In this document: positions 1 through 52,398 of the stretch, one piece after another | How positions within the stretch are numbered: the stretch's first letter is position 1 | Layout: each line of letters opens with the position of its first letter | Origin: Candidatus Frackibacter sp. WG13 | GTDB lineage: Bacteria; Bacillota; Halanaerobiia; Halobacteroidales; Acetohalobiaceae | DNA: 52,398 bases | Reading direction: 5' to 3' | Assembly: GCF_900114655.1 (NCBI RefSeq) | Contig: NZ_FOTT01000021.1 | Coordinates: 1-52,398, forward strand | Program-made: the position numbers and the translations under genes | The notes under the pieces: model-generated | The model's input: the letters and a program-made list of their open reading frames with translations, nothing else | The model's database searches: none | Told to the model about the DNA's origin: nothing

Positions 1-1070
1 AAATATTTATTTGCTATATTTCTACTTGCATTTAAATCAGCGTGGATATTATTACCACACACACAAGAATATAAATTAGCTTTACGATTTGATTTCTTAA
101 CTTCACCACATTTAGAACAACTCTGGGATGTATATTTAGGATTAATATATTCCACTTTAATCCCAGTTAATTTAGCTTTATACTCAATAAATTGTTGAAG
201 TTGATAGAAAGTCCAGCTATGAAGGTTTCTATCTGCTCTATTAAGACTTTGAGCAGTATTACGGATATTCTCTAGATTCTCCATAATTATAGTGCCAACT
301 TGCTCTTGCACAGCAAGATTAATAAGTTGTTTACTAATTTTATGGTTTAAATCTCTCATCCATCTCTGCTCTTTGTCATTAATATTCTTAATAGCTTTAA
401 TCTTTTTAGATTTACCTAACTTTCTTCTTAATGAACGATATTTTTTACGAATGAAACCTGCTTCTTTACCATCATAGAATTGACGATTAATCTCTTTACC
501 TTTAGTAGTTTTAATACTAGCAACAGCTAATTGACGAAGTCCTATATCAATTCCCATTACATTAGAGTTAGTGCTTTTTTTATTGTCTATTTTAATTGTG
601 ACAGCAAAGTACCATTTGCCTCTTTTATAGAAAAGGCTGGCTTTGCCTAATTTACAGCTATTCTTAATATGATTTTGCAATTCCTTTAATCTATTAGTCT
701 CTTTAACAGGAAAAGCAAATCTTTGGCATTTGCTAGTATAGAGAGGTATTGAGATTATATGATTATCAATTTTATAATTTTGATTATTATAGCAAATAGG
801 TTGATTATCTTTAAATTCTAGATTCTCTTTATCAGAATTAGATTTTAAAAACCTTTTATAGAGTGCTTTAACTTCTCTGATATTTTGATTCTTAACAGCC
901 GAGGGGAGGTTTATTTCTTTGAAGTCAGCAGAGCTCAATTTAGTTTTTCCTGCTTTAAGTTTGTTAGCAATGCTTTGACGATTCTTAACTACTTCTGCAA
1001 TATTTTCAAAGAATATATTCTCTTTTCTTTTGGTTGGTTTTAACAACTCTAGAACATAAGTCAATTGCAT
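1..1070 (-). CDS. tnpB: TnpB / OrfB, RuvC-type nuclease of an IS200/IS605-family element (3' end beyond the window)
   Basis: The minus-strand frame is open from an ATG at 1068-1070 to the left edge, so about 356 residues are visible and only the extreme C-terminus is missing. Reading it directly shows the RuvC-like triad Asp175 (motif GIDIG), Glu264 (motif MENL) and Asp345 (motif HADLNASRN). A zinc ribbon has Cys318 and Cys321 (CSKC) and Cys336 and Cys338 (CVC). In this family TnpB is an RNA-guided nuclease, dispensable for transposition, whose guide RNA comes from the element's right end; here that end lies outside the window. The start lies six bases after the tnpA stop, so the two are probably co-transcribed. 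No frameshift is seen. Confidence 0.93.
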   Translation of the reverse strand, partial: MQLTYVLELLKPTKRKENIFFENIAEVVKNRQSIANKLKAGKTKLSSADFKEINLPSAVKNQNIREVKALYKRFLKSNSDKENLEFKDNQPICYNNQNYKIDNHIISIPLYTSKCQRFAFPVKETNRLKELQNHIKNSCKLGKASLFYKRGKWYFAVTIKIDNKKSTNSNVMGIDIGLRQLAVASIKTTKGKEINRQFYDGKEAGFIRKKYRSLRRKLGKSKKIKAIKNINDKEQRWMRDLNHKISKQLINLAVQEQVGTIIMENLENIRNTAQSLNRADRNLHSWTFYQLQQFIEYKAKLTGIKVEYINPKYTSQSCSKCGEVKKSNRKANLYSCVCGNNIHADLNASRNIANKY

Positions 1071-1075
1071 ATTAA

Positions 1076-1465
1076 TCACCTTTGATTTTCAACATAGTGT
1101 TGAATAGTTTCAGAACTTACATTACCAGCAGTAGCTACAAAATAAGCTCTAGTCCACACAGAACCCTTAATATTTAACTCTGGAAAATGCTTTGATATTC
1201 TTCTCCCAGTTGTACCTTTAATAATATTCATTAATTTACTGGGAGAATATTTAGGCAAAGCTGATATAAAAAGGTGTATATGGTCTGGCATTATCTCAGT
1301 AGCTAATACTTCAAAATTATGTTTATCAGCTAATTCATTGATGGTATCTAAGATTAATTGCTTAATTTGAGGGTTATCTAAAATCTGCTTTCTGTACTTA
1401 GGTATCCATATAAAATGATAATTTAAAAGAAATTTTGCATGTCTTGTACTTTTATAGGTATTCAT
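1076..1465 (-). CDS. tnpA: TnpA, Y1 HUH transposase of an IS200/IS605-family element
   Basis: This 129-residue protein is the normal length for single-strand Y1 transposases. His62-Ile-His64 (motif PDHIHLF) forms the HUH metal site and Tyr124 near the C-terminus is the likely nucleophile. The frame stays open upstream to 1546, but the ATG at 1463-1465 is preferred: it follows an AAAGGGG ribosome site and opens the typical MNTYKSTRHAKF start. TnpA excises and inserts the element as single-stranded DNA, recognising subterminal hairpins. It looks intact, and with tnpB it forms an apparently autonomous element. A good promoter lies just upstream. Confidence 0.93.
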   Translation of the reverse strand: MNTYKSTRHAKFLLNYHFIWIPKYRKQILDNPQIKQLILDTINELADKHNFEVLATEIMPDHIHLFISALPKYSPSKLMNIIKGTTGRRISKHFPELNIKGSVWTRAYFVATAGNVSSETIQHYVENQR

Positions 1466-1499
1466 GACTAAAACCCCTTTAGTGTCAACTATTAATATT

Positions 1500-1528
1500 A
1501 TTATACCATAAAAGGGATTCGTATTCAA
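1500..1528 (-). promoter_or_regulatory. sigma-A-type promoter of tnpA-tnpB
   Basis: On the minus strand TTGAAT (1523-1528) and a perfect TATAAT (1500-1505) are separated by 17 bases, ending about 35 bases before the tnpA start. Confidence 0.65.
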
Positions 1529-1550
1529 TAACTGGATTATATACAAAACA

Positions 1551-1627
1551 ATTTTAATTTTCAGATTGACGAAAAATTAAAATAGCCGATTCATCCCCGT
1601 CCATTATCATGAGCGAGGCTTTCTCGA
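1551..1627. mobile_element. Subterminal hairpin and degenerate IS200/IS605-type end
   Basis: A perfect 11-bp inverted repeat (ATTTTAATTTT at 1551-1561, AAAATTAAAAT at 1573-1583) lies upstream of tnpA, where a left-end hairpin would be expected. Directly beside it, 1585-1627 reads GCCGATTCATCCCCG...GGCTTTCTCG on the plus strand. This resembles the right-end palindrome that usually follows tnpB, but its stem is badly decayed. The plus-strand orientation does not match the minus-strand tnpA-tnpB pair. It may therefore be the scar of an older insertion, or simply this element's left end. The exact IS boundary cannot be fixed from one copy. Confidence 0.5.
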
Positions 1628-1929
1628 CTAAATTCGGTAATAGCAATTATCAGCTTGTTAAAAAAGGAATGAAGTTAACAGAAGATACAATAGGACATTT
1701 TGAAAAAATAGAAAATAATGTAGAATTAATTACAGAGCAGATGTCAGAGATTAGCGATGTGGCAGATAACCAAACCGAAAGGATAAAGGATATAGTAATG
1801 AAGACTAAAGATATTAATGAGATAACTCAGAATTTATCTGATAGTTCAAAAGAGACAACTTCATCAGCAGAAATGTTAAAGGAATTTGCTAAGAATTTAG
1901 AACAGACTACAGAAGAGTTTAGAGTTTAA
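1609..1929 (+). pseudogene. C-terminal stub of a methyl-accepting chemotaxis protein, interrupted by an IS end
   Basis: The open frame starts inside the IS-end sequence. From about 1636 it encodes a heptad-like, Glu/Thr/Ser-rich helix with segments such as ITEQMSEISDVADNQ and SSAEMLKEFAKNLEQTTEEF. This is the style of the C-terminal signalling and methylation helix that ends chemoreceptors. The conserved receptor hairpin tip, the HAMP domain, membrane segments and sensor are all absent. No ribosome site precedes the apparent ATG. I infer that the IS200/IS605-type insertion separated this end from the rest of the receptor, which is not visible in the window. Confidence 0.7.
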
Positions 1930-1945
1930 TTTTTATTAAAAATTG

Positions 1946-1974
1946 TTGACAACTACCATAGAATATGTTATTCT
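1946..1974 (+). promoter_or_regulatory. copA operon promoter
   Basis: A perfect TTGACA (1946-1951) and TATTCT (1969-1974) are separated by 17 bases. Transcription would start near 1981, just before the CsoR-like palindrome. Confidence 0.75.
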
Positions 1975-1987
1975 TTTTATAAACCAA

Positions 1988-2004
1988 ATACCCCCTATAG
2001 GTAT
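1988..2004. promoter_or_regulatory. Putative CsoR operator of the copper operon
   Basis: The sequence ATACC-CCCTATA-GGTAT is a palindrome with five-base arms and a C-rich core, matching the style of CsoR-family sites. It lies about 7 bases after the predicted transcription start, so bound repressor would block early transcription. CsoR itself is the second gene of the operon, implying feedback control relieved by Cu(I). Confidence 0.65.
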
Positions 2005-2062
2005 ATAAATTAAAAATACTTTTTTGGGTATAATAATGACAAGGATAGAGGAGGGACTAATA

Positions 2063-4471
2063 ATGGCAGAGAAAGCCAAAGCAGAATCCAGAGTTAATAT
2101 AGAGATTGGAGGAATGACATGTTCAGCTTGTGCTAATAGAGTAGAACAAGGTTTAAACAAGATGGAAGGTGTTAGTGATGCAACAGTTAACTTTGCAATA
2201 GAAAAAGCAACAGTTAATTACGATCCTGAACAGGCAGGTATAGGAGATTTTATAGATAAGATTAAAGATTTAGGCTATGATGTGCCTCAAGAGAAGACAG
2301 ATTTTAAGATTATCGGGATGACATGTTCAGCTTGTGCTAATCGTGTTGAGCAGGGTTTAAATAAATTAGATGGCGTGATTAATGCTAATGTAAACTTTGC
2401 AGTAGAAAAAGCAACAGTAGAATATATTCCAGGTCAGGTGGCAGTCTCTGATTTAAAAGCAAAAGTAAAAGATTTAGGTTATGATGTCGATGAAAGTGAA
2501 GAAGATTTCACTGAAGATAGAGAACAGAAGAAACGTAAGGCGGAAGAACAGAAACAACTAACTTTATTTGGTGTCGCGGCTATAGGTTCTATTCCATTCT
2601 TAATTATGTTTACCTTCATGATTTTAGGTCAGCCGGTACCAGAATTATTAGAGAACAAATTATTTCAGTTTGTAATCTCTACAGTAATTCAAGTAGTTGT
2701 TGGTTATCAGTATTATAAAGATTCATACTATGCTTTGAAAAACAAAAGCGCTAATATGTCCGTCTTAATTGCTACTGGAACGACGGCTGCTTATCTATAT
2801 AGTGTAGCTAATACATTTATTTTAGATGGCCATGTTTTTTATGATACAGCGGTGATTATTTTTGCGTTGATTGGCTTAGGTAAGTTGTTAGAAGCGCGAG
2901 CAAAAGGTAAGACTTCAGAAGCGATTAGAAAATTAATGGATTTACAGGCTAATAATGCTCGAGTTATTCGTGATGGTGAAGAGGTTGAGATACCAGTTGA
3001 AGAGGTACAAGAAGGAGACTTAATTATAGTTAAACCAGGTGAAAAAATTCCAGTTGATGGTGTAGTTAAAGAAGGGAACTCCGCAGTTGATGAATCGATG
3101 TTAACCGGAGAGAGTATACCGGTTGAAAAAGAAGCTGGTGATGAAGTAATTGGAGCTACGTTAAATAAGAATGGAGCTTTGAAGTTTGAGGCTACTAAAG
3201 TTGGTGCCGATACTGCTTTATCGCAGATTATTCAGATGGTAGAAGAAGCCCAAGGCTCAAAAGCACCAATTCAGAGAGTAGCTGATAAGGTTTCTGGTAT
3301 ATTTGTGCCGATTGTTGTTGGGATTGCTATTTTAGCATTTGCCGGGTGGTATATAGCGACAGGGGACTTTACAATTGCTCTTTTGAACATGACAGCAGTC
3401 CTAGTAATTGCTTGTCCTTGTTCTTTAGGTCTAGCTACACCAACAGCAATTATGGTGGGAACTGGTAAGGGAGCAGAGAATGGTATTCTCTTCAAAGGTG
3501 GAGAACATTTAGAGAAGGCTCATAAAATTGAAACTATCGTTTTTGATAAGACAGGAACAATTACTAAGGGAGAGCCTGAGGTTACAGATATCATTAGTAC
3601 AGATGAATTTAGTGATGATGAATTATTAAACCATGCAGCTATAGTAGAGAAGGGGTCAGAGCATCCGTTAGCTTTAGCAATTATGGAGCATGCAAAAGAA
3701 GCAGAGATCAAGCCTGATGATCCAGATAATTTTGAAGCAATTCCTGGTCATGGGGTTAGAGCAAAGTATAATGAAGTAGAGATCTTATTTGGTAATGCAA
3801 AATTAATGCGAGATAATGATGTTAATATTGAGTCACTAATTGATGATATTCATCGATTAGAATCAGAAGGTAAGACAGCGATGACGATGTCTATTGATGG
3901 TGAATTAGCAGGAGTAATTGCTGTAGCTGATACAGTAAAAGAAAGTTCTGCTCAAGCTATCAAAGAGTTGCAAGGAATGGGTATTGAAACAGTAATGTTA
4001 ACCGGAGATAATGAACGTACTGCAAAAGCAATTGCAAAACAGGTTGGAATTGAACGTGTGCTAGCGGAAGTACTGCCAGATGATAAAGCAAATGAGGTAC
4101 AGCAATTAAGAGATGAAGGTAAAGTAGTAGCTATGGTTGGCGATGGTATTAATGATGCACCAGCTTTAGCTACAGCAGATATCGGATTAGCAATTGGGAC
4201 AGGAACAGATGTAGCTATAGAGGCTGCTGATATAACCTTAATGCGCGGGGATTTACGTAGTGTGGCTACTAGTATACGATTGAGCAAGCAGACTATGCGT
4301 AAGATCAAGCAGAATTTATTCTGGGCTTTCTTTTATAATACAGTAGGAATTCCGGTTGCTGCATTTGGATTCTTAATTCCGGTTATGGCTGCGGGAGCTA
4401 TGGCATTTAGTTCAATTTCAGTAGTTTCTAACTCTTTATTGCTTAAACGATATAACCCTCAAACAGTTTAA
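2063..4471 (+). CDS. copA: Cu(I)-exporting P1B-type ATPase
   Basis: Starting at the ATG at 2063, behind GAGGAGGGA, the protein has 802 residues; an ATG 39 bases upstream lacks a ribosome site. Two N-terminal heavy-metal-associated domains carry MTCSAC, with Cys20/Cys23 and Cys88/Cys91. The intramembrane CPC motif is at 451-453 and the phosphorylated Asp is 495 in DKTGT. The hinge motif GDGIND and the nucleotide-domain GHGV motif are also present. It pumps cytosolic Cu(I) out using ATP, with the paired N-terminal domains taking metal from CopZ, encoded at the operon end. Context with csoR and copZ supports copper rather than zinc or cadmium. Confidence 0.96.
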
Positions 4472-4480
4472 TTATTTATA

Positions 4481-4547
4481 ATGTGCTAAGATATATAATA
4501 AATGCAGGAAGATTGAATTTAAATATCGAATAAATAGATTAGCACAT
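4481..4547 (+). promoter_or_regulatory. Inverted repeat in the copA-csoR spacer
   Basis: ATGTGCTAA (4481-4489) and TTAGCACAT (4539-4547) are perfect nine-base complements enclosing about 49 bases, and they end just before the csoR ribosome site. In RNA this would close a large loop next to GGAAGGAGG. It could be a processing or translation-control element. No clear terminator T-run follows. Confidence 0.4.
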
Positions 4548-4569
4548 ATAGATGGAAGGAGGAAGCAAA

Positions 4570-4845
4570 ATGGGATCTTATAGTAAGAAAAAAAATGATC
4601 TTATTACTCGTTTAAAAAGAGTAGAAGGACAAGTTCGTGGTATTCAGAGGATGGTCGATGAAGAAAAATACTGTGTAGATGTTTTGACGCAGATTGCCGC
4701 TGCGAGAGCAGCTTTAAATAAAGTAGGCATGTCTATTTTGGAAGATCATACTCATGGCTGTGTTACAAAAGCAGTAGCTGATGACGACCAAGGTGATGAA
4801 ATAATAGATGAGTTGATGGATGTTATCTTTAAGTTTACTAAATAA
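4570..4845 (+). CDS. csoR: Copper-sensing transcriptional repressor
   Basis: Starting at the ATG at 4570 after GGAAGGAGG, this 91-residue all-helical protein belongs to the CsoR/RcnR family. The Cu(I) ligands Cys35, His60 and Cys64 are in place (YCVDVL and DHTHGC), which argues for copper rather than nickel/cobalt (RcnR) or persulfide (CstR, which lacks the His). In this family the apo-tetramer binds GC-rich palindromes and releases them on Cu(I) binding. The candidate site is at 1988-2004. The start six codons upstream lacks a properly spaced ribosome site. Confidence 0.94.
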   Translation: MGSYSKKKNDLITRLKRVEGQVRGIQRMVDEEKYCVDVLTQIAAARAALNKVGMSILEDHTHGCVTKAVADDDQGDEIIDELMDVIFKFTK

Positions 4846-4877
4846 AACCATTTGAATTTAGAAGGAGGAACCTAACT

Positions 4878-5342
4878 TTGCGAGAATATGCAGAGGTAAA
4901 GGAAGTTGATAATGGTTTAGCTACTGTTGAGATTAAACGAGCTGCTTCTTGTGATAAATGTGGAAAGTGTAGTGAAGAGAATAAAGATTTACAAGTTAAA
5001 GCTAAAAATATAATTGGTGCTAAACCGGGGCAGTTAGTCGTTATAGAATTAGAAGATAAGAATCTATTAGGTGCTGTATTTATAGTCTATCTTTTACCGT
5101 TGATTAATCTTTTTGTCGGTTACTTTGCAGGTAGCTGGTTAAGTAATAACTATGGTTTTGGAAATGCAGACTTAGTAGGAGGAGTTACAGGAATCTTATT
5201 TCTAGTATTATCTTTTGTCTTTGTACGACAACATGGAGAACGAGGTAGTGAAATGGGTAAGTATCAGCCGATAATTAAGAGAGTCTTTAGGGGCAATTTA
5301 GAAGATGTTTTAGATGATGATGATCATGGTCATCACCATTAA
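4878..5342 (+). CDS. RseC/MucC-like membrane protein with a His-rich tail
   Basis: A TTG start at 4878 follows AAGGAGGAA and gives 154 residues. The N-terminal domain resembles the RseC/MucC (SoxR-reducing) family, with a cysteine cluster CDKCGKC near residues 27-33. Two hydrophobic segments follow, roughly 60-80 and 90-112. The tail ends in an acidic run followed by HGHHH, which could bind metal. RseC proteins usually accompany Rnf-type electron-transfer genes or anti-sigma systems. Here the gene sits between csoR and copZ, so a role in copper or thiol handling is plausible but is only inference from position. The His tail is unusual as far as I know. Confidence 0.75.
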   Translation: MREYAEVKEVDNGLATVEIKRAASCDKCGKCSEENKDLQVKAKNIIGAKPGQLVVIELEDKNLLGAVFIVYLLPLINLFVGYFAGSWLSNNYGFGNADLVGGVTGILFLVLSFVFVRQHGERGSEMGKYQPIIKRVFRGNLEDVLDDDDHGHHH

Positions 5343-5367
5343 TTGATAAGGAGGTGACTAATAAAAA

Positions 5368-5571
5368 ATGGATGAAGTAACAATTACTGTACGTGGTATG
5401 TCTTGTGGACATTGCAAGAATGCTGTTGAAGAAGCTTTAAATGCTTTAGATGGTGTAGAATCAGCAGAAGTTGATTTAGATGCAGAGACAGTAGCTGTCA
5501 GCTATGATGGCTTAGAGGTTGAAGATTTAAAGTCAGCTATTACAGAGGCGGGGCCATATGAAGTAGAGTAG
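5368..5571 (+). CDS. copZ: Copper chaperone CopZ (single HMA domain)
   Basis: This 67-residue ferredoxin-like HMA domain carries the metal motif GMSCGHC (Cys13 and Cys16). It begins behind AAGGAGGTG. CopZ carries Cu(I) through the cytosol and hands it to the N-terminal domains of CopA or to CsoR. It lies 25 bases after the RseC-like gene and is the last gene of the copper operon, followed by a hairpin. Confidence 0.93.
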   Translation: MDEVTITVRGMSCGHCKNAVEEALNALDGVESAEVDLDAETVAVSYDGLEVEDLKSAITEAGPYEVE

Positions 5572-5596
5572 ATTAAAATGAAATAATATTATTAGT

Positions 5597-5637
5597 TTCA
5601 GGCTACTTTCTAAATTCATTTTAGAGAGTAGCCTGAA
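5597..5637 (+). terminator. Hairpin ending the copper operon
   Basis: An 18-base inverted repeat with one mismatch (TTCAGGCTACT... / ...AGTAGCCTGAA) encloses a short loop. There is no strong T-run after it, so termination may be weak or the hairpin may serve to protect mRNA 3' ends. Confidence 0.6.
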
Positions 5638-5734
5638 GCTATATAATAAATCTTAATATTAATAACAAGGAATTAAATTTTAATTATAGAAATAAAATAA
5701 GAAGAGAATATAATTAATAGATGGAGGACTGTAA

Positions 5735-6532
5735 ATGGCCTATAAATTAATAGCAATTGATATGGATGACACTTTATTATCTGATGAGTTTAGAATGCCT
5801 GTAGCAGTTAAAGATGCTATAGCTCAAGCAGTAGCACAAGGGGTAATAGTCACTATTGCTACTGGAAGGATGTATTCTTCAGCACTACCATATGTAAAAG
5901 ATTTGGGGCTTGATATTCCGATTATTACTTATAATGGAGCCTTAGTTAAAGAAGCAATTTCTGGTCAAATTGTAAATCATCGTCCAGTGCCTAGTAGGAT
6001 AGTAAAAGAAATAATTGATTTAGCTGACAAAGAAGAATGGCATTTAAACCTTTATTTAAATGATAAATTATACGTAAATAAATTAGGAGCTGAATCTGAG
6101 TTTTATGAAGAAATTGCTGGAATTGAAGCGTTGTTAATTGATGATTTTTTGGAAGTATCATCTCAACCATCGACTAAAGTATTGGTTATAAGTAAAGATG
6201 CAAGACAAGCAGATGAAATTTCAAAAGTATTACAAAATAAATTTAGCGAAGAATTGAATATTACAAAGTCAAAACCAAGATTTATAGAAATAATGCAAAA
6301 AGGAGTATCTAAAGGGATTGCTTTAGCTGAATTAGCAGCTGATTTAGGTATCAAAAAATCAGAAATAATAGCTATTGGAGATAGTTTGAATGATCTAGAA
6401 ATGATTCAATATGCTGGTTTAGGAGTTGCTGTTGCTAATGCTGCTTCTGAAGTTAAGGAAAGAGCGGACTATATAACTAAATCTAACGAAGAAGCTGGGG
6501 TAGCAGAAGTAATTAAGAAATTTGTGTTGTGA
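5735..6532 (+). CDS. Cof-type HAD-superfamily phosphatase
   Basis: This 265-residue protein is the usual size of Cof/YbjI-type haloacid dehalogenase phosphatases. Motif I is DMDDTLL (nucleophile Asp9), motif II is TIATGRM, and motif IV is GDSLNDLEM, followed by a VAVANA segment. The cap domain lies between motifs II and III. Members hydrolyse sugar phosphates or cofactor phosphates such as FMN and PLP; the substrate cannot be read from sequence. It begins after GGAGG and overlaps the leader of the adenosine deaminase gene by position, so the two are probably one transcript. Confidence 0.9.
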   Translation: MAYKLIAIDMDDTLLSDEFRMPVAVKDAIAQAVAQGVIVTIATGRMYSSALPYVKDLGLDIPIITYNGALVKEAISGQIVNHRPVPSRIVKEIIDLADKEEWHLNLYLNDKLYVNKLGAESEFYEEIAGIEALLIDDFLEVSSQPSTKVLVISKDARQADEISKVLQNKFSEELNITKSKPRFIEIMQKGVSKGIALAELAADLGIKKSEIIAIGDSLNDLEMIQYAGLGVAVANAASEVKERADYITKSNEEAGVAEVIKKFVL

Positions 6533-6559
6533 TGGTGATTGATTACAAGGAGGGTAAGT

Positions 6560-7591
6560 ATGAAAGATTTGATTAGAGAGCTACCAAAAGTAGAATTACA
6601 CCTACATTTAGATGGCTCTCTAAGAGTAGAGACGGTAGTTGATTTGGCTAAGGAATTAGAAGTTGAATTACCTACCAATAATAAAGAAGAGTTGAAGAGT
6701 TATTTACAGGTGGATGACGAATGTGAAAGCTTAGTTGAATATCTGAAGAAATTTGAATTTCCTTTAAAGGTCATGCAGACCAAAAATGCTTTACAGCGAG
6801 TCGCTTATGAGTTAGCTGAAGATGCTGCCCAAGATAATATAAAGTATTTAGAAGTTAGGTTTGCTCCTTTGATGTTAGCGTCAAAATTAAGTAAAGAAGA
6901 AGTAGTAGAAGCAGTCTTGAGTGGACTTAAGAAGGCAGAAAGAGATTACGATTTACAGACTAATATAATTCTTTGTTGTATGCGGCATCAGGACCCAAGT
7001 AAGAGTGTGGAGGTTGTGCAGTTAGCCAGTGATTATTTAGGTAAAGGGGTAGTAGGTGTAGACTTGGCCGGTGATGAAGCGGACTTCCCACCTGAGGAGC
7101 ACGAAAAGGCCTTTCAATTAGCAAAAGGTATCGGTCTACATCGTACTGTACATGCAGGGGAAGCAGCTGGAGCCGATAGCGTTCGTAAGGCTATTGATTA
7201 TTTAAACGCTGAAAGAATTGGACATGGTATTAGGGCTAAAGAGGATACTGAGACCTTAGAAATTATTCAGGAAAGCAAGATAGCGTTAGAGGTCTGTCCT
7301 ACTAGTAATGTACATACTAAAGTAGTTGACAATCTTAGTAACCATCCGGTTAAAGAGTATTTTGATTTAGGAGTTTTGGTTACTATCAATACTGATAATC
7401 GGACAGTATCTAATCTAACTTTAAGTGAAGAATATATAGCTTTGTATGAAAATTTTGATTTTGAAATAGAAGATATTAAGCAATTGATTTTGAATGGAGT
7501 AGAAGCGGCTTTTATTAATAAAGATGAAAGAGAAGAACTGATTAATAAATTTAAAGCTGAATTTACTGAATTAGAAGCAGAGTACCAATAG
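6560..7591 (+). CDS. add: Adenosine deaminase
   Basis: The ATG at 6560 follows AAGGAGG; a start 21 bases upstream has no ribosome site. The 343-residue product has the zinc-binding HLHLDGSLR at the N-terminus, HAGEAAG with its catalytic Glu, ERIGHG, and a late NTDNRTVS in place of the commoner NTDDP. It converts adenosine or deoxyadenosine to inosine in purine salvage. The NTDN variant keeps the metal-binding Asp. An adenine- or aminodeoxyfutalosine-type specificity cannot be excluded by reading alone, but the length and motifs fit adenosine deaminase best. Confidence 0.88.
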   Translation: MKDLIRELPKVELHLHLDGSLRVETVVDLAKELEVELPTNNKEELKSYLQVDDECESLVEYLKKFEFPLKVMQTKNALQRVAYELAEDAAQDNIKYLEVRFAPLMLASKLSKEEVVEAVLSGLKKAERDYDLQTNIILCCMRHQDPSKSVEVVQLASDYLGKGVVGVDLAGDEADFPPEEHEKAFQLAKGIGLHRTVHAGEAAGADSVRKAIDYLNAERIGHGIRAKEDTETLEIIQESKIALEVCPTSNVHTKVVDNLSNHPVKEYFDLGVLVTINTDNRTVSNLTLSEEYIALYENFDFEIEDIKQLILNGVEAAFINKDEREELINKFKAEFTELEAEYQ

Positions 7592-7614
7592 ATTATATAA
7601 ATAGAACTGTAGAG

Positions 7615-7896
7615 TAATATCGGCTGAAAATTTAGTCTTCGTACATAATCGATTGATGTTAGCCATTTAGAATGTAGCAGACTGGAATAAATAAAGCATG
7701 GTAAAAGTTGTTTTCTGTTTGACCGTTAGGGAGTTTGAAAACAACCCATGCTTTATTTATGGAAGTCGTTGCGGAATTCGTAGGCGGTATCAATTGATTA
7801 TGTAAGAACCTAGATTTCAAACATGATTGAGGTGAACAAATTTATAAGGGCTTACGAACGCTTATAAACATTTAAGGTTATTTAGCCGATAATATT
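7615..7896. other. Large structured element of unknown identity (candidate ncRNA or palindromic mobile element)
   Basis: The 328-base gap between add and bshC holds no convincing gene but is packed with nested complements. An outer stem pairs AATATCGGCT (7616-7625) with AGCCG...ATATT (7884-7896, small bulge). Arm one pairs TACATAATCGATTGA (7642-7656) with TCAATTGATTATGTA (7790-7804). It continues through GCAGACT/AGTC..TGC to a perfect 15-bp stem (7687-7701 with 7746-7760) and then a perfect 9-bp stem (7707-7715 with 7737-7745), closed by a 21-base loop. Arm two pairs TTTATAAG (7841-7848) with CTTATAAA (7861-7868). The total resembles a three-way junction with one long rod. I do not recognise it as tmRNA, RNase P RNA, SRP RNA or a T-box. 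A 6S-like RNA or a MITE remain possible. Confidence 0.6.
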
Positions 7897-7919
7897 CCTG
7901 TAGTCTTTAGGAGTGTGAT

Positions 7920-9560
7920 ATGATGACAGAAGAATCAGTGATTGGGAATCAACTTTATCATGATTATCTATTTAATTTTGAAGCAGTAGCTGATTTTTAT
8001 GAATATGACTCAAGACAAGAAGTAGCGTTTACAGAACGGGTTAGCTATCTAAATAATAATTACCAGCAGGATAGAGATCATTTGGCGGCAATTTTAAAAG
8101 ATTATAATCAGAAATTAGGTTGTAGTCAAGAAGTAATCACCAATATAGAAGCTTTAAAAAGAAACGAAACCGGAGCAGTAGTTACCGGTCAGCAGGCTGG
8201 CATCTTTACTGGACCTCTTTATACAGTCTATAAAGCAATAAATGCTATCTTATTAGCAGAACGGACTGGTAAGCTTACTGATTCTAAAGTAGTTCCTATC
8301 TTTTGGGTAGCTAGTGAAGACCATGACTTTCAGGAGATTAATCATATTAATTTGGTCAATGCTAATAATCAGTTAGAGACTGTTGAATTAGTGGGAGATT
8401 ACATAGCCACATCTATTGGCAATATTGAAGTAAACGAAGATCTCTTTAAGTTAATAGATCGTTTAGCTGAAGAGACTTATGATACAGAATTTAAAGAACG
8501 AATAATTTCTAACTTAAGAAACTTAGCTCAAGAAGCAGATGACTTAGCAGAATGGTTTAGCAGAATAATGTTAGATCTATTTAATGATTATGGTTTGATT
8601 ATCTTTGATCCTATGTGGCCTGAAATTAGGCAATTAAGCAGTGGTATCTATCAAGAAATCATCTGTAAACAGTCTGAAATAAAAGAGAAGTTTCAGCAGA
8701 CTAATTATCAGTTGAACGAAGCCGGATATCCTCTACAGGTTGATAAGAGTATGGATAATTCCCATCTCTTTATCTATTTTGACCAAGAAAGAAATTCCCT
8801 TTTATCAAAGACCAAAGCTGGGGGCAAGCATTATTTTGAGACTCGGAATCAGAAGGTGCAAGTTAATCAAGAGGATATACTACAGATGATTGAGCAAGAA
8901 CCTGTTCGCTTTAGTCCTAATGTAGTCTTAAGACCGATAGTGCAAGAGTATCTTCTGCCAACTGTCGCCTATGTAGGAGGCCCAGGAGAGATAGCTTATC
9001 ATAGTCAATTAAAAGGCTTATATTCTATCTTTGATTTACAAATGCCGATTTTATATCCAAGAGAGAGCATTACAGTGGTTGAGGCAAGGTTAGCTAGTTA
9101 TATGGATAAGTACGGATTAACTAGAAAGGATATAATTAATTTTAATTTGGACAAACGATTAGAAGAAGAGTTAGCAGATAAAGATGAGTTAGATATTCCG
9201 CAGATCTTTAATGATGTTAAAGACAAATTTGCTTGCGATTATCAAGAATTAATTAAGCAGATAAGTGAAATAGATCAGAATTTACAGCAGTTAGGGGAAC
9301 AGAATCTAGAGCGGATTATTGGACAAGTTGACTATCTAGAAGAAAAAACACAACAATTTCACAAAAGGAATAGTGAAGTTTTAGTTAGACAATTCAAAAA
9401 ATTGAAGAATAACCTATTGCCTAATCAGAACTTACAAGAAAGATACTTAAATATCTTTCCGTATTTAATTAAATATAGTCATACTTTTATTGATGACTTA
9501 GTAGATTACTTTGAATTAGAATTTACACATCGTCTATATTACTATCGAGGTGATAAATAA
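7920..9560 (+). CDS. bshC: Bacillithiol synthase, cysteine-adding enzyme BshC
   Basis: This 546-residue protein matches the usual BshC length and carries family features: VVTGQQAGIFTGPLYT near residue 80, FWVASEDHDFQEI near 130, and a late PTVAYVGGPGEIAYHSQL. A Gln-rich coiled coil follows near 440-500. It adds cysteine to glucosamine-malate in the last step of bacillithiol synthesis. Two ATGs at 7920 and 7923 both suit the AGGAG at 7909-7913. bshB1 and bshA follow directly, so the whole pathway is one operon. Confidence 0.93.
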   Translation: MMTEESVIGNQLYHDYLFNFEAVADFYEYDSRQEVAFTERVSYLNNNYQQDRDHLAAILKDYNQKLGCSQEVITNIEALKRNETGAVVTGQQAGIFTGPLYTVYKAINAILLAERTGKLTDSKVVPIFWVASEDHDFQEINHINLVNANNQLETVELVGDYIATSIGNIEVNEDLFKLIDRLAEETYDTEFKERIISNLRNLAQEADDLAEWFSRIMLDLFNDYGLIIFDPMWPEIRQLSSGIYQEIICKQSEIKEKFQQTNYQLNEAGYPLQVDKSMDNSHLFIYFDQERNSLLSKTKAGGKHYFETRNQKVQVNQEDILQMIEQEPVRFSPNVVLRPIVQEYLLPTVAYVGGPGEIAYHSQLKGLYSIFDLQMPILYPRESITVVEARLASYMDKYGLTRKDIINFNLDKRLEEELADKDELDIPQIFNDVKDKFACDYQELIKQISEIDQNLQQLGEQNLERIIGQVDYLEEKTQQFHKRNSEVLVRQFKKLKNNLLPNQNLQERYLNIFPYLIKYSHTFIDDLVDYFELEFTHRLYYYRGDK

Positions 9561-9561
9561 G

Positions 9562-10272
9562 ATGACAATAGATTTACTAGCATTTGGAGCACATCCTGAT
9601 GATGTAGAGATTGGGGCAGGAGGGACTTTAATTAAGCACCAACAAGCCGGTTATAAAGTTGCAATTATCGACTTAACAGCTGGTGAAATGGGGAGCAATG
9701 GTACAGCGGAGATTAGAGCTAAGGAATCCCAAACTGCAGGTGAAATTATGGGGTTAGAATTTAGAGATTGCTTAGGGCTACCAGATGGGAAAGTTAAGAA
9801 TGATTCTAAAGCGATCAAATTAGTAGTAGAAAAGATTAGGAAGCATAGGCCACAAATAGTCTTAGCTCCTTACTGGCAAGACAGACATCCAGACCATATT
9901 AATAGTAGCCAGTTAATAACAGAAGCTTGTTTTAAAGCAGGACTAAGGAAATTCGATGCTAGCGGTGAACCTTATCGTCCCCAAGCAGTAGTCTATTATT
10001 TCTTAGCTCAAGTAGATGAGCCAGACTTTATAGTAGATATTTCAAATGTGTATGAGACTAAGTTGGAAGCTTTATTTGCCCATGATTCACAAGTAAATCA
10101 TACAAAAAAGAACAGTTTCAAAACTGTTTTGAATACTTCGAACTTCTTAAAGAAATTAGATGCTAGATTTAAGTATTTAGGTTCTTTAATTAACACTGAA
10201 GCAGGAGAAGGCTTTAAATATAAGAAAGCCATCGAATTATCTGATTTAACAACTTTAAGGGGAGGTGTTTAG
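9562..10272 (+). CDS. bshB1: Bacillithiol biosynthesis deacetylase BshB1
   Basis: The ATG at 9562 lies one base after the bshC stop, and the GAGGTG site sits within the end of bshC. The 236-residue LmbE/PIG-L-type protein has the zinc motif AHPDD (residues 11-15), then LTAGEMGSNG and a second metal-ligand region PDHINSS. It removes acetyl from GlcNAc-malate to give glucosamine-malate. Position between bshC and bshA makes BshB1 more likely than a general GlcNAc deacetylase. Confidence 0.94.
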   Translation: MTIDLLAFGAHPDDVEIGAGGTLIKHQQAGYKVAIIDLTAGEMGSNGTAEIRAKESQTAGEIMGLEFRDCLGLPDGKVKNDSKAIKLVVEKIRKHRPQIVLAPYWQDRHPDHINSSQLITEACFKAGLRKFDASGEPYRPQAVVYYFLAQVDEPDFIVDISNVYETKLEALFAHDSQVNHTKKNSFKTVLNTSNFLKKLDARFKYLGSLINTEAGEGFKYKKAIELSDLTTLRGGV

Positions 10273-10274
10273 AA

Positions 10275-11396
10275 TTGAATATAGGTATCATCTGTTATCC
10301 TTCCTATGGAGGAAGTGGAGTTGTAGCTACAGAATTAGGAAAGCAGCTAGCCAATCGAGACCATAAAGTACATTTTGTTAGTTATGAGCCGCCGTTTAGA
10401 TTAGACCAATATTATGAAAATATCTATTTTCATGAAGTAGAGATACCTTCTTATCCACTATTTAAGTATCCGCCGTATTCATTAGCTTTAGCTAATAAGA
10501 TATCTGAATTGATTTCGGAAGAAGAATTAGATATTATTCATGCTCATTATGCAATTCCACATTCTTTATGTTCTTATATAGCAAAAGAAGTTAAGAAAGA
10601 GGCTGATGTTAAAGTAGTAACTACCTTGCACGGTACAGATATTACTTTAGTAGGAAATCAGAGTTCATTTGAGAATATAACGAAATTTAGTATCGAAGCA
10701 AGTGATGGCATTACAGCAGTCTCCGAGAACTTACGTGAAGAGACACTAGAGGCTTTTGATTTAGCAGAAGATAGAGTTAGGACTATCTATAACTTTGTAG
10801 ACACTAGAGAATATATGAGGACTGAGCCAGAAGAACCACTCAAATTAGCTAGTGGGGAAGATAAGATTATAACGCATATATCTAACTTTCGCGATGTTAA
10901 GAATATTCCAGATGTAATTAAGATATTTGCTTTAATTAATAAAGAAGTCAGTAGTAAACTACTCTTAATCGGTGATGGACCTAATCGTCATCAAGCTAAA
11001 GATCTAGTAGCTAAATTAAATTTAGAAGATAAAGTCTATTTCTTAGGGAAACAGGATAATATAATACCGCTTCTATCAATCTCTGACCTCTTCTTATTAC
11101 CATCTCAAAAGGAGAGCTTTGGTTTAGTCTCAGTTGAAGCTATGGCCTGTAAAGTTCCAGTCATCGCCTCCGATGCCGGAGGGATTCCAGAAGTAGTCTT
11201 AAACGAAGTAACCGGATTCTTAGCAAAACCAGGTGCAGTTAAAGAGATGGCTAAAAAAGGAGTAGAATTACTAAAGAACGAAGAAATGCATCATGAAATC
11301 GCCAAGAATGCTAGACACTGGGTAGTAACTAAGTTTAGTGCCGAAAATATTGTTGACAAGTATGAAGCCTACTATTATGAATTAATTAATAATTAA
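10275..11396 (+). CDS. bshA: GT4 N-acetylglucosaminyl-malate synthase BshA
   Basis: A TTG start at 10275 has GGAGGTG seven bases before it, inside the end of bshB1. The 373-residue protein begins MNIGIICYPSYGGSGVVATE, the family signature. It has the GT4 donor-site region ESFGLVSVEAMACKVPVIAS with its conserved Glu residues. It joins GlcNAc from UDP-GlcNAc to L-malate, the first step of bacillithiol synthesis. The gene order C-B-A is the reverse of the reaction order. A terminator follows. Confidence 0.94.
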   Translation: MNIGIICYPSYGGSGVVATELGKQLANRDHKVHFVSYEPPFRLDQYYENIYFHEVEIPSYPLFKYPPYSLALANKISELISEEELDIIHAHYAIPHSLCSYIAKEVKKEADVKVVTTLHGTDITLVGNQSSFENITKFSIEASDGITAVSENLREETLEAFDLAEDRVRTIYNFVDTREYMRTEPEEPLKLASGEDKIITHISNFRDVKNIPDVIKIFALINKEVSSKLLLIGDGPNRHQAKDLVAKLNLEDKVYFLGKQDNIIPLLSISDLFLLPSQKESFGLVSVEAMACKVPVIASDAGGIPEVVLNEVTGFLAKPGAVKEMAKKGVELLKNEEMHHEIAKNARHWVVTKFSAENIVDKYEAYYYELINN

Positions 11397-11448
11397 ATCT
11401 TATAATGAATAAAATTTAAAATCATATAATATCAATTAAGCATAATTG

Positions 11449-11512
11449 ACAGCTATTAATCTAACTATAATGTAAAACAATTATAATTTTTAGAGATTAT
11501 TAGCTGTTTTTG
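11449..11512 (+). terminator. Terminator of the bacillithiol operon
   Basis: ACAGCTATTAATCT (11449-11462) pairs with AGATTATTAGCTGT (11494-11507), two mismatches, and runs into TTTTGTT. The loop contains its own TATAAT/ATTATA pairing. Confidence 0.6.
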
Positions 11513-11537
11513 TTATCTAAAATGGGGGGGTTAACCA

Positions 11538-12665
11538 ATGAGCACTTATTATTCTCAAAGTAAAAAAGACTTAGAAAAGTTGGCGACAGAAGTAAAGATT
11601 AAAGAAGAAAGAATTAGAGAATTATTAGTAGAAGAACAGTTGGATGGGGTTATTCTTAGTAAGAATTATAACTTTGCTTGGTTGACAGCTGGTGGTAATA
11701 ATAGAATAGTCAATAATCGTGAGACTGGTGCGGCGGAGATATTAATTACTAACCGAGATAAATATATATTAACTAATAATTTAGAAGAGCGAAGACTTCG
11801 TGAAGAAGAGGTATTTAACCAGAACTTCACTTTTTTACGTAGAAAGTGGTATCAAGATAAAAGCTTAGATAACTTAATTTCTGGATTAAAATTAGGCTCT
11901 GATCTGCCAGTAGAAGAAATGAAGTATGTGGGAAAAGAGCTTAGTGAGTTAAGATATTCGTTAACCGAATTTGAACTAGAAAGGTATAGAAGGTTAGGAG
12001 GAGAAGCAGCCCAAATAGTTTCTAATATCTGTCAGGATTTCAAACGGGGGATTAGTGAGAATGAAGTTGCAGCGAGAGTAGTTAAAGGATTACGAGAAGC
12101 AGGAATCTATACCGTCTCACTTTTGGTTGCTGCTGATGAGAGAATATCTAAGTACTGCCATCCACAACCTACTAATAAAGAGGCTAATAATCGGCTTATG
12201 ATCAGTTTAGCTGCTGAAAGAGGTGGGTTGGTAGTCAGCTTAACAAGGATGGTTGCTTTTAAGTCATTATCTTATCAATTGTCAGAACAGTTAGAAGATT
12301 TATTAAAAATTGAGAGTATCTATTTGAATGGGACCCAGGCAGGGCAAGAGGTAAATGAGTTATTTAATAAAGCAGTAGCTAAGTATCAAGAGCTAGGCTA
12401 TGAAGAAGCATGGGAGTTTGATGATCATGGAGGAGCGCTAGGTTATAAAGTTAGAGATTATTTAGCCACAACAGATTGTGAAAAAGAAATCCAGGCCAAT
12501 CAACCCTTTGCTTGGACACCTACTTTGCCTGGCTTAAAGTTAGAGGATACAGTCATCGCTACAGAATCTGGTCCTGAAATTATTACTAGTGATGATGACT
12601 GGCCAAAGCAGTGTTATAAAGTAAATGGTAAGGAGTGGCAACGACCGGATATCTTAATTTTATGA
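11538..12665 (+). CDS. M24 (creatinase/aminopeptidase P)-like protein, probably without peptidase metal site
   Basis: This 375-residue protein has the two-domain layout of M24 proteins: a creatinase-type N-terminal domain (LDGVILSKNYNFAWLTAGG near 35-55) and a pita-bread-like C-terminal domain. In the C-terminal half the usual metal ligands are hard to find. The region normally holding the two Asp ligands reads AAERGGLVVSLTRMV from about residue 225, and the HGxG region reads DDHGGALGYKVRDY near 295-308. I therefore suspect a non-peptidase or altered-chemistry member. It starts behind a long G run (GGGGGGG) and is followed by a mutase gene. Confidence 0.7.
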   Translation: MSTYYSQSKKDLEKLATEVKIKEERIRELLVEEQLDGVILSKNYNFAWLTAGGNNRIVNNRETGAAEILITNRDKYILTNNLEERRLREEEVFNQNFTFLRRKWYQDKSLDNLISGLKLGSDLPVEEMKYVGKELSELRYSLTEFELERYRRLGGEAAQIVSNICQDFKRGISENEVAARVVKGLREAGIYTVSLLVAADERISKYCHPQPTNKEANNRLMISLAAERGGLVVSLTRMVAFKSLSYQLSEQLEDLLKIESIYLNGTQAGQEVNELFNKAVAKYQELGYEEAWEFDDHGGALGYKVRDYLATTDCEKEIQANQPFAWTPTLPGLKLEDTVIATESGPEIITSDDDWPKQCYKVNGKEWQRPDILIL

Positions 12666-12733
12666 CATAATTTTATTTGGATTGTTATATAATACATAGA
12701 GTGTAGCAAAGTATATAGTAGGAGGGATAATCA

Positions 12734-14146
12734 ATGGCAATTAAATTTGGAACTGATGGTTGGAGATCAATCATAGCTGATGAATTTACTTTTGGGAATC
12801 TAAAGATAGTAACCCAAGCGATTGCTAATTACTTAAAGAATAATAATAAGACTGATAAGGGAATCTTTATCGGTTATGATAACAGATTTTTAGCTGAGGA
12901 ATTTGCAGAAGCAATAGCTGAAGTCTTACTTGGGAATGATATTGAAGCTATAGTTGCTAAGGAAGCATTACCAACACCAGTGACAGCTTTTGCTATTCAA
13001 GAAGAAGGTTTTAATGGAGCGTTAATGTTAACTGCTAGTCATAATCCTGCTCACTATCAAGGAATAAAATTTATTCCTGAATATGCAGGACCTGCTTTAC
13101 CAGAGATTACTGATCAAATTGAAGAGGAAGTAGCTAAAGTACAGAAGAGTGGCGATATACAAGCAGTTAATATCAACGAAACTAGTCAAGAGGTTAAGAA
13201 GTTAGATCCTAAATCTAATTATTTAAAGCATCTTCAAGAAGTGATTGATTTTTCACAATTTAATAACCAGAGCTTAAATATTTTAGTAAACCCTATGTAT
13301 GGTGCTGGCATCGGTTACTTAACAGAAATCTTTGCTGATACTAAAGTTAAAGTGGAAGAGATGAACGGTTATCGTGATCCACTATTTGGAGGAGGAATGC
13401 CAGAACCAACGGAAGCAGAGCTACCAGAATTAATGGCAAGAGTTAAAGAGGATGAATGGAATTTAGGGTTAGCCCTGGATGGAGATGCAGACCGATTTGG
13501 TATTATTACTGGTCAAGGGCAATATTTAAGTCCTAACCAAGTACTATTCTTATTGCTAGACTATCTAGTAGAAGACAAAGAATTGAATGGTGGAGTTGCT
13601 AAAACAGTTGCCACAACACATATGTTAGATCGAATTGCTAAAAAACATGGCTTAGAAGTCTTTGAAACGCCAGTTGGGTTTAAGTATATCGGTAATATGA
13701 TGTTAAATGAAGATATAATTATCGGTGGTGAAGAGAGTGGCGGTTTAAGCATCAAAGGTCATATACCTGAAAAAGATGGATTATTAGCTTGCGTCTTGAT
13801 TGTGGAAATGATTATGAGTAGAGGAGAAAGATTAACTACTATTCTTAAACAGGTAGAAGAGAAATATGGCAAGCTAATTAGTGAAAGATTGGATATCGAA
13901 TGCAGTCCTGCTCAAAAACCAGATGTTCTAAAGCGAATTGAAGGATTTGATGCTAAGAAAGTTGCCGGGCAAAGAGTAGTTAAAAAGATTGATAAAGATG
14001 GCATGAAGGTTATTCTAGAAGATGGTAGTTGGTGTTTGATGCGTCCTTCTGGAACTGAACCTTTGATTCGTATTTATGTAGAGACAGCTGATAAGAAGTC
14101 AATGAAGAAGATTCAAGATGAAGTAAGAGATATATTAAAGATATAG
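12734..14146 (+). CDS. Phosphoglucomutase / phosphomannomutase (alpha-D-phosphohexomutase)
   Basis: This 470-residue protein has all four landmarks in order: the phosphoserine loop TASHNP near 98-103, the Mg2+ loop DGDADRFG near 246-253, the sugar-specificity loop GEESGG near 334-339, and the C-terminal phosphate clamp RPSGTEP. It interconverts hexose 1- and 6-phosphates. GEESGG-type loops occur in phosphoglucomutase/phosphomannomutase members, so glucose versus mannose preference cannot be fixed by reading. It could feed glucose 1-phosphate to the glucan genes 8 kb downstream. A terminator follows directly. Confidence 0.92.
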   Translation: MAIKFGTDGWRSIIADEFTFGNLKIVTQAIANYLKNNNKTDKGIFIGYDNRFLAEEFAEAIAEVLLGNDIEAIVAKEALPTPVTAFAIQEEGFNGALMLTASHNPAHYQGIKFIPEYAGPALPEITDQIEEEVAKVQKSGDIQAVNINETSQEVKKLDPKSNYLKHLQEVIDFSQFNNQSLNILVNPMYGAGIGYLTEIFADTKVKVEEMNGYRDPLFGGGMPEPTEAELPELMARVKEDEWNLGLALDGDADRFGIITGQGQYLSPNQVLFLLLDYLVEDKELNGGVAKTVATTHMLDRIAKKHGLEVFETPVGFKYIGNMMLNEDIIIGGEESGGLSIKGHIPEKDGLLACVLIVEMIMSRGERLTTILKQVEEKYGKLISERLDIECSPAQKPDVLKRIEGFDAKKVAGQRVVKKIDKDGMKVILEDGSWCLMRPSGTEPLIRIYVETADKKSMKKIQDEVRDILKI

Positions 14147-14152
14147 CAGAAG

Positions 14153-14186
14153 ATCCTCTATCTATCTTAGGTAGAGGATTTTTGAT
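14153..14186 (+). terminator. Rho-independent terminator after the phosphohexomutase gene
   Basis: ATCCTCTA (14153-14160) and TAGAGGAT (14172-14179) form a perfect 8-bp stem followed by TTTTTG. Confidence 0.85.
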
Positions 14187-14257
14187 TTTATAAATTAGAA
14201 AAGGAGGAGACTTAAACAATAATCCTGAATAATATACTTGAGGAAAGGAGCGAGAAT

Positions 14258-15313
14258 ATGGGACAAGAAGATAGATTATTAGCAATAGATGTAGGAGCTG
14301 GGACACAGGATATTTTATTATATGAATCAGGACAACCTATTGAAAATTCAATTAAATTAGTCTTACCTTCACCAACCGTGATTAAATATAATGAAATAAC
14401 AGCAGCTACAGCTGCTAAGCAAGATATATTTATTAGTGGTCAATTAATGGGAGGTGGAGCTAATAGCAAAGCTATAAAAAGACATTTAGAAGCAGGTTAT
14501 GATGTATATGCACTGCCACAACCAGCTAAGACACTTAATGATAACTTAGAAATTGTTACAGAAATGGGGATTAAAGTAGTAGATTCTTCTCCTAAAGATA
14601 TTGATTATAAAGAGATTGTTTTTGGTGATATAGATTTGGATAAGTTGAACGATAGTCTCAAAAATTTTGGAGTAGAGTTACCCAACAAGTATGCTATTGC
14701 AGTTCAAGACCATGGAGAAGCTTTAGATAAAAGCGATCGTAAATTTAGATTTGAGCATTGGCAGCGTTTTATTGAAGCAGGTGGAGATATTAAAGAGCTT
14801 AGTTATTTAGAAGCGCCAGATTATTTAACGAGAATGCAAGCTAATCAATCATTGGCTCCTAATGCATTATTAATGGACACTGGAGCAGCAGCGATTCGTG
14901 GTGCACTTTGTGATGATAATGTAGCGAAGTATCAAGAAGAAGGAGTAGTAGTAATTAATATCGGTAACTTACATACTTTAGGAATTATAGTTAAGGGTAA
15001 CAGAGTATGTGGGTTATTTGAACATCATACATCTTTGATGAATTCAGAAAAGTTAGAGGACTATGTTAAACGATTGATAGCTAATGATTTACCTAATGAA
15101 GAAGTATACTCTGATCGAGGGCATGGTGCTTATATAGAACCTCAGATGCCAGATATTGATGTTAAGATGGTAGCGGTGACAGGACCTAATCGCAATTTAG
15201 CAATCGATTTAGATTATTACTTTGCGGTTCCTGAAGGTGATATGATGCTTTCTGGTTGTTTTGGTTTGGTGGCGGCAGCTAAGGAGCAAGGGTTGATTTG
15301 TAATTTTAAATAA
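14258..15313 (+). CDS. DUF1786 family protein, ASKHA-like
   Basis: The 351-residue product opens with LLAIDVGAGTQDILLYE, a glycine-rich phosphate-1-type loop of the actin/sugar-kinase/Hsp70 fold, and later has LMDTGAAAIRGAL and VINIGNLHTLGIIV. This fits the DUF1786 family, once labelled as putative pyruvate formate-lyase activating enzyme on weak grounds. No Fe-S cysteine motif of a radical SAM enzyme is present, so that label should not be used. The function is unknown. It starts behind AAAGGAG and precedes the GIY-YIG and nicotinate genes at short spacing. Confidence 0.75.
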   Translation: MGQEDRLLAIDVGAGTQDILLYESGQPIENSIKLVLPSPTVIKYNEITAATAAKQDIFISGQLMGGGANSKAIKRHLEAGYDVYALPQPAKTLNDNLEIVTEMGIKVVDSSPKDIDYKEIVFGDIDLDKLNDSLKNFGVELPNKYAIAVQDHGEALDKSDRKFRFEHWQRFIEAGGDIKELSYLEAPDYLTRMQANQSLAPNALLMDTGAAAIRGALCDDNVAKYQEEGVVVINIGNLHTLGIIVKGNRVCGLFEHHTSLMNSEKLEDYVKRLIANDLPNEEVYSDRGHGAYIEPQMPDIDVKMVAVTGPNRNLAIDLDYYFAVPEGDMMLSGCFGLVAAAKEQGLICNFK

Positions 15314-15344
15314 ATGAGCTTTAATTTAGAAAGGTAGAGTTATA

Positions 15345-15749
15345 ATGGATATGGAATTGGATAGTGGAATCTATAATTTAATTATTTATTTACCGTTAGA
15401 TAAAGTGATAAAGGTAGGAAGTTTAGGTGAGTTTGAATTTGAAAGTGGTTATTATGTCTATACTGGTACTGCTCAGCGTAATCTTTTAGCTAGAATTAAT
15501 AGACATAAGAGTAAGGATAAGAAGTTACATTGGCATATCGATTATCTATTACAGGAAGCAGATGTAGCTGCGGTTAGGACTTGGGAAGGGTCTAAAGAGT
15601 TAGAGTGTCAGATTCATCAGTCTTTACTGAAAAGATCAGAATTTACAGAACCGGTTTTGGGGTTTGGTGCTAGTGATTGTAACTGCAATACTCATTTATC
15701 ATACTCAAAAGAGAGACCTAAAATAGATGAAGAGGTTAAAGTTGACTAA
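15345..15749 (+). CDS. GIY-YIG / DUF123 family protein
   Basis: This 134-residue protein contains GYYVYTGTAQRNLLARINRH, a GIY-YIG-like core, then KKLHWHIDYLL and a Cys-containing end GFGASDCNCNTHL. This is the DUF123 arrangement known from archaea and some bacteria, sometimes fused to endonuclease III. Nuclease activity is not established for stand-alone members. The gene lies between a DUF1786 gene and the nicotinate phosphoribosyltransferase gene, with short spacers. Confidence 0.82.
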   Translation: MDMELDSGIYNLIIYLPLDKVIKVGSLGEFEFESGYYVYTGTAQRNLLARINRHKSKDKKLHWHIDYLLQEADVAAVRTWEGSKELECQIHQSLLKRSEFTEPVLGFGASDCNCNTHLSYSKERPKIDEEVKVD

Positions 15750-15776
15750 TATTTGATGGAAAGGGAGATAATAATA

Positions 15777-16817
15777 ATGTCTAAAGAGGAAATACAGAAT
15801 TTAAAAGATGTAGTTAATTTTAAAGTTGAAGAGGATAGATTACTTTATTCTGCAAATCATGATGAGATTAGAGATGGACTGACAACTGATATTTATTTTA
15901 TCAAGACAAGAGAAATCTTGCATGAGTTAGATTTAGATAAGACTAAAGTAGTAGTAGATATATTTACTAGCAAAGCAGGAACTTTGGCGGGAGTAGATGA
16001 AGTGCTGAATTTGTTGCAGAATAAGGAAGTTAAAGTTTGGGGTCTAGAAGAAGGTAGCAAGATGAAGAAAAAAGAAGTAGTATTGCGTATTGAAGGGGCA
16101 TATAATGATTTTGGTATCTTTGAAACAGCTATGTTAGGTTCCTTGGCTAGCTCAAGCGGGTGGGCTACTGCAGCGGCAGAATGTAAAGAAGTAGCTGATG
16201 ATATTCCGGTGCTTTGTTTTGGTGCTAGACATTTGCATCCAGCAGTTGCTCCTGTAATGGAGAGAGCTGCTATTGTTGGTGGAGTCAATGGGGCGAGTTG
16301 TATTTTAGGAGCTAAGTTAGCAGGAATGAATCCTTCAGGAACAGTTCCCCATGCATTAATTCTAACGGTTGGCGATACTCTTAAAGTAGCAGAGGCTTAT
16401 GATGAGATTATGCCTAAGGAAGCACCGAGAATTATGTTAGTTGATACTTTTAAGGATGAAGCAGAAGAAACTTTACGTTTGGCAGATAATTTAAAAGAAC
16501 GTTTAGAAGGGGTTAGATTGGATACACCTTCAGAAAGAGGAGGAGTAACTCCAGCTTTAGTAAGGGAGATAAGAGCTCGTCTAGACAAGGCAGGTTATCA
16601 GCATGTAAACCTATTTGTATCGGGTGGTATCAATCCTGAACGAATTTTGGAGCTAAAGGATCAAGGTGTAGATGGCTTTGGCGTTGGTAGTTATATTTCT
16701 GGAGCAGAAGCAATTAATATGACGATGGATATTAAAGAAGTGGATGGGAAACCTATAGCGAAAAGAGGTAGGATACCTGGTCCGGCTGAGAATAAACGGT
16801 TAAAGAGATTAATATAA
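15777..16817 (+). CDS. pncB: Nicotinate phosphoribosyltransferase (short type)
   Basis: The ATG at 15777 follows AAGGGAG; the open frame extends 24 bases further up without a ribosome site. The 346-residue protein has the quinolinate/nicotinate phosphoribosyltransferase barrel, with VLRIEGAYNDFGIFET, FGARHLHPAVAPVMERAA, the phosphate-binding LFVSGGINPERI and DGFGVGSYIS. It makes nicotinate mononucleotide from nicotinate and PRPP for NAD salvage. This short form differs from the longer E. coli PncB. A nicotinamide-using relative cannot be excluded. Confidence 0.82.
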   Translation: MSKEEIQNLKDVVNFKVEEDRLLYSANHDEIRDGLTTDIYFIKTREILHELDLDKTKVVVDIFTSKAGTLAGVDEVLNLLQNKEVKVWGLEEGSKMKKKEVVLRIEGAYNDFGIFETAMLGSLASSSGWATAAAECKEVADDIPVLCFGARHLHPAVAPVMERAAIVGGVNGASCILGAKLAGMNPSGTVPHALILTVGDTLKVAEAYDEIMPKEAPRIMLVDTFKDEAEETLRLADNLKERLEGVRLDTPSERGGVTPALVREIRARLDKAGYQHVNLFVSGGINPERILELKDQGVDGFGVGSYISGAEAINMTMDIKEVDGKPIAKRGRIPGPAENKRLKRLI

Positions 16818-16872
16818 TTATAATGATAGATAAAGATTGCATGGCGTAGTAAGATTTAGGGAGGTAACAGAT

Positions 16873-17844
16873 GTGGAAGGGTATGTAGTTGGAGTTGACT
16901 TAGGTGGAACAAAAATACTAACAGCATTGGCGAATTTAGAAGGACGGATTTTAGCTAAAAGCAGGCAACTTACTAAGGCTAAAGAAGGTCCAGAGGCTAT
17001 AATTAATCAGATAGTTGCAAGCATAGAAGAGGTGACTGGTAAAGCTAATATAGATAATAGTAAAATTAGGGCTGTTGGTGTTGGTTGTCCAGGACCTTTA
17101 AATGTAGAAAAAGGTATTATTTACAATACCCCTAACCTTAATTTGAAGAATGTTAATATTAAAGAAGCATTAGAGGCTAAGTTAACAGCGCCAGTCTTTA
17201 TTGAAAATGATGCTAATGCTGCGGCTTTAGGAGAAAAGTGGTTTGGTGCCGGACAAGAAAGAGATAATCTTATATATATAACAATCAGCACTGGAATTGG
17301 CGGTGGGATTATTATTAATCGTCGCTTATATCACGGAGCAAATGATAGTGCTGGTGAGATTGGTCATATAGTGATAGATCCTACGTTAGATGTAGAATGT
17401 GGTTGTGGAGATCAAGGCTGTTGGGAAGCAATAGCATCAGGAACTGCAATCGGTCGTCTAGGTAGAGAAGCGATAAAGCAAGGAAAGCAGTCAAAGATGA
17501 CTGACTTAGTAAGTGAGATTGAAGAGATAGATGGTGCAACGGTTACTAAGGCTGCTGCTAATGCTGATAAGGTTGCTTTAGGGATTATAGAAAGAGTAAC
17601 TAATTACTTAGGGATTGGAGTAGCTAATTTGGTTAATATCTTAAATCCAGAGATGGTCATTATTGGTGGTGGAGTTACCAAAGCAGGTAAGATGATATTA
17701 GAGCCAATTAGAGAAATAGTAGCCGAACGAGCTTTAGATGCTCCAGCAGGTGTAGTTGAAATTGTTTCCGCTGAATTAGGCGATGATGTAGGAGTTATAG
17801 GCGCTATTGCTAAGGCTTTAGTTGAAATTGGAGTTTTGCTTTAA
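16873..17844 (+). CDS. ROK-family sugar kinase, probably glucokinase
   Basis: A GTG at 16873 follows AGGGAGGTAAC; an earlier in-frame TTG has no ribosome site. The 323-residue protein starts with the ATP loop VVGVDLGGTKILTAL, has ENDANAAALGE (substrate and catalytic Asp), GGGIIINRRLYHG, and the ROK zinc motif CGCGDQGCWEAIASG. In this family that motif with GEIGH indicates glucose or N-acetylmannosamine/fructose-type kinases; glucokinase is most likely here because alpha-glucan genes follow. No DNA-binding domain is present, so it is not a ROK repressor. Confidence 0.88.
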   Translation: MEGYVVGVDLGGTKILTALANLEGRILAKSRQLTKAKEGPEAIINQIVASIEEVTGKANIDNSKIRAVGVGCPGPLNVEKGIIYNTPNLNLKNVNIKEALEAKLTAPVFIENDANAAALGEKWFGAGQERDNLIYITISTGIGGGIIINRRLYHGANDSAGEIGHIVIDPTLDVECGCGDQGCWEAIASGTAIGRLGREAIKQGKQSKMTDLVSEIEEIDGATVTKAAANADKVALGIIERVTNYLGIGVANLVNILNPEMVIIGGGVTKAGKMILEPIREIVAERALDAPAGVVEIVSAELGDDVGVIGAIAKALVEIGVLL

Positions 17845-17947
17845 AACGGCTTGAAAATTAGAAGAACTATTAAAAAATGAATAATCCTTACTCCCTTTTC
17901 ATAAATATTAATCAGATTTAGTTAATTCTGATTTAGGAGGTTTAAAG

Positions 17948-18826
17948 ATGGAAAGAAGAGTAGGGATTATTTTAATTGGTCTATTAGTATTATTGCTTAT
18001 GAATAGTACAATTATAAACAGTCAAGAATATCTTTTTCAAATGGATGATCCACAAGGTGATGAATATGGCCCTGGTACTTATATATATCCTACTAATCAA
18101 CAGTTTGCTCCTTTTGAAGGTCTATTTGACCTATTAAGATTTGGTATTAAAGAAGAAAGATCAAACTATTTATTTACACTAAAGTTTGCTGAAATCACAA
18201 ATCCTTGGCATGCTAAGTATGGCTTTAGTCATCAATTAATTCAAATCTATATAGATAATGCTGAAGGTGGAGATACTACTGTATTCAAAAGAGGTGCCAA
18301 TATTAAATTTAGCGAAGAAGCTCCATGGAATAAGCTGATTAAAGTTAATGGCTGGAATATTAAGGTTTATGACTATCAAGATAATCCTAAAGAAGAGAAG
18401 CAGGTTAAAGGAGTAGAGGCAAAAGTATTAGATGATGAGCAAACTATTCATATTAAGGTGCCTAAAGATTTAATCGGTGGTTTAAAAGGTGCAGAATACT
18501 ATGTTTTGATTGGTTCACTAGATGGTTTTAGCTATGATAATTATCGTCCAGTAGTTGAGGAAGTGAGTGAATGGAAGTTTGGTGGAGGTACTAATAGCGA
18601 TATCGACCCTAATGTTATAGATATTTTAGTACCAGAAGGTAAGAGTCAACGCGAAGTTTTGGGTAACTATAATTTAGAAGATGAAAGCTTGGCTACAGTT
18701 TATTCTGTAGGCGGAGGTAGTCAATTATTTAATAAATTATTTGTATTAATAGCTATAGTAGCTATTGCTATCTTAGGCTTTAATATAGTTAAATATAGAA
18801 AAGAATTGATTAAAATTGATGAATAG
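17948..18826 (+). CDS. Membrane-anchored glucodextranase-type (DOMON-like) carbohydrate-binding protein
   Basis: The 292-residue protein has an N-terminal hydrophobic segment (about 5-25) and a C-terminal one (about 260-282) followed by a basic tail. Between them is a domain with FQMDDPQGDEYGPGTYIYPTN and HQLIQIYIDNAEGG. This matches the C-terminal binding module of glucodextranase and amylopullulanase-type enzymes. No catalytic glycosidase domain is present. It probably sits on the outer face of the membrane and binds alpha-glucan. It starts after AGGAGG and precedes a CBM gene. Confidence 0.75.
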   Translation: MERRVGIILIGLLVLLLMNSTIINSQEYLFQMDDPQGDEYGPGTYIYPTNQQFAPFEGLFDLLRFGIKEERSNYLFTLKFAEITNPWHAKYGFSHQLIQIYIDNAEGGDTTVFKRGANIKFSEEAPWNKLIKVNGWNIKVYDYQDNPKEEKQVKGVEAKVLDDEQTIHIKVPKDLIGGLKGAEYYVLIGSLDGFSYDNYRPVVEEVSEWKFGGGTNSDIDPNVIDILVPEGKSQREVLGNYNLEDESLATVYSVGGGSQLFNKLFVLIAIVAIAILGFNIVKYRKELIKIDE

Positions 18827-18984
18827 TAATTAAGGCTCTTATATAATTAATCAAGATTTAAAATTTTTGTTAATTTTAAATGTTAGTAATTACCTCTGAT
18901 AAAATAAGTAATTAGAGAGATAATATAAATAGATTATATAAAATAATATAATAAATTTTAAATCCAAGGAGGTAATTATTAATA

Positions 18985-19302
18985 ATGAGTGAATTTGACA
19001 GCGTCAATGTAAATCCAACACCGATAACTACAGGAGAGAACGTGACAATTGAGTATGCTGGTATGCTAAAAGAGGCTGGAGCTGATGAGGTTTATCTTCA
19101 TGCTGGTGTAGGAGAAAATCAAAATTGGCAGGATGTTAAGACGATTAAGATGAATTGGACTCCACAAGGAACTTGTAAGACGACGGTTAAGTTAAATACT
19201 ACTCAACGTTTTAATTTCTGTTTTAAAGACTCAGCAGAACATTGGGATAATAATGATGGTAGTAACTGGAGTTATGAGGTTCATAATGGAGACCAATATT
19301 AG
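18985..19302 (+). CDS. Stand-alone starch-binding module (CBM53/CBM25-like)
   Basis: This 105-residue protein is a single beta-sandwich domain with VNVNPTPITTGENVTIEYAG, VYLHAGVGENQNWQDV and FCFKDSAEHWDNNDGSNWSYEV. The paired aromatic residues and the final DNNDGSNW...Y are the hallmark of CBM25/CBM53 starch-binding modules. There is no signal peptide, so it should act in the cytosol, perhaps docking enzymes onto glycogen. The start follows CCAAGGAGGTAA. A strong terminator follows. Such free-standing modules are seldom annotated with a role. Confidence 0.78.
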   Translation: MSEFDSVNVNPTPITTGENVTIEYAGMLKEAGADEVYLHAGVGENQNWQDVKTIKMNWTPQGTCKTTVKLNTTQRFNFCFKDSAEHWDNNDGSNWSYEVHNGDQY

Positions 19303-19324
19303 ATTATAGCTTTTATTAATCTTT

Positions 19325-19370
19325 AAAGCCTTTAATCATGTCACTAGCGGCATGATTAAAGGCTTTTTAT
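19325..19370 (+). terminator. Strong terminator after the CBM gene
   Basis: AAAGCCTTTAATCATG (19325-19340) and its exact complement (19351-19366) form a 16-bp perfect stem with a 10-base loop, followed by TTTTTAT. Confidence 0.9.
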
Positions 19371-19398
19371 TATTAATCAATAATTAAATTGATATAAA

Positions 19399-19426
19399 TG
19401 AGGATTGGTATAATTACCAATCCTCA
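19399..19426 (-). terminator. Terminator overlapping the stop of the DUF4912 gene
   Basis: TGAGGATTGGTA and TACCAATCCTCA are perfect 12-base complements around a 4-base loop. Read on the minus strand, the stem includes the last codons and stop of the DUF4912 gene and is followed by TTTATATC. Confidence 0.7.
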
Positions 19427-20325
19427 TTCTTGTCATTCATAGGTGAACTTATATACGGAGAACTTACATATTCACCAACCCCTAATGGAGAACTTACATA
19501 GCCACCTAATGGTGAACTAATATATTCACCTACACCTAGCCCTTGTTCTCCACCCAGTGGAGAACTGCCAGCATTGAAAGTACCATCGGCTTGATAACTA
19601 CGTTGGAAGATTCCATCAATAGTCATCCATTCCGGGTCATATTTATCTGAAGGTTGATCTCTTGGTGTCCTAAAGTAGTTAGACCGTGCTATTAGATTAA
19701 ATTCTCCAGATGGTTTTTGAATTCCTAATTCTACTGTATATTGACAATTAGCTGAAGGAACTTTTAGATACCAATTAGTTGCTTCTAAATTTATGTCTAC
19801 AGTAAAGAAGCTATTTGCATCACAGTGAGGGTAGTTCTTATTAGTGATGTCTAATACTTTCAAAATTGGTTGCCCATCTACTTCAAAGAGCTGATTAATC
19901 TCCCAATAGAGATAAACCCAATAGGAATCACGAACTAAAGCAGTAACTCGGTTTTGATTAAAATTTGTATTAAGATCATAATCTGCTAATTCCGGGTAAT
20001 CATGAGTTGAAAAGAACTCCATATTTGGTGTTATACTTTCAATAGCTGGGGTATTACGATTTAAATTAGTACTCAAATCTTCTGCCACCTCCCAATCAAC
20101 GGCTAATTTATTATTTCCCTCTTTAAATTCTTTATTCTTCCGTTTTGTATTAAATTTTAAATTACTTTTAGTCTTAGTCTGTTGTGGCATCTCCTGGAAT
20201 ATTTCTTCTTCATTCAATGTTTCCTTAGCTTCCTGGGTTGAGCTTTTACCTTCAGGTTCCCAGAAAAAATGATATAGAATTATCCCCAGGATAGCAACTA
20301 GGAATGAATAGATTAAAAAGGTCAT
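19414..20325 (-). CDS. Membrane-anchored DUF4912 protein with SSP-repeat tail
   Basis: The 303-residue protein starts with one membrane segment (about 3-20), then a charged linker and a DUF4912 domain (about 115-235), recognisable by RVTALVRDSYWVYLYWEIN, WYLKVPSANCQYTVELG and ARSNYFRTPRD. DUF4912 proteins are often next to GH57 branching enzymes, and here it directly follows one, 32 bases away on the same strand. The tail from residue 254 repeats SSP units (254, 270, 278, 288, 293) with Gly-Glu-Tyr spacers. Function is unknown; a carbohydrate-binding, Ig-like fold in the glucan pathway is a reasonable inference. Confidence 0.82.
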   Translation of the reverse strand: MTFLIYSFLVAILGIILYHFFWEPEGKSSTQEAKETLNEEEIFQEMPQQTKTKSNLKFNTKRKNKEFKEGNNKLAVDWEVAEDLSTNLNRNTPAIESITPNMEFFSTHDYPELADYDLNTNFNQNRVTALVRDSYWVYLYWEINQLFEVDGQPILKVLDITNKNYPHCDANSFFTVDINLEATNWYLKVPSANCQYTVELGIQKPSGEFNLIARSNYFRTPRDQPSDKYDPEWMTIDGIFQRSYQADGTFNAGSSPLGGEQGLGVGEYISSPLGGYVSSPLGVGEYVSSPYISSPMNDKNEDW

Positions 20326-20357
20326 AGTTTTTCACCTCGTATTTTCCTAAGCTACGT

Positions 20358-21977
20358 TTAAATTAATTCTCGTTGCAGCTTTGAGGAAATATTATCTGAA
20401 CGATAGATGCGATAGTCAATGTCAGGAAAGATATTATCATAGCTCTGTATCTTTCTTAACATATTTAAATTGATATTGTCGTCTTTGATCTCTTGATAAA
20501 GGCTTTTAAATCTAGTTATATGCGTCTTAACTCTTTTAACAGCATATTCTACCATAGTTCCTGTCTTCATTATAAATGGCCAATCACTACTTTGGGCTAA
20601 TAATAATTCTCTAGCTAATTGATTTAAGGCTTCATATTTTAGACCGGTAGCATCAGGATAATCATTAGCTATTTCAACCATCTTCTCAGTGGCCCAATGT
20701 AAATGACGATAGGTCCAGTCGTTGCTACCTTCTAACCAAACTTCTCCGTATCCTTTGTGCCCCCAACTAGAGTAAGAAGGTGTAGTTACTTGATTAGTTT
20801 TATATTCATTTAAATACTGGCTAGGAGTAATCAAAGATATAGTATCTTGATCATAAGCTATTTTACGAATTAAGAAGTCCAACCACTGAATTCCTTCATA
20901 CCACCAATGGCCAAATAGTTCGGCATCATAAGGAGCAGTTACTATTGGTTTACGATCCATGTGTTTTGTTAAATAACTGATCTGTTTCTGACGGTTTGAG
21001 ATAAAATCATCAGCATGGAGTCCAGCTTTATGAGTAGCCCAGTCTGGATTATAAGGTTCTTTATAGTCAGTCTCACCAGTAATACGATAATACTTAATTC
21101 CTGTATGCTTTCTAATTCCACTTTGGTGAATATAAGGTTCTACATAATCATAATCAAGGTCATATCCTATATCGCGATAGAATTCTCGATAATCATAATC
21201 TCCAGGATAACCTTCCTTAGCACTCCATACCTGCTTGGAAGATTCTAAGTCACGTCCAAAAGCCGCGACTCCATTCGGGGTGTAGATAGGAGCAAAGACT
21301 CCATACTTAGGTCTCGTGTCAGCATGTAAGACTCCGTGAGCATCAGTAAAGAAGTACTTAATATCATGTTTAGCTAAAAAACGGTCCTGTCCTGGCTGAT
21401 AAGCACATTCTGGCAACCACATTCCTGCTGGATTAGTTCCAAAATATTTCTTATAAAGAGTACTAGCTAATTCTACTTGAGCATTAACAGCTTCTGGATA
21501 AATATCAAAGAATGGTAGGAAGGCATGAGTAGCGCTAGAGGTAATAACTTCCAGATAGCCTTCATATTGAAACTTTTTAAAAGCATTAACTAGGTTTCTA
21601 TCATACTTTTCTTCGAATACATATCGTGCTTCTTTAAATAGGTAAGCATATTGTTGGGCCATTTGGTGGTATTCTGGTTGAGTTTTTGTTCTTTCTACTT
21701 CTTTGTCAGCTAATTCGATTAGATTGTTAATATGTCGTAAATATCTCTCTTGTAATAGTGGATCAGTTAACATTGATAAGAGTGGTGGAGAAACAGATAA
21801 TGTTAAATTAAAATCTACTCCGTCTTCTAATAATCCATCAAATACATTAATTAATGGAATATAAGTTTCAGTAATTGCTTCATATAACCATTCTTCCTCC
21901 ATAATGTCTTCTTTTTCTGGATGCCGAACATAAGGCAAATGTGCGTGTAAAACTAAAGATAAATATCCTTTTTCCAA
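20358..21977 (-). CDS. GH57 1,4-alpha-glucan branching enzyme
   Basis: The 539-residue protein has the GH57 order: LVLHAHLPYVRHP at the N-terminus, MWLPECAYQPG with catalytic nucleophile Glu190, and APYDAELFGHWWYEG with acid/base Asp351. A C-terminal helical domain follows. These match the DUF1957/GH57 branching enzymes of Thermus and Thermococcus type. It moves alpha-1,4 chains to 6-positions, building branched glycogen. It faces the GT4 gene across a 156-base divergent spacer, so synthesis and branching genes are paired. The start follows GGAGGTTGGAA. Confidence 0.93.
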   Translation of the reverse strand: MEKGYLSLVLHAHLPYVRHPEKEDIMEEEWLYEAITETYIPLINVFDGLLEDGVDFNLTLSVSPPLLSMLTDPLLQERYLRHINNLIELADKEVERTKTQPEYHQMAQQYAYLFKEARYVFEEKYDRNLVNAFKKFQYEGYLEVITSSATHAFLPFFDIYPEAVNAQVELASTLYKKYFGTNPAGMWLPECAYQPGQDRFLAKHDIKYFFTDAHGVLHADTRPKYGVFAPIYTPNGVAAFGRDLESSKQVWSAKEGYPGDYDYREFYRDIGYDLDYDYVEPYIHQSGIRKHTGIKYYRITGETDYKEPYNPDWATHKAGLHADDFISNRQKQISYLTKHMDRKPIVTAPYDAELFGHWWYEGIQWLDFLIRKIAYDQDTISLITPSQYLNEYKTNQVTTPSYSSWGHKGYGEVWLEGSNDWTYRHLHWATEKMVEIANDYPDATGLKYEALNQLARELLLAQSSDWPFIMKTGTMVEYAVKRVKTHITRFKSLYQEIKDDNINLNMLRKIQSYDNIFPDIDYRIYRSDNISSKLQRELI

Positions 21978-22133
21978 CGTTCCAACCTCCCAATTTTTGA
22001 TTCTACTTCTATTAATATGATTAAATTTAACGTGACTTATACATGTAGATAGTGAATAAAAATGATTTGATTGGAAATATTAATTTTTGAACCAATTAAA
22101 ATAAATTTGAATTTAGGAGGGAAATAAAAGTAG
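21978..22133. promoter_or_regulatory. Divergent intergenic region between branching enzyme and glycosyltransferase genes
   Basis: This AT-rich spacer must hold both outward promoters because the flanking genes diverge. I find no hexamer pair good enough to place either one with confidence and no strong palindrome. Confidence 0.4.
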
Positions 22134-23336
22134 ATGAAAGTACTGATGGTATCTTGGGAATATCCTCCGGTTAGTGTTGGAGGATTAGCTAGTCATGTCA
22201 AAGATTTATCTACTGCCTTAGTTGCAGAAGATGTTGAGATACACTTAATTACACAAGGAGGTGAAGGAGCAGATAATTTTGCTAAAGAAGAAGGGGTGTA
22301 CGTGTACCGGATTAACAAGCCAGAGATTTCAACACCAGACTTCTTGACTTGGGTGATGCTAGTAAACTTTAATTTTATAGAGATGGCAAATAGCTTATTA
22401 AATAAGTATGATTTCGATTTGATTCATATCCATGATTGGTTAGTGGGATTTGCTGGTAAGAGTCTTAAACATGGAAATCATTTGCCGTTAGTGACAACTA
22501 TTCATGCTACAGAATCAGGAAGAAATCATGGTATATACAATTCTCAACAAAAATATATCAATGATGTAGAGTGGTTAATTGGTTATGAAGCATGGAGAGT
22601 TATCTGCTGTAGTCAGTATATGGAAGATGAGATTCATGGTTTATTCCAAACTCCAAGAGATAAGATAGATATCATTAATAATGGAGTAGATTTAGATAAT
22701 TTTGATGTAACAGCACCTGCAGGTTTCAAAGAGAAGTATACTACAGGGAATCTGGTCTTCTTTATTGGTAGAATGGTGCGAGAGAAAGGAGTACATGTCC
22801 TATTAGAGGCTGCACATCAAATCTTATCAGCAGCACCTAATACTCAATTTGTAATTGCCGGAAAAGGGCCGATGCTAGATGAACTCAAAGGACAAGCTCA
22901 TAATTCTGGAATTGGTGATAAGGTTATTTTTCCGGGATATATTTCTGAGGAGGAGAAGGAATATTTATATCAAGTAGCTGATGTAGCTGTTTTTCCTAGT
23001 CTTTATGAACCATTTGGAATTGTTGCTTTAGAAGCTATGGCCAGCAAGACGCCAGTAGTGGTTTCGGGAGTAGGAGGATTGGATGAGATTATAGATGATG
23101 GGCAAGATGGTTTAAAAGCTTTACCAGGGAATGCTAATTCATTAGCGGAGAAGATAATTAAGTTATTAACCGATCAACCTTATGCTGATAAGCTACGGTC
23201 TAATGGTTATAAGAAGGCTGTAGAAGAGTATAGTTGGCAAGGAATTGCAGGAAAGACCAATGAGGTATATCAACAAGTTTTAGATGAATATCAAACTTCT
23301 GAATGGGCACATGTTAAATCAGGGTCTACAATATAA
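22134..23336 (+). CDS. GT4-family glycosyltransferase, probable glycogen/alpha-glucan synthase
   Basis: The 400-residue GT-B protein starts [22 protein letters not shown], typical of GT4 and GT5 starch-synthase-like enzymes. It has [12 protein letters not shown], the donor-phosphate [17 protein letters not shown], and [21 protein letters not shown]. It would extend alpha-1,4 chains from a nucleotide sugar in the cytosol. GT4 enzymes also make trehalose or maltose 1-phosphate, so the product is inferred from the branching-enzyme neighbour. The ATG is 13 bases after AGGAGG, a little far. The next gene starts 23 bases downstream. Confidence 0.82.
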
Positions 23337-23358
23337 TAGTTATAAAGGGGGAATTAAT

Positions 23359-25827
23359 GTGAAGGCCGTAATTATGGCTGGAGGCAAAGGTACAAGGTTA
23401 AGACCATTAACTTGTGACTGTCCCAAGCCGATGGTACCGATTATGAATAAACCGGTTATGGAACATATAATTGAATTACTAAAACGTCACCAAATTAGGG
23501 ATATAGCGGTGACTACTTTTTATTTACCACAGGTTATTGAAGACTATTTTGGAGATGGATCAAAGTTAGGAGTTAATTTGCATTACTATATAGAAGAGAG
23601 CCCTTTAGGAACCGCGGGTAGTGTAAAGAATGCAGAAGAATTTTTAGATGAGCCATTTATTGTAATCAGTGGAGATGCTTTGACTGACGTAGATTTAACA
23701 GCCGCTGTAGAGTACCATAAGCAAAAAGAATCTGTAGCTACGCTAGTTCTTACTCAAGAAGATATCCCGTTGGAATATGGAGTAGTCATGATTAATGAAC
23801 GAGGTGCAATTACACAGTTTCTAGAAAAGCCTAGTTGGGGAGAGGTATTTAGTGATACAGTTAATACCGGAATCTATATCTTAGATCCTCATGTTTTTGA
23901 TTACTATGAACATGGTGTAAAGTTTGATTTTAGCAAAGACTTATTTCCAAAGTTATTAGCAGCTAATGAACCGATGTATGGTCATGTAATGGATAGGTAC
24001 TGGTGTGATATCGGTAATCTACAACAGTATCGCCAGACACACTATGATATTATCAGCGGTAAAGTCGAAGTAGACATTCCAGGTCAGCAGATAGCTAAGC
24101 AGGTTTGGGTTGGGGAGGGAACAGAAATAGCTAATGATGTGCAGTTAGCAGGTCCCCTTTATATAGGAAAGAATTGTACTATTAAGAGTGGAAGCAGTCT
24201 ACAGAAGTCTATAATTGGAGATAATAATATTATTGAAAGTTCTAGTTCAATAAAGAAGAGTATAATTTGGAACAACTCTTTTATTGGTCAAAAGTCAGAA
24301 TTAAGAGGTTCTGTAATCTGTGATGGAGTCAACATTAAAGACCATGTCTCTATCTTCGAAGGATCTGCAATTGGAGATGTTACTACAGTTGGCAGGAAGG
24401 CGAAGATTAAGCCAAATGTTAAGGTTTGGCCTTATAAGGAGATAGCAGATTCAACTATTTTAAATAAGAGTTTAGTTTGGGAGAGTGAATGGTCACGAAC
24501 ATTATTTGGGAATCAAGGCGTTGTAGGGATTAGCAATATTGAAGTAACGCCAGAATTTGTAGCTAAGCTAGGGACAGCTTACGGAGCAATGTTGGATAAC
24601 GAAACAATAATTGCAGTTAGCTCTGACACTTATGACATGTCTAAAATGCTAAAACAGGCCATCGCTTCTGGTTTAACATCGGCAGGAGTTACAGTGCAAG
24701 ATATAGGTGAGATGCCTAGTCCTATAGCTAGATATAGTGTAAGAGATCTAGAGGTCAAAGGAGGTATTCATGTTAGAGCCTGCCAAAGAGAACCACAAAA
24801 TACTGTAATTGAATTTCTAAATGAATACGGGGTTAATATTTCGCGCAATGAAGAGAAAGGAATCGAAAAAGTATTCTTCAGAGAAGATTTCCAAAGAGCA
24901 AGTGTCGATGCAATAGGTGAAATCAAGTGGGTTCCACAGATGGTAGATCTATATTTGGAGAATATATTAGAATCAGTAGATGCTGAAGTAATAGAGGATA
25001 TGCAATATACAATAGTAGCTGATTATGAAGAAGATAACTTAGATAGTATTCTGATACCATTAATTAATGGGTTGAACTGTAGGTTGATTAAGACAAAGTA
25101 TGAAACTGAAACTAATAGACCTTTAAGCTTTAAAGAACGATTACAAAAACAAGACTTGATTTTGACTATGGTCGAGGATGAAGAAGTAGATTTAGGAGTA
25201 ATTTTAGACCATAATGGAGAAGAGGTTACCTTAGTTACAGAAGAAGGTGAATTGATCAATCCCGAGTTAAATGAAGTAATTAGGGCAATAATCAATCTAG
25301 AAGATGGAGTAAAAGAACTATTCATTCCAGTTACAGCACCGAGGGTAATTAAAGATATAGCAGCTGAGTATGGTGCTGAAGTGACTTGGACCAAAGCTCA
25401 AGCTAAAGACCGCTTGATGAGTATCGTAGATTATGAAAATAAGGTGAATAAAGGGGTAGGACGGTTGCCCTTAGTTAATGATGCACTAGCTTATTTAGTT
25501 AAGGTCTTAGAGTTTTTAGCTAGAGAGAATACTAAGTTATCTGAATTAATAGCCGCTATCCCTGAATTCCATAGAGCAGAAGAAGCTATAGAATGTGCCT
25601 GGGAGAATAAAGGAAAAGTAATGCGAAACTTAATCCAACAGACGCCACAAGAGAAGATAGAATTAGTAGATGGAGTAAAAGTTCATCATAAAGATGGTTG
25701 GACTTTAGTATTGCCAGATTCAGAAGAGCCTATCTTCCATGTTTATACTGAAGCCGATACTCCTGAAAGAGCTACTGCCTTAACAGAAGAGTATACATCG
25801 ATGATTACTGATTTACAATTAAGATAA
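23359..25827 (+). CDS. NDP-sugar pyrophosphorylase fused to a degenerate phosphomannomutase-type domain
   Basis: A GTG at 23359 after AAAGGGGGAA gives 822 residues; the frame runs on upstream into the GT gene without need. Residues 1-235 are a nucleotidyltransferase ([16 protein letters not shown], then SGDALTD). Residues about 250-365 are left-handed beta-helix repeats. Residues 380-815 resemble a phosphohexomutase, but the phosphoserine TASHNP loop is replaced by [14 protein letters not shown] and no DGDADR loop is evident. Such fusions are usually called mannose-1-phosphate guanylyltransferase. Next to glucan genes it may supply ADP- or GDP-glucose. The mutase half is probably non-catalytic or regulatory. 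Confidence 0.82.
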
Positions 25828-25919
25828 TCTGCTTAATATTTAGGGAGGAGTTTTAAAAAAAGTCTAGAAGTAACATAGATAGACTAACTATAGATATTAA
25901 AGAGCTTAAATTTAAGGAG

Positions 25920-26843
25920 ATGAAACTGATTATTAAGGTAATTTTTCTCACTATTATAATTAATTTGGTTAACTTTTTAGAACGAAGGATGAAGAAGAAT
26001 AACTTTCGTTATTTATTACGTCCAATCTTAATTGCTCCGCTTGGTGGTTGGATATTAGGAAATCTATCAACTGGAATTAATATTGGGCTTCTTTTAGAAT
26101 TGATTTGGGGTAGCAATCTGTTTAACTATGATTTTGGGTTGCAGTATGTCAATTTAACAGCGATATTAACAGTTATTCTTACTCTATTAACAGGTAATAT
26201 TAGTTTTGTAGTTATCCTTACCTTTACCTTAATAATCAGTTATGTATTGCAAGAATTAATAAATAGTTTCAACACAGAAAGGTATAGTTGGTTATTGGAA
26301 ATAGGAATCTTTTTATTTATTTTTACTATACTGAACTTTGCCCCGATTTTAAAGGAATTTTTAGGTTCAATTCCTGCTCAGTTTTTAGATAAATTAGCTA
26401 GAGCAGCTGGATTGTTACCAAGCTTAGGGTTAGGAGTTATTTTAGCCCAAGCCATAATCTCCGGAGAAGCTCGAGGGCAGGTCAAGAATACATATCTCTT
26501 AGCACTATTAAGTACTCTATTCTTTTCGCTAAAGTTTATCTACCTAACTCCTTTATTTTTCTTAATAGCTTGGGGACTATTTTATGTTATTTTAAATAGA
26601 GTATGGGTTTCAAAGCAGTTTATTAGTTTTATAGTTGGAGGTTTAGTAATTATAGGGACGCCTTTTTTAGTAATGATAACGGGGTCTTTAGTTGATTCAC
26701 AATTAAAGTTAGTACTATGGTCTGAAGCTTTTCTTTCGCTTTCTACGTTATTACTACTATTTTTTAATACTACTCAATTCGAAATATACTTTTTAATCTT
26801 AATTATAGGAGTCAGTTTAGGTAAAGCTGGACTAATATTGTAG
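25920..26843 (+). CDS. Orphan PTS EIIC-like (mannose/sorbose family) membrane protein
   Basis: The frame encodes 307 very hydrophobic residues with about eight membrane segments. LLRPILIAPLGGWILGNLSTGINIGLLLELIW and a later AAGLLPSLGLGVIL fit the EIIC subunit pattern of mannose/sorbose phosphotransferase permeases (shown here in two pieces: LRPILIAPLGGW, then TGINIGLLLELIW). No EIIA, EIIB or EIID gene is near. The start is uncertain: a GGGAGGAG site at 25843-25850 has no start codon at the right distance, and the ATG at 25920 abuts its own GGAG. It may be a transporter or a regulatory paralogue. Confidence 0.68.
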   Translation: MKLIIKVIFLTIIINLVNFLERRMKKNNFRYLLRPILIAPLGGWILGNLSTGINIGLLLELIWGSNLFNYDFGLQYVNLTAILTVILTLLTGNISFVVILTFTLIISYVLQELINSFNTERYSWLLEIGIFLFIFTILNFAPILKEFLGSIPAQFLDKLARAAGLLPSLGLGVILAQAIISGEARGQVKNTYLLALLSTLFFSLKFIYLTPLFFLIAWGLFYVILNRVWVSKQFISFIVGGLVIIGTPFLVMITGSLVDSQLKLVLWSEAFLSLSTLLLLFFNTTQFEIYFLILIIGVSLGKAGLIL

Positions 26844-26855
26844 GTGGTGATTTAA

Positions 26856-27602
26856 TTGAAGATTGTAGCTGATTTACATACACATACTATCTCTAGTGGA
26901 CATGCTTATAGTACTCTAGAAGAGATGGTGGCTGGGGCTAAGGAGAATGGTATTCAAATCCTTGGGACTACTGACCATGGGCCATCTATGCCTGGAGGTT
27001 GTCATCCTTATTATTTTTATAATTTGCCGATTTTACCCTCTAAGATAGAAGGGGTTAGGGTGTTGAAAGGTGTTGAAACTAATATTACAGATCTATATGG
27101 AACTCTCGATTTGCCGATCGCAGCTTTAAGGAAGCTAGATATTGTGTTAGCTGGGATGCATCCTTTAACTGGCTTTGATGGAGGCAGTAAGGCTGAGAAT
27201 ACTAAAGCGATGATTAATGCGATTAAGAATCCTTTGGTTGATGTAATTGTACATCCTGGAAATCCTCAGTTTGAGATTGATGCTAAAGAGGTAGTGAGGA
27301 ATGCTTTAGAATATGATGTTCTTCTAGAAATTAATAATAGCTCTTTTCGTAAGAGTCGCCAAGGAAGTTATGATAACTGTTTAGAGATAGCTAGACAAGC
27401 TAAGGAATGTGGATTAAATTTAATTTTAAGTAGTGATGCTCATTTTTCAAGGGATGTAGGAAGGGTAGATAAAGCAATAGATTTAGTAAAGAAGGTCGGC
27501 TTAAGTGAAGATAATATTGTGAATACTTCTTATAAACGAATTAATAAATTTAGCAAAGATAAGGCTGAGATTAAGCAAAGCTTAAAATCCAATCAAGTAT
27601 AA
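26856..27602 (+). CDS. PHP-domain phosphoesterase (YcdX type), first copy
   Basis: A TTG start follows TAGGTGGTGA. The 248-residue product has the PHP metal motifs in order: DLHTHTISSGHAYST, TTDHGPSMPGG, the Glu of KGVETNI, AGMHP, VIVHPGNPQF and SSDAHFSRDVG. This is the trinuclear-metal layout of YcdX-like phosphatases. The substrate is unknown; histidinol phosphatase is less likely because no his genes are nearby. It follows the EIIC-like gene by 12 bases, so the two are probably co-translated. A second PHP gene lies 1.6 kb away. Confidence 0.85.
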   Translation: MKIVADLHTHTISSGHAYSTLEEMVAGAKENGIQILGTTDHGPSMPGGCHPYYFYNLPILPSKIEGVRVLKGVETNITDLYGTLDLPIAALRKLDIVLAGMHPLTGFDGGSKAENTKAMINAIKNPLVDVIVHPGNPQFEIDAKEVVRNALEYDVLLEINNSSFRKSRQGSYDNCLEIARQAKECGLNLILSSDAHFSRDVGRVDKAIDLVKKVGLSEDNIVNTSYKRINKFSKDKAEIKQSLKSNQV

Positions 27603-27744
27603 AATTATTATAAACTTGCAGGACTTATATTAGGATTTATCGAAATTATATTATTAGATATAGTTTTTTAAGTTGTTCTTAGAGATACATAAATTGAAAG
27701 ATTCTATAATTAAATTTTAAGCACAATTAATGAGGAGGAAACTA

Positions 27745-28569
27745 ATGATGAAGAGAGTAATGCAGTTATTGGTTATATCTGTTTTGTTAGTAACATTAAC
27801 TTCTGTAGCTTTTGCAACAGTAAATGATATCAATGCGGGCTTATCTTATTATAGCCAAGGCAAATTAAAGAAGGCCAAAGTTCAGTTTAAAGATGCATTA
27901 AAATCTCCAGAATATAAAGTAGAGGCTTATACTAATTTAGGTTTAATTGCTAGAAAACAGGGGAATATTGACGAAGCTATTAATTATTACCAAAAGGCAT
28001 TAAATTTAAATGCAGACCTTGTTGTTGCCCATATTGGATTAGGTGATCTTTATTTAATGAAAGATAATTATGAGGATGCTATTGCTGAATATAAATTAGC
28101 AAATGATATGACATCACACTTTATTGTTGACCAAAAACTAGGAATTGCTAATTATAAACAAGGTACTTATCAGAAAGCAGTTGACTACTTTAAAAAAGTG
28201 ATTAATGATCATAAATGGGCTTATCCAAGTTACTACTATTTAGGTGCTACGTATCGTAAGTTAGGTAGTGTGGAGAAAGCGGCTAGTAACCTTCAAATAG
28301 CAATTAAAAGAAACCCTACTTATGTTAGAGCTTACTTAGGATTAGGTGACCTGTATTTGGAACAAGGTCAAAGATTAGAGGCTTTAAAGTCATATCAAAA
28401 TGCAGTCCGTTCAAATAAAACCTACTATTTGAGTTGGTTTAAACTAGCTCATGCTTATGCGGAGTTAGAAAGAGTAGAAGATGCTAAGGAGAGCCTGGAG
28501 AGAACTCTTCATTTGAACCCAGACTTTCAAGAAGCAAGACAGATCTTGAATAAGTTAGAGCAGATGTAA
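27745..28569 (+). CDS. Secreted or membrane-anchored TPR protein
   Basis: An ATG at 27745 behind GAGGAGGAAA gives 274 residues; the frame is open 15 bases more without a better site. The first 25 residues are a signal peptide ending near SVAFA. The rest is six to seven tetratricopeptide repeats, for example AYTNLGLIARKQGNIDEAINYYQKAL, read as AYTNLGLIARKQGN then DEAINYYQKAL. The last repeats end at the C-terminus. TPR arrays bind partner proteins. The partner here is not evident, though the next gene encodes a cytochrome-like lipoprotein. Confidence 0.82.
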   Translation: MMKRVMQLLVISVLLVTLTSVAFATVNDINAGLSYYSQGKLKKAKVQFKDALKSPEYKVEAYTNLGLIARKQGNIDEAINYYQKALNLNADLVVAHIGLGDLYLMKDNYEDAIAEYKLANDMTSHFIVDQKLGIANYKQGTYQKAVDYFKKVINDHKWAYPSYYYLGATYRKLGSVEKAASNLQIAIKRNPTYVRAYLGLGDLYLEQGQRLEALKSYQNAVRSNKTYYLSWFKLAHAYAELERVEDAKESLERTLHLNPDFQEARQILNKLEQM

Positions 28570-28593
28570 TCTCAAAATTTCAGATCATATATT

Positions 28594-28627
28594 AAATCTA
28601 CAGTCATTAATGACTGTAGATTTTTTT
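28594..28627 (+). terminator. Terminator after the TPR gene
   Basis: ATCTACAGTCA and TGACTGTAGAT form a perfect 11-bp stem around TTAA, followed by seven T residues. Confidence 0.9.
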
Positions 28628-28702
28628 GTATATCCATCTTTTCTTTAGGAAAGATTATTAATATTAAGAGTTAGGATTAAAATATATTTTGAGGTGCTAA
28701 TA

Positions 28703-29185
28703 ATGAGAAGAGAATTGGTTGTAATTATATTAGTAATGCTAACTATAATAACTGGATGTTCAGGGCAGGAGAAGGTTCCAGGGCAGGAGGATAGACCTAG
28801 TGAGGAAGTTCCTCAAACTGATGAGTATAGTAGTCCTACTGGACCAGATAAGTTAGAAGAGCAGACAGAAAGATCGATAGATGAAAGTGATGATTTTACC
28901 GAAGGAGATAGATTAGATGGTCAAGACCAAAAGTTAACTTATCAGGCGGATATTAAGGTTATATTGGATGAAAACTGTATTAACTGTCATAAAAAAGAGT
29001 CGGTAGTAGGCAAGAAGAATAAATTTAGTAATTATCAAGAGGTTAGGAGATTTGTGAAGCCTAATCAGCCAGAAAAAAGTAAATTAATTATTTCTATTCA
29101 GGATGATAATTCAATGCGTAAGTATATTAGTATCGAAGAGATTAATACTATTGAAGCATGGGTAGAAGCAGGAGCACCTAAATAG
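28703..29185 (+). CDS. Lipoprotein with a single c-type heme motif
   Basis: The ATG at 28703 follows GAGGTG. The 160-residue protein has a short signal peptide with lipobox IITGC (lipidated Cys19), an acidic Pro/Ser/Glu-rich linker, and a domain with CINCH at residues 92-96. The tail IEEINTIEAWVEAGAPK is typical of the planctomycete-type cytochrome c domain. A haem would hang outside the membrane. No cytochrome maturation or respiratory genes are in view, and c-type cytochromes are not expected in a fermentative halanaerobe. If maturation genes are absent, the motif may not carry haem. Confidence 0.75.
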   Translation: MRRELVVIILVMLTIITGCSGQEKVPGQEDRPSEEVPQTDEYSSPTGPDKLEEQTERSIDESDDFTEGDRLDGQDQKLTYQADIKVILDENCINCHKKESVVGKKNKFSNYQEVRRFVKPNQPEKSKLIISIQDDNSMRKYISIEEINTIEAWVEAGAPK

Positions 29186-29200
29186 AAGGGGGCTTATTCA

Positions 29201-29944
29201 TTGCGATTATTGGCAGATTATCATACTCATACTAATTATGGTCACGGTACTGGACAGATTGAAAAGAATATCCAACAAGCCATAAATATAGGCCTAGAGG
29301 AGTTAGCTATTACTGAACATGGGCCAGCAAGCCATAGTATTAGAAGACTAGGAGTTAGAGATAGTGCTCAATTATTAGAAATCAAAGAAGAAGCGAAGGC
29401 TTTTGACCATGAATTTGAAGAAATTAATATCTTAGCAGGGGTAGAGGCTAATGTGATTAGCCTAGATGGTAGGTTAGATGTTCCAGAATTCATACTAAAA
29501 GAATTAGATATAGTTTTAGCAGGCTTACATTTATGGGTCAAACCTCAAGACTGGGATACGGGTAAGAGATTGATTTTTGATAATTTAATTGGTAGCAAGA
29601 TAGGATTGACTGCTCTGGAAGATGTTCGTTATTATAATACTCAAGCTTTAATAAGAGCTGTACAGAACTATGACATCGATATAGTTACTCATCCGGGATT
29701 TCAACTGGATATTGATACGATTGAGTTAGCTAAAGTGTGTAAAGAAAATGGCACTCTTTTAGAAATTAATAATAGCCACCATCAGTTAACAGTTGATTTC
29801 ATAAATGTAGCAGTATCAACAGGAGCAAAGTTTGTGGTAAATAGTGATGCCCATACTTCAGAAGAGATTGGCAAGGTAGATGCTGCTTTAGATTTGATTA
29901 GAGATGCTAATATTAATTTAGAACAGGTCATTAATGTGGTATAG
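29201..29944 (+). CDS. PHP-domain phosphoesterase, second copy
   Basis: A TTG start follows AAGGGGG. The 247-residue product shares PHP motifs with the gene at 26856: DYHTHTNYGHGTGQIE, TEHGPASHS, AGVEANV, AGLHLW, VTHPGFQ and NSDAHTSEEIG. The two are clearly distinct in sequence, so this is not a recent duplication. It lies 15 bases after the lipoprotein gene, probably in one transcript. Substrate unknown. Confidence 0.84.
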   Translation: MRLLADYHTHTNYGHGTGQIEKNIQQAINIGLEELAITEHGPASHSIRRLGVRDSAQLLEIKEEAKAFDHEFEEINILAGVEANVISLDGRLDVPEFILKELDIVLAGLHLWVKPQDWDTGKRLIFDNLIGSKIGLTALEDVRYYNTQALIRAVQNYDIDIVTHPGFQLDIDTIELAKVCKENGTLLEINNSHHQLTVDFINVAVSTGAKFVVNSDAHTSEEIGKVDAALDLIRDANINLEQVINVV

Positions 29945-29993
29945 GTTTAGAATAGATTATTAATAACTACCACCTTTTTACATGGCATGGTAT

Positions 29994-30022
29994 TTGCTAT
30001 TAAGATTAAAAGGTGATATGAT
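29994..30022 (+). promoter_or_regulatory. Probable promoter of rapZ
   Basis: TTGCTA (29994-29999) and TATGAT (30017-30022) have a 17-base spacer. The spacer includes one arm of a CACCTTTT...AAAAGGTG inverted repeat around 29971-30015, which could be an operator or terminator remnant. Confidence 0.55.
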
Positions 30023-30039
30023 TTATATGAGGTGGTAAT

Positions 30040-30909
30040 ATGAAAGAGATCAATTTTGTAATTATTACCGGCATGTCAGGAGCAGGAAAGACAGAAGCGA
30101 TTAGAGTATTTGAAGATTTAGGTTTTTTCTGTGTTGATAATCTGCCTCCGGCTTTAATTTCAAAGTTTGCTGAGTTATGTTTGCAATCCGAAGGCAAGGT
30201 AAGTAAAGTAGCTTTGGTAATAGATATTAGAGGTGGAGATTTCTTTGATGCTCTATTTGAAGAGCTACAGGCTTTAGAAGACCAGAATGTTGATTATAAA
30301 ATTTTATTCTTAGAAGCGGCAACTGAGTCATTAATCCAAAGGTATAAAGAGACAAGAAGACGTCATCCTTTAGCAAAAGAAGGTAGGGTTTTAGATGCAA
30401 TTAAGGCTGAAAGAACAAAATTAGAGTCATTGCGTGGTAAAGCAGATAAGATAATAGATACTTCACAGCTATCGACTAAAGGTTTGAAGAAGGAAATAAA
30501 GGCTAATTTTTCAAAGATAGAACTAAATACTAAGATTAATATTTCAGTAATCTCTTTCGGTTTTAAGTACGGGATGCCATTAGATGCTGATTTAGCTTTT
30601 GATGTTCGTTTCCTGCCGAATCCACACTATGTTAATTCATTGCAGCCTTTAACTGGCAATGATAAAGAGGTTCAGGATTATGTTCTGAAGTGGCCGGTTA
30701 CTAAAAAGTTTAAAAATAAATTCTTTGATTTAATAGAATTCTTAATTCCACAATATATTAAAGAAGGTAAGGCTCATCTATCGATTGCAATTGGTTGTAC
30801 CGGTGGCAAACATCGTTCAGTTACTTTTGCAAATAAATTATCTAAATTTTTACGGAGAGAGCAGTATCATGTAATTACAGAGCACCGAGATATAGAGAAA
30901 GATATTTAG
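30040..30909 (+). CDS. rapZ: RNase adapter / nucleotide-binding protein RapZ (YvcJ)
   Basis: This 289-residue P-loop protein has Walker A GMSGAGKT at residues 11-18, then FFCVDNLPPALI, and the C-terminal GCTGGKHRSV of the family. It binds nucleotides; in E. coli it steers RNase E-type decay of the glmZ sRNA, while in Bacillus YvcJ affects competence and envelope sensing. It starts the conserved Firmicute trio with yvcK and whiA, with 12 bases or less between them. Confidence 0.95.
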   Translation: MKEINFVIITGMSGAGKTEAIRVFEDLGFFCVDNLPPALISKFAELCLQSEGKVSKVALVIDIRGGDFFDALFEELQALEDQNVDYKILFLEAATESLIQRYKETRRRHPLAKEGRVLDAIKAERTKLESLRGKADKIIDTSQLSTKGLKKEIKANFSKIELNTKINISVISFGFKYGMPLDADLAFDVRFLPNPHYVNSLQPLTGNDKEVQDYVLKWPVTKKFKNKFFDLIEFLIPQYIKEGKAHLSIAIGCTGGKHRSVTFANKLSKFLRREQYHVITEHRDIEKDI

Positions 30910-30921
30910 GGGTTGACGCTT

Positions 30922-32271
30922 ATGAAGATTTTTAAATGGTTATATCCAGGACTAAAGATAAAGCGATGGTTATTCTTATCGATTGTAGGTATTTTACTAA
31001 TTAGTGTCGGTCTTACAGTAGCGATAGGATTTGAATTTTTGACGGTATTAGAGAATGAGTTATTAGCTTTAATTTATGATTTAACTGGTCATTTTTCACA
31101 AGTGTTTAATGTTGTAGTTGGGGCATTAATTATTGTCATAGGTATTATCTGTGTTATTTACGGAATTAGTAAAATGATTAATTCGATTATTGAAGCTTTA
31201 TTACCTGACAATGAAGAAGAATTAGTAGAGTTGGTCTACCAACAAAGACATCTGAAGAGAGGGCCAAAGATTGTTGTTATTGGTGGAGGAACTGGATTGC
31301 CTACTATGTTACGTGGTATCAAGGAGTTCACTAGTAATATTACAGCAGTTGTAACGGTAGCTGATGATGGTGGAAGTTCTGGGGTTTTAAGAGATGAATT
31401 GGATATCTTACCTCCTGGGGATATTCGCAACTGCTTGGTAGCATTGGCTGATACAGAGGTTTTAATGGAAAGTTTATTTCAATATAGATTTGATACAGGT
31501 GAAGAATTAAATGGTCATAGCTTTGGTAATCTATTTATAGCTACGATGACTAAAGTGATCGGTGATTTTGAAGAAGCAATTAAGGAATCAAGTAAAGTTT
31601 TAGCGATTAGAGGTCGTGTATTGCCATCAACTTTAGAAGATGTAGTCTTATTTGCTGAAACCGAAGATGGTGAAGTAATTAAGGGAGAATCAAAGATTCC
31701 AGAAGTTAATAAAAGAATTAAACGAGTCTTTCTTGAACCTGGCGATTGTGATTCACTACCAGAAGTGATTAAGGAGATTGAAGAAGCAGATGCAGTCGTC
31801 TTAGGACCAGGAAGTCTTTATACAAGTGTTATTCCTAACTTATTGGTTTCAGAAATAAGTGAGGCAATTAAAAGAACTGATGCTTTAAAGATATATAATT
31901 GTAATGTGATGACTCAACCTGGAGAAACAACAGGTTATACGGCCGCCGATCATATTCAGGCTTTATATGACCATGGTGGATCAGAAATAGTAGACTATAT
32001 ACTTGTTAATAATGAGGGAATTTCTGCGGAATTATTAGAAAAGTATCAAGAAGAGGGAGCAGAACCAGTAGAAGTAGATTTTGGTCGTCTAGAAGAGTTA
32101 GGGATTAATGTCGTACAAGCACCGTTATTAAACAAAGAAGATTTGGTTAGACATAATCCGCATAAATTAGCAGAAGTAATTATTAAGTTAATTATAAAAT
32201 TAAAGCAGAATACAGAGCAGGGACCATTAATAGATTTATATTTGAGGAATAAGTTTAAAAAAGATAGGTGA
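30922..32271 (+). CDS. yvcK: YvcK-family protein (gluconeogenesis factor) with N-terminal membrane segments
   Basis: The ATG at 30922 follows AGGGG; a TTG nine bases upstream overlaps the ribosome site. The 449-residue product begins with two hydrophobic segments (about 15-40 and 55-85), then the CofD-like domain: KIVVIGGGTGLPTMLRG, ADDGGSSGVLRDELDILPPGD and LGPGSLYTSV. YvcK binds UDP-sugars and is needed for growth on gluconeogenic carbon and for cell shape. The membrane-anchored form is less common than the soluble Bacillus version. Confidence 0.94.
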   Translation: MKIFKWLYPGLKIKRWLFLSIVGILLISVGLTVAIGFEFLTVLENELLALIYDLTGHFSQVFNVVVGALIIVIGIICVIYGISKMINSIIEALLPDNEEELVELVYQQRHLKRGPKIVVIGGGTGLPTMLRGIKEFTSNITAVVTVADDGGSSGVLRDELDILPPGDIRNCLVALADTEVLMESLFQYRFDTGEELNGHSFGNLFIATMTKVIGDFEEAIKESSKVLAIRGRVLPSTLEDVVLFAETEDGEVIKGESKIPEVNKRIKRVFLEPGDCDSLPEVIKEIEEADAVVLGPGSLYTSVIPNLLVSEISEAIKRTDALKIYNCNVMTQPGETTGYTAADHIQALYDHGGSEIVDYILVNNEGISAELLEKYQEEGAEPVEVDFGRLEELGINVVQAPLLNKEDLVRHNPHKLAEVIIKLIIKLKQNTEQGPLIDLYLRNKFKKDR

Positions 32272-32277
32272 TAGGGA

Positions 32278-33225
32278 ATGTCATTTAGTGATCAGGTAAA
32301 GAATGAAGTAGCTAGAATAAATCCAGAAGATGAGTGTTGTGGTTGGGCTGAGCTTTCAGCCTTAGTTAGGCTAAATGGATCTTTGGAGATAGTTAGAAAA
32401 AGGTTAGCCTTAAAGATAGTTTCTCAGAATGCAGCAGTAGCTAGAAAGATATATAGATTACTTAAGGAGAAGTTTAATTTCTTTACCAAGATAATAGTTC
32501 GTCGGTCTATGTATCTTTCTAAAGAGAATTACTATGTTATTAAGTTGCCTCCTCAAAATGGAGTCAAAGATTTACTAGTTAACTGTGGTTTAATTGAAGA
32601 TAATTATGAGTTAAACTATAAAATTAGTGATCAATTGGTTACAAAACGCTGTTGTCAGAAAGCGTATATTAAAGGGACTTTCTTAGGTAGTGGTTCAGTT
32701 AATGATCCTAGTGGTGATTATCATTTAGAAATTAGGGTCCATAGTTATGATTATGCTGAAGAGTTTGCTAATTTAGTTAAGGAAAAGTTTGAATTAGAAT
32801 TTAAGATTCGAAGTAAAGGTGACGATTACATGCTTTATTTAAAGAGTGCCGATGAAATTGTAAAGATTCTAAATATTATTGGTGCTCATTCAGCACTTTT
32901 AGAATTTGAAAATGCGCGGGTTTTAAAAGAGGTAAGAAATCAGGTAAATCGGATCGTTAATTGTGAAACTGCCAATTTGAATAAGACTATAGAAGCGGCA
33001 CGTAAGCAGATTGAGAATATTAAGTTAATTGAAAGAATTAAAGGTTTGGATTCATTGTCAGCGAGTTTACAAGAGATAGCTAAATTAAGATTAGAGAATC
33101 CTTATGCTAGTTTAAAGGAATTAGGGCAGTTATTAGAACCAACGCTAAGTAAATCAGGAGTTAATCACCGTTTAAGGCGCATTAATAAGATGGCTAAACA
33201 GATTAAGAAAGATAAATTTAGTTAG
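32278..33225 (+). CDS. whiA: WhiA, conserved sporulation/division regulator
   Basis: The 315-residue protein has the WhiA layout: an N-terminal degenerate LAGLIDADG-type fold (GAFLGSGSVNDP-like stretch FLGSGSVNDPSGDYHLEI) and a C-terminal helix-turn-helix domain (NPYASLKELGQLLEPTLSKS and GVNHRLRRINKMA, shown separately). It is a DNA-binding protein in sporulation in actinomycetes and in division in Bacillus. It follows yvcK by six bases, completing the rapZ-yvcK-whiA module. Confidence 0.95.
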   Translation: MSFSDQVKNEVARINPEDECCGWAELSALVRLNGSLEIVRKRLALKIVSQNAAVARKIYRLLKEKFNFFTKIIVRRSMYLSKENYYVIKLPPQNGVKDLLVNCGLIEDNYELNYKISDQLVTKRCCQKAYIKGTFLGSGSVNDPSGDYHLEIRVHSYDYAEEFANLVKEKFELEFKIRSKGDDYMLYLKSADEIVKILNIIGAHSALLEFENARVLKEVRNQVNRIVNCETANLNKTIEAARKQIENIKLIERIKGLDSLSASLQEIAKLRLENPYASLKELGQLLEPTLSKSGVNHRLRRINKMAKQIKKDKFS

Positions 33226-33242
33226 ACAAGGAGTTGATTGTT

Positions 33243-34625
33243 GTGAAGTTAGCTCCCACAATTAATTTAGAACAGAAGCAGGAGTTAATTATGACTCCTA
33301 AGTTACAGCAAGCAATTGAGTTATTACAATTGTCTAAATTAGAATTAAATAATCGTTTAGAAGAAGAGTTGTTAGAAAATCCTGTTTTGGAATTGGTAGA
33401 AGAAGAGATTGAAGAAGTGGAGACGGCTGATGAAGATGAGTTTGAAGATCTAAATTGGGAAGAGTATTTTGTTGATTCAAGTTCTAATTATACTACCTAT
33501 AATCAAGATGAAGATGAATATAATTATGAGAACTTTATTTCTGCCTCAATAACTTTAGAAGAACATTTAATCAATCAATTACAACTATTAAACTTAACAG
33601 ACCAAGAGATTCAAATTGGAGAATATATTATTGGTTCCTTAAATAGCGATGGGTTTTTAGATGTTTCCATCAATGAACTTTCTAAAGAGTTAGAGGTAGA
33701 GGAGGAAAAAGTTTTAATTCTTTTAAATAAAATTCAGCAGTTCGACCCGCTAGGAGTAGCAGCTAGAAATTTAGAAGATTCCTTATTAATTCAAGTAGAT
33801 AATTTACTTTTGGGAAAGAAGAGAAAATTAATAAAGATGATTATTAATGATTATTTTGAGCTACTAAGTAAGAATAAGGTAAAGAAAATAGCTAAAGAGT
33901 TAAAGATTACTCCTCAGCAAAGTCAGAAGTTAGTTGATTTTATTAAAACTTTGAATCCAAGACCAGCTAGTCAATTTGAACGCCAAGGAGAGACTAAATA
34001 TATTGAACCTGATCTATTAGTAGAGAAGGTTAATAACAATTATGTAGTAACTATGAATCAGAGTAATGCTCCGCGATTAAGAATAAATTCTTATTATCAG
34101 AAGTTATTAAGAAAATTCAAGTCCGATAAAGAGGCTAAAGAATATCTTAAAGAAAAGATAGATTCAGCATTATGGTTAATTAAAAGTATTGAACAAAGAA
34201 GAATGACTATCTATCGCATTGCACAGGTGATTGTTGAACTACAAAGAGAGTTCTTAGAAAAAGGCTTAAAACATTTAAAGCCGATGACTATGCAAGATGT
34301 AGCTGATGAGATAGATATGCATGAGTCAACTGTTAGTAGAGCTACTACTCAAAAGTATATTCAAACACCTCATGGTTTGTTTGAACTTAAATTTTTCTTT
34401 TCATCAGGAGTTAAAGCTAAAGGCGGAAGATCACTTTCGTCAGTTAGTATTAAGAAGATAATTGAAGAGATAATTAATAATGAAGATGTAACTAAACCAT
34501 TAAGTGACCAAAAGATAGCTAATAAGTTAGGTGATTTAGGTACTAAAGTTTCGCGGAGAACAGTAGCTAAATATCGTAATGAATTGGGGATAAAATCCTC
34601 TACAAAGCGAAAGAGGTATGAATGA
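33243..34625 (+). CDS. rpoN: RNA polymerase sigma-54 factor
   Basis: A GTG at 33243, nine bases after AAGGAG, is preferred to the TTG at 33234 that touches the ribosome site. The 460-residue protein has the Gln/Leu-rich activator region (LEQKQELIMTPKLQQAIELL), an acidic linker, the core-binding domain, the -12 recognition region (MQDVADEIDMHESTVSRAT) and the RpoN box SRRTVAKYRNELGI near the end, which reads the -24 element. It needs ATP-dependent enhancer proteins, none of which is in the window. No -24/-12 promoter was recognised here. Confidence 0.95.
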   Translation: MKLAPTINLEQKQELIMTPKLQQAIELLQLSKLELNNRLEEELLENPVLELVEEEIEEVETADEDEFEDLNWEEYFVDSSSNYTTYNQDEDEYNYENFISASITLEEHLINQLQLLNLTDQEIQIGEYIIGSLNSDGFLDVSINELSKELEVEEEKVLILLNKIQQFDPLGVAARNLEDSLLIQVDNLLLGKKRKLIKMIINDYFELLSKNKVKKIAKELKITPQQSQKLVDFIKTLNPRPASQFERQGETKYIEPDLLVEKVNNNYVVTMNQSNAPRLRINSYYQKLLRKFKSDKEAKEYLKEKIDSALWLIKSIEQRRMTIYRIAQVIVELQREFLEKGLKHLKPMTMQDVADEIDMHESTVSRATTQKYIQTPHGLFELKFFFSSGVKAKGGRSLSSVSIKKIIEEIINNEDVTKPLSDQKIANKLGDLGTKVSRRTVAKYRNELGIKSSTKRKRYE

Positions 34626-34632
34626 TAAAAAA

Positions 34633-34671
34633 GCAAAATTGCACTTAAGTGCAATTTTGCCTTTTGTAACA
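34633..34671 (+). terminator. Terminator after rpoN
   Basis: GCAAAATTGCAC and GTGCAATTTTGC are perfect 12-base complements around TTAA, followed by CTTTTG. It closes the rapZ-rpoN unit. Confidence 0.85.
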
Positions 34672-34842
34672 AAAATTCCTGCTTAAATTATCATTTTCTG
34701 TTAGGTCAATATATTATTTAATGAATTTTAGAAAATTAGACTTTTTTGCAGGAAATTAAACATCAGTATAGAATAAATCTAAGTAAAGAATAATTAATTG
34801 AATCTCATACATACTAATTTCATAATCTTTTATTTTAGCTAG

Positions 34843-35005
34843 CATGGGACCGATTTGACTCATCGGATACACATAAGTCCCATGGTTGATTTTAATTTAA
34901 ATCAATGAATAAAAAAGATATTTAGAATAAAAATATTAGTAGGTCAGTAAAACTAAAAGAAAACTAATTTTTAAGCATTGTGGGACATAATAGTATTAAC
35001 GGGAC
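34843..35005 (+). promoter_or_regulatory. cggR leader region with GGGAC elements (candidate CggR operator)
   Basis: The 410-base gap between rpoN and cggR holds no gene. CATGGGAC (34843-34850) pairs with GTCCCATG (34877-34884), with an inner CCGAT/ATCGG hairpin. A TTGATTT...AAATCAA palindrome follows at 34886-34905. Near the start codon two direct GGGAC repeats (34982-34986 and 35001-35005) are 19 bases apart. Bacillus CggR binds direct repeats containing CGGGAC about 20 bases apart, so these are good operator candidates. The promoter hexamers were not convincing. The stretch 34672-34842 shows nothing I can name. Confidence 0.5.
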
Positions 35006-35035
35006 TAATTACACCCGGAAAGTAGGAGCTATATT

Positions 35036-36061
35036 ATGAAAGAAATTATCAAAATTCAACAAAAAATTGCCCCTGAATTAATAAAAGTAGTGGAAAGAAG
35101 ATATACTATACTGCGAGCCATTTTCTATCTCCAGCCGATTGGTCGTAGATCATTAGCTGAGAAATTAGGAATAAGTGAGCGTAAGATTAGGAATGATTTA
35201 GAATTTTTGAAGCAAGAAGGTTTTATTAATTCAACTAGCGCTGGAGCTAGGATGACATCTAGAGGTAATAAATTATTCTATCAATTAGATGATTATGTTA
35301 AAGCATTACAAGGTTTAGATAAATTAGAGATAGAATTAAGTCGTAAATTAGGATTAAAAGAGGTATATATTGTACCTAATACGATGAATAATACTGATAC
35401 GCAGCAAGAGTTAGGTAGATTCGCTGCTAAGTTATTACAGAGAAAACTAAAGAATGAAGATGTGTTAGCTGTTACTGGAGGGACTACATTGGCTGTAGTT
35501 GCTGACTTAATGCTTCCTAACCAAAATTTATTAGAGGTTACAGTAGTACCAGGGCGAGGTGGCTTAGGTGAAGAAGTAGAAATTCAAGCAAATACTATAG
35601 CTGCTAAGATTGCTAAGAAGCTAGGTGGAGACTATCATCTTTTACATGTGCCGGATAATTTAAATGAAAGTTTACTAGAGACGATAATAAAAGAGCCTCA
35701 GATTAAAGAGGTGTTAAGTTTAGTTGAAAAGGCCGATATCCTAATACATGGGATTGGAACTGCTGAAGTAATGGCAAAACGAAGGGGCCTTAAAGCAGAA
35801 AAGATTAAAGAAATATTAACAGCTGGAGCAGTAGGAGAGGCTTTTGGTTATTACTTTAGTCAAACTGGAGAGATAGTTCATTCAACGGCTAGTGTAGGAA
35901 TCCAGTTAGATGATTTAAAAGAGATTGAAACTACTATTGCGATAGCTGGTGGCAGAACTAAAGCAGAAGCAATTATTTCTGTTGTTTCAAATAAATATCA
36001 GGATGTTCTAATTACAGATCAGCATGCTGCTGAAGAGATGTTATCTTTACTAAGGAGGTGA
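35036..36061 (+). CDS. cggR: Central glycolytic genes regulator (SorC/DeoR family)
   Basis: The 341-residue protein has an N-terminal winged helix (RRSLAEKLGISERKIRNDLE) and a C-terminal SorC-type sugar-phosphate-binding domain (VTGGTTLAVVAD, VPGRGGLGEEVEIQANT, HGIGTAEVM). In Bacillus CggR represses the gapA operon and is released by fructose 1,6-bisphosphate. It heads the same gene order here. Its start follows GTAGGAGC. Confidence 0.93.
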   Translation: MKEIIKIQQKIAPELIKVVERRYTILRAIFYLQPIGRRSLAEKLGISERKIRNDLEFLKQEGFINSTSAGARMTSRGNKLFYQLDDYVKALQGLDKLEIELSRKLGLKEVYIVPNTMNNTDTQQELGRFAAKLLQRKLKNEDVLAVTGGTTLAVVADLMLPNQNLLEVTVVPGRGGLGEEVEIQANTIAAKIAKKLGGDYHLLHVPDNLNESLLETIIKEPQIKEVLSLVEKADILIHGIGTAEVMAKRRGLKAEKIKEILTAGAVGEAFGYYFSQTGEIVHSTASVGIQLDDLKEIETTIAIAGGRTKAEAIISVVSNKYQDVLITDQHAAEEMLSLLRR

Positions 36062-36064
36062 TGA

Positions 36065-36093
36065 AACCAATTTTGATTTAATAAAAATTGGTT
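36065..36093 (+). promoter_or_regulatory. Hairpin between cggR and gap
   Basis: AACCAATTTT and AAAATTGGTT form a perfect 10-bp stem starting four bases after the cggR stop, with no T-run. A stem at this place is known in Bacillus, where mRNA is cut near the cggR end and the gapA part is stabilised. A similar processing role is an inference. Confidence 0.5.
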
Positions 36094-36159
36094 CTCATAT
36101 AATAGATTAAAAACTAATAAGTATCTACAGCGAAAAGCAAATTATAAGGAGGAATTATC

Positions 36160-37155
36160 ATGACAAAGAGATTAGCAATTAATGGGTTTGGTAGAATTGG
36201 AAGAAATGTATTTAGGATTCTTCAAAAGAAAAAAGCGGATATGGAAGTTGTAGCTATTAATGATTTGACAGATGCAGAAACATTAGCTTATTTACTTAAA
36301 TATGATTCTGTACATGGTAGATTCGATGGTGAAGTAGAGGCTACTGATAATGGAATTAAAGTAAATGGTGAAGAAATTGAAGTTACATCAGAAAAAGATC
36401 CTGCAAATTTAGGCTGGGATGAAAAAGGTGTAGATATAGTAATTGAGGCTACTGGAGTCTTTCGTAAGAAGGCGCAATTAGAGAAGCATTTAGAGGCTGG
36501 TGCTGACAAAGTAATATTAACTGTTCCAGCTAAGGATAAGATAGATAACACAATTGTATTAGGAGTTAATGATGATGAATTGAAAGATTCTGATAGAATT
36601 GTTTCGAATGCCTCATGCACAACTAACTGCTTAGCGCCGTTAGCTAAAGTGTTAAATGATAAATTCGGTATTGAAAAAGGTCTAATTACCACAGTACATG
36701 GTTATACAGCTAGTCAGGCAATCTTAGATGCACCGATGAAGAAGACTAGAAGAGGAAGAGCAGCTGCGGAGAATATTATTCCAACTACTACTGGAGCGGC
36801 TATTGCTACGACTAAAGTATTACCAGAATTAGAAGGTAAGATTGATGGTATGGCAATGCGAGTGCCGGTTCCTGATGGTTCTATTGTTGATGGAGTCTTC
36901 AATTTATCAACCGATGTAACAGAAGAAGAAGTAAATGCTGCTTTAAAAGAAGCAGCTGAAGGTGAAATGGAAGGCGTTCTTGGTTATACTGAAGATGAGG
37001 TTGTATCACGTGATATTATTGGTTCACCATACTCTTCATTAATTGATGCACAATCAACAAAAGTGATTGCTGGTAATCAAGTTAAGGTTTTATCTTGGTA
37101 CGATAATGAATGGGGCTATTCTAATAGAGTAGTAGATTTAGCAGCTATGTTATAA
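36160..37155 (+). CDS. gap: Glyceraldehyde-3-phosphate dehydrogenase (NAD, glycolytic)
   Basis: The 331-residue protein has the Rossmann start AINGFGRIGRNVFRI, the catalytic Cys153 in ASCTTNC, TTVHGYTASQ and the end SWYDNEWGYSNRVVDLA. It oxidises glyceraldehyde 3-phosphate to 1,3-bisphosphoglycerate in the cytosol. It is the first enzyme gene of the glycolytic block under CggR. Ribosome site AAGGAGG. Confidence 0.97.
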   Translation: MTKRLAINGFGRIGRNVFRILQKKKADMEVVAINDLTDAETLAYLLKYDSVHGRFDGEVEATDNGIKVNGEEIEVTSEKDPANLGWDEKGVDIVIEATGVFRKKAQLEKHLEAGADKVILTVPAKDKIDNTIVLGVNDDELKDSDRIVSNASCTTNCLAPLAKVLNDKFGIEKGLITTVHGYTASQAILDAPMKKTRRGRAAAENIIPTTTGAAIATTKVLPELEGKIDGMAMRVPVPDGSIVDGVFNLSTDVTEEEVNAALKEAAEGEMEGVLGYTEDEVVSRDIIGSPYSSLIDAQSTKVIAGNQVKVLSWYDNEWGYSNRVVDLAAML

Positions 37156-37163
37156 AAATATCA

Positions 37164-37210
37164 TTTAGCCGCAGAAGTAGTTGTAATAGATAACTATTTC
37201 TGCGGTTAAA
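37164..37210 (+). promoter_or_regulatory. Long intercistronic hairpin between gap and pgk
   Basis: TTTAGCCGCAGAAGTAGTT pairs with AACTATTTCTGCGGTTAAA along 19 positions, the two non-Watson-Crick positions being G-U in RNA. It starts eight bases after the gap stop, lacks a T-run and could set unequal gap/pgk mRNA levels. Confidence 0.55.
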
Positions 37211-37236
37211 TCTTAAATTAGGAGGGTTCAGTCAAT

Positions 37237-38424
37237 ATGGCAAAGAAGATACTAAAGGATGTAAAAGTGCAGAATAAACAAGTACTAGTTAGAGTAGATT
37301 TCAATGTACCAATGGAAGATGGGAAAGTGACTGATGACACTAGAATTAGAGCCGCCTTACCTACAATTGAATATTTGATTAAGGAAGATGCAAAAGTAAT
37401 CTTAATGGCTCATTTAGGTAGGCCAGGTGGAGAGCCAAAAGCAGATTTGCGATTAGACCCAGTTGCTAAAGAACTGGCCAATCTTTTAAATAAAACTGTC
37501 TATAAAACTGACGAAACAGTAGGGGCAGAAGCAAAAAAAGCTATTTCGCAAATGGAAGATGGGGATGTAGTATTATTAGAGAATACTCGTTTTAATCCAG
37601 GCGAAAAGAAGAACGACCCAGAGTTTGCTAAGCAATTAGGAGAATTAGCAGATATCTATGTTAATGATGCTTTTGGAGCCACTCATCGTGCCCATGCATC
37701 AACTGCTGGGGTTACTAAATATGTTGATGAAGCAGTAATGGGTTTTCTAATTCAGAATGAGTTAGAGACTATGGGGCAGGCGATAGAAAATCCAGACAAA
37801 CCATTTGTAGCAATTATTGGTGGAGCCAAAGTTTCAGGTAAGATCGGTGTTATTGAAACTTTTCTTGATAAGGTTGATGCTTTATTAATTGGTGGAGGAA
37901 TGGCAAATACATTTCTTGCAGCCAAAGGGTATGAGACTGGTGATTCTTTAGTAGAAGAAGAAAAGATAGACTTAGCTAAAGAATTAATCGAGAAAGCAGA
38001 AGAAAAAGGGGTTAACTTATCATTACCAGTAGATGTCATGGTCGCTGATGATTTTACTGCTGATGCAGCGCAAAAGATAGTGAGCGCAAACGAAATTGAA
38101 CCAGGCTGGCAGGCATTAGATATTGGCCCAGAAACAATAAAGAGCTTTGCTGAAGTCATTAAAGATGCACAGACTGTAGTTTGGAATGGACCGATGGGAG
38201 TATTTGAAATGGATCCGTTTGCTAAAGGAACCACAGAAGTAGCAAGAGCCTTAGCTGAATCTAATGCAACGACTATCATCGGTGGTGGAGACTCAGCAGC
38301 AGCAGTCAAAAAAGCCGGGTTAGACGATCAGATGACGCATATCTCAACTGGCGGAGGCGCATCGCTGCAGTTCATGGAAGGGAAGCCATTGCAAGCCGTA
38401 GAGGCATTAGACAATAAAGAATAA
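37237..38424 (+). CDS. pgk: Phosphoglycerate kinase
   Basis: The 395-residue protein has [19 protein letters not shown] at the N-terminus, [40 protein letters not shown], and the C-terminal nucleotide loop [13 protein letters not shown]. It makes ATP from 1,3-bisphosphoglycerate. Ribosome site AGGAGGG. Length is standard. Confidence 0.97.
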
Positions 38425-38544
38425 TAATTACTTTAAAGTTATCTAAAAAGAGCATAGCCTTCATGCTAATACGTAGGCAGCTTAAACCAAAAAAGATTTT
38501 GATGAACTTAATTGTCAATTAAAGAAACTGGGAGGAGTGTGTTT

Positions 38545-39294
38545 ATGAGGAGGCCTTTTATTGCTGGTAATTGGAAGATGCATAAGACAAATAGTGAAGC
38601 AGTAAAGATGGTTAAAGAATTAGTAGATTTAGTTTCAGGAGTGGAAGATGTTGATATAGCTATCTGTGCTCCAGCGACAGCATTATCTGATATTAATAAA
38701 GAGGTTGCAGATACTAATGTAGCGTTAGGAGCAGAGAATATGTTTTGGGAAGAAGAGGGAGCCTATACAGGAGAGATTTCTCCTTTGATGTTAAATGATG
38801 TAGGTTGTGAATATGTAATTTTAGGTCATTCCGAAAGAAGAGGATATTTTAATGAAACAGATGAAGATGTGAATAAGAAAGTGAAGACTGCATTAGCTCA
38901 TCAGTTAAAGCCAATTATCTGTATTGGTGAAAAGTTAGAAGAAAAAGAGGCTGGTGAAACTAAAGATATTGTTAAACGACAGGCTTTAGCAGCTTTAGAA
39001 GAGGTGGAGGAGTCTGATTTAGAGACTATTACTATTGCCTATGAACCAATTTGGGCGATTGGTACTGGTAAGTCAGCAACAGCTGAGGATGCTAATGAAG
39101 TAATTAAATATATTCGTGAAGTATTAAGGGAAGAGTTTGGTAAAGTAGCTGATAAAATGCGAATTCAGTATGGTGGTAGTGTTAAGCCTCATAATATTGC
39201 CGAATTCATGGCTACCTCTGATATTGATGGTGCTTTAGTAGGTAGTGCTAGCTTAGAAGCAGAATCTTTTGCTGATATAGTTAAGTTTGATTAG
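38545..39294 (+). CDS. tpiA: Triosephosphate isomerase
   Basis: The ATG at 38545 after GGGAGGAG gives 249 residues and the usual start MRRPFIAGNWKMHKTN; the frame is open 33 bases further up. Catalytic motifs are LGHSERRGYF (His) and AYEPIWAIGTGKSAT (Glu), with the phosphate loop GGSVKPHN. It interconverts dihydroxyacetone phosphate and glyceraldehyde 3-phosphate. The 120-base spacer after pgk shows no clear terminator. Confidence 0.97.
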   Translation: MRRPFIAGNWKMHKTNSEAVKMVKELVDLVSGVEDVDIAICAPATALSDINKEVADTNVALGAENMFWEEEGAYTGEISPLMLNDVGCEYVILGHSERRGYFNETDEDVNKKVKTALAHQLKPIICIGEKLEEKEAGETKDIVKRQALAALEEVEESDLETITIAYEPIWAIGTGKSATAEDANEVIKYIREVLREEFGKVADKMRIQYGGSVKPHNIAEFMATSDIDGALVGSASLEAESFADIVKFD

Positions 39295-39312
39295 TTAAGG
39301 GAGGTAAATGAT

Positions 39313-40857
39313 GTGACAGAGAGACCTAAACCCTTGGCTTTACTTATTTTAGACGGTTGGGGGTTAGACGAAGATGAAGAAGGAAATGCAATCCAACAAG
39401 CAGATACGAAAAACTTTGAAGAGTTATGGAATAGTTATCCACATACATCCTTAGTAGCTTCTGGTGAAGAGGTTGGTTTACCGCCAGGACAGATGGGCAA
39501 TTCAGAGGTTGGTCACTTAAATTTAGGTGCTGGAAGAGTTGTATATCAGGATTTAACTAAAATTAGTTTAGGAATTAAAAATGGTTCTTTCTTTAAGAAT
39601 AATGTGCTTTTAGAAGCAATAAAGAACTGTCAGGAAAATAATTCTGCCCTTCATTTGCTAGGATTGTTATCAGATGGTGGAGTCCATAGTCATATAAAAC
39701 ATCTCTATGGTCTATTAAAATTAGCTAAACAGAACGAAATAGAGGATGTTTATATCCATGCAATTTTAGATGGTCGAGATGTGCCACCGTCTAGTGCTAA
39801 GGGATATATTAAAGATTTAGAAGAAAAAATAGAAGAGATAGGGGTAGGGCAGATTATAACTGTTAGCGGTAGATATTATACTATGGACCGTGATGAACGG
39901 TGGGATAGAACTGAAAAAGCTTATAATACTATGGTTTCTGGTGAAGGCGTTACTGCCCAAAGTGCTTTAGAAGCAGTAGAACAAGCCTATGAAGAAGATA
40001 CTACCGATGAGTTCGTGCTCCCAACAGTAATAGTAGAGAATGAAGAACCGATTGCTACAATTAGAGATAATGATTCTGTTATCTTTTATAATTTTAGACC
40101 TGATCGGGCTCGTCAGATTACTCGTGCTCTAACTGATTCTGATTTTCATGGTTTTGAGCGAAAGTCTGAACTTCCAAAAGTGCATTTTGTCTGTATGACA
40201 GAGTATGATGAGACCATTGAAGCCCCAGTAGCTTATCCTCCGGAGACAATCACTAATACTCTAGGGCAAGTTCTAGGGAAGAATGACTTAAAACAATTAA
40301 GAATTGCAGAGACTGAAAAGTATGCTCATGTAACTTTCTTCTTTAATGGCGGTAAGGAGAAGCCTAACCCAGGGGAGGATAGAGAACTGATTCCATCTCC
40401 TAAGATAGATACTTACGATGAGAAGCCTGAAATGAGTCTTTATGAAGTGCTTGAAAGTCTATCTAAGAGGTTAGATGAAACAGACTATGATGTGATTATT
40501 ATGAACTTTGCTAATCCAGATATGGTAGGACATACTGGAGATCTAACTGCTTGCCGAGCAGCTGTAGAAGCTGTAGATGATGGTTTGAAAGAAGCAGTGG
40601 ATAAGATACTAAGCTTAGGTGGAGAAGTCTTAATTACTGCTGACCATGGTAATGCTGAACAGATGCTAGACTGTGAAACAGGTGATACTTATACTGCTCA
40701 CACTACTAATTTAGTACCATTTATCTATGTTAGTCAAGACAATCAAGATGTAGAATTAGTAGAAGCGGGTAATTTAGCAGATGTAGCTCCAACTATGTTA
40801 GAGTTATTAAAGATTAACCAACCTGAAGAAATGACGGGGGAGTCACTGTTTGAATAA
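39313..40857 (+). CDS. gpmI: 2,3-bisphosphoglycerate-independent phosphoglycerate mutase
   Basis: A GTG start at 39313 after GGGAGGTAAATGAT gives 514 residues. Motifs: [17 protein letters not shown] (metal Asp), [14 protein letters not shown] with the catalytic Ser, DGRDVPP, and the metal-binding ADHGNAEQM and TAHTTN near the C-terminus. It is the manganese-dependent alkaline-phosphatase-fold type. It overlaps no neighbour and lies 18 bases after tpiA. Confidence 0.97.
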
Positions 40858-40874
40858 TATATTGTTTAAATTAA

Positions 40875-42179
<1,305 letters not shown>

Positions 42180-42194
42180 TTTTTAGGTAAGAAT

Positions 42195-42230
42195 AGGAGT
42201 AGAGTGTATTAAAGAATACACTCTACTCCT
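42195..42230 (+). terminator. Hairpin ending the glycolytic block
   Basis: GGAGTAGAGTGTATT and its exact complement form a perfect 15-bp stem with an AAAG loop just after eno. The following sequence TTAATATTATAATT is only weakly T-rich. Confidence 0.7.
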
Positions 42231-42310
42231 TAATATTATAATTATACAGGAGTCTAAATTATATTCTTCGTCTATAAAACCAATAAATGTCATTAAATCT
42301 AAAAATATTG

Positions 42311-42339
42311 TTGTTTTTTTAAGAGGATTATGTTAAAAT
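42311..42339 (+). promoter_or_regulatory. secG promoter
   Basis: TTGTTT (42311-42316) and TAAAAT (42334-42339) are 17 bases apart, with an extended -10 TG at 42331. Confidence 0.6.
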
Positions 42340-42377
42340 TAATAGTGGTCTAGTTCATGGGAGGTGTACAAAATAAG

Positions 42378-42596
42378 ATGGCAGTATTAAAAGTTTTTCA
42401 TATTATTATATCAATAGCAGTCATTGCTGGAGTATTATTACAGTCAGGTAAGAGCGCAGGAATGTCTGGTGCTATTGATGGAGGTGCGTCTGCTCTTTTA
42501 GGTCAAGACAAGCAGGTTGATGAAAAGTTAAGTAAATTAACAACGGTAGCAGCAATTTTATTTATGGTTAGTTCATTATTACTAGCTGCGCTTTAA
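42378..42596 (+). CDS. secG: Protein translocase subunit SecG
   Basis: The ATG at 42378 lies behind GGGAGGTG; an earlier in-frame ATG at 42357 precedes that site and is rejected. The 72-residue protein has two membrane helices (about 3-22 and 51-70) around the polar loop LLQSGKSAGMSGAIDGG, the SecG signature. It assists SecYE export. The eno-secG-rnr-smpB order is a common Firmicute arrangement; here other genes have been inserted. Confidence 0.93.
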   Translation: MAVLKVFHIIISIAVIAGVLLQSGKSAGMSGAIDGGASALLGQDKQVDEKLSKLTTVAAILFMVSSLLLAAL

Positions 42597-42597
42597 A

Positions 42598-42626
42598 TTT
42601 TAAACCCCTATCCTAGGGGTTTAAAA
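42598..42626 (+). terminator. Hairpin after secG
   Basis: TTTTAAACCCCTA and TAGGGGTTTAAAA are perfect 13-base complements around a 3-base loop, beginning two bases after the stop. The T-run is on the upstream side, so it may be bidirectional or act in attenuation. Confidence 0.65.
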
Positions 42627-42669
42627 TATGGCATAAAATAAAATATAAATTTAAAAGGAGGAATATGTT

Positions 42670-44646
42670 GTGGGAATTTATGTAGTACCCTTAGCAGGAA
42701 TAGTAGCTCTAATTTTTGCTTTCATTCTACGTAATAAGGTTACTAAAGCAGATATGGGAACTGAAAGAATGAAGGAATTAACTGCAGCCATTAACGAAGG
42801 AGCTATGGCATTTTTGAATACTGAATATAGAAATCTATCTATCTTTGTAGTTATTGTAGCAATTGTTATAGGTATTTTCCTTAATATTCAAACTGCTATT
42901 GCTTTTGTTACGGGAGCTATCTTCTCAGCATTAGCTGGTTACTTTGGTATGCAGATAGCTACTATAGCTAATTCAAGAACTACTAATGCTGCTCGTAGTG
43001 GAATGAATGAAGCTTTGCAGATTGCTTTTTCTGGTGGGGCAGTTATGGGGATGTCGGTTGTTGGCTTAGGTCTTTTAGGATTAGGTGGACTTTACATATT
43101 ATTTGGAGGAATTGAGTCCGTAAACTCTATCAGAGGTTTTGCTTTTGGAGCTAGTTCAATTGCTTTATTTGCTCGTGTTGGCGGTGGAATTTATACTAAA
43201 GCTGCTGATGTTGGAGCTGACTTAGTAGGTAAGGTAGAGGCTGGTATTCCAGAAGATGATCCACGAAACCCTGGTGTAATTGCTGATAATGTAGGTGACA
43301 ACGTAGGTGACGTGGCCGGTATGGGTGCTGACCTATTTGAGTCATATGTAGGTTCTATTGTTGCTGCAATGGCTTTAGGTGCTAGTTTAGCGGCTAAGAT
43401 GCCAGAGATTGGTGTTAATTTTGTCTTATTGCCGATGTATATAGCTGCGATTGGTATTGTTGCTGCTATTATTGGAACTAGATTCGTTAAAGCAAAGGAT
43501 GAGGCTAACTTAGGTGCTGTTTTAGAACGCGGAACTTTAGTTGCAGGTGTTTTAACTTTAATTTCTACTTATTTCTTAGTTAGTTCACTAATTGGAAAGA
43601 TGGGGTATTTCTGGGCAATACTAGCTGGTTTAGTAGCCGGAATACTCATTGGTCGAATTACTGAATACTATACATCTGATCACAAACCACCAGTGCAGCA
43701 TATTGCTGACCAGTCACAGACTGGTGTAGCTACTAATATTATTAGTGGATTAGCTGTTGGTATGAGAAGTACAACCTTACCGATCATTGTTATTGCAGCT
43801 GCAATCTTTATTGCTTTTAAATTAGGTGGATTATATGGAATTGCTTTAGCTGCTGTTGGAATGTTATCGACTACTGGTATTACATTAGCAGTTGACGCTT
43901 ATGGTCCGATTGCTGATAATGCTGGTGGTATTGCAGAGATGGCAGAATTAGAATCAGGAGTTAGAGATATTACTGACCAATTAGATGCAGTAGGGAATAC
44001 TACAGCAGCGATTGGAAAAGGTTTTGCTATCGGTTCTGCTGCTTTAACATCTTTAGCACTTTTCTCAGCATTTACAGAAGCAGCTAACTTAGAAACGATC
44101 GCCTTAACTAATCCAAACGTAATCATTGGTCTATTTATTGGTGCTATGTTACCTTTCTTATTCTCGGCAATTACTATGGAAGCAGTAGGAAAGGCTGCTT
44201 TTGAGATGATTGAAGAGGTTCGACGTCAATTTAGAGAGATTCCAGGAATTATGGAAGGTGAAGCTAGACCAGAATATGCTAAATGTGTAGATATCAGTAC
44301 TGCTGCTGCTTTAAGAGAGATGATATTACCAGGTATAATGGCAGTAGTTACGCCGATCATTGTTGGATTATGGAGTGCTGAAGCTTTAGGTGGATTACTA
44401 GCTGGTGCTTTATCTGCAGGTGTATTAATGGCAATTATGATGGCTAATGCTGGTGGAGCTTGGGATAACGCTAAGAAGTATGTTGAAAGTGGTAACTTCG
44501 GCGGTAAAGGTACAGAGACACATGATGCTACAGTAGTAGGTGATACAGTAGGTGATCCGTTTAAGGATACTTCTGGACCTGCTTTAAATATCTTGATTAA
44601 GTTAATGACTATCGTGTCGTTAGTATTTGCACCGTTATTTGGATAA
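42670..44646 (+). CDS. hppA: K+-dependent membrane-bound pyrophosphatase
   Basis: A GTG at 42670, eight bases after GGAGG, gives 658 residues and about 16 membrane helices. The pyrophosphate site shows [11 protein letters not shown], then [20 protein letters not shown]. The segment [10 protein letters not shown] at 442-451 has Ala446 and Gly449, the pattern of K+-dependent enzymes; K+-independent ones have Lys there. It pumps H+ or Na+ using pyrophosphate. In a halophile Na+ pumping is attractive, but the deciding residues were not examined. Pyrophosphate from sugar-nucleotide synthesis nearby could fuel it. Confidence 0.95.
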
Positions 44647-44675
44647 ATTAGAATGTATAAGTTTATATAGTGAAT

Positions 44676-44718
44676 AAAGACCCTCTAGCTAATGTAATGG
44701 TTGAGCTAGAGGGTCTTT
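44676..44718 (+). terminator. Terminator after hppA
   Basis: AAAGACCCTCTAGCT and AGCTAGAGGGTCTTT form a perfect 15-bp stem with a 13-base loop, then TTTA. Confidence 0.88.
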
Positions 44719-44815
44719 TATTATTAAATATATGTGAAGAACTAAATTCTACAAAGGAAAATGTCAGTAAATACAGAATTTTAATAATAATAAGTTGATA
44801 AAGGAGGAATAACTA

Positions 44816-46651
44816 GTGGTGGAAGTAAGAGTGCAGACGTCAGAAGAAGAATTGGTCTTAGAAGCAGAGATAGGAGAGAATCTTTTAGATTTTTTGCGAA
44901 AACATAATATAGAAACTGATGCTATCTGCGGTGGAAATGGAATTTGTGGTAAATGCAAAGTTAAAGTAAAAGGAGAAGTATCTGAAATAAGTCTTAAAGA
45001 ACGGGACTTATTATCTGAATTAGAGTTAGAGAGTGGAATTAGATTGGCCTGCTTAACTGAAATTCAAGGTGAAGTTGAAGTTGAGTTGATAAGTGATGGT
45101 AGAGCCACTTTAAGGATTTTGGATGAAGGTGATGAGGATGATTTAAATTTAGAGCCAACGATTAAAAAAGATTATTTAGAGTTACAAGAACCTACATTAG
45201 AAGACCAAGCTTCTGATTGGACAAGAATTATTAAGAGTATTGGTGAGGAGTTAGAAGTAGATTTAGAGTTATTAAAAGAACTACCTGATATTTTACGTGA
45301 TGCTAATTATAAAGTAACTATAGTTAGACAAGGTAAGAAAGTTATTAACATAGAAAAAGATGATACTACTGATGTAGTCTATGGTTTGGCTATTGACATA
45401 GGAACGACTACTGTTGTTGGATACTTGTTAGACTTAGTAACTGGTGTACAAGTTGGTAAAGTAGCAATGGCTAATCGGCAAAGTGATTATGGTAGTGATG
45501 TTATTTCTAGAGTCAACCATACCCTAGAAAAAGAGAGTGGGACTAAGGATCTACAAGATAGAATTATCGAAGTAATTAACCAAATCATTGATCAGTTAAT
45601 CGATAAATACGAAGTATCTAGGGAAAGAATCTATGAATTAGTCTTTGTTGGGAATACGGTTATGAGTCATCTATTATTGGGTTTGAAGACAGAGCACGTA
45701 GCCAAAGCACCATACGTTGCCGTAATTAATGAGCCACAATCTATTTCAGCAGATGAATTAGGTATTAAGCTTAATGCTTCAGTTACTTATTTACCTAATG
45801 TTGCTAGCTATGTAGGTTCAGATATAGTAGCAGGTTTGTTGACCAATAGAATAGACCAAAGTGATGATTTTAAATTATTGGTTGACTTAGGAACAAATAG
45901 TGAAATAGTTTTAGGAAATAAAGAGAAGATGATGGCTTGTGCAGCGGCGGCTGGGCCTGCTTTTGAAGGGGCTGGATTAGAGTTTGGTATGAATGGAGTG
46001 CAGGGAGCTATTGAGGAGATAAGAATTACCGATAGAATAGAAGTTAGTGTAATCGGGAACCAAAAAGCTAAAGGCATCTGTGGTTCAGGAATTATTTCTT
46101 TGTTGGCAGAGTTATTAAAAGCAGGTATCATGGATAAAAGTGGTAAACTATTGTCGCCTGATGAAATAGATAATTCAGTCGTACCGGAGATAAAAGAAAG
46201 AATTATTGAGGGTGATAAAGGTAGAAAATTGATCTTAGTCAAGGCAGAAGAAGCTGCAGGTGAAGAATCAGTAACGATCAGCCAAAAAGACATTAGAGCT
46301 ATTCAATTAGCCCAAGGTGCAATTAGAGCTGGAATTAAAATTTTAATGGATGAATTAGGAATTGGTATTGAAGAGATTGGAGAAGTTTTAATTGCAGGCG
46401 GATTTGGTAATTATATTCAACCACAAGATGCAGTAACGGTCGGTGTATTACCGACTTCTTCTAAGCTAGAAATTAGAGGAATTGGTAATGCTGCTGGTAG
46501 TGGGGCTAAAGCTGCCTTGTTGAGCCAAACCAAACGAAAAGAGTCTAAGCAGATAGCTAAACAAGTGGAGTATTTAGAATTATCCGGACGACAAGATTTT
46601 CAAAATGAGTTTATGAGTGCGATGACTTTTGAAAAATTTGAACAAAGATAG
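44816..46651 (+). CDS. RACo-like corrinoid-protein activator: 2Fe-2S ferredoxin domain plus ASKHA (DUF4445) domain
   Basis: Two adjacent GTGs at 44816 and 44819 follow AAAGGAGG; the product has 610-611 residues. A plant-type 2Fe-2S domain carries Cys38, Cys44, Cys47 and Cys79. A linker follows, then a DUF4445 actin-like domain from about 190 with LAIDIGTTTVVGYLLD, FVGNTVMSHLLLG, LLVDLGTNSEIVLGN and VLIAGGFGNYI. Such proteins reduce Co(II) corrinoids to Co(I) with ATP, repairing methyltransferase systems. No corrinoid protein or methyltransferase gene is in the window, so its client is unknown. Confidence 0.88.
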   Translation: MVEVRVQTSEEELVLEAEIGENLLDFLRKHNIETDAICGGNGICGKCKVKVKGEVSEISLKERDLLSELELESGIRLACLTEIQGEVEVELISDGRATLRILDEGDEDDLNLEPTIKKDYLELQEPTLEDQASDWTRIIKSIGEELEVDLELLKELPDILRDANYKVTIVRQGKKVINIEKDDTTDVVYGLAIDIGTTTVVGYLLDLVTGVQVGKVAMANRQSDYGSDVISRVNHTLEKESGTKDLQDRIIEVINQIIDQLIDKYEVSRERIYELVFVGNTVMSHLLLGLKTEHVAKAPYVAVINEPQSISADELGIKLNASVTYLPNVASYVGSDIVAGLLTNRIDQSDDFKLLVDLGTNSEIVLGNKEKMMACAAAAGPAFEGAGLEFGMNGVQGAIEEIRITDRIEVSVIGNQKAKGICGSGIISLLAELLKAGIMDKSGKLLSPDEIDNSVVPEIKERIIEGDKGRKLILVKAEEAAGEESVTISQKDIRAIQLAQGAIRAGIKILMDELGIGIEEIGEVLIAGGFGNYIQPQDAVTVGVLPTSSKLEIRGIGNAAGSGAKAALLSQTKRKESKQIAKQVEYLELSGRQDFQNEFMSAMTFEKFEQR

Positions 46652-46724
46652 TGAAAAAACAGGAAAATTAATTTCAATCTGGAAATAGATATCAGGAAGT
46701 ACATTTTAGGCAGGAGGAATGAAG

Positions 46725-47117
46725 ATGAAGATTGAAGGCGATGAAATGTGTTTTGCCTGTGGACCTAAGAACCCGATCGGTTTAAAGTTAGATTTTGAGT
46801 TGAAGGACGATGTTGTAGAGACTAAATTTACTCCACAAGAAGTACACCAGGGCTTTACAGGTATTATGCACGGTGGTTTAATTTCTACACTTTTAGACGA
46901 AGTGATGGCTAATGTGCTTTATTTACAAGAAATTAAAGCAGTCACTGCCAAAATGGAGGTTAAATTTCGCAAACCAATCAAGATTGGAAGAGAATTGACG
47001 ACAACAGGTTGGATAGAAAGAAAGAAGCGGAGAACTATCGATACAGCAGCTAAGATAATAAATCAAGATGGGGAGAAGGTTGCGGAAGCAGAAGCGGTAT
47101 TTATGAGAGAAGGTTAA
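46725..47117 (+). CDS. PaaI-type hotdog-fold thioesterase
   Basis: The ATG at 46725 is seven bases after AGGAGG; the ATG at 46719 is only one base away from it. The 130-residue hotdog protein has CFACGPKNPIGLKLDF at the start and VHQGFTGIMHGGLISTLLDEVMA with the likely catalytic Asp/Glu. Hotdog thioesterases split acyl-CoA. The CxxCG...NPIGL start is common to an uncharacterised subfamily, so the substrate is open. Confidence 0.85.
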   Translation: MKIEGDEMCFACGPKNPIGLKLDFELKDDVVETKFTPQEVHQGFTGIMHGGLISTLLDEVMANVLYLQEIKAVTAKMEVKFRKPIKIGRELTTTGWIERKKRRTIDTAAKIINQDGEKVAEAEAVFMREG

Positions 47118-47145
47118 TGAGGGAGTATAGATTTAGTCTTATTTG

Positions 47146-47170
47146 GGCACCCTATAAGATAAAGGGTGTC
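47146..47170 (+). terminator. Hairpin between thioesterase and rnr genes
   Basis: GGCACCCT and AGGGTGTC pair over 8 bp (one G-U), loop of nine, followed by a weakly T-rich TACTTTATT. Confidence 0.5.
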
Positions 47171-47205
47171 TACTTTATTGGAGTTAAAGAATAAGGAGGG
47201 GTAAA

Positions 47206-49326
47206 ATGAGTGCGAAGCAAATGATATTAAATTTCATGAGAAATGAAGCCTATAAACCATTGACAGCAGAAGAATTATTGGCTGCTTTTGAGATACCTAA
47301 GGAAGAGCAAGATAGGTTTATCGATATTATAGAGCGGATGGAAGAGAATGGTGAGATAGTAAAGACAAGAAGAGGAAGGTATGGCGTTCCTGATAGGATG
47401 AATTTAGTCGTTGGTAGATTAGAACGCCATAGTAAGGGATTTGGTTTCTTGATTCCGGATGATATAGAGAAAGAAGACGTCTATATTAGTGCTAGTGATA
47501 TGAATGGAGCAATGAATAACGATCACATAATTGTAAGAATAAAAGGTACTAAAAGTGGTAAGAAGCTATCAGGAGAAGTTATTAGAATTTTAGACAGACA
47601 TAATAAAACGATTGTAGGAAGTTTTGAATCAAGTCGTAATTTTGGATTTGTAGTTCCAGATGACTCTCATATTTACTATGATATTTTTGTGCCACAAAAG
47701 GAGATTAATGGGGCAAGACAGAACCAGAAAGTGGTTGTTGAGATTACACGGTGGCCAGAAGAACGTCGTAATCCGGAAGGCAAGATTATTGAAATACTAG
47801 GTGATTTAGGTGAACCAGGAGTAGATATAGAAGCAATTATCCGTAAATTAGAGCTTCCTAAAGATTTCCCAGAAGAGGTTAAGGAATATGTACGAGATAT
47901 ACCAGAGACGATTCCAGAAAACGAATCAGAACGTAGAAAAGATTTACGAAATTTAAAGATGGTAACTATCGACGGCGAAGATGCTAAAGACTTTGATGAT
48001 GCAGTTTCAATTGAGAAGTTAGATGGGGATAAAGTAAGGCTTGGAGTTCATATTGCTGATGTTTCGTATTATGTTAAAGAGAATACAGTCTTAGATGAAG
48101 AAGCAAGGACTAGGGCTACAAGTATCTATCTAGTAGACCGTGTGATTCCTATGCTACCAGAGAAGTTATCTAATAATCTATGTAGTCTTCGGTCTGGTGA
48201 GGATAGATTGGCAATGACAGTTCTGATGACTTACGATTTGGAAAGTGGAGACTTACTTGACCATGAAATATTAGAAAGTATTATTAATGTTAATCATCGT
48301 CTGACTTACAATAAAGTAAGAGAGATCTTGGTTAATGAAGATGAAGATTTGATTGCAGAATATAATGACTTCATTGATGAGTTAAGGTTGATGGAGGAAT
48401 TATGTAAAGAGTTGCGTGAAGGCAGGGTTGAGGAAGGTAGTATTGATTTTGATTTTCCAGAATCAAGAGTAATATTAAATGAAGATGGAAAACCGATAGA
48501 TATTATTAAAGTGGAGAGAAGTATAGCTGAGAAGTTGATTGAGGAGTTTATGATAGCTACTAATCGAGTGGTGGCTGAGGAGATATACTGGCGGGAAGTT
48601 CCTTTTATTTATCGAGTTCACGATTATCCTGACCAGAGCGATTTAGAAGCGTTAAATGAATTTATTCATAATTTTGGTTATCATATTAAAGGTATCAGTG
48701 ATGAGACACATCCTAAAGCATTGCAGACAGTCTTAAAAAAGGTTAAAGGAGAAGCTGAAGAAAGGATTATTAATACTGTATTATTACGTTCAATGAAACA
48801 AGCCCATTATGCAGTAAAAAATATAGGTCACTTTGGTTTAGCGGCAGAATATTATTCCCACTTTACGTCACCAATTAGGCGGTATCCTGATTTAGCTATC
48901 CATCGAATTACTAAAAGAGTAATTAATCAAGGGGTTTTAGGTGAAGAGCAGAGTAAGAGATTGGAAGATGATTTATCAAAAGCGGCTAATCACGCTTCAA
49001 TTAGAGAGCGAAAGGCTGCTGACGCAGAGATGGAGTCTAAAGACCTGAAGAAGGTAGAATATATGCAGGGTAAAGAAGGAGAAGTATATGAAGGAATTAT
49101 TAGTGGCATGATGTCTTTTGGTTTCTTTGTGGAACTACCAAATTCAGTAGAAGGGTTAGTCCATGTTAGTAATTTAACTGATGATTATTACACTTATCAC
49201 GAAGATAAGCAGTCTTATATTGGTGAGCGAACAGGAAATATCTATCGTTTAGGAGATGAGGTTAAAGTAGAGGTTTATAAGGTGAATTTAGTTGAAAGAC
49301 AGGTTGATTTAGTACTAGCTGAATAA
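47206..49326 (+). CDS. rnr: Ribonuclease R
   Basis: The 706-residue exoribonuclease has an N-terminal winged helix (1-60), a cold-shock domain (GRLERHSKGFGFLIPDD), a second OB domain, the RNB domain with DGEDAKDFDDAVSIEKLDG, shown as DAKDFDDAVS with its metal Asps, the HFGLAAEYYSHFTSPIRRYPDL stretch (key words YSHFTSPIRRYPD), and a C-terminal S1 domain (GIISGMMSFGFFVELPNSVEG). It degrades structured RNA 3' to 5' and works with SmpB/tmRNA in clearing stalled mRNAs. smpB follows 110 bases on. Confidence 0.96.
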   Translation: MSAKQMILNFMRNEAYKPLTAEELLAAFEIPKEEQDRFIDIIERMEENGEIVKTRRGRYGVPDRMNLVVGRLERHSKGFGFLIPDDIEKEDVYISASDMNGAMNNDHIIVRIKGTKSGKKLSGEVIRILDRHNKTIVGSFESSRNFGFVVPDDSHIYYDIFVPQKEINGARQNQKVVVEITRWPEERRNPEGKIIEILGDLGEPGVDIEAIIRKLELPKDFPEEVKEYVRDIPETIPENESERRKDLRNLKMVTIDGEDAKDFDDAVSIEKLDGDKVRLGVHIADVSYYVKENTVLDEEARTRATSIYLVDRVIPMLPEKLSNNLCSLRSGEDRLAMTVLMTYDLESGDLLDHEILESIINVNHRLTYNKVREILVNEDEDLIAEYNDFIDELRLMEELCKELREGRVEEGSIDFDFPESRVILNEDGKPIDIIKVERSIAEKLIEEFMIATNRVVAEEIYWREVPFIYRVHDYPDQSDLEALNEFIHNFGYHIKGISDETHPKALQTVLKKVKGEAEERIINTVLLRSMKQAHYAVKNIGHFGLAAEYYSHFTSPIRRYPDLAIHRITKRVINQGVLGEEQSKRLEDDLSKAANHASIRERKAADAEMESKDLKKVEYMQGKEGEVYEGIISGMMSFGFFVELPNSVEGLVHVSNLTDDYYTYHEDKQSYIGERTGNIYRLGDEVKVEVYKVNLVERQVDLVLAE

Positions 49327-49373
49327 TTGTAAATAGTTCCCAACTAAAAACCTCGATTTTATTCCGTTTTTCC

Positions 49374-49401
49374 TTGACAGTTAGCTTAGAACTGTTATAA
49401 T
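49374..49401 (+). promoter_or_regulatory. Promoter of smpB (and possibly ssrA)
   Basis: Perfect TTGACA (49374-49379) and TATAAT (49396-49401) with a 16-base spacer, 36 bases before the smpB start. Confidence 0.8.
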
Positions 49402-49436
49402 ATTAAATGCACGCTCTATTAAGGAGTGAATAGACT

Positions 49437-49907
49437 GTGAGTGATAAGAATAAAGTAGTTGCAAGAAATCGCAAAGCAAGACATGAATATCATATTGAAG
49501 AGACTTATGAGGCAGGCATTGTCTTACAGGGGACAGAAGTTAAGTCTATTCGCCAGGGTAGAGTTAACTTAAAAGATAGTTTTGCTATTGTAGAGAGTGG
49601 CGAACTTCTTCTTTATAATATGCATATTGCGCCTTATAGTCATGGTAATCGCTATAATCATGAACCAGAAAGACCTAGAAAGCTCTTAATGCATAAAAAA
49701 GAGATTAGGCGCTTTATTGGTAAGACAAGAGAGAGTGGTTATACTCTAATTCCGCTTAGTGTCTACTTTAAGAGGAATCTGGTAAAGATTGAACTGGCAT
49801 TAGCTAAAGGTAAGAATCTTCATGATAAACGAGAAGATATTAAACGTCGTACTGCTCAACGAGAGATTGAAAGAGCATTTAAGGATGAACAATTGAATAG
49901 ATATTAA
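49437..49907 (+). CDS. smpB: SsrA-binding protein SmpB
   Basis: A GTG start at 49437 follows AAGGAGTGA. The 156-residue OB-fold protein has [43 protein letters not shown] (key GTEVKS), the basic [15 protein letters not shown] and a C-terminal tail that enters the ribosome A site. It delivers tmRNA to stalled ribosomes. Its RNA partner gene starts about 20 bases after the stop. Confidence 0.97.
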
Positions 49908-49926
49908 GCTTTCTGCCAAATAATTT

Positions 49927-50283
49927 GGGGGTGTCTTGGGACTCGACTTGAGTATGGACACCGGGAAAGCGAGCCGAGGACTCCTTTCACTCGTAAAATA
50001 CTGGAAACTTAAAATTATCTGCAAACGATAATAATTACGCTTTAGCGGCTGCGTAAGCATCCGTTACACTTATAGGTAACTTGTCTGTGGATGCCTATAA
50101 GTGTCATAACTAGCAGGCTACTCATCCTTTGAAGCTTGTAGAAGGATGGGGAACTTTACAAGCTAGCAACTTTAGATCCTGCTTCTGGGAGCTAGAGTTG
50201 TGATTTTAAAGCAGAAGCTACGCTCGTAGAACCCCGAGTGGAGATACTTAAGGACGGCGGTTCGAATCCGCCCACCTCCACCA
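49927..50283 (+). ncRNA. ssrA: tmRNA (transfer-messenger RNA)
   Basis: The 5' GGGGGTG (49927-49933) pairs with CACCTCC (50273-50279), followed by ACCA, and the T-arm GGTTCGAATCC lies just before it. A GGGACTCGAC stretch follows the 5' acceptor, as in other tmRNAs. The internal reading frame at 50021-50056 is GCA AAC GAT ... GCG TAA, encoding ANDNNYALAAA, whose Ala-Leu-Ala-Ala ending fits a protease tag. About 357 nt, one piece. The genomic CCA is encoded. Confidence 0.95.
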
Positions 50284-50324
50284 AATTATAAATTAATTTA
50301 ATTGTACATAGATTTTAAATTATT

Positions 50325-50350
50325 AGATCACCATTAAGGTGGTCTTTTTT
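50325..50350 (+). terminator. Terminator of ssrA
   Basis: AGATCACC and GGTGGTCT pair over 8 bp (one G-U) around ATTAA, followed by six T residues. Confidence 0.85.
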
Positions 50351-50452
50351 ATTTTATAATTAATTTTAAAGGAAAAATAATAGTCTTTGTCGAAAAAGTA
50401 CTTATAATAGCAATATAACATAAAAATTAAGATTTTGAATAAAAATCTTGCA

Positions 50453-50492
50453 TAATTAATTGTTGACGCCAAAATTTTTGTGTTAATTATGC
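50453..50492. promoter_or_regulatory. Palindrome upstream of the soluble chemoreceptor gene
   Basis: GCATAATTAA and TTAATTATGC are perfect 10-base complements, enclosing TTGTTGACG and a T-rich stretch. The TTGACG inside it could be a -35 element, with a poor -10 after it. The rest of 50351-50540 is AT-rich, with nothing else clear beyond the AAAGGAG ribosome site. Confidence 0.45.
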
Positions 50493-50540
50493 TTGAAATC
50501 TAATTATGAAATTTGCTTAAATAGAAAGGAGTCTGTTAAA

Positions 50541-51380
50541 TTGTCTTATAATTCAGAAGAAATAGATGCATTATTAAAGATTGCTCCACTATTAAATGAA
50601 TTTATGCTAGAGGATATAGGGATACTAATAACGGATACAGAAAAAGTGTTGGCCTATTATCCTGGTGAGAGATTAGACTTTGGAATTAAGGTTGGAGAAG
50701 CAATTGATAAGAATTGGGTAGTAGATGAGGCGCTAAAACAACGGAGAAGGGTTGTAAATGAGGTAGATGAGTCTGTTTGTGGTGTGCCTTATATTGGTGT
50801 TGGTAATCCAATTTTTAATGAGAATGGTACTTTAGTTGGTGGAATTACTATTTCCCAACCAACCGAAAAGAAAGAAAGGTTATTAGCAATGTCTAAAGAT
50901 TTATTAAGTACTACTGAAGAAGTAAATAATCAAGTAGAAGAGATTGCAATTGAAGCAGAAGATATGGTAGAAATGGGAGAGAAATTAGAAGAAATTTCTG
51001 ATGAAACTGAGGCTCGAGTTAGGAATACGGATAATATTGTTGAAATTATTAAAGATATTGCTGATAAGATAAAGATATTAGGGATTAATGCGTCGATTGA
51101 AGCAGCAAGAGTAGGTGAAGAGGGACAAGGATTTGCGGTAGTAGCAAAAGAAGTACAAAATTTAGCAGAGAAAAGTGTTGAGTCAACTACAAATATAGAA
51201 GAGACGCTAGAAAAAGTTAATGAGATTAGTTCAGAGTTAAATAATGTTTCTGAGAAGCTTGCTGAGGCTAGTGATTTACAGGCTAGTGTAGTTAACAAAA
51301 TCCATGCTGAAATGCAGAGTTTGAATGTGCTAGGGAATAAGATTCTAGAGATGGCAGAATCTTTAAGTGATGATGGGTAA
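50541..51380 (+). CDS. Soluble methyl-accepting chemotaxis-type protein
   Basis: A TTG at 50541 nine bases after AGGAG gives 279 residues; the longer frame from an ATG at 50493 has no ribosome site. Residues 1-125 form a small sensor domain (IGILITDTEKVLAYYPGE, CGVPYIGVGNPIFNENG), like those of cytosolic receptors in clostridia. A helical signalling domain follows, with its tip ILGINASIEAARVGEEGQGF. No membrane segment, HAMP or methylation-rich long helices are seen. It probably signals to CheA/CheW in the cytosol; the ligand is unknown. Confidence 0.85.
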   Translation: MSYNSEEIDALLKIAPLLNEFMLEDIGILITDTEKVLAYYPGERLDFGIKVGEAIDKNWVVDEALKQRRRVVNEVDESVCGVPYIGVGNPIFNENGTLVGGITISQPTEKKERLLAMSKDLLSTTEEVNNQVEEIAIEAEDMVEMGEKLEEISDETEARVRNTDNIVEIIKDIADKIKILGINASIEAARVGEEGQGFAVVAKEVQNLAEKSVESTTNIEETLEKVNEISSELNNVSEKLAEASDLQASVVNKIHAEMQSLNVLGNKILEMAESLSDDG

Positions 51381-51397
51381 AAAATTAATGATTACGC

Positions 51398-51426
51398 TTG
51401 CAATTTAATAGATAGTATGGTAAAGT
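51398..51426 (+). promoter_or_regulatory. Promoter of the tRNA-Trp pair
   Basis: TTGCAA (51398-51403) and TAAAGT (51421-51426) have a 17-base spacer, about 38 bases before the first tRNA. Confidence 0.5.
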
Positions 51427-51463
51427 ATTAATTGTGTTAGAGAAATACAGATATATTTAGTGT

Positions 51464-51539
51464 ACGGGTGTAGCTCAATTGGTAGAGCACTGGACTCCAA
51501 ATCCAGGTGTTGCGGGTTCAAGTCCTGCCACCCGTGCCA
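51464..51539 (+). tRNA. tRNA-Trp (CCA), first copy
   Basis: A 76-base cloverleaf: acceptor ACGGGTG pairs with CACCCGT, discriminator G, encoded CCA. D-arm AGCTCAATTGGTAGAGC, anticodon stem CTGGA/TCCAG with anticodon CCA at 51497-51499, T-arm GCGGGTTCAAGTCCTGC. Confidence 0.96.
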
Positions 51540-51575
51540 TTTAACAATTAAAGATAAATTAAGTAAATTTTATGT

Positions 51576-51651
51576 ACGGGTGTAGCTCAATTGGCAGAGC
51601 ACTGGACTCCAAATCCAGGTGCTGCGGGTTCAAATCCTGCCACCCGTGCCA
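51576..51651 (+). tRNA. tRNA-Trp (CCA), second copy
   Basis: Same cloverleaf as the first copy, 36 bases downstream, with anticodon CCA at 51609-51611. It differs from the first in three loop or variable positions (D-loop T to C, variable region T to C, T-loop G to A), so both are structurally sound. Confidence 0.96.
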
Positions 51652-51664
51652 TTTTTATATTTAG

Positions 51665-51692
51665 AAACCCTTGACAGTATAAGGGTTTTATT
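51665..51692 (+). terminator. Terminator of the tRNA-Trp unit
   Basis: AAACCCTT and AAGGGTTT pair perfectly over 8 bp around GACAGTAT, followed by TATT. The hairpin overlaps the -35 element of the next promoter. Confidence 0.6.
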
Positions 51693-51699
51693 ATATAAT
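51671..51699 (+). promoter_or_regulatory. Promoter of the HesB-like gene
   Basis: Perfect TTGACA (51671-51676) and TATAAT (51694-51699) with a 17-base spacer, an ideal sigma-A promoter. It starts 55 bases before the coding region. Near the predicted start, CCCC-TACTAAC-GGGGG (51707-51722) is a G/C palindrome that resembles CsoR-family sites only loosely. Confidence 0.8.
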
Positions 51700-51753
51700 T
51701 TAAATACCCCTACTAACGGGGGAGGGGAAACAAAGATTTAAGGAGTGATTAAT

Positions 51754-52056
51754 ATGTTAACTGTTACTGATAAAGCTGTAACTAAATTTAAAGAATTATT
51801 AGCCGATGAGAATAAGCCAGAAGCTTTAATTAGAGTTTTTTTGCAGTCTATTGGCTGAGGTGGTCCTAACTATGGATTGACTCTTGTAGAGTCAAAAGAT
51901 GAAGATGATAAGGTAGTAGAGGTTAGAAATCTTAAGTTTGTTTTAAGTGAAAAGATGGAAGAGCAGTTAGAGGGAGCGACAATAGATTACAAGAAATCAT
52001 TCTTCGGCAGTGGATTTGCTATTACTGGTGGCAATCAGCCGCAGGGTTCTTGTTAG
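51754..52056 (+). CDS. HesB/IscA-like selenoprotein with an in-frame UGA
   Basis: The frame starts at the ATG behind AAGGAGTGAT and continues to TAG at 52056, with a single in-frame TGA at 51856-51858, codon 35 of 100. The context reads QSIG-U-GGPNYGLTL, where HesB-like proteins have Cys. The downstream half is well conserved in style (SFFGSGFAITGG, ending GSC). Just after the TGA, TTGACTC (51877-51883) and GAGTCAA (51889-51895) form a perfect 7-bp hairpin with loop UUGUA, about 25 bases after the UGA. This suits a bacterial SECIS. Selenocysteine HesB-like proteins are known in some anaerobes. Standard annotation would call this a pseudogene or two ORFs. Confidence 0.85.
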
Positions 52057-52182
52057 TTGCTTTTTAATTAAATTATGATTCCAACACAAAAAGCATATAA
52101 TATTTTCCAATTCATTAAAATATAAATACTAAACTAAGTCTTTTAAATACAATAATAAAAGCATTTAAAACCTCCATAATCG

Positions 52183-52211
52183 TTGATATAACAGTGATTA
52201 TGTGGTATAAT
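52183..52211 (+). promoter_or_regulatory. Promoter of the IS1182-type transposase gene
   Basis: TTGATA (52183-52188) and a perfect TATAAT (52206-52211) with a 17-base spacer. A CATAATC...GATTATG inverted repeat overlaps it. The left end of the IS should lie between 52057 and 52183, but its boundary cannot be set without the other end. Confidence 0.6.
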
Positions 52212-52245
52212 TAGTATAACAAATAATACTAATTGGGGTGCTTTT

Positions 52246-52398
52246 ATGTTTTCTAAAAATGAATTTCAACAACTGTCTTTTAATGATTCTGTCTTAAATA
52301 TGCCCGAATATCTTAAAAAAATACTTCAAGATAGCTGGGCTCATCCTTTTCAGCAGATAATATTTCCTGCAATTGATGAAGATAGATTTGAAGTGCTG
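52246..52398 (+). CDS. N-terminus of an IS1182-family-like transposase (runs off the window)
   Basis: The first 51 codons are visible, starting after TTGGGGTGCTTTT. The start MFSKNEFQQLSFNDSV followed by IFPAIDEDRFEVL fits the conserved N-terminus of IS1182-type DDE transposases. The catalytic domain is outside the window, so integrity is unknown. Confidence 0.75.
   Translation, partial: MFSKNEFQQLSFNDSVLNMPEYLKKILQDSWAHPFQQIIFPAIDEDRFEVL

Follow-up and report, generated by a model that had tools for sequence, protein, structure and literature searches.

Bacterial MITEs (non-autonomous transposable elements) with strong hairpins and outward promoters include Correia/NEMIS of Neisseria, ERIC, RUP, bcr1, and QMITE, as described in the cited sections of PMC10969869 and also PMC3733652. 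REP elements are organized into GTAG- and CGTC-tagged superfamilies and, according to the cited sections of PMC3733652, are 20–40 bp long, carry their signature at one end, and often occur together with RAYT genes. Palindromic elements derived from IS200/IS605 also form hairpins and include non-autonomous derivatives. IS605 insertions have neither target duplications nor terminal inverted repeats.

The DNA analyzed here (the window) is a stretch of 52,398 nucleotides from Candidatus Frackibacter sp. WG13. A 286-bp MITE is inserted between its genes add and bshC, with 5 bp of the target duplicated (Table 1). Like Correia/NEMIS, ERIC, RUP, bcr1, and QMITE, as far as the cited sections describe them, the element is short, non-coding, and intergenic, and has terminal inverted repeats and target duplications. 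It shares with Correia-type elements the stable hairpin fold and the promoter-like ends near genes (PMC10969869, cited section). In contrast to these MITEs, for which the cited sections describe no trans-phylum core, the core of this element has a covarying rod with a tip that recurs in five or more phyla, and the fold is retained in copies at an orthologous locus. The palindromes, species-specific stems, conserved short signature, occurrence in many phyla, and occasional head-to-head arrangement resemble those of REP elements in the cited sections of PMC3733652. However, the signature here caps a rod of ~160 nt, there are no consistent Y1 genes, and target duplications are present. The element also differs from IS605 in having target duplications and terminal inverted repeats. 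The element has the defining features of a MITE, apart from an autonomous partner, for which no candidate was found, and its core signature is common to several phyla.

Table 1. Positions of the element and its parts in the window
Feature	Position	Strand	Evidence
Target-site duplication CTGTA, left copy, 5 bp	7607..7611		direct reading
Left terminal inverted repeat GAGTAATATCGGCTGAA	7612..7628		inverted-repeat search, copy alignment
Whole non-autonomous element (MITE)	7612..7897	+	genome copies, target duplications, empty add-bshC sites in three relatives
Core rod module CATAATCGATTGAT...ATCAATTGATTATG, also occurring without outer parts	7644..7802	+	copies, covariance model, covariation
Upper rod, 5' arm	7680..7701	+	inverted-repeat search; compensatory changes
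Rod tip TGTTTGACCGTTAGGGAGTTT, motif common to several phyla	7716..7736	+	motif scans
Upper rod, 3' arm	7746..7767	+	inverted-repeat search; compensatory changes
Second 8-bp arm, 5' side TTTATAAG	7841..7848	+	RNA fold
Second 8-bp arm, 3' side CTTATAAA	7861..7868	+	RNA fold
Promoter-like site TAAACA-17-GATAAT, directed outward into bshC (putative function)	7865..7893	+	consensus match only; right ends near ribosome-binding sites
Right terminal inverted repeat TTTAGCCGATAATATTC; many more copies of this end in the genome	7881..7897		inverted-repeat search, genome scans
Target-site duplication CTGTA, right copy	7898..7902		direct reading

Structure and dispersal of the element

The intergenic gap of 328 bases (7592–7919) lies between add, encoding adenosine deaminase (6539–7591, stop at 7591), and bshC (7920–9560, start at 7920), both identified by family calls. 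The first-pass annotation described the gap as almost filled by a nested palindrome, and folding confirms the structure. All stems that had been named (the outer stem, those of 15 and 9 bp, and the second arm of 8 bp) are part of the predicted RNA structure of 7610–7899. Its energy is −100.2 kcal/mol, compared with −57.9 ± 5.4 kcal/mol for shuffled sequences (z = −7.9), and none of 200 shuffles folded as well. The z-score is −7.2 for the DNA fold of the same segment and −8.1 for its opposite strand. The inverted-repeat search identified the arms 7638–7657/7789–7808 in addition to those of the terminal repeats and the upper rod. The limits of 7615–7896 proposed earlier are close to the ends of the element at 7612 and 7897, which are set by the target-site duplications.

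The element contains no open reading frame of at least 80 amino acids, and its 17-nt terminal inverted repeats are 82% complementary. A BLASTN search of its own genome gave 24 matches, of which five, the window copy included, are full or near full length. The other full or near-full copies, located on contigs 32, 17, 9, and 37, have identities of 89–94%, and the remaining matches are partial. The outer ends of the element are GAGTAATATC on the left and GATAATATTC on the right. All seven copies read in the genome have their own 5-bp target duplication (CTGTA in the window, and TATTG, ATTTA, AAATT, TTCAT, AGTTA, and TTAAT), compared with one match in 42 pairings of foreign flanks. The duplication directly abuts the left end in four of the seven copies, and 1, 3, or 7 extra bases are present in the other three. 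The add-bshC junctions of three relatives from the same family (G001, G002, and G004) are a few tens of bases long and contain no element. When the element and one CTGTA are removed from the window, the resulting junction can be aligned visually with the G002 junction. The dispersed copies, terminal repeats, target-site duplications, and empty sites in relatives identify the feature as a MITE, which the earlier annotation had offered as an alternative, with the outer stem as terminal repeat.

A single-copy structured RNA of the add-bshC region, such as the 6S-like RNA that had also been suggested, has only the long rod shape in its favor. The element is multi-copy and is absent from the locus in three relatives, which refutes this reading, and it has no Rfam match. 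None of the Rfam 15 families, including 6S, scored above the gathering threshold over the element or the related copies tested, and a search with the element at E up to 5 gave just two matches, far below threshold.

In genome G030, from another family of the class, the ends of the element are different (AAGGCTCTTTCATAAT...TTATGCAAGACGCTT), and exact 4-bp target duplications flank 11 of 12 copies, compared with a mean of 1.2 and a maximum of 6 in permutations. The ends and the duplication lengths differ between the Frackibacter genome (5 bp) and G030 (4 bp), and the copies may have been moved by one transposase or by two. The element would be mobilized in trans, probably by a DDE-type transposase, with which the ends and duplications are compatible. 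No transposase or autonomous transposon with matching ends was found in either of the two genomes; it could be lost or too divergent. At locus L036 of the Frackibacter genome, an outer element contains the palindrome CATAATCAATTGATTATG alone in the place where the core would be. The window also contains an IS605-like tnpA/tnpB pair at 3–1546. The Y1 transposase of the pair is encoded at 1076–1546 on the minus strand (Pfam Y1_Tnp match at 1082–1435), and the TnpB-like reading frame at 3–1079, also on the minus strand, runs off the start of the window. A Y1 gene on contig 35 matches with the same score.

Covariation of the core rod

In its own genome and in other genera, the core segment also occurs by itself, with the outer parts missing. 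The covariance model R1 matches the window copy at 7642–7807 with 177 bits, and the core model finds about 17 copies in the Frackibacter genome, 16 in G030, and matches in 19 of 61 genomes searched. In an alignment of 18 cores, 29 of 53 pairs exhibit two-sided compensation. Among 40 distinct cores from the class (one genome per species), 1899 cells are Watson-Crick pairs, compared with 1224 ± 16 when the partners are shuffled, a shuffle-based score that is inflated by relatedness. At least two Watson-Crick types occur in 51 of the 53 pairs and at least three in 38. Halanaerobium-type genomes contain copies at shared loci. From the protein sequences, we take the adjoining gene to encode a membrane transporter-like protein at one locus (in six genomes), a YchF-like GTPase at another (in four), and a glycogen phosphorylase-like protein at a third (in three). 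At the transporter-like locus in five genomes, 152 pair cells have changed on both sides and are still paired, and 52 are broken. The orthologous copies keep the tip and the pairing while the stem sequence turns over. The core, a module of a widespread family of long hairpins with imperfect pairing, is kept as a folded single strand and its fold is under selection, because the rod and tip covary and the pairing persists between orthologous copies. The pairing had looked selected in the first-pass annotation, and for the core this impression is supported by the strong covariation. The related idea of a new non-coding RNA agrees with the covarying structure of the core, but not with the many copies insofar as a single-copy RNA gene was meant.

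Quasi-palindrome correction is known from bacterial palindromes. Complementarity could be kept only by intrastrand template switching together with repeated transposition, giving a fold without function. The arms are long and the copies are clearly mobile, and switching from arm to arm could help to keep the pairing without any function. Template switching turns mismatches into matches, yet the most conserved parts of the core across phyla include the unpaired sides of the tip and the internal loops, which this process does not preserve, and the orthologous Halanaerobium-type copies retain the tip as their stems turn over. These observations argue against template switching as the sole cause, which we consider improbable. 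A transposable element with a selected folded core is the reading in which we have high confidence.

Alternatively, the core could itself function as a transcribed regulatory RNA gene or a cis-element, with the transposon ends as its carrier. Such an RNA would explain covariation of the kind found in selected RNA and the conserved positions of copies in several genomes. When the tip column, which is entirely U-G, is excluded, the 40 cores contain 53 G-U cells compared with 27 A-C cells, which weakly suggests RNA folding of the + strand; the excess is small, the sequences are related, and the alignment was fitted to the model and thus leans towards structure. However, the orientation and gene context of the copies are inconsistent, antisense to the adjoining gene at three orthologous Halanaerobium-type loci and sense at others, and the search for a terminator at the window copy was negative. 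An RNA gene or cis-element of this kind is therefore rather unlikely, and the mobile element with a selected core remains the preferred reading. An optional module of ~50 nt (GCACCTAGGGCACTCCCTATTTAAATAGACCATACAAGAACAGTTTAAGGTT) occupies an identical position in the rod in L249, L250, and L252 of G030, two complete copies and one truncated copy, and in L028 on contig 37 of the Frackibacter genome. Shared by two families of the class, the module seems to represent a structural variant of the rod.

The rod tip in other phyla

The tip motif TGTYTGA-NN-GNA-NN-GAGTT forms the apex of helices in Bacteroidota, Campylobacterota, Clostridia, Gammaproteobacteria, and Nitrospirota. In this motif, a GNA-type loop closes a stem of 2 bp, which has GA/GA and T-rich flanks; in the window copy, a 4-nt GTTA loop replaces GNA. 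A scan for TGTTTGACCG-N(1-2)-AGGGAGTTT, with one genome per species, identified at least 114 stretches in Bacteroidota, Campylobacterota, Clostridia, Gammaproteobacteria, Nitrospirota-type, and other genomes. Among the matches listed, 60 of 74 distinct tips are closed by at least seven contiguous pairs, compared with 4.3% of shuffled flanks, and the stem sequences below the tips are unrelated. Among 38 distinct tips, 29 have only Watson-Crick pairs in the 2-bp stem, compared with 8.1 after shuffling (maximum 18), and this stem occurs as CC/GG, GC/GC, AC/GT, CT/AG, GT/AC, and TC/GA. The relaxed motif TGTYTGA-NN-GNA-NN-GAGTTW has matches in 27 of 28 genomes, most of which were picked for already having matches, and the reversed control has almost none. 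The core model built from Halanaerobia matches copies in Tepidibacter, Clostridium, Thermodesulfovibrionia, and Marivirga with E of about 1e-7 to 1e-12. The matches span the whole model in Clostridia and Bacteroidota, and are long but partial in Thermodesulfovibrionia. A kink-turn reading of the tip was dropped, since that register would leave the outer stem unpaired.

Several observations concern the surroundings of the tip rods. A conserved tail CTTGATTTTTTGCTTCGTTTTTTCATCAAGGAAAAAATGAAG, with two stems that interlock like an H-type pseudoknot, is located downstream of the tip rod in L137:4640-5080, L106, L136, and other loci of Bacteroidota and Gammaproteobacteria. Head-to-head inverted pairs of tip rods ~160–260 bp apart are found in Methylophaga and Arcobacter genomes (contigs 26, 32, and 46 of G069; L126). 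A viral origin was considered and rejected: the CC/GG tip has no match in viral contigs, and the GC/GC version is present in six (L310–L315). A plasmid search with one Methylophaga element gave no match.

Loops of the GNA type are very stable in single-stranded DNA, which counts in favor of a REP-like element that a Y1 (RAYT) transposase would move in single-stranded form. The tip rods are, as such an element would be, imperfect intergenic palindromes with species-specific stems and sometimes form head-to-head pairs. However, searches of three genomes with the motif (Sphingobacterium, Arcobacter, and Myroides) found no Y1 transposase. Y1 transposases make no target-site duplications, and the duplications at the copies contradict such movement for Halanaerobia. 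Both the signature and the size differ from those of the REP/RAYT group, membership of which was rejected, and a REP-like origin is very doubtful. No transposase family was found to recur beside the tip in other phyla.

Apart from its carriage by a mobile element with a selected core, the tip would be recognized in folded form by a trans-acting factor of the same kind in many bacteria. Recognition would most likely take place at the RNA level, in transcripts that run through the element, to which we give somewhat less than an even chance. We tentatively propose, with similar reserve, that the rods belong to a single class of structured repeats, mobile or domesticated, that occurs across bacteria and has not been described before, in which the tip is read by a factor common to many phyla and the ends and stems change freely. 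Literature searches by sequence and topic found no description of the tip motif in open-access papers, and an earlier description is possible. To our knowledge, most bacterial MITE families are restricted to a single genus or family and depend on a single transposase. In contrast, a single covarying tip, absent from Rfam, is combined here with unrelated stems and transposon ends in bacteria of several phyla. This raises the question of which protein or process common to these bacteria reads the tip, as RNA or as single-stranded DNA.

The right end and bshC

The longer form of the right-end motif has 30 matches in the Frackibacter genome, where the control has 3; in sister genera its frequency is that of the control. 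The right end also recurs alone in the genome. Most or nearly all of the copies read are positioned 9–12 nt before a ribosome-binding site, upstream of genes of many kinds; this spacing holds for the better-matching copies, and several weak matches inside genes are chance. Lone right ends lie at this distance before the ribosome-binding sites of unrelated genes in L048, L052, L053, L055, L061, L064–L066, L069, and L071. In eight copies with further element sequence, the right end points at the start codon, and the copy on contig 11 (L007) is reversed. A sigma-28 promoter was considered, as the right end resembles GCCGATAA, but the downstream genes are housekeeping rather than flagellar, and sister genera are at control level.

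A promoter in the right end is predicted from the sequence with about even confidence. The candidate TAAACA-17-GATAAT is a consensus match that shuffles of the region attain more often than observed. The right terminal repeat may supply an outward promoter just upstream of the ribosome-binding site of bshC, and the insertion would place a long hairpin in the add-bshC transcript. The lone right ends may be relics of older insertions, kept for the promoter. Directly downstream of the element, bshC, bshB1, and bshA form a bacillithiol synthesis cluster at 7920–11396. The thiol-synthesis gene bshC may in this way be uncoupled from its upstream neighbor by a mobile hairpin whose end resembles an outward promoter.

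Follow-up and report, generated by a model that had tools for sequence, protein, structure and literature searches.

A divergent, very probable HesB-like selenoprotein gene with an in-frame UGA codon in Candidatus Frackibacter sp. WG13

Close to the end of contig NZ_FOTT01000021.1 of Candidatus Frackibacter sp. WG13 lies a short hesB-like gene with a TGA inside its reading frame, which raises the question of whether this codon marks a damaged gene or is translated and, if translated, as which amino acid. The window, that is, the whole analysed stretch of 52,398 nucleotides, contains the gene and its expression signals at the following positions:

51671 to 51699, forward strand: promoter TTGACA-17-TATAAT, 12 of 12 positions of the consensus, a perfect sigma-70 promoter
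51740 to 51745, forward strand: ribosome-binding site AAGGAG, identified by sequence, upstream of the ATG
51754 to 52056, forward strand: hesB-like gene, very probably of a selenoprotein, 100 residues with U35 and a predicted IscA/HesB fold
51856 to 51858, forward strand: UGA codon 35, very probably read as selenocysteine; the same codon is TGA in 56 aligned sequences including that of the window

The probability that the UGA is read as selenocysteine (Sec) and that the product is a selenoprotein with the IscA/HesB fold is about 97%, a figure that covers the selenoprotein reading and not the biochemical role. Translated with TGA as Sec, the frame is open across the single TGA at codon 35 and runs to a terminal TAG, and the residues around the UGA are IG-U-GGPNYGL, both as described in an earlier note made from the sequence. 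The good promoter and ribosome site named there proved to be a full sigma-70 consensus and an AAGGAG before the ATG; identical perfect promoter hexamers, also 17 nt apart, stand upstream of the orthologues in two other genomes, G002 and G003. Scanning of both strands of the window for frames continued across TGA returned the hesB-like gene and one further, unsupported stretch. The expectation that a normal gene caller would break or drop such a gene is fair for plain ORF callers, but according to a 2026 review that takes HesB-like ones as its example, many selenoproteins do have RefSeq annotation (PMC13188914).

Sixty genes were fetched and aligned at the UGA codon, where 56 have TGA and 4 have TGC/TGT within a shared context G-[UC]-x-G. 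TGA occupies the same codon in all 56 Sec-type sequences, which span 22 families of the phylum, and the Cys homologues have TGC/TGT at the codon aligned to U35. The earlier note had proposed looking for Cys or Sec at this column, and one or the other was found in the rows examined. Among 398 genomes of the phylum, 107 have a match to the family and 74 of these carry the TGA form. The TGA gene is sporadic in the class of the window organism (3 of 59 genomes), and its role is therefore dispensable. A search of genome contigs with the single protein gave one distant Cys homologue as its only match.

Purifying selection persists downstream of the UGA, with dN/dS well under 1: after this codon, dN is 0.16 and dS 1.03 between the window organism (G000) and G002, and dN is 0.29 and dS 1.11 between G000 and G003. 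These values bear on the explanation that the gene is a pseudogene or a sequencing error, the TGA having arisen from a Cys codon by mutation in a decaying gene or by misreading. A change of one base (TGC/TGT to TGA) would suffice for this, and the gene is both sporadic in its class and placed beside a repeated element at the contig end; nevertheless, the presence of TGA at this codon in 55 homologues from many families, the selection past it and the covariation of the hairpin described below make this explanation extremely improbable.

The genome possesses the complete selenocysteine machinery. The genes selA (C29:9771-11135), selB (C29:7846-9732) and selC (C29:7662-7758) are consecutive on one strand, and selD (C19:7617-8537) has its own in-frame TGA followed by a hairpin, so that all four genes for which the earlier note had suggested a search are present. 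On contig C19 (L052), the UGA-bearing selD is preceded by an ORF resembling a yedF/tusA-type selenium gene. Across the 398 genomes of the phylum, selA is present in 70 of the 74 with the TGA form and in 186 of the 324 others (P=3e-11), and in only 15 of the 33 that have none but non-TGA homologues (P=3e-8), P values which, coming from related sequences, overstate independence. Three of the four TGA-form genomes with no selA match are 63-79% complete, and the fourth, G235, is 94% complete.

This co-occurrence of selA with the TGA form also speaks against a reading of the UGA outside the Sec machinery, either through near-cognate read-through by tRNA-Trp or through a genome-wide code in which UGA means Trp. 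Such a reading would draw on the two tandem tRNA-Trp(CCA) genes just upstream (51464-51539 and 51576-51651), but their anticodon is CCA and not UCA, all rows examined have TGA or a Cys codon at this site and never Trp, and no general TGA read-through is seen within the window. It is accordingly scarcely credible. As a separate observation, the two tRNA-Trp genes are near-identical and adjoin smpB and the tmRNA gene, and the neighbourhood in G002 has one copy.

In bacteria the SECIS element closely follows the UGA, and a hairpin of this kind lies downstream of the codon here:

51877 to 51895, forward strand: SECIS hairpin, stem TTGACTCT/AGAGTCAA of 8 bp, loop TGT at 51885-51887, identified by folding, shuffles and covariation

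The arms (51877-51884 and 51888-51895) form 8 bp at most, 7 of which pair in the minimum free energy (MFE) fold, and the distance from the UGA is 18 nt to the start of the stem and 26 nt to the loop. The perfect 7-bp hairpin that the earlier note had placed 25 bases past the TGA is thus real, with 8 bp and a loop at 26 nt as corrected values. Published rules for bacterial SECIS elements (PMC13188914) specify a loop of 3-9 nt, a stem of 4-16 bp, a G among the first two nucleotides of the loop, a distance of 16-37 nt from the UGA and an MFE of at most -7.5 kcal/mol; the window hairpin satisfies every one of them with its UGU loop, 8 bp, 26 nt and -11.3 kcal/mol, the last being the MFE of a 51-nt stretch. 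This agreement, with the covariation of the pairs, answers the suggestion that a SECIS model be applied near the UGA. Rfam, at gathering and at permissive thresholds, gave no SECIS match and no match in the leader.

By its own folding energy the window hairpin is only mildly unusual, as 18 of 200 dinucleotide shuffles fold equally well (z -1.4), and P=0.017 with synonymous-codon shuffles. Its evidential weight comes instead from being conserved and covarying. A hairpin is found at this site in all 56 TGA homologues, in 42 (75%) of them with a synonymous-shuffle P<0.05, and the combined P is 4e-36 over the 56 sequences, which are related and hence not independent. The Cys homologues lack the SECIS hairpin, none of the four being significant with synonymous-codon shuffles. 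In 50 distinct sequences, 94.9% of the cells pair, versus 86.8% in shuffles and 21-46% when the positions are slid, and four of the seven stem pairs have changed on both sides, with compensatory changes across the phylum. One of these, from GC to AU, combines a synonymous change of Leu (TTG to TTA) with a change of Ser to Leu (TCA to TTA) in the opposite arm; we read this as RNA pairing being kept even at the cost of a residue. In G000, G002 and G003, which represent three genera of one family, 25 nt (51873-51897) are identical despite near-saturated synonymous sites. The loop region is UGGA in 53 of the 56 sequences and UUGUA in these three, because Leu-Asp/Glu became Leu-Val in them, with the central G retained.

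Read-through by tRNA-Trp, a pseudogene and a sequencing error were all considered and rejected on the conservation of the codon, selection, SECIS covariation and the CCA anticodon. The preferred reading is that of the earlier note, selenocysteine at the UGA, and the sel genes, the Sec/Cys column, the SECIS rules and the covariation support it. Points against it are the divergent UUGUA loop, the four TGA-form genomes with no selA match and the sporadic occurrence of the gene. During translation, SelB with Sec-tRNA(Sec) would bind the hairpin just 3' of the UGA, selenocysteine would be inserted at residue 35, and the ribosome would continue to residue 100. The tests of coding, RNA structure and genome content agree, and the locus is a clean example.

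A protein tree, which is based on few columns and leaves many forks open, groups the three orthologues of G000, G002 and G003 with high support. It also places Cys forms within a Sec group of another family, f14, in which one genome has both. For these Cys forms, a change from Sec to Cys with loss of the hairpin is likely. Family f14 includes the Cys loci L085, L138 and L139 as against L084, and genome G061 has a Cys form as well as a Sec paralogue at a different genomic location.

Membership of the protein in the wider family is clear from profile scores, computed with C substituted for U: 50.7 bits for PF01521 (cut-off 26.3) and 71.1 for TIGR00049 (cut-off 58.8). The predicted structure (AlphaFold, pLDDT 89.9) and its comparison with the PDB, where the best matches are IscA, HI1723, AQ_1857 and SufA (Foldseek E 3e-7 to 2e-5), assign it the A-type fold. 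U35 aligns with the invariant first ligand cysteine (Cys35 of IscA), and the GSC that ends the protein matches the first of the tail cysteines.

HesB-like selenoproteins, which according to the earlier note exist in some anaerobes, were already listed as a family by 2005 at the latest (PMC1088965, PMC1794560). The window protein shares with them (TIGR01911; PMC1794560, PMC13188914) a small IscA/HesB fold, Sec at the first conserved HesB Cys, the UxGP motif (PMC13188914; here UGGP), a full Sec machinery in the genome and a bacterial SECIS directly after the UGA. It differs in its loop, UUGUA instead of the UGGA of 53 of the 56 sequences, and in a TIGR01911 score of 53.6 bits, below the cut-off of 66.35. 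The best narrow selenoprotein model, NF038090 (IscA_HesB_Se), covers residues 1-96 and likewise scores below its cut-off (67.7 against 85 bits). Ten further UGA homologues all fell below both cut-offs; since the window protein and ten relatives do so, it is the narrow models themselves that omit this branch, and curated NCBIfam selenoprotein models miss it. The window protein is a convincing, divergent addition to the HesB-like selenoproteins, a type known for about 20 years.

The biochemical role is a separate matter. Sec35 would take the place held by the first ligand cysteine in A-type iron-sulfur carriers and is likely to serve as a selenolate ligand of a metal or cluster, or as a group for redox or chalcogen transfer, often aided by one or more tail cysteines. 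The earlier note had Sec replacing the iron-sulfur or thiol ligand Cys of HesB proteins; the position does align, but a ligand role is suggested by position only, because the C-terminal CxC, the remaining part of the canonical ligands, is mostly absent from the Sec proteins. With the IscA/SufA/ErpA carriers the window protein shares the fold and the first-ligand position, whereas it has Sec for Cys35, a single tail cysteine (C100) in a GSC without CxC, and scores far below every equivalog cut-off, so that the carrier signature of Cys35 with a C-terminal CxC is lacking. Only 3 of the 56 Sec proteins have CxC, and 5, including that of G003 from the same family, have no tail cysteine at all. The absence of CxC from nearly all Sec proteins makes a classical iron-sulfur carrier role doubtful.

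A selenoprotein that is a true A-type carrier, acting as IscA, SufA or ErpA does with Sec as one ligand, would contest only this functional part of the explanation. The shared fold, the aligned first ligand and the finding of no other PF01521 protein in the genome speak for it. Against it stand the tail cysteines and the 10 of 13 genomes of the order in which no PF01521 protein was found; no such carrier is needed there, and an essential iron-sulfur carrier role is therefore unlikely. In Methanococcus maripaludis, 75Se labelling is reported for the HesB-like family with no clear function (PMC11097638, PMC13188914), and a HesB-like mutant was reported to be unimpaired in nitrogen fixation (PMC11097638), a further point against carriage. 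True carriage is, on balance, possible but rather unlikely. The locus sharpens the question of what selenocysteine is used for in a HesB-fold protein once the C-terminal ligand pair is gone, and the role is directly testable as the protein has only 100 residues and a mass of roughly 11 kDa.

The leader carries a further conserved feature:

51707 to 51721, forward strand: inverted repeat of a C-rich and a G-rich arm (CCCC-N7-GGGG) where the leader begins, a possible operator or leader hairpin; position conserved in G002 and G003

A CCCC/CCC-N-GGGG repeat follows the -10 box immediately in all three orthologues, from three genera (G002:C6:54280-54309 and G003:C37:8647-8675 in the other two). The same pattern stands ahead of an Fe-S membrane protein gene in G003 (G003:C19:26213) and of a ferredoxin/heterodisulfide-type cluster in G002 (G002:C26:1643), names which were read from translations, and the reversed pattern gave none. 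An operator common to the hesB-like gene and Fe-S/heterodisulfide-type clusters is possible from these sequences, as a lead and not a result. The repeat bears some resemblance to a CsoR/CstR-type operator, but no such operator is claimed. A broader proposal, improbable as a whole, is that the Sec HesB proteins form a separate functional group which, having no CxC and sometimes no other tail cysteine, gave up Fe-S carriage and took on a selenolate-based role in redox, metal or chalcogen chemistry; the family-level group of the window would in addition have its own SelB-matched SECIS loop variant, and its conserved C4-N7-G4 leader element would be controlled by a regulator that also acts on Fe-S/heterodisulfide-type genes.

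Close to the gene in both G000 and G002 are rnr, smpB, tRNA-Trp and the gene for tmRNA; in G003, the 6.3 kb around it yielded neither a tRNA gene nor one for tmRNA. Downstream, at 52246-52398, the start of a gene is cut by the contig end. This truncated gene has no Pfam match, and its first 51 residues recur identically at C41:30298, so that it is probably a mobile or insertion element. Upstream of rnr and smpB in the same window, 44816-46651 encodes a RACo-type corrinoid activation protein with Fer2 and RACo domains.
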